Source of the DNA: Acidobacteriota bacterium
Lineage (GTDB): Bacteria > Acidobacteriota > Holophagae > Holophagales > Holophagaceae
DNA length: 46,924 nt
Direction of reading: 5' to 3'
NCBI GenBank assembly: GCA_021794095.1
Contig: JAJYRN010000020.1
Location: forward strand, 1 to 46,924
The notes beneath the pieces are model-generated. The model searched no databases, was not told the DNA's origin, and was given only the letters and a program-made list of their open reading frames with translations. A program made the position numbers and the translations under genes. Numbering within the stretch: the stretch's first letter is position 1; each line of letters opens with the position of its first letter. This document shows, one piece after another, positions 1 through 46,924 of the stretch.

Positions 1-962
1 CGACGGACACCTACATCCCGGTGGCCCAGCTGGCGCGGGACGTGGTGCGCGACATCGGCTACGACCACCACGACAAGGGTTTCGACTACGCCACCTGCGC
101 GGTGATGGTGACCATTGACCGGCAGAGCCCCGACATCGCCATGGGCGTGGACACGGGCGGGGCCGGGGACCAGGGCCTGATGTTCGGCTATGCCTGCCGG
201 GAGACGCCGGAGCTGATGCCGGCGCCCATCCACTACGCCCACGCCCTGACCCGCCAGCTCGCCGAGGTGCGGAAGAATGGGCAGCTGCCCTGGCTGCGTC
301 CCGACGGGAAGTCGCAGGTGACGGTGGAGTACGAGGGGGGCCGGGTGGCCCGCCTTCACACGGTGGTGATCTCCACCCAGCATGACGAGCACGTCACCAA
401 CGCCACCATCCGCGACAGCGTGATCCGGGACGTGATCCAGGCGGCGCTGCCGCCGGAGCTGCTGGACGAGCACACGGTCTACCACGTGAACCCCACGGGG
501 CGCTTCGTGGTGGGCGGGCCCATGGGCGACACGGGATTGACGGGCCGCAAGATCATCGTGGATTCCTACGGCGGCAGCGGCCACCACGGCGGCGGGGCGT
601 TCTCCGGGAAGGATCCCAGCAAGGTGGACCGCAGCGCGGCCTACATGGGGCGCTACATCGCGAAGAATCTCGTGGCGGCGGGCCTCGCGGACCGCTGCGA
701 GATCCAGCTGGCGTACGCCATCGGGGTGGCCGAACCGGTCTCCATTGCCGTCGAAACCTTTGGCACCGGGCAGGTGTCGAACGAGGCCATCGTGCGGGCC
801 ATCCGCGAGGTGTTCAGCTGCACGCCCAAGGCCATGATCGAGGCCCTGGACCTGCGCCGCCCCATCTACCGCGCCACAGCCGCCTACGGCCATTTCGGCC
901 GCGATACGTTCAGCTGGGAACGCACGGACAAGGCCGCCGCCCTGCGCGCTGCGGCGAAATAG
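1..962 (+). CDS. metK: S-adenosylmethionine synthetase, 5' end outside window
   Basis: Makes S-adenosylmethionine from methionine and ATP in the cytoplasm. The reading frame is open from base 3, so the N-terminal part (roughly 70 residues of a family of about 385) lies outside the window. Signature segments are [12 protein letters not shown], the loop [30 protein letters not shown], and the P-loop-like [19 protein letters not shown], all as in E. coli MetK. The C-terminus [14 protein letters not shown] is also family-typical. The stop is followed after 10 nt by a PLP lyase gene with an AGGAGA ribosome site, so the two are probably co-transcribed, which fits methionine metabolism. Identification is secure; only the start is missing. 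Confidence 0.97.
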
Positions 963-972
963 GAGAACGACC

Positions 973-2157
973 ATGGACACCCGTCACAGCGGATTCAACA
1001 CCAAGCTGGTACATGCCGGCATTCCCCACGATGAGTACGGCAGCGTGGTCACGCCCATCTACCAGGTGAGCACCTTCGCCTTCCGGAACGCCCAGGAGGG
1101 CGCCGACCGTTTCGCCGGCAAGGCCGACGGCTACATCTACACCCGCATCGGAAACCCCACGACAGCGGCCCTGGAACAGAACGTGGCCGAGCTGGAGAAC
1201 GGCTTCGGCGCCACGGCCATGGCCAGCGGCATGGGCGCCGTCAGCACCGTGTACCTGGCCCTGCTCAGCGCGGGCGACCATATGATCAGCACCGATTCGG
1301 TGTACGGCCCCAGTCGCGGCCTCATGGAAAAGCACCTGAGCCGCTTCGGCGTCGAGTCCACCTACCTCGACACCACGGACCTGGACCAGCTCCGCAAAGC
1401 CATGCGTCCGAACACCAAACTGGTCTATGTGGAATCGCCTTCCAACCCCGCCATGGCCGTCACCGACATCGCCGGCGCGGCGGAGATCGCCCACGCCCAC
1501 GGCGCCCTCCTGGTGGTGGACAACACCTTCGCCAGCCCCCACCTCCAGAAGCCCCTGAACCTCGGCGCCGACCTGGTGCTGCACTCCGTGACCAAGTTCA
1601 TCAATGGCCACGCCGACATCGTGGGCGGCATCGTCGTCGCCAAGACCGAGGCCCTGCACAAGCAGATCCGCGCCATGATGATCAACCTGGGCTCCAACAT
1701 GGATCCCCACCAGGCCTTCCTGGTGAGCCGCGGGCTGAAGACCCTCGCCCTCCGGGTGGAACGGGCTGAGCAGAACGCGGCCCCCATCGCCAAGTGGCTG
1801 GAGCAGCATCCCGCCGTGGCCTGGGTGCGCTACATCGGCCTGCCCAGCCATCCCCAGCATGCGCTGGCCAAGCGCCAGATGACCGGTTTCGGTTCCATGA
1901 TCTCCTTCGAGCTGAAGGGCGGCCTGGATGCGGGCCGCATCCTCATGGATTCCGTGAAGCTGGCGGGCCTGGCCGTCTCCCTGGGCGGCGTGGAGACCCT
2001 CATCAGCCATCCCGCCTCCATGACCCACGCCGGCATGGCCCGCGCGGATCGGCTGGCCGCGGGCATCACCGACGGCCTCGTCCGCCTCTCCATCGGCATC
2101 GAGGATGTGGAAGACATCCAGGCCGACCTGGCGCAGGCCCTGGCCAAGGCGCAGTAG
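973..2157 (+). CDS. PLP-dependent Cys/Met-metabolism lyase (methionine gamma-lyase-like)
   Basis: A 394-residue fold-type I PLP enzyme of the cystathionine/methionine lyase family. The PLP lysine is Lys208 in SVTKFINGHADIVGG, and the cofactor-binding segments ASGMGAV and VVDNTFASP are present. Length and overall sequence are closest to methionine gamma-lyase, which cleaves methionine to methanethiol, ammonia and 2-oxobutyrate. However, the substrate-pocket cysteine of classical methionine gamma-lyases (YGC) is replaced: the sequence here is YGP at residues 111-113. Cystathionine gamma-lyase or O-acetylhomoserine sulfhydrylase activity is therefore possible. The gene starts 10 nt after metK with AGGAG upstream, so it is probably in the metK transcript. 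Confidence 0.88.
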   Translation: MDTRHSGFNTKLVHAGIPHDEYGSVVTPIYQVSTFAFRNAQEGADRFAGKADGYIYTRIGNPTTAALEQNVAELENGFGATAMASGMGAVSTVYLALLSAGDHMISTDSVYGPSRGLMEKHLSRFGVESTYLDTTDLDQLRKAMRPNTKLVYVESPSNPAMAVTDIAGAAEIAHAHGALLVVDNTFASPHLQKPLNLGADLVLHSVTKFINGHADIVGGIVVAKTEALHKQIRAMMINLGSNMDPHQAFLVSRGLKTLALRVERAEQNAAPIAKWLEQHPAVAWVRYIGLPSHPQHALAKRQMTGFGSMISFELKGGLDAGRILMDSVKLAGLAVSLGGVETLISHPASMTHAGMARADRLAAGITDGLVRLSIGIEDVEDIQADLAQALAKAQ

Positions 2158-2172
2158 ATCCTTCCCTTTGGA

Positions 2173-2206
2173 GCCGGGGGCGCGGCACACGGAACCCGCC
2201 CCCGGC
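2173..2206. terminator. GC-rich hairpin between convergent genes
   Basis: A perfect 10-bp inverted repeat (2173-2182 with 2197-2206) with a 14-nt loop sits between the stop codons of the PLP lyase (plus strand) and the HAD hydrolase (minus strand). The position suggests a shared bidirectional terminator. There is no clear T-tract on either side, so it may act with Rho or as an mRNA end-protecting stem. Confidence 0.55.
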
Positions 2207-2207
2207 C

Positions 2208-2888
2208 TCACCCCAGGCAGGTCGGGCAGCGCAGCCCGACACGGAGTCCTTCCAGGAGGGCAGGTACCCGGTCCAGGGCCCGGACTTCATAGAGGGGCAG
2301 GTCGGGATCATGGTCGGGCCGGGGCCGGCCTTCGCGGTTCACCCAGATGGCCGTCCAGCCTGCGGCCAGGGCGCCTTCCACATCGTCACTCCAGCTGTCC
2401 CCCACCATGGCGAGGTTGCCCGGGAACAGCCCCAGGCGATGCTGGACCGCTGCGAAGGCCCCCGGCTCGGGCTTCAGCACGCCCAGCTCGGCGCTGAGGA
2501 AGCGCAACCGGACCCGCTGGCTCACGCCCAGCCGCGTGAGCAGGTCCAGGCTGAAATCCTGGGTGTTCGAAAGCAGGGCCAGGCGGGCCAGGCCGCGCGT
2601 CGCCGCCAGGGCTTCCGGCACCTCCGGGAACCAGTCCGCTTGGTCGCTGGACGCCTGGAAGGCCTCGACAAGGGCCGCCATCTGGGCCGGATCCAGCCCC
2701 GCCCGGTCGCGCCAGGCGGCGAGGAAGGCCGCGGCGGTCCCGTAGGTCCGGGTCATGCCATCGCGGATCATCTCGGGGTGGAGCAGCGCCTGCTCCGGGC
2801 GCAGCAGGGTCTTCAGGCGCTGGAAGGGGTTCCCCCCGGGGCTGAACACCAGGGTGTTCCAGAGGTCGAAGACGACGGCCTGGATCAC
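2208..2888 (-). CDS. HAD-superfamily hydrolase
   Basis: A 226-residue haloacid dehalogenase-like hydrolase. Motif I is VVFDLWNTL near the N-terminus (nucleophile Asp8), motif II is LLSNTQ, motif III is the lysine of LKPEP, and motif IV is MVGDSWSDDV. The second Asp of the usual DxD phosphatase motif is replaced by Trp (DLW), as in some dehalogenase-type members, so phosphatase activity should not be assumed. The start is GTG at 2888, whose last two bases plus the next base form the TGA stop of the upstream lipoprotein gene (GTGA overlap). This implies translational coupling. A longer in-frame extension upstream is the shadow of that lipoprotein gene. Substrate unknown. Confidence 0.87.
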   Translation of the reverse strand: MIQAVVFDLWNTLVFSPGGNPFQRLKTLLRPEQALLHPEMIRDGMTRTYGTAAAFLAAWRDRAGLDPAQMAALVEAFQASSDQADWFPEVPEALAATRGLARLALLSNTQDFSLDLLTRLGVSQRVRLRFLSAELGVLKPEPGAFAAVQHRLGLFPGNLAMVGDSWSDDVEGALAAGWTAIWVNREGRPRPDHDPDLPLYEVRALDRVPALLEGLRVGLRCPTCLG

Positions 2889-3385
2889 GAACCGCTCGTC
2901 GTCCGGGTCTGGAAGGGCACGCCGAAGGAGATCCCCAGGATCTGGAACCGGGCCTCTCCGGCCAGGGTCCAGGTGGCGGGCTCGTGCCGCAGGACGGCCG
3001 CCGACAGGGGACCCCAGGCTTCCTTCAGATCGCCGTAGCTGAAGGTCAGCTCCGCCTTGAGGGTGCTGCGGCCCTTCGGAGCCAGATCCACGCCCTCGGG
3101 AAAGGCCACCGTGCCGAGCCGGTGGTCCCCCCCTTGGGCCAGGAGGTGCAGATCGCCGGTCACCTGCCGCGTCGTCAGGCGCACATCCGAAGGGTTGTCC
3201 ACGCCCAAGTCCAGTTGTAGACGCAGACGGGAGCGATCCAGGGGGAAGGCCAGCTCCAGGCGGGGCTCGACCCGGTCGAGGCTGAAGGCCAGCTGACGCG
3301 CGGCCGCCTGGTACTGGAGGGCTGGGTTCAGGGCCTCGCAGCCCATGAGCAGAACCAGAGGGGCGGCCATCCACAGTCGGCGCAT
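2885..3385 (-). CDS. LEA14/WHy-domain lipoprotein
   Basis: A 166-residue predicted lipoprotein. The signal peptide MRRLWMAAPLVLLMGC ends in the lipobox LMGC, followed by a LEA_2 (late embryogenesis abundant 14 / WHy) beta-sandwich. Visible hallmarks are the repeated hydrophobic strands with the core phrase LGVDNPSDVRL. Such proteins are periplasmic or outer-membrane anchored in bacteria and are loosely linked with desiccation or envelope stress; no enzymatic role is known. The ATG at 3385 shares one base with the queD stop (TGATG), and its own stop overlaps the HAD start, so queD, this gene and the HAD gene form a coupled trio. An upstream in-frame extension lies inside queD and was dropped because it would hide the signal peptide. 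Confidence 0.82.
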   Translation of the reverse strand: MRRLWMAAPLVLLMGCEALNPALQYQAAARQLAFSLDRVEPRLELAFPLDRSRLRLQLDLGVDNPSDVRLTTRQVTGDLHLLAQGGDHRLGTVAFPEGVDLAPKGRSTLKAELTFSYGDLKEAWGPLSAAVLRHEPATWTLAGEARFQILGISFGVPFQTRTTSGS

Positions 3386-3744
3386 CACGCCCCCCGGTAG
3401 ATCACGCAGTTGTCGGTCGTTTCGTAGACTTCGATCTGGCAGAGCTGCGGCAGGCCGGGCTTCAGCTGCTCCCAGATCCACACCGCGATGTTCTCGGCGG
3501 TGGACAGGGGGATCAGGTCGTTGAGGAAGCGGTGATCCAGCCGGCCGATCACCTTCTCCACCACCACCTTGGAGAGGTCGTCGAAATCAATGATCATGCC
3601 CGTGGCCGGATCCGGCGAACCCTCGACCGACACGAAGAGCTTGTAGCTGTGGCCGTGCAGGTTCCGGCACTTCCCGGGGTGGTTGTAGATGAAGTGGGCG
3701 GCCTCGAACCAGTATTCCTTGCGCAGGATCATCGTCAGTTCCAT
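3385..3744 (-). CDS. queD: 6-carboxytetrahydropterin synthase (QueD family)
   Basis: A 119-residue PTPS/QueD-family enzyme that converts 7,8-dihydroneopterin triphosphate to 6-carboxy-tetrahydropterin, an early step to queuosine. Zinc ligands are His17 (FEAAH) and His30/His32 (LHGH), and the catalytic cysteine is Cys26 (KCRNLHGHSY). LDHRFLN and STAEN match the conserved LDHxxLN and PTxEN motifs, and the C-terminal CVIYRG is typical. An alternative start at 3732 (Met5) has a weak GGAA ribosome site. The start at 3744 has none and lies only 4 nt from a strong hairpin. No other queuosine gene is in the window. The QueD call rests on length and the Cys/His pattern; a pterin synthase of related function cannot be excluded. 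Confidence 0.9.
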   Translation of the reverse strand: MELTMILRKEYWFEAAHFIYNHPGKCRNLHGHSYKLFVSVEGSPDPATGMIIDFDDLSKVVVEKVIGRLDHRFLNDLIPLSTAENIAVWIWEQLKPGLPQLCQIEVYETTDNCVIYRGA

Positions 3745-3748
3745 GGAA

Positions 3749-3770
3749 AAGGCCCCGCGGGCGGGGCCTT
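3749..3770 (-). terminator. Hairpin with short T-tract upstream of queD
   Basis: A 9-bp GC-rich stem (AAGGCCCCG with CGGGGCCTT) with a 4-nt loop. On the minus strand it is followed by TTTTCC and then the ATG at 3744. It looks like an intrinsic terminator for transcripts coming from pilC. Its closeness to the queD start also means it sits in any queD leader and could hinder ribosome access. Confidence 0.5.
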
Positions 3771-3812
3771 CCAGTGTAGCCGTTCAGACACCCGGCCCGT
3801 GCGTGGGGCGCA

Positions 3813-3857
3813 CGAGGGGGACGCAGAGCGACCGCAGGGAGCGGGCGGTCCCCCTCG
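3813..3857 (-). repeat. Long-range palindrome after pilC
   Basis: A perfect 10-bp inverted repeat (CGAGGGGGAC at 3813-3822 with its complement at 3848-3857) encloses 25 GC-rich nt. It begins 7 nt after the pilC stop on the minus strand. There is no T-tract. It resembles the post-stop palindromes seen after rplU and rpmA in this window and may protect the mRNA 3' end. Confidence 0.45.
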
Positions 3858-3864
3858 TTCAGCA

Positions 3865-5058
3865 TTAATGCACGACGTTGCCGGCGTTGAAGAGGGGGAC
3901 GTACACCGCCAGCAGGATGCCCAGCACCATCACGCCCATGAACAGGATCAGGATGGGGCCGATGAGCGTGGTGACGGCGGTGGTGGCCTTCTCCACTTCC
4001 TGGTCGAAGAAGTCCGCCACGTGGTCGAGCATCTCCGGCAGGGCGCTGCTCTGCTCGCCCACCCGCACCATCTCCACGGCCAGCGGATCCAGCAGCTTGG
4101 CCCGCTCCAGGGACAGGTGCAGGCTGCCGCCGGCGCGCACCTGCTCCGTCACATCTCGCAGACCGGCCTTCATACGCTCGGAGGGCGTGGTGCGCTGGAC
4201 CACTTCCAGGGCCTGCACCGCAGGCAGGCCGCCGGCCAACAGCACGCCCAGGGTGCGGGCGAAGACACTGGAGTGGTACATGCGGTAGAGGGTGCCCACC
4301 CGGGGCACCACCAGCAGGCTGCGCTCCGCCAGCTTCCGGCCCGCTTCGGACACGGCCAGCCAGCGGATGAACACCGCCAGAGCCACCAGCAGGACGCCCT
4401 GGACCCAGAGGGTGGAACTCAGCACGTTCCCGATGCCCAGCAGCACCTTGGTGATGGGGGGCATCTGGACATCGCCCCCGGCGTAGAACTCCGCAAAGCG
4501 GGGCAGCACCACATTGAAGATCACCGCCAGGGCGATGAAGATCACCACCACCAGGAAGGCCGGGTAGAAGAGGGCCTCCAGGATGCGGCGGCGGCTGGCC
4601 TGGGCGAACTTCTGGAAGGACAGCCAGCGGCTGATCACATCCGGCAGGGTGCCGCTGCGTTCCCCGGCCACCACGTTGCTGCGGTACACCGGCGGGAAGG
4701 TGCCCGCCTGCTCCATGGCATCCGAAAAAGACATGCCCTCCCGCACTAGATCCACCACCTGGCCGAGGCTGCGGCGGAGCAGCGGATCCTTGCCGTGGCC
4801 CACCAGCAGCTCGAGCGACTGGAGCAGGGGAATGCCGGCCTTGAGGAGCGCCAGCAGCTCCTGGTTGAAGAGGACCAGCGTTTCGGTCTTGAGCTGCGCC
4901 CGGCTGCGGAAGGCCGTATCGGTGCGCTTGATCTCCAGGGGGAAGCCGCCCTCGGCCAGCACCCGCGCCCGCAATTCCTCCGTGCTGCCCGCCTCGAAGT
5001 CCCGCACGAGGACATCGCCGTTGGCATGGGTGAGCTTGACCGTGAAACGCATGGGCAC
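3865..5058 (-). CDS. pilC: Type II secretion/type IV pilus inner-membrane platform protein (PilC/GspF)
   Basis: A 397-residue integral membrane protein with the two tandem T2SSF domains of PilC/GspF, at about residues 65-190 and 265-390. Each contains the amphipathic LFNQELLALLKAGIPL-type segment and a GERSG- or GEQSS-type motif. Strong membrane helices are at about 165-190, 210-230 and near the C-terminus (TLIGPILILFMGVMVLGILLA). The protein forms the inner-membrane platform under the pilus or pseudopilus and contacts the assembly ATPase. No pilB or pilT partner lies next to it here, so pilus and type II secretion cannot be separated from context. It diverges from the large secreted protein to its right across 65 bp. 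Confidence 0.92.
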   Translation of the reverse strand: MPMRFTVKLTHANGDVLVRDFEAGSTEELRARVLAEGGFPLEIKRTDTAFRSRAQLKTETLVLFNQELLALLKAGIPLLQSLELLVGHGKDPLLRRSLGQVVDLVREGMSFSDAMEQAGTFPPVYRSNVVAGERSGTLPDVISRWLSFQKFAQASRRRILEALFYPAFLVVVIFIALAVIFNVVLPRFAEFYAGGDVQMPPITKVLLGIGNVLSSTLWVQGVLLVALAVFIRWLAVSEAGRKLAERSLLVVPRVGTLYRMYHSSVFARTLGVLLAGGLPAVQALEVVQRTTPSERMKAGLRDVTEQVRAGGSLHLSLERAKLLDPLAVEMVRVGEQSSALPEMLDHVADFFDQEVEKATTAVTTLIGPILILFMGVMVLGILLAVYVPLFNAGNVVH

Positions 5059-5123
5059 CTGGAAACCTAGAGGATAACGGAAGCCGCGGGCTGCGTTAGC
5101 CTCTTGGGAATCCCGGAGGCCCT

Positions 5124-7601
5124 TTGCCGCGTCGCGCTTTGCTCCTGATCCCGGTTCTCGCCCTTCCGCTCCTGGCCCAGGCGCCCCTGCGCGTGGGCGT
5201 GCCCCTGCCCGTGGACCTCGACCTCCGGCAGGCGGACTCCGCTGCCCTGGTGCCGAAGGACAACCGGGATGCCACCCAGCTCGAAGCCGCCCGCCGGGCC
5301 TGGGCGCCGCTGGTGGGGCCCCTCAAGGGAGCCCCGGCCGTGCGGCTGCGCCTGCCCTCCGGGGCGGGGCGCCTGCCCCTGCTCCTGGGCGCCGCGCAGG
5401 CCCTGAGGGCCCAGAATCCCGCGGTCCAGATCTATGTGGCCTTCGACCCCCAGGCCGCGCCCGTCCTGGATGAAAACGCCTGGGGCGCCGTGACGGGCGG
5501 GGCGCTGCTGCCGGAGGATCTGGGAGTGGACGCCGCCCGCTGGCGCGCCCTTCTGGCCCAGGCCCAGGAAAGCTTCCCGGGCCGGCCCTGGACCCTGTGG
5601 CTGCCCAGCGATCCCGGGCCGCTGGTCTCCACCCTGATGGGCGATGGCGGCCGGCTGGTGGTGCCCCCCGGCGGGCCCGCCGCCCGCCTCGCCGCCGCGC
5701 TGCCCGAGGGGTTCCGCGATGTGGAAGGCGGCCAGGGCGACCTCACCCTCCGCGCCCGCAACGGCGCCTCCCGCCGCTGGACCTTCGCCGCCGGAATCTG
5801 GACGCCGGCGCCCCTGCCCAAGGGGCGCACGGAAGTGGCCGTGACGGCGGCCGATGCCTACGACGTGGGGGCCCTGCTCGCCAAGATCCGCGCGGCCCAG
5901 CTCCGGGACCGGGCGGCGGTGCATACCCTCCAGGCCCACGCGGAGCTGGACCTCCACATCCAGGCCCATACCGGCCAGGGCGGGGATCTGGGCTTCAGCT
6001 TCAGCTACTTCGAGAAGGCCGGAGAATGGCCGGAGCTGCTCCAGAAGGAAGTCCGCCTCAACGGCGTGAAGGCCAACCTGCCCGGGGGCGTGCAGCTGCC
6101 CCTGATCGAGAGCCGGCAGTCCATGTCCCTGCCCGTGGCCCTGGGCCTCACCGAACGCTACCGCTACTCGGATGGCGGCCCGGCGGGCCCGGGTCGCCGC
6201 CGGCTGCGCTTCGAGCCCGTGGATTCGGATCCCCTGCTCTACCGGGGCGATCTGGTGGCCGACGAGGCCACGGGACAGGTGCTGGAAGAGCGGCGCGACC
6301 GCTCGGATCTGCCGGGCATGGTGAAGAGCGAGCGCGAGATCCTCACCTACGGCGAGGTGGCGCCCGGCGTGATGCGGCCCGTGGCCATCCGGACCTACGA
6401 GCGCTGGGTGGGCGCCGAGGGCATGCTCCAGGTCCAGCGCCATTTCCGCTACAGCGATTTCCGCCTGAATGCCCCTGGCTTCGAGGCCGCCCGCGCCGCG
6501 GCCCGCGCCTCGCACACCACCATGCTCAAGGTGACCCCGGACGGGACGCGCTACTTCACGCGCCAGGCCGATGGCACCCGGCGCATCGAGGAGAAACCCA
6601 AGAGCAGCGGCCGCGCCCTCGCCGGCGTGGTGCTCGTGGATCCGGGCCTGACCCCCTCCGTGGTGCCCCTGGGCGGCCTGCTCTATTTCAACTACAACGC
6701 CTTCGGCAAGGGCGTGCAGGTGAACGCCCTCACGGCCATCCTCTACAACACCGCCAGCCTGACCATCCCCCGGGGCCTGGGCAGCTTCGATCTCAGCGCC
6801 AGCGCCACCACCCTGCTGCTCAAGAGCACGGAACGCCCCGTGCTGAACGGCCGCCTGTCGGACCAGGAGGGCGTGGGGCGCCGCTTCGGGAAGCTGGGGT
6901 TGGCCCTGGGCCACGATCTGGGCGCCGGCTTCCGCCTGGAGGGCAAGGAGGATTTCCAGTACGACAGCTTCAGCGAAGGCGACAGCAAGTACCGCACCCC
7001 CGGCTACCAGCTGCCACCCTCGGGCCTCACCCGGATCAGTACCCTCCAGGCCTCCTGGCTATTCCGGGGCTTCCAGGTGCGGGCCTTCCAGGGCTGGGGC
7101 AACCGCCCCGATGGCACCTACGGACTGGCGACCGCCCCGCAGACGGTGCCGGATGGCGGCAGTTTCCGGCGCTATGGCGGCAGCCTGGGCCTGGACCGGG
7201 AGCTGAAGCCCGGCCTGTGGTTCCACGGCGAGGCCGGCTGGGCGGGCGGCAAGGCCTTTGACCGCTTCAACGCCCTCGACCTGGGCGGCATGGGGGCTGT
7301 GGTGCGCATCGCGGGCATCCGCGCCAACGCCATCGCCGCGGACCGGGTGACCTATGAGAAGGCGGCCCTGGCCATCCCCACCGGCCCCAGCCTGCGCCTC
7401 TCCCTCAGCCTGGAGCACGCCGACGCCCGCAGCCTGGACGATCAGAAGACCTACGGCGTCACCGGCGCGGGCATCACGGGCGACCTGCCCGGGTTCGGGT
7501 GGTTCACGGCCGTGCGCGTGGACCTGGGCGTGGGGCTCCAGAGCGACATCTCCGGCGTCCGCTGCGTCAACGGCTACGTCGCGCTGCTCCGTGTCTTTTG
7601 A
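5124..7601 (+). CDS. Large secreted/outer-membrane protein of unknown function
   Basis: An 825-residue protein I do not recognise. It begins at a TTG codon with GGAGG 4 nt upstream and has a clear signal peptide (RRALLLIPVLALPLLAQA), so it is exported. Residues about 20-260 are Pro/Ala/Gly-rich and mixed alpha/beta. The middle part (about 270-500) has long amphipathic strands reminiscent of periplasmic lipoprotein-carrier-like folds, which is a weak impression only. The last 300 residues alternate hydrophobic and polar residues with aromatic strand ends and finish in Phe (ALLRVF), which suggests an outer-membrane beta-barrel. A GC-rich hairpin follows the stop. The gene diverges from pilC; a functional link is not established. 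Confidence 0.75.
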   Translation: MPRRALLLIPVLALPLLAQAPLRVGVPLPVDLDLRQADSAALVPKDNRDATQLEAARRAWAPLVGPLKGAPAVRLRLPSGAGRLPLLLGAAQALRAQNPAVQIYVAFDPQAAPVLDENAWGAVTGGALLPEDLGVDAARWRALLAQAQESFPGRPWTLWLPSDPGPLVSTLMGDGGRLVVPPGGPAARLAAALPEGFRDVEGGQGDLTLRARNGASRRWTFAAGIWTPAPLPKGRTEVAVTAADAYDVGALLAKIRAAQLRDRAAVHTLQAHAELDLHIQAHTGQGGDLGFSFSYFEKAGEWPELLQKEVRLNGVKANLPGGVQLPLIESRQSMSLPVALGLTERYRYSDGGPAGPGRRRLRFEPVDSDPLLYRGDLVADEATGQVLEERRDRSDLPGMVKSEREILTYGEVAPGVMRPVAIRTYERWVGAEGMLQVQRHFRYSDFRLNAPGFEAARAAARASHTTMLKVTPDGTRYFTRQADGTRRIEEKPKSSGRALAGVVLVDPGLTPSVVPLGGLLYFNYNAFGKGVQVNALTAILYNTASLTIPRGLGSFDLSASATTLLLKSTERPVLNGRLSDQEGVGRRFGKLGLALGHDLGAGFRLEGKEDFQYDSFSEGDSKYRTPGYQLPPSGLTRISTLQASWLFRGFQVRAFQGWGNRPDGTYGLATAPQTVPDGGSFRRYGGSLGLDRELKPGLWFHGEAGWAGGKAFDRFNALDLGGMGAVVRIAGIRANAIAADRVTYEKAALAIPTGPSLRLSLSLEHADARSLDDQKTYGVTGAGITGDLPGFGWFTAVRVDLGVGLQSDISGVRCVNGYVALLRVF

Positions 7602-7608
7602 CCTGGAC

Positions 7609-7636
7609 GGCCCCTGTGATCCACAGCGCAGGGGCC
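7609..7636 (+). terminator. Hairpin after the 825-residue secreted protein gene
   Basis: An 8-bp perfect inverted repeat (GGCCCCTG at 7609-7616 with CAGGGGCC at 7629-7636) and 12-nt loop lies 7 nt after the stop codon. It is a candidate terminator separating this gene from the Ehr operon. No T-tract is seen. Confidence 0.45.
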
Positions 7637-7742
7637 TCGGCGCTATGATGGCGAGGACGCTGTCCCGCCCGTTTCCATCCGCTGCGCCACACCTGGTCGT
7701 CCGGCCCAGGAACGCCCGGGGGCACGTCATCCCTGGAGTACC

Positions 7743-9704
7743 ATGCCGACGCTGGACGTCACCCTGATTCTCGCCGCCGCGGGCTGCTGGGCTGTAGCTG
7801 GCCTTCTGCCCCTGGCAGGCCCGCGGGCCGACCGGGGCGGCACCTTCCTGGGCGTCCTGGGCTCCCTGCTGGGCGCCGGGGCGGCCCTGCATGCCCTGCT
7901 GGCGCCCACCGCGCCCGGCCTGTCCTTCACCTTCTGGGGTGCGCCCGCCCGGATCGAGGTGGATGCCCTGTCCGCGGCCTTCCTGCTGCCCCTGCATCTG
8001 GTGGCCGGACTGGCCATTCTGTACGGCCGGGAGTACTGGCCCCTGTCTGCCCCCAAGGGCTCGGGGCGGTCCGTGCGCGTCTTCTTCGCGAGCCAAGTGG
8101 CGGCCATGACGGTGCTCTTCGTGGTGCGCCAGGGCCTGCTCTTCCTGGTGGCCTGGGAAGCCATGGCCGTGTCCGCGTTCTTCCTCATCCAGACCGAACA
8201 CGAGCGGCCCGAGGTGCGCCGGGCCGGCTGGATCTACCTCGCCGCCACCCACGCCGGCACCCTGGCTCTCACCGCCATGGTGATCCTACTGGCCCACCGC
8301 ACGGGCAGCCTGCTGTGGAACCCCGTGACTGGCACCGGCTCGCCCCTCGATGCATGGATCCTCCTCCTGGCTATGGTGGGATTCGGGTTCAAGATGGGCC
8401 TCTTCCCGCTCCACTTCTGGCTGCCCTCGGCCCACGCCAGTTCCCCCAGCCACGCCTCGGCGCTGCTATCGGCGGTGATGCTGAAGGCCGGGGTGTACGG
8501 TCTGCTGCGGGTCTCCGGGCTGCTGCCCACCATCCCCCGCGGCTTCGGCGGCGGCCTCCTGGCCCTCGGCGCCATCACCGCGGTCTGGGGCGTGGGGAAC
8601 GCCCTGGCCCAGCGCGACTACAAGCGCCTGCTGGCCTACTCCAGCGTGGAGAACCTGGGGATCATCGCCATGGGCATCGGCCTGGGCTGGACCGGCCGGG
8701 CCATCCACAATCCCTGGCTGGTGGCCCTGGGCTTCGGCGCAGCCCTGTTCCACGTCTGGAACCATTCGGTTTTCAAGACCCTCCTCTTTTTCGGCGCAGG
8801 CTCCATCCTGCACGCCACGGGCACCCGCGACATGGAGGCCCTGGGCGGCCTGGGCCGCCGCATGCCGCGCACCCTGCTCCTGCTCGCGCCGGCGATCCTG
8901 GCCGTGGCGGCCCTGCCGCCCTTCAACGCCTTCCTGAGCGAATGGATCCTCTACCGGGGCCTCTTCGCCTCGCTCGACCAGGGCTATCCCTGGTCCGGCG
9001 GACTGGCCCTGGTCGCCCTCGCCCTCACCGGCGGGTTGGCGGTGGTGGCCTTCGCCCGCTTCTTCGGCACCGTCTTCCTGGGCAACCCCAGGACCGACGC
9101 CGCGGTTCACGCCCACGATCCCTCCCCCACCATGCGAACGCCCATGGCCGTCCTGGCGGGTCTGTGCCTGGCCCTGGGCCTTGCGAGCCCGCTCCTGCTG
9201 CCGCTCCTGGGCCGGGCGGCGGGCGGGGCCGGCCTCACAGAACCGGGTCTGCTGGGCCGCGGGCTGGGCCACGACCTGCGCCTGCTGACGGCCCTGGAAG
9301 CCCTGCTGCTGACCCTGGCGGCCCTGGCCCTGGCCTGGCTCCGCCGGCAACCCGCCGCCGCCGAGCGCCCGCCCACCTGGGATTGCGGCTACGCGGCGCC
9401 CACGGCGCGGATGCAGTACACGGGCAGTTCCTTCGCGGATCCCTGGGCCGCGCTCCTGCCGGGCCGCAGTGTGCGGATGCACCGGCTGAAGGGCCTCTTT
9501 CCGAAACCCCACGCACTGCACATCGAGGTTCAGGACGCGGTGGGCGAGGGCCTGGTGGTCCCCTGGTTCGTCCGGATGGCGGCCCGGGCCCAGCGGTTGC
9601 GCCGGCTCCAGCCGGGCTACCTGTCGGTCTATGTCCTCTACGTGCTGATCGCCCTCCTGGCGGCGTTCCTCTGGCCCCTCCTCCGGGCAAGGTTGCTGGG
9701 ATGA
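7743..9704 (+). CDS. HyfB-like proton-antiporter membrane subunit 1 (Ehr complex)
   Basis: A 653-residue polytopic protein of the NuoL/Mrp antiporter family, closest to hydrogenase-4 component B (HyfB/HycC). Expected charged residues lie inside membrane helices: Glu in LVAWEAMAVSAFF, Lys in GFGFKMGLFPLHFWLP, and Lys in AVMLKAGVYGLL. The C-terminal tail has the HyfB/HycC hallmark TWDCGYAAPTARMQY. It should be one of the proton-translocating channels of a complex I-like membrane arm. It is the first gene of a seven-gene operon and overlaps the next by ATGA. No obvious promoter or strong ribosome site was found; GGAG lies just before the ATG. Confidence 0.93.
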   Translation: MPTLDVTLILAAAGCWAVAGLLPLAGPRADRGGTFLGVLGSLLGAGAALHALLAPTAPGLSFTFWGAPARIEVDALSAAFLLPLHLVAGLAILYGREYWPLSAPKGSGRSVRVFFASQVAAMTVLFVVRQGLLFLVAWEAMAVSAFFLIQTEHERPEVRRAGWIYLAATHAGTLALTAMVILLAHRTGSLLWNPVTGTGSPLDAWILLLAMVGFGFKMGLFPLHFWLPSAHASSPSHASALLSAVMLKAGVYGLLRVSGLLPTIPRGFGGGLLALGAITAVWGVGNALAQRDYKRLLAYSSVENLGIIAMGIGLGWTGRAIHNPWLVALGFGAALFHVWNHSVFKTLLFFGAGSILHATGTRDMEALGGLGRRMPRTLLLLAPAILAVAALPPFNAFLSEWILYRGLFASLDQGYPWSGGLALVALALTGGLAVVAFARFFGTVFLGNPRTDAAVHAHDPSPTMRTPMAVLAGLCLALGLASPLLLPLLGRAAGGAGLTEPGLLGRGLGHDLRLLTALEALLLTLAALALAWLRRQPAAAERPPTWDCGYAAPTARMQYTGSSFADPWAALLPGRSVRMHRLKGLFPKPHALHIEVQDAVGEGLVVPWFVRMAARAQRLRRLQPGYLSVYVLYVLIALLAAFLWPLLRARLLG

Positions 9705-11620
9705 GCCTCTACCTCACCGCCCTGCTCCTGGTGGCAGCCTCCGGCATCCCGGGGCTGTTCCTCCGGAAGCGGGGCGGGGAGGTGGCTGCGGTTCTGCTGA
9801 GCCTGGGCGCCGTCCTCGGCCTCGCCGCAGCGGCGCGGGTGCTGCTCGGGGCTGCCCCCTCCCAGGTCCAGTTGCCGCCTTCGCCCCTGGGCCATCCGGG
9901 GCTGCTGGTGCTGGATCCCGTCGCCGCGTGGTTCCTGGCGCCGGTCCTCTTCCTCTCGGCCTGCGGCGCGGTCTATGGCATCGGCTATTGGGGCGATGGG
10001 CACCCGGGTGCCCGCGGCCTGCGCCTGGCCTATGGCGGCCTGGCGGCGGCCATGGCCCTGCTGGCCACCGCGGCGCAGGCGCTGGTCTTCCTGCTGGCCT
10101 GGGAGGGCATGGCCGTGCTGGCGTGCCTGCTGGTGCTGACGGAGGACCGCGATCCCGAAACCCGGCGCGCCGGCTGGACCTTCCTCGTCACGACGCACCT
10201 CGGCACCCTGGCCCTCTTCGCGGCCTTCGCCCTGCTGCCGGCCGCCCGCTTCGCCGCCCTCCCGGCGGGCTTCGCCGCCAGTGGCCGGGGCACAGCCTTC
10301 TTCCTCCTCTGCCTCCTGGGCTTCGGCGTGAAAGCTGGTGTCATGCCCTTCCACTTCTGGCTGCCTCCGGCCCACGCTGCGGCGCCCAGCCACGTGTCCG
10401 CCCTCATGTCGGGCGTGATGATCAAGATGGGGATCCTCGGCTTGGTGCGGGTGATTGCCTGGACGCCCGATCCGCCGCTCTGGTGGGGCGCCCTGCTGGC
10501 GGGCCTGGGGGTGGTGTCCGGCATCCTGGGCGTGGCCTTCGCCCTGGGCCAGCACGACCTCAAGCGGCTGCTGGCCTACCACTCCATCGAGAACATCGGG
10601 ATCATCCTCATGGGCCTGGGCCTGGGGCTCCTGGGGCGCAGCCTGGGCCATCCCGTCCTGGCGGTCCTGGGCTTCGGCGCGGCCCTGTTCCATGTCTGGA
10701 ACCACGCCGCCTTCAAGGGGCTGCTCTTCCTCGCCGCGGGATCCGCCGTCCACGCCGCCGGCACCCGCGCCCTGGACCGCCTGGGTGGCCTGGCCCGCCG
10801 CATGCCCTGGACCGCCGCGGCCTTCCTGATGGGCGCCTGGGCCATCTGCGGCCTGCCGCCCCTCAATGGCTTCGTCAGCGAGTGGCTGCTGTACCTCGGC
10901 TCCTTCCGCGCCCTGGAGCTGTCCCGCTGGCCCTGGTCCGTGGCCCTCCTGTCGGCCCTGGCCCTCATCGGCGCGCTGGCCCTGGCCTGCTTCGCCAAGG
11001 CGTTTGGCATCGTGTTCCTGGGCGAGCCGCGTTCGGCTGCCGCGGTCGCCGTCCACGAAGCCCCGGGAAGCATGCGCTGGCCCATGGGGCTGCTGGTGCT
11101 GGCCTGTGCCACCCTCGGCCTGGCCCCGGGCCTGGTAGCCCCCGCCCTCGACCGGACCGTGGGCGCCCTCGGCGTGTCCGCCGCACCCCTGGCCACCCTG
11201 GCCCGTTTCTCCACCCTGTCGTTCCTGGGCCTGGGCCTGGTGCTCCTGGCCCTCCTCCTGCTCCTCTGGCTGCGCCCGAAGCGGACGGTGGAGGTGTCCA
11301 CCTGGGATTGCGGGTACGCCGAACCCACGGCGCGGATGCAGTACACCGCCTCCTCCTTCGCCGCCGCGCCCGTGGCGGGCTTCCGCTGGGCCCTGCTGCC
11401 CGTGGAGCACCGGCCCCGGCTCCGCGGCCTCTTCCCCGCGCCCGCCCGGTACGAAAGCCACGTGGCGGATCCCGTGCTGGATCGCGCCGCTGCGCCCGGC
11501 CTCCGCCTGACCGCCCGGGGGCTGGCCCTCCTGCGCGTCGTCCAGGGCGGCCAGCTGCCGGTCTACCTCCTCTATGTCCTGCTCACCTTGATGTTCCTCC
11601 TGCTCTGGATGGTGCTCTGA
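9701..11620 (+). CDS. HyfB-like proton-antiporter membrane subunit 2 (Ehr complex)
   Basis: A 639-residue paralogue of the preceding gene, starting at the ATG that overlaps its stop (ATGA). It has the same topology and motifs (LLAWEGMAVLACL, GFGVKAGVMPFHFWLPPAHA, FALGQHDLKRLLAYHS) and the same HyfB tail TWDCGYAEPTARMQY. Hydrogenase-4 has a single HyfB plus HyfD and HyfF. Here HyfD is absent and a second HyfB takes its place, so the membrane arm keeps three antiporter-like channels. The long in-frame extension upstream overlaps the first HyfB gene and is not coding. It stops 1 nt before the HyfC start. Confidence 0.92.
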   Translation: MSLYLTALLLVAASGIPGLFLRKRGGEVAAVLLSLGAVLGLAAAARVLLGAAPSQVQLPPSPLGHPGLLVLDPVAAWFLAPVLFLSACGAVYGIGYWGDGHPGARGLRLAYGGLAAAMALLATAAQALVFLLAWEGMAVLACLLVLTEDRDPETRRAGWTFLVTTHLGTLALFAAFALLPAARFAALPAGFAASGRGTAFFLLCLLGFGVKAGVMPFHFWLPPAHAAAPSHVSALMSGVMIKMGILGLVRVIAWTPDPPLWWGALLAGLGVVSGILGVAFALGQHDLKRLLAYHSIENIGIILMGLGLGLLGRSLGHPVLAVLGFGAALFHVWNHAAFKGLLFLAAGSAVHAAGTRALDRLGGLARRMPWTAAAFLMGAWAICGLPPLNGFVSEWLLYLGSFRALELSRWPWSVALLSALALIGALALACFAKAFGIVFLGEPRSAAAVAVHEAPGSMRWPMGLLVLACATLGLAPGLVAPALDRTVGALGVSAAPLATLARFSTLSFLGLGLVLLALLLLLWLRPKRTVEVSTWDCGYAEPTARMQYTASSFAAAPVAGFRWALLPVEHRPRLRGLFPAPARYESHVADPVLDRAAAPGLRLTARGLALLRVVQGGQLPVYLLYVLLTLMFLLLWMVL

Positions 11621-11621
11621 G

Positions 11622-12545
11622 ATGCCCGGATTCCTGGTCTTCCCCACCCATGTCGCCTTGCACCTCCTGGTGGCGCTGCTGCTCCCGCCGCTGATCCCTG
11701 GCCTGATCGCCAAGACCAAGGCCGCCATGGCCGGGCGCCAGGGCCCGCCAGTCCTGCAGCTCTACTACGATCTGGCGCGGCTGGCGCGGAAGGAAGCGGT
11801 CTTCAGCCGCACCACCACCTGGGTCTTTCTCGCCGGTCCCATCGGCGCCCTGGCCGCGGGCTGGGTGGCCTCGCTCCTGATCCCCTTCGGCCAGACCCCG
11901 GCGCCCGTGGCCTTCCAGGGCGACGTCATCCTCTTCGCCTACCTGTTCGGCCTGGCGCGCTTCCTCACCATCCTGGCGGCCCTGGACACGGGATCGGCCT
12001 TCGAGGGCATGGGCGCCGCCCGCGAGGCCGCCTTCTCCGCCCTGGCGGAACCCGCGCTGTTCCTGGGCTTCGCGGCCCTGGCCAAAGCCACCCAGAGCCT
12101 CTCGCTCACGCCGATGCTGCTCAGCCACGGGGCGGCCGGCGGCCGGCTCACGGGCCCGCTGATCCTCGTGCTGGCCGGCTGGGCCACTGTCTATCTGGCG
12201 GAGAATGCGCGCATCCCCGTGGATGATCCCAACACCCACCTCGAATTGACCATGATCCACGAGGTGATGGTGCTGGACCACTCGGGCCGCCCCTTCGCCC
12301 TGGTGCTCTACGGCGCCAGCCTGAAGCTGGTGGTGCTGGGCGCCCTGATCCTGGATCTGCTGCTGCCGCCCACGGGCCGGCCCTGGCTGGACTGGCTGGG
12401 CTTCCTGGCCGGCCTCGGGGCCCTGGCCATCGCCGTGGGCCTGGTGGAGAGCGCCATGGCCCGCTTCCGCATGACCAAGGTGCCCCAGTTCCTCGTGGCG
12501 GGCATCCTGGCCTCCGCCTTCGCCTTCCTCCTGCTGCTGGTGTAG
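11622..12545 (+). CDS. hyfC: HyfC/NuoH-like membrane anchor subunit (Ehr complex)
   Basis: A 307-residue NuoH-family protein (hydrogenase-4 component C). Family-diagnostic segments are GLIAKTKAAMAGRQGPPVLQ near the N-terminus, the acidic loop GSAFEGMGAAREA, and ENARIPVDDPNTHLELTMIHEVM. These form the junction between the Fe-S/quinone-like peripheral arm and the membrane arm. About eight membrane helices are visible. It sits directly between the second HyfB and HyfE with spacings of 1 and 2 nt, typical of a single translation-coupled operon. Confidence 0.93.
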   Translation: MPGFLVFPTHVALHLLVALLLPPLIPGLIAKTKAAMAGRQGPPVLQLYYDLARLARKEAVFSRTTTWVFLAGPIGALAAGWVASLLIPFGQTPAPVAFQGDVILFAYLFGLARFLTILAALDTGSAFEGMGAAREAAFSALAEPALFLGFAALAKATQSLSLTPMLLSHGAAGGRLTGPLILVLAGWATVYLAENARIPVDDPNTHLELTMIHEVMVLDHSGRPFALVLYGASLKLVVLGALILDLLLPPTGRPWLDWLGFLAGLGALAIAVGLVESAMARFRMTKVPQFLVAGILASAFAFLLLLV

Positions 12546-12547
12546 CC

Positions 12548-13183
12548 ATGTCCCCCGATCTCCTCATCGCCCTCGTCATGCTCACCAACTTCACGCTGGT
12601 GGCCACCAGCCGCATCAACAAGGCCATCCAGGTGGCCGTGGCCCAGGGCGTGCTCCTGGGCCTGATGCCCATCGCCATGGGGTTGGGCCGCCACCTCCAC
12701 ATCCTGGCCATGGCCGTCGCGGCCGTGGCGGTGAAGGGCTGGCTCATTCCTTTCCTGCTGCGCCGGGCTATGCGGGAAGTGCAGATCCAGCGTGAGGTGG
12801 ATCCCTTCATCGGCTACACGGCCTCGCTGCTGCTCTGCGCCGTGGGCACGGGCCTCAGCCTCATACTGGCCCACAGCCTGCCCCTGAACCCCGGCGCGGC
12901 GCCCCCCTTCCTGGTGCCGGCGGCCCTGGCGACGCTCTTCACCGGCTTCCTGCTGCTGGTCTCCCGCCGCAAGGCGCTGACGCAGGTGGTGGGCTACCTG
13001 GTGCTGGAGAACGGCATCTACCTGTTCGGCCTGCTGCTGGTGGAGGACATGCCCGCGCTGGTGGAGACCGGCATCCTGCTGGATCTCTTCGTGGGCGTGT
13101 TCGTGATGGGGATCGTCATCCACCACATCCGCGCCGCCTTTGATTCCACGGACATCCGCCATCTGGCCGAACTGAAGGACTGA
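12548..13183 (+). CDS. hyfE: HyfE-like membrane subunit (Ehr complex)
   Basis: A 211-residue all-helical membrane protein matching hydrogenase-4 component E, a NuoK-containing subunit. The C-terminal half carries the NuoK-like portion, LVLENGIYLFGLLL, with the conserved membrane glutamate in GYLVLENG. It also carries DLFVGVFVMGIVIHHI. The order between HyfC and HyfF is the same as in hydrogenase-4 clusters except that HyfD is missing. It starts 2 nt after hyfC and ends 3 nt before hyfF. Confidence 0.9.
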   Translation: MSPDLLIALVMLTNFTLVATSRINKAIQVAVAQGVLLGLMPIAMGLGRHLHILAMAVAAVAVKGWLIPFLLRRAMREVQIQREVDPFIGYTASLLLCAVGTGLSLILAHSLPLNPGAAPPFLVPAALATLFTGFLLLVSRRKALTQVVGYLVLENGIYLFGLLLVEDMPALVETGILLDLFVGVFVMGIVIHHIRAAFDSTDIRHLAELKD

Positions 13184-13186
13184 CCG

Positions 13187-14659
13187 ATGGCCGGACTCCT
13201 CATCGCCCTGCCCCTCGCCGCCGCGCTGGTCGCCTTCCTGGTGCCTTCGCCCACCTGGCGGGCCCGCCTCCTGCCCGCCACGGCCGTCCTCCATCTCGCG
13301 CTGCTGCTGCTGGTCCTGCGCCACTGGCAGACCCTCCCCGCCGGGGCCTGGCTGGGCCTGGACGCCCTGGGCGGCTGGACCCTGCTCGTCATCAGCACCC
13401 TCTTCGCCATCTGCGCCTTTTATGCGCCCTCCTACCTGGCCCTGCGGCCCGACCGGGACCACCGGATCTTCACGACCTGCCTGCTCGCCTTCCTCGGCCT
13501 GGCCTCCCTGCTGGCCGAAGCCCGGCATCCGGGGCTCGTCTGGGTGGCCATGGAAACCACCACGCTGACCACGGCGCCGCTGATCTACTTCAACCACAAC
13601 CGCCGTTCGCTGGAAGCCACCTGGAAGTACCTCGTCATCGGCTCCGTGGGCATCGCCCTGGCCCTGCTGGGTACCCTCTTCGTGGCCTACGCCGCCCACA
13701 TGGGCGGGGTGGAGGAACCGCTCCAGTTTCCGCGTCTGATGCAGGAAGCCGGTCTCCTGTCGAAGCCCTGGCTGCGGGCGGGCTTCGTGCTGACGCTGGT
13801 GGGCTACGGCACCAAGATGGGCCTGGCGCCGCTGCACACCTGGAAACCCGATGCCTACGGCGAGACGCCGGGCATCGTGGGCGCGCTGCTCGCGGGCGGC
13901 GTGACCAGTTGCGCCTTCCTGGCCCTGCTCCGCATCACCGCCGTGGTGGCCGCCGCGGGCGAAGGCGCCTTCGCCCGGCAGATCCTGGTGGGCTTCGGCC
14001 TCCTCTCCATGGCCTGGGCCCTGGTCTTCATGGTGGGGCAGACGGATTTCAAGCGCCTGCTGGCCTACTCCAGCGTGGAGAACATGGGCGTCCTCGCCCT
14101 GGGCATCGGCCTCGGGGGCGCCGCCACGCGCTTCGCCCTGTACCACATGGCCGCCAACGCCCTGGTGAAGACCGCGCTGTTCCTTTCCGCCGGCAACATC
14201 CACCGCAGCTACGCCAGCAAGCAGCTGCCCCACGTGACCGGCGCCCTCCGCCGGACGCCGGTCTCCGCCGCCCTCTTCCTCCTGGGCTTCCTGGCCATCA
14301 CGGGCCTGCCGCCCTTCGCCCCCTTCATCAGCGAATTCAACATCGCCGCCACGGCCCTCACGGCCGGCCATGTGTGGATCGGCGCCCTGTTCCTGCTCCT
14401 GCTGGCGGGCATCTTCCTCGGCATGAGCGACACCGTGCTGCAGGTGGTCTTTGGCACCCCCAGTCCCCAGCGGGTGCGGACCCCCTACCGGGACACCTTC
14501 GCCACCACCGCACCGCTGATCGTGGCCTTGGGCCTGGCCCTGGGGCTGGGCCTCTGGCTGCCCCGGCCCGCCGGGGAGATGCTCAGGAACGCCGCCGCCA
14601 CGGTGGAAGGCGCCGTGCCGCCACCCCCGGCGGTCCGCCTGGCGGAGGTGCGGCCATGA
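13187..14659 (+). CDS. hyfF: HyfF-like proton-antiporter membrane subunit (Ehr complex)
   Basis: A 490-residue NuoL/M/N-type antiporter subunit most like hydrogenase-4 component F. Motifs include Glu in WVAMETTTLTTAPL and Lys in GYGTKMGLAPLHTWKPDAY. FMVGQTDFKRLLAYSSVENMG and the broken-helix region ITGLPPFAPFISEF are also present. It differs from the two HyfB proteins in lacking the TWDCGY tail. It provides the third putative proton channel of the complex. Its stop overlaps the ATG of the next gene (ATGA). Confidence 0.92.
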   Translation: MAGLLIALPLAAALVAFLVPSPTWRARLLPATAVLHLALLLLVLRHWQTLPAGAWLGLDALGGWTLLVISTLFAICAFYAPSYLALRPDRDHRIFTTCLLAFLGLASLLAEARHPGLVWVAMETTTLTTAPLIYFNHNRRSLEATWKYLVIGSVGIALALLGTLFVAYAAHMGGVEEPLQFPRLMQEAGLLSKPWLRAGFVLTLVGYGTKMGLAPLHTWKPDAYGETPGIVGALLAGGVTSCAFLALLRITAVVAAAGEGAFARQILVGFGLLSMAWALVFMVGQTDFKRLLAYSSVENMGVLALGIGLGGAATRFALYHMAANALVKTALFLSAGNIHRSYASKQLPHVTGALRRTPVSAALFLLGFLAITGLPPFAPFISEFNIAATALTAGHVWIGALFLLLLAGIFLGMSDTVLQVVFGTPSPQRVRTPYRDTFATTAPLIVALGLALGLGLWLPRPAGEMLRNAAATVEGAVPPPPAVRLAEVRP

Positions 14660-16173
14660 GCCCGGTCCCGTTCATCCCCATCCGCAACGGCCAGGCCCTG
14701 CCCCTGAACGACGTGCCCGAGCTGCCCTTCGCCGCGTTCCGCGAAACCATCGTCCAGGCCGTCCGCGAAGGCCAGCGCCTCGCCTGCCTCTGCGCCGACG
14801 CCGAGCGTCGCCTCTTCGCCGTGCTGGCCGATGATGCGGAGAAGAGCCTCTGCACGGGCCGCACGCGCCTCGAGGGGTCGCGCTACCCGTCGCTGACGCC
14901 GGACTGCCCCCAGGCCCACCTGTTCGAGCGGGAAATGGCCGAGCAGTTCGGCCTCGTGCCCGAGGGCCATCCCTGGTTCAAGCCCGTACGGGGCCACGTG
15001 CCCTGGAACGGCGCGCCGGATCCCTGGGGCCGCGGCGAAGCGCCGCTCCCCGGTGTGCTCGACTTCTACCGGGTGACGGGCGATGAAGTCCACGAAGTGG
15101 CCGTGGGGCCCGTCCATGCCGGCGTCATCGAGCCGGGCCACTTCCGCTTCCAGTGCCACGGGGAGAAGGTGTTCCACCTGGAGATCGCCCTGGGCTACCA
15201 GCACCGCGGCATCGAGCGGGCGCTGCTTGGCGGGCCCCATCCCCTCACCTGGAAGATGATGGAGACCGCCTCCGGCGATGCCACCCTCGCCCACGCCTGG
15301 GCCCACTGCCGCGTGCTGGAGGGCCTGGCCGGCGGGGCGCCATCCCCGCGCGTGGACCGGGTGCGGGGCGTGGCCCTGGAGCTGGAGCGCATGGCCAACC
15401 ACACGGGCGATCTGGGCGCGCTCTCCGGCGATGTGGGTTTCCTGCCCACCGCCTCCTTCTGCGGCCGCATCCGCGGCGATTGGCTGAACCTCAGTGCCGA
15501 GGGCTGCGGCAGCCGTCTCGGCCGGAACTGGCTCCGCCCGGGCGGCCTGCGCCACGATCTGGAGCCGGAGCGCGCCCAGCGCATGCGGCCCCGCGTGGCC
15601 CAGACCTGGGCGGACACCCGCGACGCCGTGGAACTGCTCTGGGGCGCCGCCTCCGTGATGCTCCGCTTCGAGGCCGCGGGCGCGGTGGATCCCGTCCAGG
15701 CCCGGGAGCTGGGCCTCGTGGGCGTGGCGGCCCGCGCCTGCGGGATGGATCTGGATGTGCGCCAGGATCATCCCTTCGGCCCCTACGCCGATCATCCCAT
15801 CACGGTGGCGACCGCCCAGAGCGGCAACGTCCACGCCCGGGCCTGGGTGCGCTGGAAGGAACTCGAGGCCAGCGCGGATCACCTGATGCATGCGCTGGAG
15901 GAACTGGCGGAAACCCCCGCCGAGCCGCCGCCGGGGCCCCTCCCGCCGCTGGCCCCGGACAGCCTCTGCGTGGCCCTCACCGAAGGCTGGCGGGGCGAAG
16001 TGCTGCACCTGGCCATCACCGATGCCGCCGGGCGCTTCGCCCGCTACAAGCTGGTGGATGCCTCCTTCCACAACTGGGCGGGCCTGGCCCTGGCCCTGCG
16101 CGGCGGGCAGATTTCCGATTTCCCCGTGTGCAACAAGAGCTTCAACCTCTCCTACTGCGGGCACGACCTATGA
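14656..16173 (+). CDS. HyfG/NuoCD-like large subunit lacking all Ni ligands (Ehr complex)
   Basis: A 505-residue fusion of a NuoC-like domain (about residues 1-125; signature LFEREMAEQFGL) and a NuoD/[NiFe]-hydrogenase large-subunit domain (from GPVHAGVIEPGHFRF onward), as in HycE/HyfG. The N-terminal Ni-binding motif CGxC of hydrogenases is replaced by the segment METASGDATLAH (residues 202-213), with no cysteine. The C-terminal DPCxxC is replaced by NKSFNLSYCGHDL (493-505), where the only Cys (501) is out of register. No [NiFe] centre can form. I therefore assign it to the Ehr family (energy-converting hydrogenase-related), whose reaction is not known. It overlaps both neighbours by ATGA. 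Confidence 0.92.
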   Translation: MSPVPFIPIRNGQALPLNDVPELPFAAFRETIVQAVREGQRLACLCADAERRLFAVLADDAEKSLCTGRTRLEGSRYPSLTPDCPQAHLFEREMAEQFGLVPEGHPWFKPVRGHVPWNGAPDPWGRGEAPLPGVLDFYRVTGDEVHEVAVGPVHAGVIEPGHFRFQCHGEKVFHLEIALGYQHRGIERALLGGPHPLTWKMMETASGDATLAHAWAHCRVLEGLAGGAPSPRVDRVRGVALELERMANHTGDLGALSGDVGFLPTASFCGRIRGDWLNLSAEGCGSRLGRNWLRPGGLRHDLEPERAQRMRPRVAQTWADTRDAVELLWGAASVMLRFEAAGAVDPVQARELGLVGVAARACGMDLDVRQDHPFGPYADHPITVATAQSGNVHARAWVRWKELEASADHLMHALEELAETPAEPPPGPLPPLAPDSLCVALTEGWRGEVLHLAITDAAGRFARYKLVDASFHNWAGLALALRGGQISDFPVCNKSFNLSYCGHDL

Positions 16174-16952
16174 TCCACATCCTCCGGTCCCGCTGGCGCC
16201 AGGGTTTCCGCACCCTGCCCTACCCCAAAACGATTCCGGCCCTGCCCGATCGCTTCCGCGGCCGGCCCGTGTTCCAGCCGGAACGCTGCCCCGAGGGCTG
16301 CCAGGCCTGCGCCGACGCCTGCGCGACCGGGGCCATCACCCTGGGTTCCGAGGGCCCCCGGCTCGACCTGGGCCGCTGCCTGTTCTGCCCCGACTGCGCG
16401 GACGCCTGCCCCGAAGGCGCGATCACCTTCACCGGCGAACACCGCCTGGCCACCCGCACCCGGGAAGATCTCACCGTGGGCCCCGGCGAGTACCGCCTGG
16501 CCGAGGCCCTGAACGCCGAGATGATGCGCGTCTTCGGGCGTTCGCTGAAGCTCCGCGTGGTGAGCGCCGGCGGCTGCAACGGCTGTGAGGTGGATGTGAA
16601 CGTGCTGGGCACCCTCTCCTGGGACATAGGCCGCTTCGGCATCCAGATCGTCGCCTCCCCGCGCCACGCCGATGCCCTGGTGGTATGCGGCCCCGTGACC
16701 CGCGCCATGGAGCTGGCCCTGCGCAAGACCTGGGACGCCATGCCAAGCCCCAAACTCGTCATCGCCGTCGGCGCCTGCGCCATTCAAGGCGGCCCCTACC
16801 TGCACCAGCCGGAGCAGCTCGGCGGCGCCTCCGCGATCCTGCCGGTGGACCTTTTCATCCCCGGCTGCCCGCCCCATCCCCTCACCATTCTGGATGGCCT
16901 GCTGCGCCTCCTGGGACGGCTCGATACGCCCTCTCGATCTTTAGAACTATAA
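16170..16952 (+). CDS. Ferredoxin-NuoB/HyfI fusion subunit (Ehr complex)
   Basis: A 260-residue electron-transfer subunit combining what is HyfH plus HyfI in hydrogenase-4. Residues 40-80 carry two [4Fe-4S] motifs. The first, at Cys40/44/47/51, is CxxxCxxCxxxC, one residue wider than usual; the second, at Cys70/73/76/80, is the canonical CxxCxxCxxxCP. Residues about 125-250 are a NuoB-like domain with the four ligands of the proximal N2-type cluster: Cys136 and Cys139 (GGCNGCE), Cys203 (GAC) and Cys233 (PGCPP). The Fe-S relay is therefore complete although the partner large subunit has no Ni site. Last gene of the operon; the downstream DNA turns abruptly AT-rich. Confidence 0.92.
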   Translation: MIHILRSRWRQGFRTLPYPKTIPALPDRFRGRPVFQPERCPEGCQACADACATGAITLGSEGPRLDLGRCLFCPDCADACPEGAITFTGEHRLATRTREDLTVGPGEYRLAEALNAEMMRVFGRSLKLRVVSAGGCNGCEVDVNVLGTLSWDIGRFGIQIVASPRHADALVVCGPVTRAMELALRKTWDAMPSPKLVIAVGACAIQGGPYLHQPEQLGGASAILPVDLFIPGCPPHPLTILDGLLRLLGRLDTPSRSLEL

Positions 16953-16965
16953 AAAAATCTGACAT

Positions 16966-16997
16966 TTGCAACATGCGATCGAGTCCCGTGCTAGTGT
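16966..16997 (+). promoter_or_regulatory. Candidate promoter for the DUF4382 lipoprotein
   Basis: An AT-rich island (about 16943-17040) within otherwise GC-rich DNA separates the Ehr operon from the lipoprotein gene. It contains TTGCAA (16966-16971) and an extended-type TGCTAGTGT (16989-16997). The spacing is about 20 nt, longer than ideal, and TATAAA-like sequence follows at 17004. The location is convincing but the exact hexamers are not. Confidence 0.3.
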
Positions 16998-17103
16998 CAT
17001 TTTTTATAAATTCGTCCAATTCTATTACTTATCAACACACTGGAAATCCGTGCGCGCCCGCCCACACTTCTCCCGGGAAATCACCTTTCTCACGGAGGAG
17101 ACG

Positions 17104-18264
17104 ATGCGCAGGACATGGAACGTGACCGCAGGGACGGCGGTGCTGGGCCTGGTCGCCTTGGTCGGATGCGGGGGGAACAGCGGCAGTTCCTCCGCCACCA
17201 CCGGCACGATGAATGTCCATCTGGTGGATGGCCCCATCAGCGGCTACCAGCAGGTCAACGTCAACATCCAGTCGGTGGAGATCAACAACGGCGGCAACTG
17301 GATCACCCTGGCCAGCCCCAACAAGACCACCAACCTCCTGAGCCTCACGGGCGGCGTGAGCGAGCTGATCGCTTCCGGCGCCACCCTGCCCGCGGGCCAC
17401 TACAGCCAGATGCGGCTGATCCTGGGCTCGGGGAACAACGTGGTGCTGTCCGATGGCACCACCCAGCCCCTGAAGGTGCCCTCGGGCCTGCAGACGGGCA
17501 TCAAGCTGGTGGTGAGCTTCGACGTGGCCGCCGGCACCACGGCGGATGTGTGGATTGACTTCGACGCCGCCCATTCCATCCAGGTGGTGCAGGCCGGGGC
17601 GTCGGGCATGTACATGCTGCGTCCGACGGTCTGGGCCTACGACAAGACCGTCACGGGCTCCATCAGCGGCACCCTGACCGACAGCGCGACCACCAAGCCC
17701 CTGGGGGATGCGACCGTCTACGCGGAAACCCTCGATGCCTCCGGCAATGCCCGCATCGCACGCACCACGACCACCGACGCCAACGGCGCCTACACCCTGG
17801 ACCTCCTGCCCGTGGGCGCCACCTACTACATCGTCAGCCAGCCCCAGGTGGAAGGAACGGTTCCTGTCTCCTATGACGCCAAGGCCAGCGATGCCTACGC
17901 CCTGAGCGCCGCCACTCCGGTCTTCACCTACAACGCCGCCTTCACCGCGGATGCGGCCCTGGGCGGTGTGGGCGGAGGCCTCACGCCGATGGCCACCGCC
18001 ACCCAGAGCGATGCGGTGAACCTGCTCCAGCCCCTGGCCACGCCCGCCTCCGGCAGCTTCACCTTCATCGTGGGCAGCACCATGGCCACCGTCGGAACCT
18101 CATCGGAGACCTACGCCTTCGCGAATCTGCCCGCTGGCACGTACAACCTCCAGGCCATTCGCACCACCTTGAACACCGATGGCACCACCACGCAGAGCGT
18201 CTCCGCCCTGCAGCCCGCCACCGTCACCGCGGGCCTCACTGCCACCGTGAACCTGGGGCTCTGA
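17104..18264 (+). CDS. DUF4382-domain lipoprotein
   Basis: A 386-residue predicted lipoprotein (signal peptide with lipobox LVGCG) starting at an ATG preceded by GGAGGAG at a good distance. Residues about 33-180 form a DUF4382 domain (GTMNVHLVDGPISGYQQV...SVEI). Then comes a carboxypeptidase-regulatory/Cna-B-like beta-sandwich (SISGTLTDSATTKPLGDATVYAE...DANGAYTLDLLPVG), and a second similar module lies near the C-terminus. This is a cell-surface architecture rich in Thr/Ser with no catalytic motif. The function of DUF4382 is not known to me. It probably has its own promoter and ends at a strong bidirectional hairpin. Confidence 0.85.
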   Translation: MRRTWNVTAGTAVLGLVALVGCGGNSGSSSATTGTMNVHLVDGPISGYQQVNVNIQSVEINNGGNWITLASPNKTTNLLSLTGGVSELIASGATLPAGHYSQMRLILGSGNNVVLSDGTTQPLKVPSGLQTGIKLVVSFDVAAGTTADVWIDFDAAHSIQVVQAGASGMYMLRPTVWAYDKTVTGSISGTLTDSATTKPLGDATVYAETLDASGNARIARTTTTDANGAYTLDLLPVGATYYIVSQPQVEGTVPVSYDAKASDAYALSAATPVFTYNAAFTADAALGGVGGGLTPMATATQSDAVNLLQPLATPASGSFTFIVGSTMATVGTSSETYAFANLPAGTYNLQAIRTTLNTDGTTTQSVSALQPATVTAGLTATVNLGL

Positions 18265-18279
18265 TCCACCGGTTTTGGG

Positions 18280-18307
18280 ACAAGGGGCGCCGCCGGGCGC
18301 CCCTTGT
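18280..18307. terminator. Strong bidirectional terminator
   Basis: A perfect 11-bp inverted repeat (18280-18290 with 18297-18307) and 6-nt loop lies between the convergent DUF4382 lipoprotein and glutamate dehydrogenase genes. The stem is GC-rich with A/T at its base, so it can serve both strands. Confidence 0.75.
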
Positions 18308-18316
18308 CTATCGCCC

Positions 18317-19567
18317 TCACGCGTAGAAACCGCGGTACTTCATGGCCTGGGCCACGCGGTCCAGGGCCAGGATGTAGGCGCCGATGCGGGGGTTGGTCTT
18401 GTACTTGTCCGTGGTGGCGAAGGTGGCCTGGAAGGCGTGGGTCATGTAGTCCACCAGCCGCTCGTTGACCTCGCGCTCGCGCCAGTAGAAGCCCTGGCGG
18501 TTCTGCACCCACTCGAAGTAGCTGACGGTGACACCGCCGACGTTCGCCAGGATGTCGGGCACCACGAGGACGCCGTGCTCCAGCAGGATAGGATCAGCCT
18601 CGGGGGTGGTGGGGCCGTTGGCGCCCTCCACGATGACCTTGGCCCGCACCTGGGCGGCATTGGCTTCGGTGATCTGGTTCTCCAGGGCGGCGGGCACCAG
18701 GATGTCCACGGCGTGGGTGAGCAGTTCCGCCGCATTCATGGGCTCCCCGCCCTTGAAGCCGGTCACGGTGCGGGTCTCGGCCACGTGCTTGAGCAGGGCG
18801 TGGATGTCCAGGCCCCGGTCATGCTTGACAGCGCCCTGGGCATCGCTCACGGCCACCACGCGGGCGCCGGCCTCGTGCAGGAGGCGGGCGGCCTGGCTGC
18901 CCACGTTGCCGAAGCCCTGCACCGCCACGGTGGCGCCCGCCAGGGGCTTGCCCAGGCGCTGCATGGCCTCCCGGGCCATGATGAGGATGCCCCGGCCCGT
19001 GGCTTCCGTGCGGCCCAGGCTGCCGCCCAGGCCCAGGGGCTTGCCGGTGACGACGGCGTTCTCGGTCCGGCGCACATGCATGGAGTAGGTGTCCAGCACC
19101 CAGGCCATGGTCTGGGCGTCCGTGCCCATGTCCGGCGCGGGCACATCCCGGTCCGGCCCCAGCAGATCCATGATCTCGGCCACATAGCGACGGGTGAGGC
19201 GTTCCTTCTCCCCGAGGCTCAGGCGCGACGGATCGCACACGATGCCGCCCTTGCCGCCGCCGAAGGGCACATCCACCACGGCGCACTTCCAGGTCATCCA
19301 CGCGGCGAAGGCCTTGATCTCGTCCAGGGTGACGTTCAAGTCGTAGCGGATGCCGCCCTTGGCGGGGCCCCGGGCGATGTTGTGCTGCACCCGGTAGCCC
19401 TCGAAGACCTCCCAGTGGCCGTTGTCCATGAGCACCGGCAGGCTCACGATCATCGAGCGGCTGGGCGCCATGAACACCTTGAACAGGGCGTCGTCCAGCC
19501 CGTAGAGTTCCGACGCCACCCGGAGCCGGGCCTGCATCGCCTCGAAGGGATTCGTCTCATGCTGCAT
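18317..19567 (-). CDS. gdhA: Glutamate dehydrogenase (Glu/Leu/Phe/Val dehydrogenase family)
   Basis: A 416-residue hexameric-type dehydrogenase interconverting glutamate and 2-oxoglutarate plus ammonia. The substrate-binding region has NIARGPAKGGIRY and the catalytic lysine region CAVVDVPFGGGKGGI. PAPDMGT and the Rossmann fingerprint QGFGNVGSQAA follow. The length of about 415 matches the GDH group found in many Gram-positive bacteria and archaea. Coenzyme preference cannot be read from sequence with certainty. It starts 12 nt after rsfS with an AGGTGG ribosome site and is the last gene of the obg-nadD-rsfS transcript. Confidence 0.93.
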   Translation of the reverse strand: MQHETNPFEAMQARLRVASELYGLDDALFKVFMAPSRSMIVSLPVLMDNGHWEVFEGYRVQHNIARGPAKGGIRYDLNVTLDEIKAFAAWMTWKCAVVDVPFGGGKGGIVCDPSRLSLGEKERLTRRYVAEIMDLLGPDRDVPAPDMGTDAQTMAWVLDTYSMHVRRTENAVVTGKPLGLGGSLGRTEATGRGILIMAREAMQRLGKPLAGATVAVQGFGNVGSQAARLLHEAGARVVAVSDAQGAVKHDRGLDIHALLKHVAETRTVTGFKGGEPMNAAELLTHAVDILVPAALENQITEANAAQVRAKVIVEGANGPTTPEADPILLEHGVLVVPDILANVGGVTVSYFEWVQNRQGFYWREREVNERLVDYMTHAFQATFATTDKYKTNPRIGAYILALDRVAQAMKYRGFYA

Positions 19568-19579
19568 GGGCCACCTCGG

Positions 19580-19951
19580 CTAGTGCGAATCGGGAACGAC
19601 GTGGACCTCGGCCGGCAGCTCCAGCTCGCGTCCCGCGCTCCAGAGGCCCTCAATGTTGTAGTGCCGACGGGTGTCCTCGTCCATGACGTGGACCACCAGG
19701 CTGCCGTAGTCCAGCAGGATCCAGTTCCCGTTGCCCGCGCCCTCGCTGGAGATGGGCCGCTCGCCCAGGGCCTTCAGCCCCTCCTCCACCGCATCGGCGA
19801 TGGCGCGGTTCTGCCGGTCGCTGCCCCCGCTCATGAACGCGAACACGTCCGTGAAGCTGGCCACGCCCCCCACATCCAGCAGACGGATGCGGAAGGCCTT
19901 CTTCGAACGGGCGGCCTCGACAACGGTTGCGAGCCTGGGATCAAGGGTCAT
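19580..19951 (-). CDS. rsfS: Ribosomal silencing factor RsfS
   Basis: A 123-residue RsfS/Iojap-family protein. It binds ribosomal protein uL14 and blocks subunit joining when nutrients are scarce. The diagnostic stretch is GNWILLDYGSLVVHVM followed by DTRRHYNIEGLW, and the length is standard for the family. It follows nadD by 18 nt, the common nadD-rsfS arrangement. Confidence 0.94.
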   Translation of the reverse strand: MTLDPRLATVVEAARSKKAFRIRLLDVGGVASFTDVFAFMSGGSDRQNRAIADAVEEGLKALGERPISSEGAGNGNWILLDYGSLVVHVMDEDTRRHYNIEGLWSAGRELELPAEVHVVPDSH

Positions 19952-19969
19952 GCGGGCTCCAGAGCAGGG

Positions 19970-20593
19970 CTAACGATACAGGTTATCCAGGCGGATGGCA
20001 GCCAGAACCTCGGGGGGCAGGCCGCCGGGATCGGCGCTCCGGTCCGCGGCCAGGCGCGCCCGGAGGGTGGTGGAGGCCAGATCCAGCTCCGTGGGAGGCA
20101 GCCAGACCCACTCGCCAGGGGCTCCCGACCAGCGGTCCACCGGCCGCAGGCCCGGCAGATCCGGGACATCCAGCGGCGCGCCCGGACGCGGCGCCACCGC
20201 GAGGGCGGCCAATTCGACGATCCGTCCCACCCGCCGCCAGGTGGGCAGACCCGCCAGCTGGTCGCTGCCCATGACCAGGATCCAGGCGGTCCCGGGTTCC
20301 CGCGCCGTCAGATCCTCCAGGGTGTCCACGGTGTAGCTGGTGCCACCGCGCACCAGTTCGAGTGTCTCGATGCGGCAGCGATCCCCCGTCTGGGCCAGGA
20401 GCGCCTCCAGCAGGCGGAGGCGGGTGGGTCCATCGGGCCCGCCCGGATCCGGCTTGTGGGGGGATCGGGCCGTGGGGACGAAGCGCAGCTCATCCAGATC
20501 GAGGTGTTCCAGGGCCAGGCGCGCCAGCGTGAGGTGCCCATCGTGGGGCGGGTTGAAAGCGCCCCCCAGCAGGCCGACGCGCCGACCGGTCAC
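19970..20593 (-). CDS. nadD: Nicotinate-nucleotide adenylyltransferase
   Basis: A 207-residue nucleotidyltransferase making nicotinate adenine dinucleotide, the penultimate step to NAD. The N-terminal GLLGGAFNPPHDGHL contains the HxGH-type motif; RSPHK, TSYTVDTLEDL and VMGSDQL are also family features. The C-terminal ASTTLRARLA corresponds to the usual ISSTxIR. The start is GTG at 20593, overlapping the obg stop (GTGA), so it is translationally coupled to obg. Confidence 0.95.
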   Translation of the reverse strand: MTGRRVGLLGGAFNPPHDGHLTLARLALEHLDLDELRFVPTARSPHKPDPGGPDGPTRLRLLEALLAQTGDRCRIETLELVRGGTSYTVDTLEDLTAREPGTAWILVMGSDQLAGLPTWRRVGRIVELAALAVAPRPGAPLDVPDLPGLRPVDRWSGAPGEWVWLPPTELDLASTTLRARLAADRSADPGGLPPEVLAAIRLDNLYR

Positions 20594-21624
20594 GCCTCGG
20601 CCTCCACGGGCCGGGGGCTGGCCTTCAGCGCCCGGTCCACCGCGAAGGCCAGCTCCCGCAGCCCCTCGCCGGTGACGCCGGAGATGAAGATGGGCGCCTG
20701 CCCCCGCTCGGCGCAGAGCGCCTCGAAATCCGCCTTCCGATCCTCGTCCTGGAGCGCATCCAGCTTGGTTCCCACCAGCCAGCGGGGTTTCGCCGCCAGC
20801 ACGGGGCTGAAGGCCGCCAGCTCGGCCTCGATCACACGCACCGCCTCGGCGGGCGCCTGCATGGGATCCGAGAGATCCACCAGGTGCAGCAGCATGCGGG
20901 TGCGCTCCACATGGCGCAGGAACTGGATGCCCAGACCGGCCCCCTGGGCAGCGCCTTCGATGAGGCCCGGGATGTCGGCGATGACCCAGCTATCCAGGGC
21001 ATCCCCCCCGAAGCGGTCCAGGCTGACCACGCCGAGCTGGGGCTCCAGGGTGGTGAAGGGGTAGCCCGCGATCTTGGGCCGGGCGGCGCTGAGGCGGCTC
21101 ACCAGCGTGCTCTTGCCCGCATTGGGGAAACCCGCCAGGCCCACATCCGCGATGAGCTTCAGCTCCAGGTCAAGGGCCCGCGCCTCGCCCTCCTCGCCCG
21201 GCTGGTGGTGCCGCGGCGTGCGGTTGGTGGAGCTCTTGAAATGGGTATTGCCCAGCCCGCCGCGCCCGCCCCGGGCCACGCAGACCGTTTCGCCATCGGC
21301 CAGCAGCTCGGCCAGCGTCTCGCCGGTCTCCCCATCGCGCACCAGGGTGCCCAGGGGCACATCCAGGGTGATGTCGAGGCCATCCCGGCCGTGGCGCAGG
21401 CAGCCCTCGCCCTGGCGGCCCCGCTCCGCGGCGAACTCCCGCTGGTTCCGGTAGGGGTTCAGCGTGTTGAGGGCGCGGCTGGCCCGCAGGAAAATGGAGC
21501 CGCCGTGACCGCCATCCCCGCCATCGGGCCCCCCCTCCGGCGCAAACTTCTCCCGCCGGAAGCTCATCGCCCCCGACCCGCCGTGACCGGCCGCAACGCG
21601 GAGCTGGATGTGGTCAAGAAACAC
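20590..21624 (-). CDS. obg: Obg-family ribosome-associated GTPase
   Basis: A 344-residue Obg/CgtA GTPase for late 50S assembly. The glycine-rich Obg fold (AGHGGSGAMSFRREKF, GGDGGHGG) occupies residues 1-158. The G domain follows with G1 GFPNAGKS, G2 with the TTLEP sequence, G3 DIPGLIEGA and G4 GTKLD. There is no long C-terminal OCT or acidic extension. The gene lies downstream of rplU-rpmA, the usual order, but separated from rpmA by 252 bp packed with palindromes. Confidence 0.97.
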   Translation of the reverse strand: MFLDHIQLRVAAGHGGSGAMSFRREKFAPEGGPDGGDGGHGGSIFLRASRALNTLNPYRNQREFAAERGRQGEGCLRHGRDGLDITLDVPLGTLVRDGETGETLAELLADGETVCVARGGRGGLGNTHFKSSTNRTPRHHQPGEEGEARALDLELKLIADVGLAGFPNAGKSTLVSRLSAARPKIAGYPFTTLEPQLGVVSLDRFGGDALDSWVIADIPGLIEGAAQGAGLGIQFLRHVERTRMLLHLVDLSDPMQAPAEAVRVIEAELAAFSPVLAAKPRWLVGTKLDALQDEDRKADFEALCAERGQAPIFISGVTGEGLRELAFAVDRALKASPRPVEAEA

Positions 21625-21660
21625 GTAGGGCCTTCAATTCATGGGTTCAGGTGGGAATGA

Positions 21661-21689
21661 GCACGGGCCGGGCTTTGCCCGGCCCGTGC
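21661..21689 (-). repeat. Palindromic hairpin, copy 1 (covarying pair)
   Basis: A perfect 13-bp inverted repeat with a 3-nt loop (21661-21673 with 21677-21689), followed by GCGGGGGCTCCGGGGG. A second copy at 21742-21770 has the same core but ACG/CGT changed to ATA/TAT on both arms, so pairing is preserved. It lies between rpmA and obg. Confidence 0.8.
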
Positions 21690-21691
21690 GC

Positions 21692-21730
21692 GGGGGCTCC
21701 GGGGGTATGCGCGCAGCGCGGGACCACCGG
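21692..21730 (-). repeat. 39-nt post-gene palindrome, copy 1
   Basis: Matches 22212-22250 at 36 of 39 positions. The core CCGGGGGT...GCGCGCAGCGCG...CCGG can fold on itself. It lies in the rpmA-obg gap, directly next to the covarying hairpin. Confidence 0.75.
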
Positions 21731-21741
21731 AGAGGAGAAGT

Positions 21742-21770
21742 GCATAGGCCGGGCTACGCCCGGCCTATGC
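21742..21770 (-). repeat. Palindromic hairpin, copy 2 (covarying pair)
   Basis: A perfect 13-bp inverted repeat with loop TAC (21742-21754 with 21758-21770), again followed by GCGGGGGCTCCGGGGG. It differs from copy 1 by compensatory changes in three stem positions. Confidence 0.8.
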
Positions 21771-21870
21771 GCGGGGGCTCCGGGGGAGGCTCCATCTCCA
21801 CGAGCCCCTCGGGCGAGTGGGAGCCACGCATCGCGTGGCGTCAGATGGAGGCGCGCAGCGCGCCCCCCGG
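21771..21870 (-). repeat. Interrupted copy of the post-gene palindrome, after rpmA
   Basis: The left half (GCGGGGGCTCCGGGGG, 21771-21786) and right half (GCGCGCAGCGCG...CCCCGG, 21851-21870) of the 39-nt repeat are split by about 64 bp. The insert is itself foldable: an outer stem (21790-21797 with 21843-21850) and two inner hairpins, one being CCACGC-ATC-GCGTGG at 21824-21838. It begins 7 nt after the rpmA stop. Confidence 0.6.
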
Positions 21871-21876
21871 ACAACA

Positions 21877-22137
21877 TCACCCCTCGATGGGATCAATGTG
21901 GATGAAGCGGCCGTGCTGGCCCTTGTCCTGGAAGCGCACCTTGCCGTCCATCAGGGCGAACAGGGTGTGATCCTTGCCCATGCCGACATTGATGCCGGCC
22001 TTGAACTTGGTGCCGCGCTGCCGGACAAGGATGGAGCCGCCCGACACGAGTTCGCCGCCGAACTCCTTCACACCCAGACGCTGGGAGTGGGAATCGCGAC
22101 CGTTGCGGCTGGAACCAACGCCTTTCTTGTGAGCCAT
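21877..22137 (-). CDS. rpmA: 50S ribosomal protein bL27
   Basis: An 86-residue bL27 with the typical N-terminus [15 protein letters not shown] and the core [13 protein letters not shown]. There is no N-terminal pre-sequence of the kind cleaved in Firmicutes. It lies between rplU and obg; a palindromic repeat follows its stop. Confidence 0.98.
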
Positions 22138-22211
22138 GGGACTACCTCTTCAAAAATCAGATGTCGTGGACGGGGAAAGATGCGAACACGGGTTCCACCC
22201 GGGTGAGCATC

Positions 22212-22250
22212 GGGGGTTCCGGGGGTGTGCGCGCAGCGCGGGACCCCCGG
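22212..22250 (-). repeat. 39-nt post-gene palindrome, copy 2, after rplU
   Basis: A second copy of the 21692-21730 repeat, 6 nt after the rplU stop on the minus strand. The arms CCGGGGGT (22219-22226) and ACCCCCGG (22243-22250) pair perfectly. The position right after a stop suggests an mRNA stabiliser or partial terminator between rplU and rpmA. Confidence 0.75.
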
Positions 22251-22256
22251 ACGGCA

Positions 22257-22568
22257 TCATCCCTTGATGGCCTTGATGCGGACTTCCGTGTAGCCCTGGC
22301 GGTGGCCCTGGGTGCGCTGGTAGGTGGTGGTCTTCTTCTTCTTGAAGATGATCACCTTCTTGGAACGGTCGTGGGTGATGACCTCGGCCTCGACGGTGGC
22401 GCCCTTCACCATGGGCTGGCCCACCTTCAGATCCCCGTCCTGGTCAATCAGCAGCACCTGCTCAAAGGTGACCGCCTGCTTGGGTTCCTTCTCCAGGAGT
22501 TCCACGCGGAGGATATCGCCCTCGGCGACGCGGTACTGCTTCCCGCCGGTCTGGATGATTGCGAACAT
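22257..22568 (-). CDS. rplU: 50S ribosomal protein bL21
   Basis: A 103-residue bL21. The start is the ATG of MFAIIQTGGKQYRV, preceded by AGAGG; the in-frame extension further upstream does not look coding. The C-terminus has the typical KKKKTTTYQRTQGHRQGYTEVRI RNA-binding tail. First gene of the rplU-rpmA-obg block. Confidence 0.98.
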   Translation of the reverse strand: MFAIIQTGGKQYRVAEGDILRVELLEKEPKQAVTFEQVLLIDQDGDLKVGQPMVKGATVEAEVITHDRSKKVIIFKKKKTTTYQRTQGHRQGYTEVRIKAIKG

Positions 22569-22821
22569 GGGAAACCTCTTCGATGGGGGCGCGCGGGCGG
22601 CTCTCCGTCGGAGGCGCTTGGGGGCCCACGGCCAGGGCAAGGCCCATCAGAATCGCGGGAAATGCTTTGAAGGTCAAGGATCAATCTCGATTGCCCCCAC
22701 TCAGGCCAGCCAACGGATTTCAGCCCGGGGAAGGCCCCGCGGATTCACCCTGGCTTCACGCCCGTCCCGTGGCACCCCCGAAAGAGAGCCGCCTCTCTAT
22801 CACAGTCTCCCGCCAACCCCT
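22569..22821. other. Gene-free leader/upstream region of rplU
   Basis: No gene is supported here. The part next to rplU should be its 5' leader. The rest, up to the palindrome at 22822, shows nothing else I can name. Together with that palindrome it forms a 351-bp gap between rplU and the HigBA pair. Confidence 0.5.
22649..22677 (-). promoter_or_regulatory. Candidate promoter of rplU
   Basis: On the minus strand TTGACC (22672-22677) and GATTCT (22649-22654) are separated by 17 nt. This would place the RNA start about 75 nt upstream of the rplU ATG. The -35 is good and the -10 weak. Confidence 0.3.
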
Positions 22822-22880
22822 CTAGGAGCCTGCCCAAGTATTGGAACGCCCCGCGCTCGAATACTTGGACAGGCTCCTAG
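22822..22880. repeat. 59-bp palindrome, MITE-like, flanked by CTAG
   Basis: Two 21-nt arms (22822-22842 and 22860-22880) are complementary at 20 of 21 positions around a 17-nt loop. The outermost bases on both sides read CTAG, which would fit a YTAR-type target duplication of IS5-related elements, with inner ends GAGCCTG. It could equally be the terminator of the HigBA operon, which ends 40 bp to the right. Confidence 0.6.
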
Positions 22881-22919
22881 GAACGGCGCCCAAAAGTCCC
22901 CATGTCAACAGCCGAGCCG

Positions 22920-23210
22920 TTACGAGGCCCATGGGTGGATGCTTGCGAGGATTTCGGCCATCTCGTCTTTGGCTTTGGCGGCGTCGAAATCCACCTGAAG
23001 GCCGGTCCAGAACCCTTCGGACATCCCGAAAAATTTGGAAAGGCGAAGGCCGGTGTCCACGGTGATTGCCCGAGTGCCGCTGATGATCTCCCCGATGCGG
23101 CGCTGGGGCACACAGATCTCCTTGGCCAGCCGGTACTGGGTGATGCCCATGGGCTCCAGGAACTCGTGCAACAGGATCTCGCCGGGGGAAGGATAGGTGA
23201 CTTCGCGCAT
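22920..23210 (-). CDS. higA: HigA-type antitoxin (XRE family)
   Basis: A 96-residue helix-turn-helix antitoxin of the VapI/HigA type. The typical opening is PSPGEILLHEFLEPMGITQYRLAKE, followed by the recognition-helix region RRIGEIISGTRAIT and the RLSKFFGMSEGFW tail. It binds and neutralises the toxin encoded just upstream and represses their shared promoter. The start lies 8 nt after the toxin stop with a strong AGGAGG site. Confidence 0.92.
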   Translation of the reverse strand: MREVTYPSPGEILLHEFLEPMGITQYRLAKEICVPQRRIGEIISGTRAITVDTGLRLSKFFGMSEGFWTGLQVDFDAAKAKDEMAEILASIHPWAS

Positions 23211-23218
23211 AGGACCTC

Positions 23219-23500
23219 CTAGTGGTAGTCCACGATTTCAACAGCAGCAGGGCCGACGCCCGTCCAGATGAAGCAGACCCGCCATTGGTCGTTGATGCGG
23301 ATGCTGTACTGGCCTGACCTGGCGCCCTTGAGGGCTTCCAGCCGGTTGCCCGGCGGGATGCGCAGGTCGGCGAGGATGCCAGCCCGATTCAACATGGCCA
23401 GCTTCCGCATGGCCACTGTCTCGAAGGATGCGAACCGAAGGACCCGTTTCCCCTGGAACAGGGCTTCCGTGTCGTGGCACTGGAAGGATTGGGTGGCCAT
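23219..23500 (-). CDS. higB: HigB/RelE-type toxin
   Basis: A 93-residue toxin of the HigB/RelE mRNA interferase family. The C-terminal YSIRINDQWRVCFIW is the usual signature, and RIPPGNRLEALKG is also common. It would cut mRNA at the ribosome. The toxin-first order is characteristic of higBA. The upstream promoter would start RNA at or next to the ATG, and no Shine-Dalgarno is present, so the toxin mRNA may be leaderless. Confidence 0.92.
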   Translation of the reverse strand: MATQSFQCHDTEALFQGKRVLRFASFETVAMRKLAMLNRAGILADLRIPPGNRLEALKGARSGQYSIRINDQWRVCFIWTGVGPAAVEIVDYH

Positions 23501-23504
23501 GATG

Positions 23505-23535
23505 CAATACTAACGTAATGAAATAGTATTGTCAA
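23505..23535 (-). promoter_or_regulatory. higBA promoter with overlapping operator palindrome
   Basis: On the minus strand: TTGACA (23530-23535), a 17-nt spacer, then TAGTAT (23507-23512). An inverted repeat, CAATACTA (23505-23512) and TAGTATTG (23524-23531), covers the -10 and the edge of the -35, as expected for autorepression by HigA or HigBA. Only 6 nt separate the -10 from the ATG of higB. Confidence 0.75.
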
Positions 23536-23667
23536 GCGATAGCAGCCGCTCAGAACCGTTCCGGCAGACAGCACAACCCCAATGGGCCGATTCTCACGCT
23601 GGCTTGCGGAGACGGGAAATTTGCCCGCGAACAGGGGCCCTTTGGGAAGATGGAACCCGGAGAACCC

Positions 23668-25137
23668 ATGGGCCGCGACTTCCAGACCTTCCTGAAGCAG
23701 CTCGAGGCCGCGGGCGAGCTGGCCCGCGTCCCCGTCGAGGTGGATCCCGTGCTGGAGATGGCGGCCATCGCCGATCGCGTCTCCAAGCAGCCCGGGGGCG
23801 GGAAGGCCCTGCGCTTCGACAAGCCCAGGGGGCACACCCTGCCCGTGGTCATGAACGCCTTCGGCAGCCTGAAGCGCATGGAGATGGCCCTGGGCGTGGA
23901 CCGGGAGCCCCGGGGCCTGGACGCCATCGCTGACCGCATCGAGAAGCTGGTGCAGGAGGCCATGCCCAAGCCTGGCACCGGCTTCTTCGAGAAGCTGGCC
24001 AAGCTGCCCGTGCTGGCTGAGGTGTCGAATTGGATGCCGAAGACCGTTCGGAGGGGCCTCTGCCAGGAGGTCGTCCTCAAGGGCGACCAGGTGAAACTCT
24101 CCGATCTGCCCGTCCTCACCACCTGGCCCGAGGACGGCGGCCCCTTCATCACCCTCGGCCTCAGCCACACCCGCAACAAGCAGACCGGCCACCGCAACAT
24201 GGGCCTCTACCGCCTGCAGGTCTATGATGACCGCACCCTGGGCTTCCACACCCAGCTCCACCACGATGGCGCCCGGAACCGCCACGGCTACGGCCGGGAC
24301 GAGCGCATGCCCGTGGCCGTGAGCTTCGGCGGCGACCCGGCGCTGACCTACGCCGCCACCGCGCCCCTGCCACCCTTCCTCGGCGAGGTGATGTTCGCCG
24401 GCTTCCTGCGGGGCGAGGGCATCGAGATGGTGCCCTGCGTGACGAACGATCTGGAGGTGCCCGCCGACAGCGAGATCGTGATCGAAGGCTACGTGAACCC
24501 CGGCGAATTGCGCCGCGAGGGCCCCTTCGGCGACCACACCGGTTACTACTCTCTGGCCGACGACTACCCCGTCCTGCATGTCGAGGCCATCACCATGCGG
24601 AAGGCCCCGGTCTTCCCCGCCACCCTCGTGGGCCGGCCGCCCCAGGAGGACGCCTACCTCGGCCTCGCCACCGAGCGCATCTTCCTGCCCCTGCTGCGGA
24701 TGGTGCTGCCGGAGATCCGCGACCTGCACCTGCCCGCCGCCGGCGCCTTCCACAATCTGGTGATCCTCTCCATGAAGAAGGAATATCCGGGCCATCCCCA
24801 GAAGGTCATGAACGCGATCTGGGGCACGGGCCAGATCATGTTCACCAAGGGCATCGTGGTGGTGGACGAGGACATTGATCCCCACGACCTCCAGGAAGTG
24901 CTCTTCCGCGTCACCAGCAATGTAGATCCGAAGCGGGATCTGCTCTTCACCGAAGGCCCGCTGGATGTGCTGGATCACAGCGCCGACCGCTTCGCCTTCG
25001 GCAGCAAAGTGGGCGTGGACGCCACCCGCAAGAACCGCCCCTTCGACCATTTCCCCCGCGAATGGCCCCGCGACCTGGCCTTCCCCGATGAGATCCTCGA
25101 CCGCGTGGCCCAGCGGTGGCGCGAGTACGGGCTGTAG
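23668..25137 (+). CDS. UbiD-family decarboxylase
   Basis: A 489-residue prenylated-FMN-dependent decarboxylase of the UbiD family. The catalytic stretch is RREGPFGDHTGYYS with Glu284. The N-terminal FQTFLKQLEAAGELARV and the conserved VGRPPQEDAYLG segment fit well. In quinone pathways UbiD removes the carboxylate of a polyprenyl-hydroxybenzoate, or of the corresponding naphthoate in the futalosine route; the substrate cannot be chosen from sequence. The ATG at 23668 was preferred over 23650 because it has CGGAGA at proper spacing. No UbiX, which supplies the cofactor, is in the window. It diverges from higBA. Confidence 0.9.
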   Translation: MGRDFQTFLKQLEAAGELARVPVEVDPVLEMAAIADRVSKQPGGGKALRFDKPRGHTLPVVMNAFGSLKRMEMALGVDREPRGLDAIADRIEKLVQEAMPKPGTGFFEKLAKLPVLAEVSNWMPKTVRRGLCQEVVLKGDQVKLSDLPVLTTWPEDGGPFITLGLSHTRNKQTGHRNMGLYRLQVYDDRTLGFHTQLHHDGARNRHGYGRDERMPVAVSFGGDPALTYAATAPLPPFLGEVMFAGFLRGEGIEMVPCVTNDLEVPADSEIVIEGYVNPGELRREGPFGDHTGYYSLADDYPVLHVEAITMRKAPVFPATLVGRPPQEDAYLGLATERIFLPLLRMVLPEIRDLHLPAAGAFHNLVILSMKKEYPGHPQKVMNAIWGTGQIMFTKGIVVVDEDIDPHDLQEVLFRVTSNVDPKRDLLFTEGPLDVLDHSADRFAFGSKVGVDATRKNRPFDHFPREWPRDLAFPDEILDRVAQRWREYGL

Positions 25138-25234
25138 CCCGAACTCAGGTCCGTCCCTTTTGTGCCCCGTTTGTGCCATGGAGCACAGGAGTCACCCTGC
25201 TGTTTCCGCGGTCCTTCTGGTAGCCTAGCCGCTT

Positions 25235-26221
25235 ATGTCCGACTCACCTGCACCCGCCACCCTGGATCTGAAAGCCAGCCTCAAGCGGCCCGCCAAGCTG
25301 GCCCTCGCCGTGGGCGTGCTCACCGCCGTGGTGTCCCTCTTCATGCCCAACTATTACAAATCCGACGCCCGGCTGCTGCCGGTGGACGCCAAGGGCTCGG
25401 GGGGGCTGGGCAATCTCTCCGCCGCCGCCGCGGCCTTTGGTGTGGCCATTCCGGGGGGAGAGGGCAGCGACGCCAACTTCGTGGACATCCTCCAGAGCCG
25501 CTGGATCAAGGAAAACCTGCTGAAGACGCCCTTCCGCTTCCATGCCCGCAGCTGGCGCTTCGGCGCCGACACCCTGCGCCAGGAAACGCTCTATGCCTAT
25601 CTGGATAAGGCGAACATGGACCGGGCCGTGAAGGCCCTGGACACGATCCTGTCCGCCAACCGGGATCTGAAGTCCAAGGTCATCACCCTCAGCGCCGAGA
25701 CCAAGTCCCCCGAGCTGTCCCAGGCGATCGTCGAGCGCGCCACCGAGCTGCTCAACCAGTTCGTCCTGGAGAAGAGCCGCACCCGGGGCAGCGAGAAGGC
25801 CGACTTCGCCCAGCAGCGCCTGAGCGATGCCCGCCAGAAGATGGATCAGGCCGAGGCCACCTTCCGGGCCTTTCTGGAAAGCAATCGGAACTACCAGACC
25901 AGCGGCGATCCCGCCGTGCGCCTCAAGGGCGCCCGCCTGGAGGCCGAGCTGAACCTGCGCCGCCAACTCGTCACCACCCTCGCCATCAACCGCGAGCAGG
26001 CGCTGCTCGATGCCAAGAACGACATCCCCATTCTCAACCTCCTGGATTCGGCGAACCTGCCCATTGACAAGAGCAGACCCCACCGCTCTGTCATCGTCCT
26101 GCTGGTCGTTCTGCTGTCCGGCCTGGGCGCCTGGGGCTGGGAGAACCGGGACTGGATCCGGGAAAGGCTGCTGGCGGATGACGAAGAACCCTCAACCCCC
26201 CACGATGGAGTAAACCTGTGA
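25235..26221 (+). CDS. wzz: Wzz-type polysaccharide chain-length regulator
   Basis: A 328-residue polysaccharide co-polymerase. A first membrane helix lies at about residues 20-36 (LALAVGVLTAVVSLFMP), followed by a long periplasmic region with coiled-coil stretches (about 170-260), and a second helix near 285-303 (SVIVLLVVLLSGLGAWGW). There is a short cytoplasmic tail with no Walker motifs, so no tyrosine kinase domain. It controls modal length of the O-antigen or exopolysaccharide. It opens the polysaccharide locus, and its stop overlaps the rmlA GTG start. No clear Shine-Dalgarno was seen. Confidence 0.83.
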   Translation: MSDSPAPATLDLKASLKRPAKLALAVGVLTAVVSLFMPNYYKSDARLLPVDAKGSGGLGNLSAAAAAFGVAIPGGEGSDANFVDILQSRWIKENLLKTPFRFHARSWRFGADTLRQETLYAYLDKANMDRAVKALDTILSANRDLKSKVITLSAETKSPELSQAIVERATELLNQFVLEKSRTRGSEKADFAQQRLSDARQKMDQAEATFRAFLESNRNYQTSGDPAVRLKGARLEAELNLRRQLVTTLAINREQALLDAKNDIPILNLLDSANLPIDKSRPHRSVIVLLVVLLSGLGAWGWENRDWIRERLLADDEEPSTPHDGVNL

Positions 26222-26961
26222 AAGGTGTCGTCTTAGCTGGAGGCACCGGCTCCCGGCTCTTCCCCCTGACCAAGGTCACCAACAAGCACCTGCTGCCCGT
26301 GGGCTACGCGCCCATGATCTGGCATCCCGTGTGGAAGCTGAAGCAGGCCGGTCTCGATGAGATCGCCATTGTCACAGGCACGGAGCACATGGGCGATGTG
26401 GTGGGCTGCCTGGGGTCCGGCAAGGACTTCGGCTGCCGGTTCACCTACAAGGTGCAGGACGAGGCGGGCGGCATTGCCCAGGCCCTGGCGCTGGTGGAGA
26501 ACTTCGCGTCGGGGGGCCCCCTCTGCGTAATCCTGGGCGACAACATCTTCCAGGACAGTCTGGAGGCGGAGGTCGCGGCCTTCCGCACGCAGGGCCAGGG
26601 CGCGCGCATCATGCTCAAGCCCGTGGAGGACCCGCACCGGTTCGGCGTGGCCGAAGTAAAGGAGGGCAAGGTGCTGGGCATCGAGGAGAAGCCCAAAGCC
26701 CCCAAGTCGAACCTCTCCGTCACCGGCATCTACTTCTATGACGGGCAGGTCTTCGACATCATCCGCCACCAGAAGCCCTCGGGGCGCGGCGAGATGGAGA
26801 TCACCGATGTGAACAACGTCTACATCCAGCAAGGCCAGATGACCTTCGGCACCTTCCAGGGCTGGTGGTCCGACGCCGGCACCTACCCCAGCCTGGCCCA
26901 CGCCAACGACCTGGCCCTCAAAGAACCCATGCCCTTCCCCGACATCGCGAGAAAGATCTGA
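26218..26961 (+). CDS. rmlA: Glucose-1-phosphate thymidylyltransferase (short form)
   Basis: A 247-residue sugar nucleotidyltransferase catalysing glucose-1-phosphate + dTTP to dTDP-glucose, the first step to dTDP-L-rhamnose. It has the N-terminal LAGGTGSRLFPLTKVTNKHLLPV, the metal-binding GDNIFQD, the substrate-binding GIEEKP, and SVTGIYFYD. It is about 45 residues shorter than the classical 290-residue RmlA and lacks that C-terminal extension, so allosteric control may differ. The start is GTG overlapping the wzz stop (GTGA), with GGAG upstream. The next gene is separated by a palindromic repeat array. Confidence 0.9.
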   Translation: MKGVVLAGGTGSRLFPLTKVTNKHLLPVGYAPMIWHPVWKLKQAGLDEIAIVTGTEHMGDVVGCLGSGKDFGCRFTYKVQDEAGGIAQALALVENFASGGPLCVILGDNIFQDSLEAEVAAFRTQGQGARIMLKPVEDPHRFGVAEVKEGKVLGIEEKPKAPKSNLSVTGIYFYDGQVFDIIRHQKPSGRGEMEITDVNNVYIQQGQMTFGTFQGWWSDAGTYPSLAHANDLALKEPMPFPDIARKI

Positions 26962-27018
26962 CGACCACCCCTAGCCACCGATGGATCCAGGACATGCAAC
27001 GACAGCCCTTTGCTTTTC

Positions 27019-27094
27019 ATCGGTGTGCATCGGTGTTCATCGGTGGCTTCAAAAAGCTTTTTTTAGCCACCGATACACACCGATGAACACCGAT
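27019..27094. repeat. Inverted 3 x 10-nt repeat array A (ATCGGTG type), rmlA-rmlC gap
   Basis: The left arm 27019-27048 is three 10-nt units starting ATCGGTG. The right arm 27065-27094 is the complement of three such units. Both outer arms end inward with GTGGCT/AGCCAC. The 16-nt centre is A/T-rich and itself self-complementary (AAAAAGCTTTTT). The arms differ at three positions but keep the 10-nt period. A further partial unit lies at 26974-26985. Confidence 0.85.
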
Positions 27095-27145
27095 AAATAC
27101 AAATAAAACAATTTTATATCTGTGGTTTTCTCGCAAGGATGCTCC

Positions 27146-27646
27146 ATGAACTTCCAGAAGGGTCCCATCGAGGGCGTGGTGATCGCGCCGTTCCGCAAGT
27201 TCGTGGATGAGCGGGGCTGGTTGGCGGAGATCTTCCGGCACGACGAACTGCCGGCCTGGTTCCGGCCCGAGATGTCCTACGTGAGCGTCACCAACCCAGG
27301 CGTGCTCCGCGGGCCCCACGAGCACGTGGACCAGGCCGACCTCTTCTGCTGGGTGGGCCCCGGGGACTTCAAGCTCACCCTCTGGGACAACCGCCCCGAC
27401 AGCCCCACCTATCGGAACCGCCTGGAGGTGGCCATGGGCGCCAACAACCCCGGCTCCGCGATCATCCCCAAGGGCGTCGTCCACTGCTACCGCTGCATCA
27501 GCCACGAATCCGGCCTCGTCATCAACTGCCCCGACCGCCTCTTCATGGGCCAAGGCAAACAGCACCCCATAGACGAGATCCGCCACGAAGACGACCCCGA
27601 AAACCCCTTCGTCAAAGACGAGCTCGCCCGCAGGGCGCATGTTTAG
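27146..27646 (+). CDS. rmlC: dTDP-4-dehydrorhamnose 3,5-epimerase-like protein
   Basis: A 166-residue cupin of the RmlC family, placed by fold pattern and by position among rmlA, rmlD and rmlB. The opening GVVIAPFRKFVDERGWLAEIFR and the histidine motif LRGPHEH correspond to the RmlC start and RGxHxQ. IIPKGVVHCYR corresponds to the family's VPxGxAHGF, and NCPDRLF to the region of the catalytic Asp. Several canonical residues are changed (PHEH for LHxQ, VHCY for AHGF), so the exact sugar substrate is less certain. The start has AAGGA 6 nt upstream. It is bounded by repeat arrays A and B. Confidence 0.8.
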   Translation: MNFQKGPIEGVVIAPFRKFVDERGWLAEIFRHDELPAWFRPEMSYVSVTNPGVLRGPHEHVDQADLFCWVGPGDFKLTLWDNRPDSPTYRNRLEVAMGANNPGSAIIPKGVVHCYRCISHESGLVINCPDRLFMGQGKQHPIDEIRHEDDPENPFVKDELARRAHV

Positions 27647-27662
27647 GTCCAAAGAAAGATCT

Positions 27663-27740
27663 AGCCACAAAGGACACAAAGTTCACAAAATCTAAAAAAC
27701 CATTCTTCTTTTCTTTGTGTTCTTTGTGTTCTTTGTGGCC
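27663..27740. repeat. Inverted 9-nt repeat array B (CTTTGTGTT type), rmlC-rmlD gap
   Basis: The left arm 27663-27690 is built of ACAAAG-containing 9-nt units beginning AGCCAC. The right arm 27713-27740 is CTTTGTGTT repeated, ending CTTTGTGGCC. Arms of 28 nt pair with a few mismatches around a 22-nt centre. The layout is the same as array A but with a different core and a 9-nt period. Confidence 0.82.
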
Positions 27741-27775
27741 AATTATCTTTTTCGCTGTTTTTGAGGTGGTATTCA

Positions 27776-28624
27776 ATGAAGGTTCTGGTCACCGGCGCTT
27801 CAGGCCAGCTCGCCCACGCCATTCGCTTGGTGTGGACAGCCCATGACCTGATCCTCCCCGAGGAATCCCTTCTCGACCTCAGCAAGCAAACGGCCATCCA
27901 ATCGGTGGTTGCCCAGGCCCGCCCCGACGTGGTCATCAACTGCGCCGCCTTCACGCAGGTGGACCGCTGCGAATCGGAGGCCGACCTGGCCCAGCTCATC
28001 AACGGCACGGCCGTGGGCTGGCTGGCGGAGGCCTGCGAGGCTCAGGGGGCGATGCTCGTCCAGGTGAGCACCGACTACGTCTTCGACGGCACCGCCACCC
28101 GGCCCTACCGGGAGGAGGATCCGACGCACCCGATGTCGGTGTACGGCCGCACCAAGCTGGAGGGCGAACGCCAGGCGGCCCGGTGCCGCCGGCACCTCAT
28201 CGCCCGCACCAGCTGGCTGTACGACGCCTGGGGGAAGAACTTCCTGAACACCATGCTGAACGCCGCGGCCCAGGGCCGGAGCCTGCGGGTGGTGGATGAC
28301 CAGCGTGGCGCCCCCACCACCTGCCGGGCCCTGGCCCGCCAGCTGAAGGTGGCCGCCGAAGAGGGCTGGCAGGGGATCGTCCACACCACCTGCACCGGGG
28401 AGACCACCTGGCACGGCTTCGCGAAGACGATCTTCGAGGCCAAGGGGATCGCCGCGGATCTCAGCCCCTGCACCACCGCCGACTACCCCACCCCTGCCCA
28501 GCGCCCCGCCTACTCCGTCCTTGACGGCGCCCGCCGCCGCACCCTCGGCCCCGACCTCATGCCCCACTGGCACGAGGCCCTGCTCGAAGTCATGAAAGAA
28601 GGCGCCACCGATGCACACCAATAA
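27776..28624 (+). CDS. rmlD: dTDP-4-dehydrorhamnose reductase
   Basis: A 282-residue short-chain reductase completing dTDP-L-rhamnose. The NAD(P)-binding motif is VTGASGQLAHA. STDYVFDG and VYGRTKLEGE (YxxxK active site) are family signatures, and INCAAFTQVDRCE matches the conserved NxAAxTxVDxAE. The start at MKVLVTG has GAGGTGG upstream; the slightly longer in-frame start lacks this. It lies between repeat arrays B and C, apart from the other rml genes. Confidence 0.93.
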   Translation: MKVLVTGASGQLAHAIRLVWTAHDLILPEESLLDLSKQTAIQSVVAQARPDVVINCAAFTQVDRCESEADLAQLINGTAVGWLAEACEAQGAMLVQVSTDYVFDGTATRPYREEDPTHPMSVYGRTKLEGERQAARCRRHLIARTSWLYDAWGKNFLNTMLNAAAQGRSLRVVDDQRGAPTTCRALARQLKVAAEEGWQGIVHTTCTGETTWHGFAKTIFEAKGIAADLSPCTTADYPTPAQRPAYSVLDGARRRTLGPDLMPHWHEALLEVMKEGATDAHQ

Positions 28625-28684
28625 TAGCTTCAAGCCAACCCACCAGAATCCCTTCATTCCCTTGCCTTTCTTTTATCTTTGTTC

Positions 28685-28759
28685 ATCGGTGTTCATCGGT
28701 GTTCATCGGTGGTTCAAAGGTTCTTTTTTAACCACAGATTCACACAGATGAATACAGAT
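28685..28759. repeat. Inverted 3 x 10-nt repeat array C (hybrid ATCGGTG/ATCTGTG), after rmlD
   Basis: The left arm 28685-28714 is three ATCGGTG units ending GTGGTT. The right arm 28730-28759 is the complement of ATCTGTG units beginning AACCAC. The centre is 15 nt and T-rich. The arms belong to two related sequence classes, so each unit pairs with one mismatch. This is the left border of the Uma2/DUF433/DUF5615 island. Confidence 0.82.
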
Positions 28760-28838
28760 AACCAAAGCTTCTCTGTTCGCTTCTGGTCTTCATACTATCT
28801 GGGGAAGGATCCCCAGCCCCGGATCTGGAGGAGCGCCC

Positions 28839-29402
28839 ATGAGCCAGCCTGAACCGCGCCACCCTGGATATACCCTGGAGGATTGGAAGACCTGGGAAGG
28901 CCATTGGGAATTGATCCACGGGATCGCCTACCCCACCTACGGGATGACGCCCGCCCCCAGTCTTGAACACCAGCGCGTCAGCGTGAACCTGGCCTCCGGC
29001 ATCCTGCTTGCCCTGAAAGAAGCCAAACACCGGAACGGAGGCAGCGAATGCGAAGTGTTCCCGGCCCCAGTGGATGTCTACCTTGAAGGGGGCGTGGTCC
29101 AGCCCGATCTCGTGGTGGTCTGCGACCCCGCCAAGAAATCCGAACGGGGCATCGAAGGCCCCCCCGATCTGGTGGTGGAAATTCTGAGCCCCAGCACCGC
29201 CTCCAAGGATCTGACGCGCAAGTGGTGGCTCTACGAGGCCGCCGGAGTTCCCGAATACCTGATCGTGGATCCCAGCGAGCGCCTCGGGAAACTGCTTCGC
29301 CTGGAAGCTGGGCGCTACACCGAAGCGACCCGCCTGGAATGGGGCGAGGTCGTGTCCCTATTGGGGGGCAGGATCACCGTCCCCCTCGGCCCCGAACCCT
29401 GA
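28839..29402 (+). CDS. Uma2-family PD-(D/E)XK nuclease-like protein
   Basis: A 187-residue Uma2 (DUF820) protein. The core QPDLVVVCD...GPPDLVVEILSPSTASKD carries the Asp and Glu of the PD-(D/E)XK fold, and YEAAGVPEYLIVDP is also typical. These genes are abundant in cyanobacteria and some other phyla and their function is unproven; nuclease activity is inferred from fold. A strong GGAGGAG precedes the ATG. It is the first gene of an island between rmlD and rmlB and is not part of rhamnose synthesis. Confidence 0.87.
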   Translation: MSQPEPRHPGYTLEDWKTWEGHWELIHGIAYPTYGMTPAPSLEHQRVSVNLASGILLALKEAKHRNGGSECEVFPAPVDVYLEGGVVQPDLVVVCDPAKKSERGIEGPPDLVVEILSPSTASKDLTRKWWLYEAAGVPEYLIVDPSERLGKLLRLEAGRYTEATRLEWGEVVSLLGGRITVPLGPEP

Positions 29403-29464
29403 TCTTATCAACGTCACAGGCTTGTCTCTCTTCAACCCTGTATGAACCCGGAAGGAGGTCCTTC

Positions 29465-29701
29465 ATGACCAGCTGGCGCGATCACATCACCACAAACCCC
29501 ACCATCTGCCATGGCCAAGCCTGCATCCGGGGCACCCGTATCCCCGTGGCCGTTGTGCTCGATAACCTTGCAGCGGGTCTGACCGTTGTGGATATTACTG
29601 CCAGCTACCCCAGCCTCAAGCCCGAGGACATCCAGGCCGCCCTGTCCTATTCCGCCGAGATCGCCCGCGAACGCGTCGTCCTCTTCCCGGAATCTGCATG
29701 A
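29465..29701 (+). CDS. DUF433 protein, putative antitoxin
   Basis: A 78-residue DUF433 protein, a helix-turn-helix family. It has the usual sequence HITTNPTICHGQACIRGTRIPV...LDNLAAGLTVVDI and a perfect AAGGAGG ribosome site. DUF433 genes very often precede DUF5615 PIN-like genes and are regarded as antitoxins. Its stop overlaps the ATG of a 25-codon frame that bridges to the toxin gene. Confidence 0.88.
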   Translation: MTSWRDHITTNPTICHGQACIRGTRIPVAVVLDNLAAGLTVVDITASYPSLKPEDIQAALSYSAEIARERVVLFPESA

Positions 29702-29775
29702 GCACGAAGCAGGAGCGAAGTGCCACGTTGCGAAGCAAAGCCCCGAAGGGGTGCCACACAGGAAGTGCGGCATGA
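29698..29775 (+). CDS. 25-codon bridging reading frame between DUF433 and DUF5615
   Basis: A minute frame begins at the ATG overlapping the DUF433 stop (ATGA) and ends at a TGA that overlaps the ATG of the DUF5615 gene (ATGA). It encodes 25 mostly basic residues with no recognisable domain. Both overlaps are exact, which suggests a translational relay, but chance cannot be excluded at this length. Confidence 0.35.
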   Translation: MSTKQERSATLRSKAPKGCHTGSAA

Positions 29776-30152
29776 GCCTCCAGGAGGGGCAGGGTGTCCT
29801 GAGGTTCAAGGTGGACGAGAACCTACCGGCGGAGGCCTCGGAGGTACTGTGCCGAGCCGGGCATGATGCTGTGACGGTGCTTGACCAGTCCATGGGCGGC
29901 GCCATGGATGGGCGCTTGGCGGACCTTTGCCGCGCCGAGGGCCGTGTGCTGGTCACCCTGGATCTCGATTTCTCCAATATCCAGGCCTATCCGCCCTCAG
30001 AGTACGCAGGCATCATCGTGCTCCGCCTCCCCCACCAGGATAAGTCACAGGTCTTGAAGGCCGTGGCGATGCTCATCCCCTACCTGACCCAGGAACCCCT
30101 GGTCGGGCATCTGTGGGTCATGGACGAGCGCAAAATTCGAATCAGAGCCTGA
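29772..30152 (+). CDS. DUF5615 PIN-like toxin
   Basis: A 126-residue PIN-like protein of the DUF5615 family. The opening LRFKVDENLPAEASEVL has the conserved Asp-Glu-Asn, and VLVTLDLDFSN carries further catalytic-type acids, with AGIIVLRL following as in VapC-like ribonucleases. With the upstream DUF433 protein it should form a type II toxin-antitoxin pair. The chosen ATG has GGAAG upstream; the frame extends further 5' without support. Confidence 0.87.
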   Translation: MSLQEGQGVLRFKVDENLPAEASEVLCRAGHDAVTVLDQSMGGAMDGRLADLCRAEGRVLVTLDLDFSNIQAYPPSEYAGIIVLRLPHQDKSQVLKAVAMLIPYLTQEPLVGHLWVMDERKIRIRA

Positions 30153-30230
30153 TCTCCTCTCTTTTGATCACCGTCCATCCGCCCCTATCATTCCTCATCA
30201 CCGTTCTGCTTTTCCTTTCTCTTCTTTTTC

Positions 30231-30294
30231 ATCGGTGTCCATCGGTGTTCATCGGTGGCCAAAAAATCTTTCTCAACCACCGATGCACACCGAT
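30231..30294. repeat. Inverted 10-nt repeat array D (ATCGGTG type), before rmlB
   Basis: The left arm 30231-30260 is three ATCGGTG units ending GTGGCC. The right arm 30275-30294 is the complement of two units beginning AACCAC. The centre is 14 nt. It is the right border of the Uma2/DUF433/DUF5615 island. Confidence 0.82.
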
Positions 30295-30343
30295 AAAAGC
30301 TTCAACCCGACATCTCCTTCAATTCCCTCCTCTTCCTTCTTTC

Positions 30344-30373
30344 ATCTGTGTCCATCTGTGTTCATCTGTGGTT
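30344..30373 (+). repeat. Single 3 x 10-nt arm (ATCTGTG type), before rmlB
   Basis: Three 10-nt units ATCTGTG ending GTGGTT lie 50 bp after array D and 33 bp before rmlB. No facing complement is found nearby, but it could pair with the right arm of array C (28730-28759), which has the same core, across the island. Confidence 0.8.
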
Positions 30374-30406
30374 CCTATCTCCCTTCTTTTTCCTGGATGA
30401 TCCCCC

Positions 30407-31378
30407 ATGTCTGAAACCATCCTCGTCACCGGCGGCGCCGGGTTCATCGGGTCTAATTTCATCCACCGGTGGCACCGCACCCACCCGGATGATCGCATCC
30501 TCGTCCTGGACAAGCTCACCTACGCGGCGGACCCCACGCAGATCGCCGGCCTGGAGCGCGTGGAGCTGGTGAAGGGCGACATCCAGAACCGGGAGCTGGT
30601 GGTCCACCTCCTGGACCGGCACCGGGTGCGGACATTGGTCCACTTCGCGGCCGAAAGCCACGTGGACAACAGCATCACGGGCCCGGCGGCCTTCATCCAG
30701 ACCAACATGGTGGGCACCTTCGCCCTGCTGGATGCCGCCCGCGAGGTGTGGGCGGGCGACCGGGATACCCGGTTCCTGCACGTCTCCACCGACGAGGTCT
30801 ATGGTTCTCTTGGGGACACCGGCAAGTTCCACGAAGAGATGGCCTACGCCCCCAACAGCCCCTACAGCGCCAGCAAGGCCGGCAGCGACCACCTGGTGCG
30901 GGCCTACCACCACACCTATGGGCTGCCCACGCTGACGACGAACTGCTCGAACAACTACGGCCCCCGCCAGCACCCGGAGAAGCTCATCCCCCTGGCCATT
31001 GCCCGCATGGCCAAGAACGAGCCCATCCCCGTCTACGGCGACGGACAGAACGTGCGGGATTGGCTCTACGTCGAGGACCACTGCGCCGCCGTCGAGACCG
31101 TCATCGCGAAGGGAACTCCCGGCGAGACCTACTGCATCGGCGGCGACAACGAGTGGAAGAACCTCGACCTGCTCCACCTCCTCTGCGACACCGTGGACAA
31201 GCACTTGAGCCGCCCCGAGGGCACCAGCCGAAAGCTGCTGACCTTCGTGAAGGACCGCGCCGGCCACGATCGCCGCTACGCCATCGACGCGGCGAAAATC
31301 CGCACCGACCTGGGCTGGAAGGCCGAAGCCACCTTCGCCGAGAGGCTATACCAAACAGTGGATTGGTACCTGAGATGA
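30407..31378 (+). CDS. rmlB: dTDP-glucose 4,6-dehydratase
   Basis: A 323-residue extended short-chain dehydrogenase making dTDP-4-keto-6-deoxyglucose, the second step to dTDP-L-rhamnose. The Rossmann motif GGAGFIGSNF is present, as are FAAESHVDNSI, the active-site VSTDEVYG and YSASKAGSD (YxxxK). NNYGPRQHPEKLIP and DWLYVEDHC are also present. Its stop overlaps the wecB ATG. It is separated from rmlD by the nuclease/toxin island, so the rml genes are probably not one transcript here. Confidence 0.96.
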   Translation: MSETILVTGGAGFIGSNFIHRWHRTHPDDRILVLDKLTYAADPTQIAGLERVELVKGDIQNRELVVHLLDRHRVRTLVHFAAESHVDNSITGPAAFIQTNMVGTFALLDAAREVWAGDRDTRFLHVSTDEVYGSLGDTGKFHEEMAYAPNSPYSASKAGSDHLVRAYHHTYGLPTLTTNCSNNYGPRQHPEKLIPLAIARMAKNEPIPVYGDGQNVRDWLYVEDHCAAVETVIAKGTPGETYCIGGDNEWKNLDLLHLLCDTVDKHLSRPEGTSRKLLTFVKDRAGHDRRYAIDAAKIRTDLGWKAEATFAERLYQTVDWYLR

Positions 31379-32529
31379 AGGGAAAGCCCGTCATCCCTAC
31401 CAAAGTCCTGTGTGTCATGGGTACACGCCCCGAGGTCATCAAGATGGCCCCGGTTGTTAAGGCTCTACAAGCAAGGGGGCTAGATGCTCCGATTCTGGTC
31501 ACTGCTCAACATCGGGGACTGCTTGACCAGATGATGAGCACCTTCGGGTTGAAGGCGACATGGGATCTGGATGCCATGCAACCGAACCAATCATTGGCTT
31601 CTCTGACTGCGGCGATATTACCGGGACTCGATCGGATATTCCGGGAGGTGAAGCCAGATGCGGTCATCGCCCAAGGGGATACAACAACAGTCTTTTGCGC
31701 GGCCTTGGCTGCATTCTATGTGGGCATCCCTTTTGGCCATGTCGAAGCCGGTCTTCGAAGCGGGGATATGGAGGCTCCCTTTCCCGAAGAGGGAATGCGT
31801 CGCCTTACCGCGGTACTCACGCGATGGCATTTCGCACCCACGAAAGCCGCTCAGACATCCCTTTTACAGGAGGGAGTGCCCGGGGAGAATGTGCATGTGG
31901 TGGGAAACACCGTTATTGATGCTTTGTTGGAGATGGCGAGCAGGACAGATCTTCCCTGGCCGGGGATCCCGAACCTTGAACCCCATGAACGTTTGGTGCT
32001 CATGACCCTGCATCGAAGAGAGAACTTTGGTGAACCGATTCAACGTATCCTTTTGAGTATTCGAACGTTCGCAATCGACAATCCAGAAGCGAGAATTTTG
32101 TATCCTATTCACCCGAACCCAAATGTAAGGCTGCCGGCTGAGGCCGTTCTGGGGAATCTTCCCAATGTCCATCTCGTTGAACCGCTTGATTATCCGGCCA
32201 TGGTCGGGGCTCTGAAGAGATCCTTCCTTGTCATGACTGACAGTGGAGGGTTGCAGGAGGAAGCTCCAGCATTGGGAAAGCCTGTCCTTGTTTTCAGGGA
32301 TGTCACTGAGCGTCCGGAGGCTGTGGCAGCAGGAAGTGCCAGGTTGGTGGGAAGCGATTCGGCTGAATTTTTAGCCGAGATCAACAGGCTTTGGAATGAT
32401 GATATCGCATATGCAGCCATGGCCCAGCCACGCTTCCCTTACGGGGATGGAACTGCAGCCGACCAGATCGCCCAGATCCTTGGAATGGAATTAAACGGAA
32501 CTCGAAATCAGGAATGCCATTGTGAGTGA
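31375..32529 (+). CDS. wecB: UDP-N-acetylglucosamine 2-epimerase
   Basis: A 384-residue non-hydrolysing epimerase giving UDP-ManNAc. It has MGTRPEVIKMAPV, AQGDTTT, GHVEAGLRS, HRRENFG and DSGGLQEEAPALGKP followed by the conserved TERPE. It starts at the ATG overlapping the rmlB stop. GC content and codon choice become visibly AT-richer within its first 50 codons, so the junction between the native rml block and an acquired block lies close to its start. The stop lies inside the wzx start region. Confidence 0.95.
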   Translation: MKGKPVIPTKVLCVMGTRPEVIKMAPVVKALQARGLDAPILVTAQHRGLLDQMMSTFGLKATWDLDAMQPNQSLASLTAAILPGLDRIFREVKPDAVIAQGDTTTVFCAALAAFYVGIPFGHVEAGLRSGDMEAPFPEEGMRRLTAVLTRWHFAPTKAAQTSLLQEGVPGENVHVVGNTVIDALLEMASRTDLPWPGIPNLEPHERLVLMTLHRRENFGEPIQRILLSIRTFAIDNPEARILYPIHPNPNVRLPAEAVLGNLPNVHLVEPLDYPAMVGALKRSFLVMTDSGGLQEEAPALGKPVLVFRDVTERPEAVAAGSARLVGSDSAEFLAEINRLWNDDIAYAAMAQPRFPYGDGTAADQIAQILGMELNGTRNQECHCE

Positions 32530-33862
32530 ACTCTCGCCTAACAGTGCAGGCCTGAAAGCCGTCACCTTAGCCCTTTGGGAGCGTCTTCACGCTTCTCCCG
32601 TTGGGCTCCGCTTGGCAAGAGGGGCTTTCTGGGCCTTGGTGGGTACGGTCATTTCTCGCGGGTTGATGCTCTTATCCACAGTCTTTGCAGCGCGTCTACT
32701 TGGGCTTGTAGGGTATGGCGAACTCGGAGTGGTCTTAAGCACGATCAGTATGCTCTCCACCATTGCAGGGTTCAGTCTTGGCCAGATGTCTACCAAATAC
32801 GTGGCCGAATTCTATCAGAAGGACCCCGAACGAGCCGGTAGGGTTATCTCGCTCTCGAACCTATTTTCATGGATTACCGGTGCGGCCATGTCGATTGTGC
32901 TTTTCCTCTTTGCCAATGATATTGCAGCACATGCTTTAGCAGCTCCTTATCTTGGTCACCAACTCAGGGTTGCGTCTTTGCTTCTCCTCCTGGGCTCTAT
33001 TACAGGGGCTCAAGTCGGCACGCTCTATGGGTTTGAAGCCTTCAGGATAATCGCCAGGATCAACATCATTACGGGAGTCACTTCGATATTGGCTATTGTG
33101 AGTGGGGCATGGCTATTTGGCCTAGATGGTGCGATATGGGGCACCATTGTCAGTCGGCTAGCATCCTATCTTGCTGGAAAAGCTGCCTTGGGCCGGGTCT
33201 CTCGCAGTCACGGGCTCCCGATGAAAAATCCAGATCGCTTCCGAGAGATAGGCCTTGTATGGCACTTTGGTATCCCAGCCATGATGGGTGGAGTCATGGT
33301 TGGCCCGGTGATTTGGATCTCAAACGCCTTCGTCGTTAATCAACCCAATGGTTATGCAGAGATGGGAATTTTCAATGCTGCCAACCAGCTGCGGCAATTG
33401 ATTCTCTTCTTTCCAACAACCCTGGCGTCCGTAGCTCTTCCTATGCTTTCCAACCTCCAAGGCTTGGGAAGTTCAAGGAATTATCGAAAATTGTTCTGGG
33501 CAAACCTGGGGCTTAGCGCTGGGTCCGCCATCGCCATCGCCATTCCTATTGCCGTTTTCGCCCCCTGGGTCATGGCGCGATTCGGCGCTTCCTTCCGAAT
33601 GGGAGGCAGTGTCTTAATCCTGCTTTGCCTGGCAGCGGTCTTGACCGCGACCTTGGATGGCGTCGGGCAATCCATTGCCAGCGAGGGGCGGATGTGGTCC
33701 GGTTTTGGGCTCAACCTGATCTGGGCGGCGGTGATGTTGATTGCCAGCTTTGCCCTTCGCCGTCATGGGGCGATGGGGCTTGGGATCGCGACCCTACTTG
33801 CCTACTCGGTGCACCTGGTCACCTCCTCAATTTATGTTCGTTATCGTATGTCAAGATGGTGA
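32522..33862 (+). CDS. wzx: Wzx-type polysaccharide flippase
   Basis: A 446-residue polytopic protein of the MOP/polysaccharide synthase family with about 12-14 membrane helices. The opening LARGAFWALVGTVISRGLMLLSTVFAARLLG is typical of Wzx/RfbX flippases, which move undecaprenyl-linked repeat units across the inner membrane. It starts at GTG and overlaps the wecB end by 8 nt. Composition is intermediate, between the GC-rich flanks and the very AT-rich wzy. Confidence 0.87.
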   Translation: MSELSPNSAGLKAVTLALWERLHASPVGLRLARGAFWALVGTVISRGLMLLSTVFAARLLGLVGYGELGVVLSTISMLSTIAGFSLGQMSTKYVAEFYQKDPERAGRVISLSNLFSWITGAAMSIVLFLFANDIAAHALAAPYLGHQLRVASLLLLLGSITGAQVGTLYGFEAFRIIARINIITGVTSILAIVSGAWLFGLDGAIWGTIVSRLASYLAGKAALGRVSRSHGLPMKNPDRFREIGLVWHFGIPAMMGGVMVGPVIWISNAFVVNQPNGYAEMGIFNAANQLRQLILFFPTTLASVALPMLSNLQGLGSSRNYRKLFWANLGLSAGSAIAIAIPIAVFAPWVMARFGASFRMGGSVLILLCLAAVLTATLDGVGQSIASEGRMWSGFGLNLIWAAVMLIASFALRRHGAMGLGIATLLAYSVHLVTSSIYVRYRMSRW

Positions 33863-33970
33863 ACCTTCTTCGATGGTTGGCTCTGAAAAAGCCAATATAC
33901 AGATCGGACAACAATTTAAGGAAACCTCGGGTGAACTGGTACACCAAAAAGGGGAGGGGGTCAGTTTCTG

Positions 33971-34429
33971 ATGTCGGCTGAAACCATGCGTCGGATTGCG
34001 AAGAAAGAGAATCTGGGCCTTCGCCTGAACCACCGGAAGCTGACGGAGTGGAAATTTCGCAAACCTGGCGGATATATTAAGGCCAACCAGTTCGAGCGGG
34101 TCAGGAAGGTGCCCAAACGCCTCAAGACCTGGGCAGGTCGAGTCATGCGGGATGTGGACCTCAAAATGGACGACGAGGCCATTGATCGGAACAAAGGGTC
34201 CATGATTTTACTCGAGCGGATCCTGAGCCAGAAACGGAAGACGAATAACAAGATCTACCGCCTGCATATCTCCGAGGTGGAATGCATCGAAAAGGGTTGC
34301 TATGTTATTCTCGTTCTTCCGGGGACAAAACGCCGTTGGATCGGTAACATCGTCAAGATGAAAGGATTAGCCGATGGAGGCATATTTCCGAGCTACGCAA
34401 CTTGGCTAGGAAGCCAGACCAAAGCATGA
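33971..34429 (+). pseudogene. Decayed IS5-type transposase fragment
   Basis: A 152-codon frame whose first 115 residues match the central part of IS5-family transposases: SAETMRRIAKKENLGLRL, RLKTWAGRVMRDVDLK and LLERILSQKRKTNNKIYRLHISEVECIEKG are in the usual order. Both ends of the transposase are missing, including the N-terminal DNA-binding part and the C-terminal catalytic Glu region. After CIEKG the sequence no longer matches, so a frameshift or deletion is likely. It sits between wzx and wzy in the low-GC zone and is a relic of a mobile element. Confidence 0.75.
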
Positions 34430-34469
34430 CGGTACCCATAAATTTTAGCAGCCCTTGGCGGAATCCGAA

Positions 34470-35744
34470 ATGCGTGAAATGGTAAAAATTAATCCAAATC
34501 ATAGAATTGGCCGCATCCTGAATGGATCCATATTTCTCAGCGTAATGGTACTGGTGCAGCCATCCATTTCTATTGCAGGGCTTGGTATCAAGGTAATTGC
34601 GATGGGAGTTCTTGTAATTGTCAATATTTTTGGATTGTTATATCTGAGATTCAGAACTTGGAATAAAATTGTCCCCTATCTTCTTCGTATGACTCTGCTA
34701 GTCCTGTTTTTGTCCATCTCGGCCAGCATTGCGCTATTTCATGGATATCGAAGCGATTCAATCGCGGAACAATATGAGATTATACTCAATGGCCTAATTG
34801 TTTATACTGCGATTAAATTCTCAACTCAGCTTCAAATAGCCCAAAAAAAGGATATATTCTTTGCTGTTGTGTTAGGAACAATTGTGTTTTACGTAGTTAA
34901 AGTAGGCCTAATTGCTTTGCTAATTTCCGGGCGTATTGATAAACTCGAATTGGTCACGCAACTACAGAGTTGGCTCGGAACTGATCTTAATTGGGTCATG
35001 CCCTCTGATGGAGTATATCGAATACAATTGCCCAATGAAATTGTTAGTATATTTGCTCTCGGCCTAGTTCTGTTTTCTTCTCGTGAGATCTTTAAGAAAA
35101 AATGGCAATATATTTCAGCACTTATAATTATTCTGGTCGGTGTGATTTCTACGATGAGCAGGACCTTCATCTTGCTGGCAGCTTTGTTGATCGTGTTCAA
35201 GGTTCTGAAATCAATGTCGCATAAGCGGAACCGAATTAAAACTATATGCATCAGTTTCATTATGGGATTACTATTTGTGCCCTTTGGCGGAAATCTTCTT
35301 GGTCCATGGTTTTCCCGGATGGTGAGTAAAGGTGATGATGGAATCTCCGAGGGTATAGTTATTCGGTCGCAACAGTACCATGCGCTTTTATATGAGATTA
35401 AGAATCATCCTTTTTTTGGTCAAGGTATCGGGAGTTATTCAAGACAATTGATCCGTTTGGAGATTCACCCCTGGATGTACGAGACCCAATTTACGGCTTT
35501 TATTATGCAGATCGGACTATTTGGGGTCATCATCCTCTCGTTGTTGATCCTGCATAAAGAAGTTCGCGCTATTCTGAATGGACATTATCGTATCGCATGG
35601 CTTTTCCTTGGTCTTGGGTGGTTAGTCGCCTCTGACACAAATCCGTATCTATTCTCATCTCTTGCTGGGATAATCCTATGGTTGATTAAACAAAATATAA
35701 CGACACAACCATCTAAACCCCACAATATAAAAACGCAACCCTAG
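34470..35744 (+). CDS. wzy: O-antigen polymerase (Wzy-like)
   Basis: A 424-residue protein with about 11-12 membrane helices and a large periplasmic loop near residues 270-350. The loop contains NHPFFGQGIGSYSRQL, the pattern of the O-antigen ligase/polymerase (Wzy_C) domain. In this context, between a flippase and glycosyltransferases, a polymerase joining repeat units in the periplasm is most likely, though an O-antigen ligase has the same fold. This is the most AT-rich gene of the window. Starts at TTG 34455 and ATG 34479 are alternatives. Confidence 0.8.
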   Translation: MREMVKINPNHRIGRILNGSIFLSVMVLVQPSISIAGLGIKVIAMGVLVIVNIFGLLYLRFRTWNKIVPYLLRMTLLVLFLSISASIALFHGYRSDSIAEQYEIILNGLIVYTAIKFSTQLQIAQKKDIFFAVVLGTIVFYVVKVGLIALLISGRIDKLELVTQLQSWLGTDLNWVMPSDGVYRIQLPNEIVSIFALGLVLFSSREIFKKKWQYISALIIILVGVISTMSRTFILLAALLIVFKVLKSMSHKRNRIKTICISFIMGLLFVPFGGNLLGPWFSRMVSKGDDGISEGIVIRSQQYHALLYEIKNHPFFGQGIGSYSRQLIRLEIHPWMYETQFTAFIMQIGLFGVIILSLLILHKEVRAILNGHYRIAWLFLGLGWLVASDTNPYLFSSLAGIILWLIKQNITTQPSKPHNIKTQP

Positions 35745-35760
35745 AAATTGGAGTTGTCGA

Positions 35761-36867
35761 ATGACTAATATTTTCTATTTCATGCACGTCTCATGGGTTG
35801 GCTGCAAACACCGACCCCAGTTCATTGCGGAGCATCTCCGAGAGCATGCTGGAGTCGATGTTTTTCATTTAAAGGATTACCAAACGGCTCATCTAGTGGA
35901 TAGAGATAGGGCTTTAAACATAAAGATATTTGAACTATTTCGGCTGCCCTTTAGCCGATTTCGCCCCATCGCACTACTGAATAGCATCTTATTGAAGAGG
36001 CAAATTGCTAAATTAATGGTCAACTACGATACGATTTGGGTGACACATCCTTCGCTCTTTCCTCTAATTGAGCCTAGCCTTTCCGAGGGAGTTCAGGTTA
36101 TTTATGATTGTATGGATGATTCCCTTGAATTTCCAGCGGCCAAGCTTAATCCGGGGGAACGAGATAAAATCGCCTACTATGAGAAAGCCCTGCTGGAACG
36201 GGCGAATATAGTCTTTGTTTCCTCCAACCAGTTGGGTGCCTTGATGATCAACCGAGGGGCATCGAAGGGTAAAGTTGCTACGGTGAACAATGCAATAGAG
36301 CTATCAAATGCCTCAGAATATCCAGTAGTCCTGCCGAAGGCCATTGAATCAGCCTTCGATGGGCCGGGGATAAAGGTCGTTTATGTTGGTACCATCGCAG
36401 ATTGGTTCGATTTCAAACTGGTCCTTGAATCGCTCGACCGCTATCCAGAAATAGTATGCTACCTCATCGGCCTTGCCGATGTCACTATACCACAACATGA
36501 CCGCCTTAAATACCTGGGGATGGTAGAACATCGGTATGTTGCTGGCATCATGCAGAGATCGGATCTATTAATTATGCCATTCGTTCTGAACGACCTCGTG
36601 TTGTCGGTGAATCCGATCAAATTGTATGAATACATAAATAGCGGAGTACCCGGGCTCGCGGTACGCTATCCGGAGACCGAACAATTTGATAATTACATCC
36701 ATCTCTATAAAACAAAAGAAGAATGCTTCGACACTATAAAAGCTTTGGTTTCTGGGACTCTGAAGGAATCTGTCGACCTACAGAGGAAACAGGCATTCGC
36801 TCAGGCTAATACATGGGGTGCACGGGTTCAGGAGATGATGGATCTCTTAATCCGATCCAGGGTTTGA
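35761..36867 (+). CDS. Glycosyltransferase, GT4/GT1-like
   Basis: A 368-residue GT-B fold glycosyltransferase. The N-terminal half has FYFMHVSWVGCKHRPQ and YDCMDDSLEFP, a pattern seen in TuaH-like enzymes. The C-terminal half has KVVYVGTIADWFD and NPIKLYEYINSGVPGLAV, the nucleotide-sugar-binding E-x-x-x-x-G region. Donor and acceptor sugars cannot be read. It follows wzy by 16 nt with TTGGAG upstream and is the last plus-strand gene of the locus; the next four genes face it. Confidence 0.85.
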   Translation: MTNIFYFMHVSWVGCKHRPQFIAEHLREHAGVDVFHLKDYQTAHLVDRDRALNIKIFELFRLPFSRFRPIALLNSILLKRQIAKLMVNYDTIWVTHPSLFPLIEPSLSEGVQVIYDCMDDSLEFPAAKLNPGERDKIAYYEKALLERANIVFVSSNQLGALMINRGASKGKVATVNNAIELSNASEYPVVLPKAIESAFDGPGIKVVYVGTIADWFDFKLVLESLDRYPEIVCYLIGLADVTIPQHDRLKYLGMVEHRYVAGIMQRSDLLIMPFVLNDLVLSVNPIKLYEYINSGVPGLAVRYPETEQFDNYIHLYKTKEECFDTIKALVSGTLKESVDLQRKQAFAQANTWGARVQEMMDLLIRSRV

Positions 36868-36889
36868 AGATCCAGCGAACGGACTCCTG

Positions 36890-37546
36890 TTATCTGGAAT
36901 TCGGAACTTTCACCCACCTCTTGATCTCGAAGTCATATCGTTTGATGGTCCGAGCTGGTGCACCCGCTGCGATAGAGTAGGGGGGAATGCTTCGAGTCAC
37001 AACCGAGTTGCTTCCAATCACACTGCCTCTTCCGATGGTGACTCCTGGAAGTACGGAGACCATTTCCCCAATCCATACATTATCCTCAATGATTACAGGG
37101 TGTCCTGGAGCGATAACTCGATCATTCGGGTAGATTTCGGGATTTGATGCGTACTCCCCCTCATATATCCCATGATTATGATCAGAGATAAATATCCTGC
37201 TTGCCATTAATACGTTGTTGCCAATTTTTACTAAGCTAATTGATGCAATATGAACGTTCTCATTCACACTCACATGATGTCCAATCTGGATTTTGGGCGC
37301 ACCCTCTGTTTCTCCGGGATTTGGTACCGCTTCAAGCCAGAGGTGTTTTCCGGAATGGAAATTTTCACCGAGATCCATTCGATTCAAGCCTCGAATGCAG
37401 GCTGATGGGTGAATATACAGTCGATGTTTTACGTTCAGTTTTACGGTCAAAAAATAATTGAAAACCTTCGAATATAGATGCTCCAGGAGGAATCGGAGCG
37501 TCAGAAATAGGCCGTTCTCATGAAGGAATCTGACCAATTTACCCAC
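36890..37546 (-). CDS. Acyltransferase with left-handed beta-helix (hexapeptide repeats)
   Basis: An O-acetyltransferase-like protein of the WcaF/LpxA fold. The hexapeptide repeat region includes KIQIGHHVSVNENVHIASIS and VIIEDNVWIGEMVSVLPGVTIGRGSVIGSNSVVTRSIPP, ending AAGAPARTIKRY. The catalytic-type histidine lies in ISDHNHG. It probably acetylates a sugar of the repeat unit. The start is uncertain: GTG 37546 has GGGAGG upstream and is used here, while ATG 37564 and TTG 37582 extend it by 6 or 12 residues without a ribosome site. Last gene of the minus-strand glycosyltransferase operon. Confidence 0.83.
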   Translation of the reverse strand: MGKLVRFLHENGLFLTLRFLLEHLYSKVFNYFLTVKLNVKHRLYIHPSACIRGLNRMDLGENFHSGKHLWLEAVPNPGETEGAPKIQIGHHVSVNENVHIASISLVKIGNNVLMASRIFISDHNHGIYEGEYASNPEIYPNDRVIAPGHPVIIEDNVWIGEMVSVLPGVTIGRGSVIGSNSVVTRSIPPYSIAAGAPARTIKRYDFEIKRWVKVPNSR

Positions 37547-37583
37547 CTTCCCTCCCAAAAACATCACTAAAAATATGAGCAAG

Positions 37584-38588
37584 TTATCGACTGTTGTGCC
37601 TGATCAGTATCCGGGCTATGGATTCGGCGGTTCGTTCCCATGTGAAGGTCCTTGCAATCGCTTTCCCTGATTGGCTGAGCGAATGCCTCAACTCCTCTGT
37701 CCCTAGTAGGCGCATCAATCCGCTACTGATGGATTCTTCCTCTAGAGGATCCACGAGAATCGCACAGTCACCAGTGATCTCGGACATGGCCGAACGCTCA
37801 GATGTCAAGAGCGGTAATCCTGCCGCCATCGCTTCCAGCACAGGAAGACCAAAACCTTCATACAGCGACGGATAGGCGAAGGCAGTCGCGCCGCGGTATT
37901 GTTCTAGGAGTTCGGTGTCGGAGATATTTCCCAATAGTCGGATATTACACCCCCCGATCAAGGAGCTGTTCATACTCTTGAATATGGATCCACCTCCACC
38001 CACGACCCTTAATTCGATCTCGGGAAAGCGCGGGTGGACCTGCCGCCATGCTTGGAAGAGGCGCGGTAGATTCTTTCTCGGATCCAGGCTGCCTACGGTC
38101 AAAAGATAGGGATTCGCTTGATTTGGAGCAGAATCCACAAAGAATTTTGGACTGACACCAAGGGGGCAGGTCTCCACCTTGTCTTCCCTCAGGTCAAATT
38201 GCGAAAGGATTTCGGCTCGGATGAATTCCGAAACCGTGATGATATGGATTGCGTTCTGGATCAATTTTGGAACGAGGTTGGCATAATAGCGCTGGAAGGT
38301 CTGAGAGAACCAAGGCTCCTTCTTCAAGACTGCTAGATCGTGGATGGTTACGATATGCCGAGGGTGCATGATCGGACCAGTGTTGGCAGGGCTCCAGAGT
38401 AGCCCGGATCGGGCTTTCAACGCTAGGATGGACTGATCCCAAAGCGGACCGACCAAATGCCCTAGGGTGTGCCCCGGAATGATTCCCTTCCACTCCACAT
38501 GTAATCGAGAGGTGATTTCCTGGGTGTAGCGCTGGACCCCGGTCATCCGTCTTTGCATGCAGCGAAGGTTAACGAAAATGGGGTCCAT
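37584..38588 (-). CDS. Glycosyltransferase, GT4 family
   Basis: A 334-residue GT-B retaining glycosyltransferase. TGVQRYTQEI at the N-terminus, ITVSEFIRAEIL, LTVGSLDPRKNLPRLFQAW, and the donor-binding AFAYPSLYEGFGLPVLEAMAAGLP are classic for mannosyl/rhamnosyl GT4 enzymes. Substrates are not determined. It lies 48 nt after the GT2 gene and just before the acyltransferase. Confidence 0.93.
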   Translation of the reverse strand: MDPIFVNLRCMQRRMTGVQRYTQEITSRLHVEWKGIIPGHTLGHLVGPLWDQSILALKARSGLLWSPANTGPIMHPRHIVTIHDLAVLKKEPWFSQTFQRYYANLVPKLIQNAIHIITVSEFIRAEILSQFDLREDKVETCPLGVSPKFFVDSAPNQANPYLLTVGSLDPRKNLPRLFQAWRQVHPRFPEIELRVVGGGGSIFKSMNSSLIGGCNIRLLGNISDTELLEQYRGATAFAYPSLYEGFGLPVLEAMAAGLPLLTSERSAMSEITGDCAILVDPLEEESISSGLMRLLGTEELRHSLSQSGKAIARTFTWERTAESIARILIRHNSR

Positions 38589-38636
38589 TAATATTTCCTT
38601 AAATCTGAATGGAGGAGACTAGTTCCTATGGGAACC

Positions 38637-39548
38637 TTATTCATTCGTATAAGGCTGGGGATAACGCCGGATTCCCTGCCACACCCCGCGAAGCACGGAT
38701 CGGGCAAGGTTGAAGCGTAGGTGTATCACCGCCTTACCAAGTCTCAGGCATGTCGAAATGAGGATCGGGCTGATCCGATGAGGTGAGTTCCGAAGAAAGA
38801 AACGGACGATGCTTCGGCTGAAGAAGAAGGCGGCCCGTGGGGAATTGGTGGCCAGGGAGCCACCTTCATGGTGGTAGACGATCGAATCAGGAACGTATCC
38901 CAATTCCCACCCTGCTTTCCTCATTCGAAAAGAGAGGTCGACATCCTCCCAGTAGTGAAAATAATTCTCATCCATCAGGCCTACTTTCCCTAACGCCTCG
39001 GTGCGGATTAGGAGGCTGCAGCCAGTCAGATAATTTAGGCCGGGGAGTTTCGCTGGATTCACAATCGCTCGATTCAAGCCCGACCAAAGAGAGATCCGTC
39101 CGCCGCCCATCTGCACAGTGGAGTGAGGTTTTTCTAAGGACTTGATTTGCGATCCCGCCATTCCCCATTGAGGATTGGCCCGGAGGGCCTCTACCAAGCG
39201 TAGCAAAGCGTCGGGGGGAGCAACTGTGTCGTTGTTCAGTACCCAGATGAATTCCTTACCTTCCTCTAAGCACCTTCGGATTCCGATGTTGTTCCCGCCT
39301 GCATACCCACGGTTGAAACTAGATTCAAAAAGCTGCAGTTTCGGGTACATGGCACAGAAAGCCTCCACAGATCCATCTTGCGAGGCATTATCCACCACAA
39401 GGATCTCGAGATCTGTGTAAGTCTGGGTCTTGAGGCTCCGAATGCACTGCAGAGTGAGCAGATGTTTTTTAAAATTAAGTACAATAACCCCTACTGAACC
39501 AGATCGGATGGGAATGGATTGCATCAACTGGGAATCCAGTTCGGACAT
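38637..39548 (-). CDS. Glycosyltransferase, GT2 family (rhamnosyltransferase-like)
   Basis: A 303-residue GT-A inverting glycosyltransferase. VGVIVLNFKKHLLTLQCI and VVDNASQDGS form the nucleotide-binding start, and FNRGYAGGNNIG and VLNNDT carry the metal-binding acidic region. The sequence FHYWEDVDLSFRMRKAGW contains the ED(V)D-type catalytic base. It is of the WbbL type, so rhamnose from the rml pathway is a reasonable donor, by context only. It starts 1 nt after the preceding GT4 stop. Confidence 0.92.
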   Translation of the reverse strand: MSELDSQLMQSIPIRSGSVGVIVLNFKKHLLTLQCIRSLKTQTYTDLEILVVDNASQDGSVEAFCAMYPKLQLFESSFNRGYAGGNNIGIRRCLEEGKEFIWVLNNDTVAPPDALLRLVEALRANPQWGMAGSQIKSLEKPHSTVQMGGGRISLWSGLNRAIVNPAKLPGLNYLTGCSLLIRTEALGKVGLMDENYFHYWEDVDLSFRMRKAGWELGYVPDSIVYHHEGGSLATNSPRAAFFFSRSIVRFFLRNSPHRISPILISTCLRLGKAVIHLRFNLARSVLRGVWQGIRRYPQPYTNE

Positions 39549-39549
39549 C

Positions 39550-40704
39550 TTACTTGCTTTGAATACGGGAAACGTATTCTGCTAGTACTTCTTCATAGAG
39601 TTGGTGATAGCGCGCGCTCATGACGCGCGTATCGAAAATCTGGCAAGCTCTGGCGCGCGCATAGTCGCTCATTCGACGGCGGCGCTCAGGATCAGACAGC
39701 AGGGACTGGATGCCCTCTGCTAGTGCTTGTGGATCGTGCGTTGCCACGCACAACCCCGTCTTTCCATGCTCGTTGACGAAGGTCACGCCAGTGGGCAGAT
39801 CTGAGCTCACGACCGGTGTTCCACTAGCGTGGGCTTCAAGCATGACCATGCCGAAGGCTTCGGAAGTATCCGTAGACGGAAGGATAAAGAGGTCCGCAGC
39901 TTGATAGTAGATGCGGAGTTGATCGGGTGGGATGCTTCCCGCAAAGGTGATTTTGGAGCCGCACCCCGTTTCGCGGACTATCTGTTCAAGCTCGGCCCGC
40001 AGGGGCCCTTCCCCGCCAATCACGAGATGGGCATTCAGGTTCTGCATAGCTGCGACCAGAACGTGTGCCCCCTTATAGTAGACCAAGCGCCCCAGGAAGA
40101 AAAGCAGGGGTCTAGATCCCGCCAACCGGGTGCGGAGTGATTCAGCAGCGGCCTGGGATTCGGGCGTGGGAATGAAGGATTCGGTATTGATTCCAAATGG
40201 GATTACGACGGTTTTCTTGGCTAAAGACCCCCGAAGGAAAGGCGAACTCTCGATAATGTGCGGACTGGCAACAATGATACGAGATGCTCCGGCCAGAAAT
40301 CGGTACATGAAGGGTTTCCACAACTTTAAAAGGTTCCTTTGCTTAACAATATCGGAGTGGTAGGAGATGAGATATGGTTTCCGGTTCCCAGAAAGTAGAT
40401 AAGAGAGTTCAGCCCAGGGGTACGGGAAGTGAAAATTGATCAGGTCCGCTTCGCTTTTCTTTAGCCTGCTCCGGTAGCTTGGAGCGATGGGCGTACGAGC
40501 AACCTGGGCGATAGAGCGAATAAGATCCACCTGCAGCCGCCCTCCCGCAAATTCGGAGCAGGTCGAGGCGGCCGAATGAGTTGCCAGGATGTCAATCTTC
40601 AGCGCGGGATCGTACTGGCAAAGCCCACGCGTCAGCTCATCTAAAACTGTCTCGATGCCTCCGAAGGGGGGCGGAAACAACTTCGAGGCATGTAGCACAC
40701 GCAT
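39550..40704 (-). CDS. Glycosyltransferase, GT4 family
   Basis: A 384-residue GT-B glycosyltransferase. The N-terminal VLHASKLFPPPFGGIETVL, LLFFLGRLVYYKGAHVL, and the C-terminal DLFILPSTDTSEAFGMVMLEAHASGTPVV are characteristic of mannosyltransferase-like GT4 members. First gene of the minus-strand operon (GT4, GT2, GT4, acyltransferase). Its GC content is higher than that of wzy, so the low-GC block is a patchwork. Its promoter should lie in the 330 bp to the right, but I could not pick one out. Confidence 0.93.
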   Translation of the reverse strand: MRVLHASKLFPPPFGGIETVLDELTRGLCQYDPALKIDILATHSAASTCSEFAGGRLQVDLIRSIAQVARTPIAPSYRSRLKKSEADLINFHFPYPWAELSYLLSGNRKPYLISYHSDIVKQRNLLKLWKPFMYRFLAGASRIIVASPHIIESSPFLRGSLAKKTVVIPFGINTESFIPTPESQAAAESLRTRLAGSRPLLFFLGRLVYYKGAHVLVAAMQNLNAHLVIGGEGPLRAELEQIVRETGCGSKITFAGSIPPDQLRIYYQAADLFILPSTDTSEAFGMVMLEAHASGTPVVSSDLPTGVTFVNEHGKTGLCVATHDPQALAEGIQSLLSDPERRRRMSDYARARACQIFDTRVMSARYHQLYEEVLAEYVSRIQSK

Positions 40705-41031
40705 GGGATACCAAGCCTTCTGGACGGGATTTGTGAAACAGACTTCAGTAGTCAGCCGCAGGGACGGAGCACTTCACAGATGAGCTCCGCGACGGGAGTG
40801 AGGGGCATTCGGACTCGGAGACAAACAGACGACCCAACCGGGACAAGGATCTCGGGGGCGCGGCTGTCCTTGCGGCGGCACCGATTTCCTCCATGTTAGC
40901 AGCCCTGGCCGGTGCTCGGATTGTTGAAGGTTCTGGGGAAGGACCTTTCGCGAGGGAGCAGCGTGGTGATGGAAAAGCGCTTAACCGGTACCCTTCATCA
41001 CCGACGAAGGGCTTTCGACGTTTCCTTTGAA
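40705..41031. other. Gene-free region upstream of the glycosyltransferase operon
   Basis: About 330 bp between the GT4 start and the pnp terminator. No coding frame is supported on either strand. It should contain the minus-strand promoter of the glycosyltransferase operon; no confident hexamers were found. Confidence 0.5.
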
Positions 41032-41066
41032 CAAGAGAAGAGGCCCGAACCGGGCCTCTTCTCTTG
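41032..41066 (-). terminator. pnp terminator
   Basis: A perfect 16-bp inverted repeat with loop AAC (41032-41047 with 41051-41066) lies 16 nt beyond the pnp stop. The outer half of the stem is A/G- and T/C-rich. It is the longest perfect stem in the window and isolates pnp from the polysaccharide operon. Confidence 0.8.
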
Positions 41067-41082
41067 GGCTTTGATTCGTCAC

Positions 41083-43263
<2,181 letters not shown>

Positions 43264-43493
43264 GAAGGCTCCTGGGCCCTGCGGGCCCTTGTGGCTCCCC
43301 CCGAACCCGGGGCGCTCGGCCCGGGGCTCCTGCGATCGCTCCATGAAACCCTTCCCGGGAATGGGAGCGGGGCTTCCTGCAGAGGTCGCCGCCGAAGGGG
43401 AGCAGGTGAAAATCGGCAGTCCCAAGCATAGCACCCCCGGGAACAGGCCCGAAGGGCAAAGGGCCGGTGATGGGTGAGGGTGAAAAGAGAAAT

Positions 43494-43523
43494 GGCCGGT
43501 GATGAACGGTGATGGACGGTGAT
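43494..43523 (-). repeat. 3 x 10-nt arm E (GGTGAT type)
   Basis: Units GGTGATGAAC, GGTGATGGAC and GGTGAT preceded by GGCC. It faces arm F (43734-43763) as its complement at 210 bp. Degenerate single units flank it at about 43462-43480 and 43534-43545. Confidence 0.8.
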
Positions 43524-43615
43524 AAAGACAAAGGCACGGTGATGAAAAGCGTGGGATGGGTGGGGGGGGCGGGAGGTTGGCAGTGGGCAGACGGTGGGTA
43601 CACCCCGGGTCCTCC

Positions 43616-43673
43616 CTGGGTGGGCGGCGGCCCGGGCGGCCCCTAGAAGCCGCCTTGGCCGCCGCCCACCCAG
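43616..43673. repeat. 17-bp perfect GC-rich palindrome upstream of pnp
   Basis: Arms 43616-43632 and 43657-43673 pair at all 17 positions around 24 nt, and an inner GGCGGC/GCCGCC pair can extend the stem. It lies between repeat arms E and F. It could be a terminator, a leader structure or the core of a small palindromic element. Confidence 0.65.
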
Positions 43674-43704
43674 CCGGTCGCGCCAAGCGCGCCCGGGGGC
43701 CGCA

Positions 43705-43763
43705 GGCCCGGAGGACCCTCGCCCAAGAGGGCCATCACCGTTTATCAACGTCCATCACCGGCC
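43705..43763 (+). repeat. Repeat arm F with upstream mini-hairpin
   Basis: Three 10-nt units beginning ATCACCG/ATCAACG and ending CCGGCC (43734-43763). They are preceded by a conserved 29-nt leader containing a CCCTC-(6 nt)-GAGGG hairpin (43716-43731). The same leader recurs exactly 150 bp downstream in front of arm G. Confidence 0.8.
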
Positions 43764-43854
43764 AAAAGACCTTTGCTTGTGTCCTTCGCTTTTTCTTCAA
43801 GACCGCTGACACTGCGGCCCTTCAATGGCCCCGAGTCGCCATCCAGCTGCCGCC

Positions 43855-43923
43855 GGCCCGGAGAACCCTTGCCCAGAAGGGCCATCACTGTTTATCACTG
43901 TTTATCACCGTCCATCACCGGCT
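43855..43923 (+). repeat. Repeat arm G with upstream mini-hairpin
   Basis: Four 10-nt units (ATCACTG twice, then ATCACCG twice, ending CCGGCT; 43884-43923) preceded by the same 29-nt leader as arm F. Here the hairpin is CCCTT-(6 nt)-AAGGG (43866-43881). The stem change C/G to T/A is compensatory. It lies just before the GxxExxY gene and faces arm H beyond it. Confidence 0.82.
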
Positions 43924-43950
43924 TATTCTTGTCTTTTCCTTGAGGTGACC

Positions 43951-44352
43951 ATGCCCGAGAACGATCCTTTGACGGAGAAGATCCTCGCCTGTGCGTACCG
44001 CGTGGCCAATGAACTGGGGGCGGGCTTTCTTGAGAAGGTCTACGAGAACGCGTTGGCGCATGAACTGCGGAAGGCCGGTCTGCACGTAGAGCAACAGCAC
44101 CTAATGGAGGTGCACTACGACGGCATCATCGTCGGCACCTACGCCGTGGACCTCCTTGTGGAAAGGCGTATCCTGATCGAACTCAAAGCTTGCAAGGCCT
44201 TGGATGACGCCCATATCGCCCAGGGCCTGAATTACCTCAAAGCCACAAGCCAAGCCACCTGCCTGCTCCTGAACTTCGGGAAAGCCAAGGTCGAAGTCCG
44301 CCGCCTCATGCGCGGCCCCCAGACGTTCGCCACAGAGAGGCATGGCCCCTGA
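43951..44352 (+). CDS. GxxExxY protein (PD-(D/E)XK-like)
   Basis: A 133-residue member of the GxxExxY family. The name-giving motif is GFLEKVYE, preceded by LTEKILACAYRVANELGAG. VDLLVERRILIELKA supplies the Asp and Glu-x-Lys of a PD-(D/E)XK nuclease fold, followed by AQGLNYLKA. The biological role of the family is unknown to me. The ATG has TGAGGTG upstream. The gene is bracketed by inverted repeat arms G and H, so it looks like a cassette. Confidence 0.88.
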   Translation: MPENDPLTEKILACAYRVANELGAGFLEKVYENALAHELRKAGLHVEQQHLMEVHYDGIIVGTYAVDLLVERRILIELKACKALDDAHIAQGLNYLKATSQATCLLLNFGKAKVEVRRLMRGPQTFATERHGP

Positions 44353-44376
44353 GGCGTGGGGATGAAAAGAGCTTTT

Positions 44377-44406
44377 GGCCGGTGATGAACGGTGTTGGAC
44401 AGTGAT
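44377..44406 (-). repeat. 3 x 10-nt arm H (GGTGAT type) after the GxxExxY gene
   Basis: GGCC followed by GGTGATGAAC, GGTGTTGGAC and AGTGAT. It is the complement of arm G to the left of the gene, so the GxxExxY gene lies between inverted arms. The flanking sequence GAGCTTTTGGCC recurs nearly unchanged at arm K. Confidence 0.8.
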
Positions 44407-44441
44407 CAAAAAACTGAAACAAGAATCAATTAACGGCCAGA

Positions 44442-44460
44442 TCGCACGCATTCCGTGCGA
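44442..44460. terminator. Short inverted repeat downstream of the antitoxin gene
   Basis: TCGCAC and GTGCGA separated by 7 nt, about 57 bp after the stop of the BrnT-associated antitoxin. A weak candidate terminator for that operon. Confidence 0.3.
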
Positions 44461-44516
44461 AGCGCTCGGTCATCACCTAGCTTTCGAACAGGTGGAACTT
44501 GGGTGGGTTCCGGTCC

Positions 44517-44843
44517 TCAGCGCTTCGCCCACTCCATGAGGGCGAGTTGGGCCGCCGCGTTGGGAGTGAGTCCGGCCGAGCGTGCCTTGGTCGAAAAGTC
44601 CTGCCAGATGGAAGGCTTTACCCGCAGGGTGTGAACCTCGGCAGCTTCCACGACCTGCCCCTTGCGAGGCCGTCCCTGCGGCGTTAGGAGCGCGGGGATG
44701 TGCGGCCCTAACTCAGCCTCAGCCGCTTGCGCTACGCGGGCATAATCAGCCTGTACGGCCTTGTGGGTATGGCTATCCCTTTTGGCCAGCTCAAGAGCCT
44801 CCTCCAAGGTGATCTTCTTTTCGAGGGGTAGCAGTTTGCCCAT
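44517..44843 (-). CDS. Putative antitoxin of the BrnT-like pair
   Basis: A 108-residue protein I do not match to a named family with certainty. The C-terminal part HTLRVKPSIWQDFSTKARSAGLTPNAAAQLALMEW looks like a ribbon-helix-helix/CopG-type DNA-binding domain. The N-terminal half is charged and helical (LEKKITLEEALELAKRDSHTHKAV). It lies 11 nt after a BrnT-like toxin gene with a GGAGG site, so an antitoxin role fits. It is longer than a typical BrnA and has a different N-terminus. Confidence 0.7.
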   Translation of the reverse strand: MGKLLPLEKKITLEEALELAKRDSHTHKAVQADYARVAQAAEAELGPHIPALLTPQGRPRKGQVVEAAEVHTLRVKPSIWQDFSTKARSAGLTPNAAAQLALMEWAKR

Positions 44844-44854
44844 GGGAAACCTCC

Positions 44855-45079
44855 TTAAAGGGGGAAGCAGGTGATGGGGTAGATGGTGCCGGACGCGCTG
44901 ATATCGCAGATCAAGCGGTAAAGCCGCCCGTCAACTTCGGCCTCAATCAGGTAGCGGTGTCGCGTTTGTGAGGCATGCATGTTGTCCGCCCCGGCCCAGA
45001 ACACGCTTTCCGCCAGTTCGGGAGAGACGCCGTGCATCCCGATGTGGCCTGTGTTGTTTTTGTCCCAGAGAAACTCCAT
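44855..45079 (-). CDS. BrnT-like toxin
   Basis: A 74-residue protein resembling BrnT RNase-fold toxins. The opening MEFLWDKNNTGHIGMHGVSPELAESVFW matches the family start (FxWDxxN...HGVSxxxAxxVF). RHRYLIEAEVDGRLYRLICDI is the middle beta-sheet. The typical C-terminal IRIISAR is replaced by IYPITCFPL, so catalytic residues may differ. GGGAG precedes the ATG. Toxin-first order with the antitoxin downstream. Confidence 0.75.
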   Translation of the reverse strand: MEFLWDKNNTGHIGMHGVSPELAESVFWAGADNMHASQTRHRYLIEAEVDGRLYRLICDISASGTIYPITCFPL

Positions 45080-45096
45080 TTCGTCTCTCCCTAATT

Positions 45097-45125
45097 AAAC
45101 GTAATACGTTTGCATGAAATGTCAA
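45097..45125 (-). promoter_or_regulatory. Promoter/operator of the BrnT-like operon
   Basis: On the minus strand TTGACA (45120-45125) is followed by a palindrome AAACGT-AAT-ACGTTT (45097-45111). This covers the place where the -10 must lie (candidate TACGTT at 16-nt spacing). The palindrome is a likely operator for the antitoxin. Confidence 0.5.
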
Positions 45126-45241
45126 GGTGTCTGACCGGTGGTGACGTGCCTGATGAACCGTCATGGGGGTCGGTGAGGTTGGGGCGGTGCGCCCACGCCG
45201 CTTTGGGGAGCAGTGGGTGCGTCCTCACTCATTCCCATGTT

Positions 45242-46399
45242 TCACAGCGCCAGGAGGCCTTCCCACCAGGGCAGGGCCAGGACGGGGCCCAGGCGCTGGG
45301 GATGGGGATCGCGGGACAGGAGGAAGACTTCGGCGTCGGGAAAATCGGGCAGGAGGGCGCGCAGGGCCGCGGCGTGGTCCTCGCGAACCCGGTCGGTGCT
45401 CTTGATCTCCACCAGGGCCAGGGGGCGGCCGGGACGCTGGAGCACCAGGTCCACCTCGCGACCGGCCTTGGTGCGCAGGTAGGAAAAGCGCCAGTCCAAC
45501 TGTTCGTACGCATTCCGGGCGAAGAGTTCGGTCATCACCCGGCTTTCGAACAGATCCCCGAAATAGCTGGTACCGGGATTCAGCGGCACCTGGAGCATGC
45601 GGCTGAGGGCCCGGGTGATGCCGGTGTCGAACAGGTAGAACTTGGGGGCCTGCCGGAGTTGCTTGCGGACGGAGCTGTGGAAGCCGTCCACATGGAAGCC
45701 CAGGAGGGTGTCCTCCAGCACCTGGTACCAGGCCTGGATGGTCTTGGGGTCGCTGCCCACCTCCCGGGCAATGCGGGCATGGTTGAGGATCTTGCCGTCG
45801 TTCTGGGCTGCGACCTCCAGGAAGCGCCGGAAGGGATCCAGGTTCCGCACCACCTGTTCGGCCTGGATCTCCTCGCGCAGGTAGCCGTGGGCGTAGGCCC
45901 GCAGGAAGTCGGCGCGTTCGTTATCGGTGGTGGCGTTCCAGACGGCGGGCAGGCCGCCGAAGCGCAGGGCCCGGTCCTCGTCGTAGGCATCGCCCAGTTC
46001 GCGGCGCTGCAAGGGGAACAGGTGGCGCAGCGAAGCCCGCCCCGCCAGCAGGTTGGCGCCCCCCGCCTTGAGCTTGCGGGCGCTGGAGCCAGTGAGAATG
46101 AACCGCTGAGGCACCCGGTGGGTTTCGATGAGGTTGTGGACGGCATCCAGCAGGCGCGGGAGCTTCTGCACTTCGTCCACCACCACCTGGGTGATGGCGG
46201 GGGGCAGGGCCAGAACCTCGCGCTCCAGGGCGCGAGGTTCGCGGGCCAGGCGGTCCTCGGTATCGGCCTCCAGCAGGTTGAAGACCACGGTGGACGCCGG
46301 GGGCAGCGTCATCCGCAGCAGGGTGCTCTTCCCGGTACCCCGGGCCCCGAACAGGAAGCAACTTTTGTTGCCAGGAAGGTTGAGTAAACGATGGAACAT
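45242..46399 (-). CDS. AAA+ ATPase with DUF4143 domain
   Basis: A 385-residue protein of the AAA_14/DUF4143 family. Walker A is GARGTGKST (residues 18-26), Walker B is VVVDEVQK, and the sensor region is RFILTGSSARKL. The C-terminal DUF4143 part has a PD-(D/E)XK-like signature, REVDLVLQRPGRPLALVEIKS. Such proteins are widespread and mobile; a defence or stress role is often suspected but not established. It is next to a toxin-antitoxin pair and flanked by the period-10 repeats, so it belongs to the accessory zone. No partner gene is adjacent. Confidence 0.87.
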   Translation of the reverse strand: MFHRLLNLPGNKSCFLFGARGTGKSTLLRMTLPPASTVVFNLLEADTEDRLAREPRALEREVLALPPAITQVVVDEVQKLPRLLDAVHNLIETHRVPQRFILTGSSARKLKAGGANLLAGRASLRHLFPLQRRELGDAYDEDRALRFGGLPAVWNATTDNERADFLRAYAHGYLREEIQAEQVVRNLDPFRRFLEVAAQNDGKILNHARIAREVGSDPKTIQAWYQVLEDTLLGFHVDGFHSSVRKQLRQAPKFYLFDTGITRALSRMLQVPLNPGTSYFGDLFESRVMTELFARNAYEQLDWRFSYLRTKAGREVDLVLQRPGRPLALVEIKSTDRVREDHAAALRALLPDFPDAEVFLLSRDPHPQRLGPVLALPWWEGLLAL

Positions 46400-46495
46400 A
46401 TTCCTTATTTAGCCTCTAAAACAGGAGTATGGTCCATTTCATTCGAATGTCCAGGGGCGTATGGCCCGCGAGGGATGGGGGAGAAAAGGATCCGT

Positions 46496-46525
46496 GGCCG
46501 GTGATGAACGGCGATGGACAGTGAT
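46496..46525 (-). repeat. 3 x 10-nt arm I (GGTGAT type)
   Basis: GGCC followed by GGTGATGAAC, GGCGATGGAC and AGTGAT. It is complementary to arm J 52 bp to the right, forming an empty inverted pair. Confidence 0.8.
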
Positions 46526-46577
46526 CGAAAAACTGGAACGTGGCCAAGAACCCGCACCAGCGGCCCGAACGCCCTTC

Positions 46578-46607
46578 ATCACCGTGTATCACCGTTCATC
46601 ACCGGCT
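46578..46607 (+). repeat. 3 x 10-nt arm J (ATCACC type)
   Basis: ATCACCGTGT, ATCACCGTTC and ATCACCGGCT. It is preceded by GGCCCGAACGCCCTT, a shortened form of the leader before arms F and G. It can pair with arm I on the left or arm K on the right. Confidence 0.8.
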
Positions 46608-46699
46608 TATCCTCTGCTTTTTCAACAAGGGCGGTGGACGACGGACTGGGAGACGGCCAGCGACCCGACCAAGGAAGAGAGCGGATGAAAGAGCTTTTT

Positions 46700-46729
46700 G
46701 GCCGGTGATGAACGGTGATGGACAGTGAT
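46700..46729 (-). repeat. 3 x 10-nt arm K (GGTGAT type)
   Basis: GGCC followed by GGTGATGAAC, GGTGATGGAC and AGTGAT, with the upstream context GATGAAAGAGCTTTTT shared with arm H. It faces arm J. Confidence 0.8.
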
Positions 46730-46924
46730 CAACCCGACCTATTCCTTCCATCGTCCCGAGCCCCAACTCCCCAGAACTGATGTTCGTCTAGGACCCCGTA
46801 TGCCGTGTGTAAGTCCGATATGAGCAGGCTGAGCGCCAATTTGGGCGGGCCACGGGCCGATTGGAGTGGTCGGTTCGGGGCTCGTGGTCCGGTACGGGTT
46901 CGTGGATTTGCGTCACTCCATGGC

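Follow-up and report, generated by a model that had tools for sequence, protein, structure and literature searches.

What could be the function of a hydrogenase-4-like complex whose large subunit has lost all four nickel-binding cysteines? This question is raised by the ORF at positions 14656–16173 (forward strand, ATG start, 505 aa), which encodes a HycE/HyfG-type large subunit, EhrL. The window analyzed here (46,924 nucleotides) is an entire contig from a 2.99-Mb genome, 99% complete, the near relatives of which are Holophagaceae, including Geothrix limicola. Complexes of this class, Ehr (energy-converting hydrogenase-related), have already been described, with a function that is unknown or only suspected (PMC6349859, PMC10284858, PMC7894505, PMC3569383, PMC12342949).

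The Ehr Operon

The EhrL gene is the sixth of seven in a tight operon (7743–16952, forward strand), with 4-bp overlaps at several junctions. EhrA-1 (7743–9704, 653 aa), a HyfB/NuoL-like antiporter subunit, matches NCBIfam hydrogenase 4 subunit B (E = 4e-144); a second HyfB-like antiporter subunit, EhrA-2 (9701–11620, 639 aa), is encoded by a gene overlapping that of EhrA-1 by 4 bp. They are followed by the HyfC/NuoH-like membrane anchor EhrB (11622–12545, 307 aa; Pfam PF00146, E = 3e-33), the HyfE-like membrane subunit EhrC (12548–13183, 211 aa; NCBIfam hydrogenase 4 membrane subunit, E = 7e-24, under the curated cut-off) and the HyfF-like antiporter subunit EhrD (13187–14659, 490 aa; NCBIfam hydrogenase 4 subunit F, E = 1e-89). 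Pfam PF00361 matches EhrA-1, EhrA-2 (E = 3e-48) and EhrD, which bears out the three antiporter-like subunits named in the first-pass annotation. The NuoC and NuoD-like domains claimed there for EhrL are likewise found (PF00329 Complex1_30kDa, E = 3e-6; PF00346 Complex1_49kDa, E = 6e-33). The last gene encodes EhrS (16170–16952, 260 aa), a ferredoxin domain fused to a NuoB/HycG-like small subunit. Charged residues typical of proton-pumping subunits are kept in the membrane arm; the conserved residues are the acidic E194, D202, E208, E214 and E276 of EhrB, and E123, K210 and K328 of EhrD.

The Geobacter Ehr is encoded by GSU0739–0745 (EhrA-1, A-2, B, C, D, L, S; PMC7894505). It has the same seven kinds of subunits, including a large subunit without Ni ligands (G. 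sulfurreducens was compared by its published gene set), but belongs to a phylum other than that of the window's acidobacterium. The homologue in Geomonas silvestris has the gene order of the window and a fused EhrS too, and the order as a whole is kept among relatives. In a quick tree, the window's EhrL groups with Geobacteraceae Ehr, with the Geomonas protein inside; HycE, HyfG and a [NiFe] relative (L158) fall outside. NuoL-like, HyfC-, HyfE- and HyfF-like membrane subunits stand in one operon with L and S, and the large subunit is group 4 hydrogenase-like without the Ni-ligand cysteines. The subunit set, the four lost cysteines, this grouping and the independence from hyp genes described below uphold the earlier assignment to Ehr, and identify the locus as encoding a Geobacter-type Ehr complex of seven subunits in an acidobacterium resembling Geothrix.

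Loss of the Ni Site

The loss of all four Ni ligands was proposed from two motifs, residues 202–213 (METASGDATLAH) and 493–505 (NKSFNLSYCGHDL); re-reading of the ORF gives identical sequences. Within the former CGxC loop (residues 203–213, ETASGDATLAH; 15262–15294, forward strand) the cysteines are replaced by Ser206 and Ala209, with invariant Gly207 and Asp208, and in the former DPCxxC tail (16132–16170, forward strand) by Ser499 and Gly502, and the canopy Asp by Asn497. C241, C244, C531 and C534 of E. coli HycE align on S206, A209, S499 and G502, respectively, so that neither CxxC motif binding Ni-Fe in group 4 [NiFe] hydrogenases is found. HycE (7z0s_E) is the best solved relative (E = 1e-39 by sequence), and the EhrL model matches it with Z = 42.9 over 490 residues at 2.5 Å; fold and sequence thus agree on the register of the Ni positions. 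The mean pLDDT of the model is 90.6, with low confidence at the β1–β2 loop (153–158) and the last four residues.

Across 84 aligned relatives, the first Ni position is Ala, Ser or rarely Cys and the second is Thr or Ser, while the third is Ser in 81 and the fourth Gly in 82. Since these replacement motifs are near-invariant, the ligand loss is not due to chance. Two cysteines were considered and rejected. Cys501, as a substitute catalytic residue, adjoins a ligand position instead of occupying it, and many lineages have Ala in its place. A few Geothrix relatives have a cysteine at residue 206, the first of the Ni positions (ETACGD), which could be a leftover ligand, but those genomes lack HypD. 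EhrL ends at the position of HycE Arg537, which is the cut site of the maturation protease on HycE, so no C-terminal extension is left to be cleaved.

Formate hydrogenlyase and hydrogenase 4 of E. coli (HycE, HyfG) are the closest systems to EhrL in solved fold and sequence, with the same NuoC and NuoD fusion and a conserved proton path. They differ in having the four Ni cysteines, a cleavable C-terminus and canopy Asp529, as well as HycB/FdhF input, which is lacking in Ehr, where the ferredoxin subunit is fused to the small subunit.

Independence from NiFe Maturation

The absence of hyp genes near the locus had been suggested as a check. This is uninformative, since HypD is encoded on another contig of the window's genome (C8), where other PF00374 matches are also found; the question is settled by relatives without HypD. 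Ehr is present and HypD absent in nine Geothrix genomes of 96–99% estimated completeness (G006, G007, G008, G015, G018, G021, G024, G025 and G034), none of which has a PF00374 [NiFe] large subunit over the cut-off. Geothrix limicola Red804 and Ca. Magnetominusculus xianensis also carry Ehr without HypD. The dependence on HypA-F maturation that marks group 4 [NiFe] hydrogenases is therefore not seen in Ehr, HypD being the one maturation protein of the six that was searched. As Ehr is kept in genomes without HypD and without any other [NiFe] large subunit, it needs no NiFe cofactor; the genomes demonstrate that EhrL, as predicted from its ligands, lacks a Ni-Fe centre and is independent of hyp maturation.

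These data bear on the suggestion that Ehr is a hydrogen-evolving or formate-hydrogenlyase-like enzyme, as proposed for Geobacter from the rise of Ehr proteins on formate in G. sulfurreducens (PMC7894505). With no Ni ligands, no FdhF/HycB-type subunit in the operon and occurrence in genomes devoid of HypD or other [NiFe] enzymes, this reading is highly improbable.

The Rebuilt Pocket

In the alignment of 84 relatives, conservation across phyla reaches 95% or more at 109 EhrL positions, the former Ni site included. Among these positions are Gly207 and Asp208 of the former CGxC loop and the C-terminal N-K-S-F-N-L-S-Y-x-G-x-D-L. Over about ten phyla, AGD[ST] and NKSFNLSY[CA]GxDL at the C-terminus hardly vary. 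EhrL dN/dS is 0.14–0.15 in Geothrix pairs and 0.06–0.14 in other sampled lineages. By these measures the emptied site is rebuilt, not decayed, and the alignment shows a new site built around Asp208, Ser/Thr209 (Ala209 in the window), Ser499, Tyr500 and the fixed C-terminus. The NKSF motif also occurs in L158, which shares HAGIIEPGH with EhrL as well, keeps CGVC and CYSC and branches just outside all Ehr; this motif is thus inherited. A Desulfotomaculum ruminis EhrL with four cysteines (PMC3569383) may be compared with L158.

Ehr was stated to be non-functional in G. sulfurreducens KN400 (PMC13194489). Loss of the NiFe site would fit a hydrogenase relic, but the conservation over many phyla, the rebuilt site, the dN/dS of 0.06–0.15 and the operon order conserved throughout argue against it and make it scarcely credible.

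The HycE proton path, the residues of which were assigned in PMC9474812, is kept in EhrL (HycE Glu193 = Glu159, His284 = His249, Arg395 = Arg360, Glu437 = Glu402, with canopy Arg478 = Arg446); the sole change among these path and canopy residues is the replacement of Asp529 by Asn497. The first-pass annotation suggested a quinone site as in NuoD. EhrL resembles complex I NuoD/Nqo4 in fold and in the position of the C-terminal end, but the two residues that hold the quinone headgroup of complex I (Nqo4 His38 and Tyr87, PMC7684303) are Ile158 and Gly207 in EhrL and in nearly every relative. The pocket is closer to that of HycE than to that of NuoD, and a NuoD-like quinone site is not supported by these residues. 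A ferredoxin:quinone oxidoreductase working like complex I would be consistent with the NuoD fold, a complete relay, the canopy Arg and the large interface chamber common to complex I, MBH and MBS (PMC7684303). The missing headgroup residues and the two ordinary NuoD genes elsewhere in the window's genome make it unlikely.

The Fe-S Relay in the Window and in the Family

EhrS of the window contains 12 Fe-S cysteines, ligands for three [4Fe-4S] sites, in agreement with the full relay reported earlier. Eight of them belong to the ferredoxin domain (C40, 44, 47, 51, 70, 73, 76 and 80), and four to the proximal cluster (136, 139, 203 and 233), which has the hydrogenase-type CxxC...C...C motif with hydrogenase spacing, not the tandem cysteines of complex I. 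In two-cluster ferredoxins, each cluster is bound by the first three cysteines of one motif and the last cysteine of the other. By this rule, we take N6a to be bound by C40/44/47/80 and N6b by C51/70/73/76; the cysteine losses across relatives follow these two ligand sets.

The proximal motif bears on a sulfane-sulfur (polysulfide) reductase like Pyrococcus MBS (MbsL/MbsJ). MBS is likewise a complex I-type pump without a NiFe centre; the residues of the quinone site are missing from it too, as is part of the Ni site, and the proximal cluster is where its substrate is reduced (PMC7684303). But MBS keeps two of the four cysteines in MbsL, uses a shortened motif with a three-Cys proximal cluster and has lost the proton-transfer Glu, which Ehr keeps as Glu159; EhrL has no cysteine at the Ni positions. 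This reading is very improbable. From sequence, then, the locus is a member of the known Ehr class, showing the Ehr features examined and lacking those that define [NiFe] hydrogenase, NuoD and MBS.

All 12 cysteines are kept in each of the 18 Geothrix EhrS that could be read, and hence selection holds the relay in this genus. Elsewhere it is lost stepwise. C40, C44 and C80 are lost together in Desulfobacteraceae, and the whole of N6a in many Elusimicrobiota, N6b being kept in both. Several Gemmatimonadota (L144, L078 and L208) keep the N6a ligands and have lost N6b, which would break the electron chain. Both relay clusters are lost in most Gemmatimonadota and in one large Omnitrophota clade, and the ferredoxin domain is wholly absent from Elusimicrobia L088/L094 and Omnitrophota L085/L095/L130/L131. 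The relay states require 13 changes on a 156-row EhrL tree (quick search, LG+G4; relay labels by automatic column reading, with a few single rows such as L038 possibly mislabelled), and its starred branches alone force at least six origins of N6a-only loss and at least four of the loss of both clusters.

The relay-less lineages have an intact EhrL pocket and dN/dS near 0.1, and keep E135, K211, K339 and E394 of EhrA, K210 and K328 of EhrD, and E194, E208 and E214 of EhrB. The proximal cluster is kept in all relatives read except one, a Gemmatimonadota MAG (L138/L192) whose EhrS, an intact ORF of 267 aa, has lost the relay and all four proximal cysteines. EhrL is intact there. This single case comes from a contig of 4.5 kb, and no further cofactor-free EhrS was found in searches of the Gemmatimonadota order and phylum. 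Judged by this distribution, the ferredoxin relay is an input module that can be discarded; the invariant core consists of the pocket, the proximal cluster (bar one MAG) and the membrane arm, and does not include electron entry via the relay. Relay-less Ehr must either receive electrons at the pocket or the proximal cluster from another source or use no external electrons.

The losses could also mean that Ehr is basically a proton/ion translocator, redox-independent or pocket-only, with the pocket as a proton junction or a non-redox ligand site and the Fe-S clusters structural or vestigial and lineage-limited. The independent losses of N6a, of N6a with N6b and of the whole ferredoxin domain, under unchanged pocket, membrane residues and dN/dS, are in favor of it, as is the MAG without any cluster cysteine. 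On the other side are the proximal cluster kept almost everywhere, the 12 cysteines kept in the window's genus, the hydrogenase proton path, which would serve a redox site too, and the dependence of the cofactor-free case on one short contig. This reading is possible but doubtful. Slightly more doubtful is the proposal that the conserved function of Ehr may not be electron transfer: Ehr would be an ion translocator of the complex I type, and chemistry in the rebuilt pocket of EhrL, which holds no metal, would drive or gate it, with an optional Fe-S relay discarded by many lineages and no cluster ligand at all in at least one Gemmatimonadota MAG.

Neighbouring Genes

No conserved electron-donor gene was found near the Ehr operons in the named loci scanned, and sensor kinases and housekeeping genes predominate around them. 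NfnAB-like genes lie directly 3' of one operon without the ferredoxin domain (L196); as a conserved donor they were rejected, having no homologue in the other loci scanned. Except for a DUF362 protein 2.6 kb off in L085, no separate ferredoxin was found beside the relay-less operons; the absence of a ferredoxin-motif ORF beside nearly all of those examined also favors the redox-independent translocator.

Of the 41 named loci with at least 1.2 kb upstream, 16, from at least eight phyla, have a gene for an HTH domain fused to a PTS EIIA domain that runs in the direction of the operon and abuts or overlaps its start. Nearly all of these proteins retain a phospho-His motif of the GxGIAIPHxR type; the window's genome has no such partner. 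In E. coli, potassium transport is under the control of EIIA-Ntr proteins, and a link of the HTH-EIIA partner to ion or energy status is no more than a lead. No description of this partner, of the stepwise relay loss, of Ehr without HypD or of the fixed replacement signature was found in the open PMC papers searched.

Proposed Mechanism

For the window, with its relay under selection, we propose, with a probability of about one half, that Ehr is a putative redox-driven ion pump that takes electrons from a low-potential carrier via the relay and passes them to an acceptor in the rebuilt pocket. The carrier would be soluble and ferredoxin-like, and its electrons would reach the proximal cluster of EhrS by way of N6a and N6b. 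The acceptor, bound in the EhrL pocket, could be reduced and protonated there, and the pocket and the β1–β2 loop would push on the acidic channel of EhrB and the three antiporter-like subunits, which could move H+ or Na+.

Counted against the redox pump are the repeated loss of the relay in relatives with the pocket and membrane arm under selection, one MAG also without the proximal cluster, the lack of a conserved donor gene adjoining the operon and of a candidate acceptor, and the low model confidence exactly at the β1–β2 loop and the last four residues. The earlier proposal of a redox-driven pump with another acceptor is plausible for the window; since the Ehr family does not need the ferredoxin relay, it cannot be the whole story.

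Significance

Ehr is found in many phyla, including nitrifiers, Geobacter, sulfate reducers, acidobacteria and candidate phyla. The complex that emerges from the comparison is strongly selected and free of NiFe chemistry; it has no quinone site of the NuoD type, and its electron relay can be separated from the rest. The losses of the relay in relatives of several phyla narrow the possible activity of Ehr. The question of its function can now be put to the test with mutants of the pocket, the proximal cluster or the relay, and with the relay-less species as natural variants. If it is true that a relative of complex I pumps ions without an electron relay, this would bear directly on the coupling of redox chemistry and pumping in complex I.

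Cluster ligands of EhrS in Ehr relatives

The ligands of the two relay [4Fe-4S] clusters (N6a and N6b) in the ferredoxin domain of EhrS, the small subunit, have been lost cluster by cluster, or the domain is absent altogether, and this has happened several independent times (loci L065, L092, L169–L181, L046, L048, L113–L121, L053, L056, L088, L130 and L131). EhrL, the large subunit, and the membrane arm are conserved despite these losses. In one Gemmatimonadota MAG (L192, 715–1515, minus strand; also L138), EhrS is devoid of every cluster ligand, with the four of the proximal cluster gone as well (GSGADE, GTEAI and PGFPAHP); the EhrL signature beside it is intact.

Among the [NiFe]-type relatives seen, the one closest to Ehr is a Gemmatimonadota second-copy homologue (L158), in which all four Ni cysteines are present (CGVC ... 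NKSFELCYSCTDR). In the genome of the window, contig C8 (148093–197139) encodes HypD as well as two further matches to [NiFe] large subunits.

Genes adjacent to ehr operons

A gene encoding HTH_17 and PTS_EIIA_2 domains adjoins ehr operons at their 5' end, or overlaps it, in at least eight phyla (L046, 3293–4000; L037, 1017–1733; L075, 1158–1952; L053, 1247–2020; and 12 other loci). The window's genome has no such gene. At L046 a SulP transporter lies upstream of the EIIA gene, and at L197 (3295–5533) a PTS_EIIA-CBS gene and a CitMHS/ArsB-type permease immediately precede the operon.

At L196, the Ehr operon without a ferredoxin domain is preceded by nuoLMN-like genes and followed, 10 bp downstream, by NfnAB-like genes (11472–13711). 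In the window, a DUF4382/carboxypeptidase-regulatory-like protein is encoded immediately 3' of ehrS (16966–18264, plus strand), with no evident link to the operon.

Ehr in Geobacter

EhrL of Geobacter sp. UBA9964 (L082, 9001–10371) is apparently interrupted ahead of the C-terminus, with two matching pieces in different frames, which could be an assembly error. Geobacter Ehr was taken as non-functional on account of the missing NiFe site (2026, PMC13194489). The conservation of Ehr in the present sequence comparison speaks against this view.

Follow-up and report, generated by a model that had tools for sequence, protein, structure and literature searches.

The window analyzed, a stretch of 46,924 nt, contains a short gene of the GxxExxY family enclosed by two inverted arrays of 10-nt units, and arrays of the same kind occur nearby without a gene. 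This arrangement raises the question of whether the gene and its arms form a mobile cassette, as the initial annotation had suggested, and whether the encoded protein acts on the arms.

Structure of the locus

The gene (positions 43951–44352, forward strand; ATG at 43951, stop codon at 44350–44352) encodes a protein of 133 aa with a PD-(D/E)XK nuclease fold, which matched TIGR04256 (E = 2.4e-40, 137.5 bits at a cut-off of 35), the GxxExxY family, and PF13366 (PDDEXK_3; E = 6.9e-40, 136.5 bits at a cut-off of 22). Arm G (43883–43922, forward strand) consists of four period-10 units, CATCACTGTT, TATCACTGTT, TATCACCGTC, and CATCACCGGC, with its head towards the gene, and arm H (44377–44409, reverse strand) of three units (GGCCGGTGATGAACGGTGTTGGACAGTGATCAA) inverted relative to G. 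The arms are 84% complementary over 32 nt, with 455 nt in between. These family matches and this complementarity bear out the proposed presence of inverted period-10 arms around a GxxExxY gene. Copies of the unit motif CATCNSYGTNYATCNSYG in the window numbered 31, where 2.46 were expected, and none of 100 shuffles gave a count as high. The GCC "head" ends of both G and H point to the gene, unlike those at most other loci. The PD-(D/E)XK gene is the only one enclosed by the arms, and no DDE transposase is encoded there.

The neighboring gene-less arms were present as initially described. Arms E (43493–43526, reverse strand) and F (43732–43764, forward strand) are the left and right arms of one gene-less hairpin, in the loop of which a GC-rich palindrome is nested (43616–43673; 25-nt arms, 92% complementary). 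Comparable large GC-rich palindromes flank same-clade GxxExxY genes at loci L389, L392, and L395 (genomes G005, G001, and G010). Arms I (46495–46528, reverse strand) and J (46575–46608, forward strand) make up a second gene-less hairpin, and arm K (46699–46733, reverse strand), 204 nt after I, represents a tandem copy of the I-J unit. The I-J-K region (46452–46743) is built of this tandem unit of about 204 nt, and a near-identical repeat is located on the small contig C9 (G000:C9:220-450). Elsewhere in the host genome, which comprises 3.0 Mb in 28 contigs, the window motif recurs without a gene at a few places. Gene-less hairpins with other arm classes (CACCGATGAA, CACAAAG, and CACAGATG) were found in the window at 27016–27097, 27664–27739, 28606–28760, and 30164–30370, in a region of envelope and sugar-nucleotide genes, and one of them directly precedes a Uma2 gene.

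Two segments beside arm H (44442–44491 and 44484–44513) are 83%–88% identical to parts of a DUF4143/AAA_14 ATPase gene (45504–45553 and 45627–45656) and appear to be either a degraded second copy or the scar of a recombination event. The two small neighboring genes at 44517–44843 and 44855–45079, both on the reverse strand, resemble a BrnA/BrnT-type toxin-antitoxin pair by sequence; no Pfam or NCBIfam match was obtained for this putative pair at 1e-3.

The GxxExxY protein

In an alignment of 52 sequences, the glutamate of the GxxExxY motif (E28), D67, and E77 were invariant and K79 was nearly so. The AlphaFold2 model of the window protein had a pLDDT of 91 and matched, among other PDB structures, those of Cas4 SSO0001 (4ic1, Z 9.8), AF1548 (1y88, Z 8.4), and the Hjc resolvase (Z 7.4), while a search of PDB sequences with the family profile yielded no credible relative. 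Matches with Z of 7 to 10 show a common fold only. The predicted fold and the conserved E28, D67, and E77-x-K79 residues place the protein in the PD-(D/E)XK nuclease superfamily, as had been proposed; its nuclease activity is inferred. With PD-(D/E)XK proteins of DNA mobility and junctions, such as the Hjc resolvase and Cas4, it shares the nuclease fold and the conserved E...D...ExK residues. TnsA and Rpn are further PD-(D/E)XK proteins with links to DNA mobility or junctions, and we know of no such protein that is flanked by clade-specific short-period inverted arms. For the gene copy located between tsaD and gatC in other genomes, dN/dS was 0.04–0.14 where it could be computed. This indicates purifying selection, and therefore this copy does something.

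Inverted arms accompany GxxExxY genes across phyla

All five GxxExxY genes of the host genome were bracketed by inverted short-period arms. The architecture was common to the five loci and the letters were different: each pair of arms had its own unit sequence, the units at the other four genes being CCGCCAAGACACCAAGAACGCCAAG, GTCACGGAAGACACGGAA, ACCGCGAAACACGCGAAAGGACGCGAAA, and GCCACAAAGAACACAAAG, and none of them had the window arm sequence. These separate unit sequences rule out a single repeat family specific to the window locus.

The arm score of a locus was the best inverted match that the 300 nt preceding the gene made with the 300 nt following it, with a threshold of 16. Among the first-sampled loci of the genus, 33 of 34 reached this score (median 24.75), and a single shifted window out of 130 taken from the same loci was above the threshold, scoring 18. 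Nineteen of 20 further genus loci also reached 16, of which 16 had short-period arms and 3 scored via a GC-rich palindrome instead. The cross-phylum sample comprised 80 loci from genome contigs of at least 15 phyla and Methanosarcinales, 78 of them scorable; 53 reached the threshold, compared with 2 of 508 shifted windows. One third of the cross-phylum loci fell below it, several of which show units by eye. One IMG/VR contig also carried a GxxExxY gene with arms. The best unit period was 10 in 42 loci and 9 in 35, and on either side the median distance between arm and family match was about 32 nt. According to a rough motif-based count, 68 loci had outward heads, with the gene in the hairpin loop, and 6 had inward heads. 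The arms are read as coding within several GxxExxY open reading frames (L002 and the tsaD-gatC copies), giving, for example, "HRQDAKTPRK" in front and "PQRTQRTQ" behind, which can be an annotation trap.

The local repetition near 43.5–46.7 kb is the only observation that would fit chance or a duplication artefact at one locus. All controls are against such an origin (0/100 shuffles; 1/130 and 2/508 shifted windows, and 2/109 for the second gene family described below), and the motif shuffles together with the enrichment outside the window locus refute chance, so that practically no weight remains for it. The accessory PD-(D/E)XK family Uma2, present in the same genomes, had arms at none of 11 genes, which rules out that any accessory nuclease gene acquires them. 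A typical arm had no match in Escherichia coli. Spread by plasmids was rejected, since a relative was found in only 8 of 72,556 plasmid records, all of them non-mobilizable.

Arm sequence and protein clade

Clustering of the proteins grouped the arms too. One clade, found in at least 10 lineages including archaea, was associated with CRCAGATGAA-like units of 10 nt, clades of Verrucomicrobia, Desulfobacterota, and Planctomycetes with ACAGGATTA units of 9 nt, and the clade with the FYxVYNxLGYGFLEKVYEN motif with AGAACRCGGATGACRCGGAT leads. For pairs from different phyla, arm similarity correlated with protein similarity (Mantel test, rho = 0.33, p = 0.001, 0 of 1,000 permutations as high; the phylum of each record was taken by hand from its title), and the arms of nearest protein neighbors from different phyla were more alike (p = 2.7e-7). 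At the level of sequence, the arms track the protein clade even between phyla.

Presence and absence at orthologous sites

The tsaD and gatC genes abut (TGACATG) in 22 genomes examined, and six genomes hold a GxxExxY gene and CACAAAG hairpins between the stop and the start codon; genome G036 has a gene-less hairpin of another class at this position. Upstream of alaS, the gene cassette was present in four genomes, a gene-less CACCAAG hairpin in about eight, and neither in the others. Two of the CACCAAG gene-less hairpins in the alaS spacer (L150 and L173) have a second small palindrome (CTCGGTATCGC...GCGATACACGAG) in the loop, and a gene-less period-7 array is located upstream of alaS at L171. 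In G002, G003, or G009, tight stop-ATG junctions lack the gene-less hairpins that G005 carries there. At the window site, near pnp, the gene is present in G000 and G029 and absent from the closest relative, G022 (95% identity). The initial annotation had proposed comparing strains for presence or absence with precise borders at the arms. The difference in presence was observed; the sites compared, where the spacers had diverged because the genomes belong to different species, showed neither a target-site duplication nor an exact border. That annotation had also named what would refute it, namely no enrichment of the arms beside GxxExxY genes elsewhere or no strain variation at this site; given the enrichment and the polymorphism, neither refutation applies.

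One spacer, empty in G003, contains hairpins at the same place in G002, G009, and G004 with differing units (CGCGAAAG, CGCGAATG). Positions had changed in both arms, and therefore the arms evolve as a pair. These hairpins, the alternation of gene-bearing and gene-less forms in the same alaS spacer, and a PD-(D/E)XK fold matching the Hjc resolvase and Cas4 could also be expected from homing and gene conversion. The nuclease would then cut arm-bearing or empty sites, repair from another copy would turn a gene-less hairpin into a gene-bearing one, and the arms would be homology and recognition sites rather than transposon ends. Such a process leaves unexplained the new gene-less hairpins between abutting genes, as well as the unlike arm sequences around different clades in one genome, and we consider it unlikely, though it deserves attention.

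A second family with inverted arms and the 23S rRNA intervening sequences

Genes of the four-helix-bundle family TIGR02436 (S23-like), taken as a comparison, were also bracketed, in this case by inverted period-7 arrays. These were found at most of 14 genus loci and at 26 of 29 loci phylum-wide, compared with 2 of 109 shifted windows, with units such as AGTCTTC, AGCTATC, and AGTTGGC and some units of 8–9 nt (L305-L322, L337-L365). To our knowledge, the four-helix-bundle proteins have no nuclease site. Since genes of this family share the architecture, the nuclease may not be the mover of the arms.

The intervening sequence of Coxiella 23S rRNA is 428 nt long and has 28-bp terminal inverted repeats, the loop of which contains an S23 gene (PMC4990558). 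The GxxExxY elements are similar to it in being about 430 nt in length and in having a small gene within the loop closed by a stem of inverted repeats, and the S23-like TIGR02436 genes themselves have the same plan here; they differ in their location in intergenic spacers, in the GxxExxY nuclease-fold protein, and in the short-period arrays that serve as arms. The insertions occupied spacers beside pnp, alaS, and gatC and were not within the 23S rRNA gene; they lay within operons and were co-directional where examined. This position in operons, the plan of the Coxiella sequence (PMC4990558), and the period-7 arms of S23-like genes would agree with an element acting at the RNA level, the transcript of which forms a long stem with the gene in the loop and is processed by RNase III or by the encoded protein, the hairpin being kept as harmless or as regulating the operon. 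Neither tandem 9–10-nt units nor their association with the protein clade is predicted by an RNA-level role, and the spread of copies is unexplained by it, which makes it rather improbable as the main explanation. A different relation to the rRNA sequences is conceivable, although we advance it only tentatively, at somewhat less than even chances. GxxExxY proteins with 9–10-nt units and S23-like proteins with 7-nt units could belong to a so far undescribed cross-phylum class of protein-coupled hairpin elements, each protein recognizing and spreading its own periodic inverted arms, and the 23S rRNA intervening sequences would be a special case that landed in rRNA.

Dispersal of gene-less hairpins

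Arms of this kind also formed gene-less hairpins of about 75–105 bp. A general arm pattern had 992 matches in 47 genomes of the genus, compared with a handful for the reversed pattern. The median number of matches was 18.5 in genomes with a GxxExxY gene and 3 in those without (p = 0.004, uncorrected for phylogeny), where the counts in the seven genomes lacking a GxxExxY match were 1, 3, 3, 2, 6, 2, and 17. Four periodic hairpins were found in 400 kb of G032, which has six genes, and none in 400 kb of G018, which has no gene. A single pattern and the 400-kb samples of two genomes underlie these arms-first counts. Arms persist in a few gene-lacking genomes, namely G044, with 17 matches, and G018 and G009, with one alaS hairpin.

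Genome G005 contained about 19 gene-less hairpins or single arms of one class. The hairpins, about 19 of which were examined with their flanks, had AACC heads preceded by mostly AT-rich sequence, and inspection by eye revealed no GTAG tag. For the dominant gene-less classes (CGCAGATG in G005 and CGCAGAG in G001), no matching resident gene was found among the loci examined. If every gene-less class were expected to have a class-matched gene in its own genome, this expectation fails in G005, G001, G010, and G008, the last having 12 arms and a single gene of another class.

The initial annotation had likened the logic of the locus to that of REP-associated transposases while noting a different protein family, and the likeness holds for the logic alone. 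REP and REPIN sequences dispersed by a Y1 HUH transposase (RAYT) follow the same principle of dispersed intergenic palindromes and a dedicated enzyme, with short palindromic doublets between genes and a single-gene enzyme beside some copies (PMC3116915, PMC8266576), and the REPIN palindrome is preceded by GTAG or a similar tetranucleotide (PMC8266576). The elements described here have a PD-(D/E)XK protein instead of a Y1 HUH enzyme, show no GTAG in the G005 hairpins examined, and carry arms of tandem 9–10-nt units that vary with the protein clade. Of the 47 genus genomes, 42 lack Y1_Tnp (PF01797), among them the arm-carrying G000 and G005 and the arm-rich G037; therefore, these are not REPIN/RAYT systems, RAYT is rejected as the mover for most genomes, and its involvement is very improbable altogether. 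With bacterial MITEs and their autonomous IS elements, the hairpins share the existence of gene-less and gene-bearing versions with common inverted ends, but there is no DDE transposase, the arms are periodic, the size is about 450–550 bp, and no target-site duplication was seen in the diverged spacers.

Between the CGCAGAG arms of L452 (G001:C7, 410–1258) lie about 780 nt that lack a GxxExxY gene and contain two small open reading frames of unknown kind, which possibly represent other cargo. Such loops with other reading frames, the use of similar arms by TIGR02436, and the hairpins in genomes without a GxxExxY gene would be accounted for if an unknown activity of the host or of another element spread the hairpins, with GxxExxY, perhaps a defense nuclease, being one of several passenger genes. 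A mere passenger would not be expected to have arms that track its clade across phyla, the period would not differ by protein family (9–10 versus 7 nt), and Uma2 would not be left without arms at all 11 genes, and we regard this origin as improbable.

Proposed mechanism and implications

We lean, with only slightly better than even confidence, towards minimal mobile hairpin elements, each encoding a small protein that acts on its arms; binding, cleavage, intermediates, and target-site rules have not been shown. The autonomous form, of about 450–550 bp in total, would carry one PD-(D/E)XK (GxxExxY) gene of about 350–400 nt between inverted arms of two to five tandem 9- or 10-nt units, and hairpins that have such arms and no gene would be non-autonomous or relic copies. 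The protein may bind the repeated units, one protomer per unit, with a period near one helical turn, and may cut or nick the arms or the hairpin or cruciform formed by them. Cutting would drive the copying of arm-bounded DNA into intergenic sites, and the two arms, acting as a pair, would for this reason remain matched. Sequence comparison established the architecture of the element, its enrichment, the coupling of arms to clade, the dispersal of gene-less copies in intergenic spacers, polymorphism, and purifying selection with conserved catalytic residues, whereas the chemistry, that is, arm recognition, cutting, and copying into spacers, is inferred only.

No account of the GxxExxY arms was found in the open literature, subscription journals and preprints being outside the scope of the search. 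The findings point to a widespread kind of mobile element, and it is a realistic possibility that this kind forms a separate class, beyond REPIN/RAYT-like logic. The GxxExxY and S23-like proteins are widespread and have no assigned role, and strings like CACAGATGAACACAGATGAACACAGATG recur unexplained in environmental genomes; under the proposal, this repeat and the orphan nuclease family become parts of a single system that is open to testing. A separate binding site is predicted for each clade, and the clades together would provide many naturally matched pairs of protein and DNA. The elements would add a type of mobile element with a PD-(D/E)XK protein as its only gene and would offer an origin for the 23S rRNA intervening sequences.
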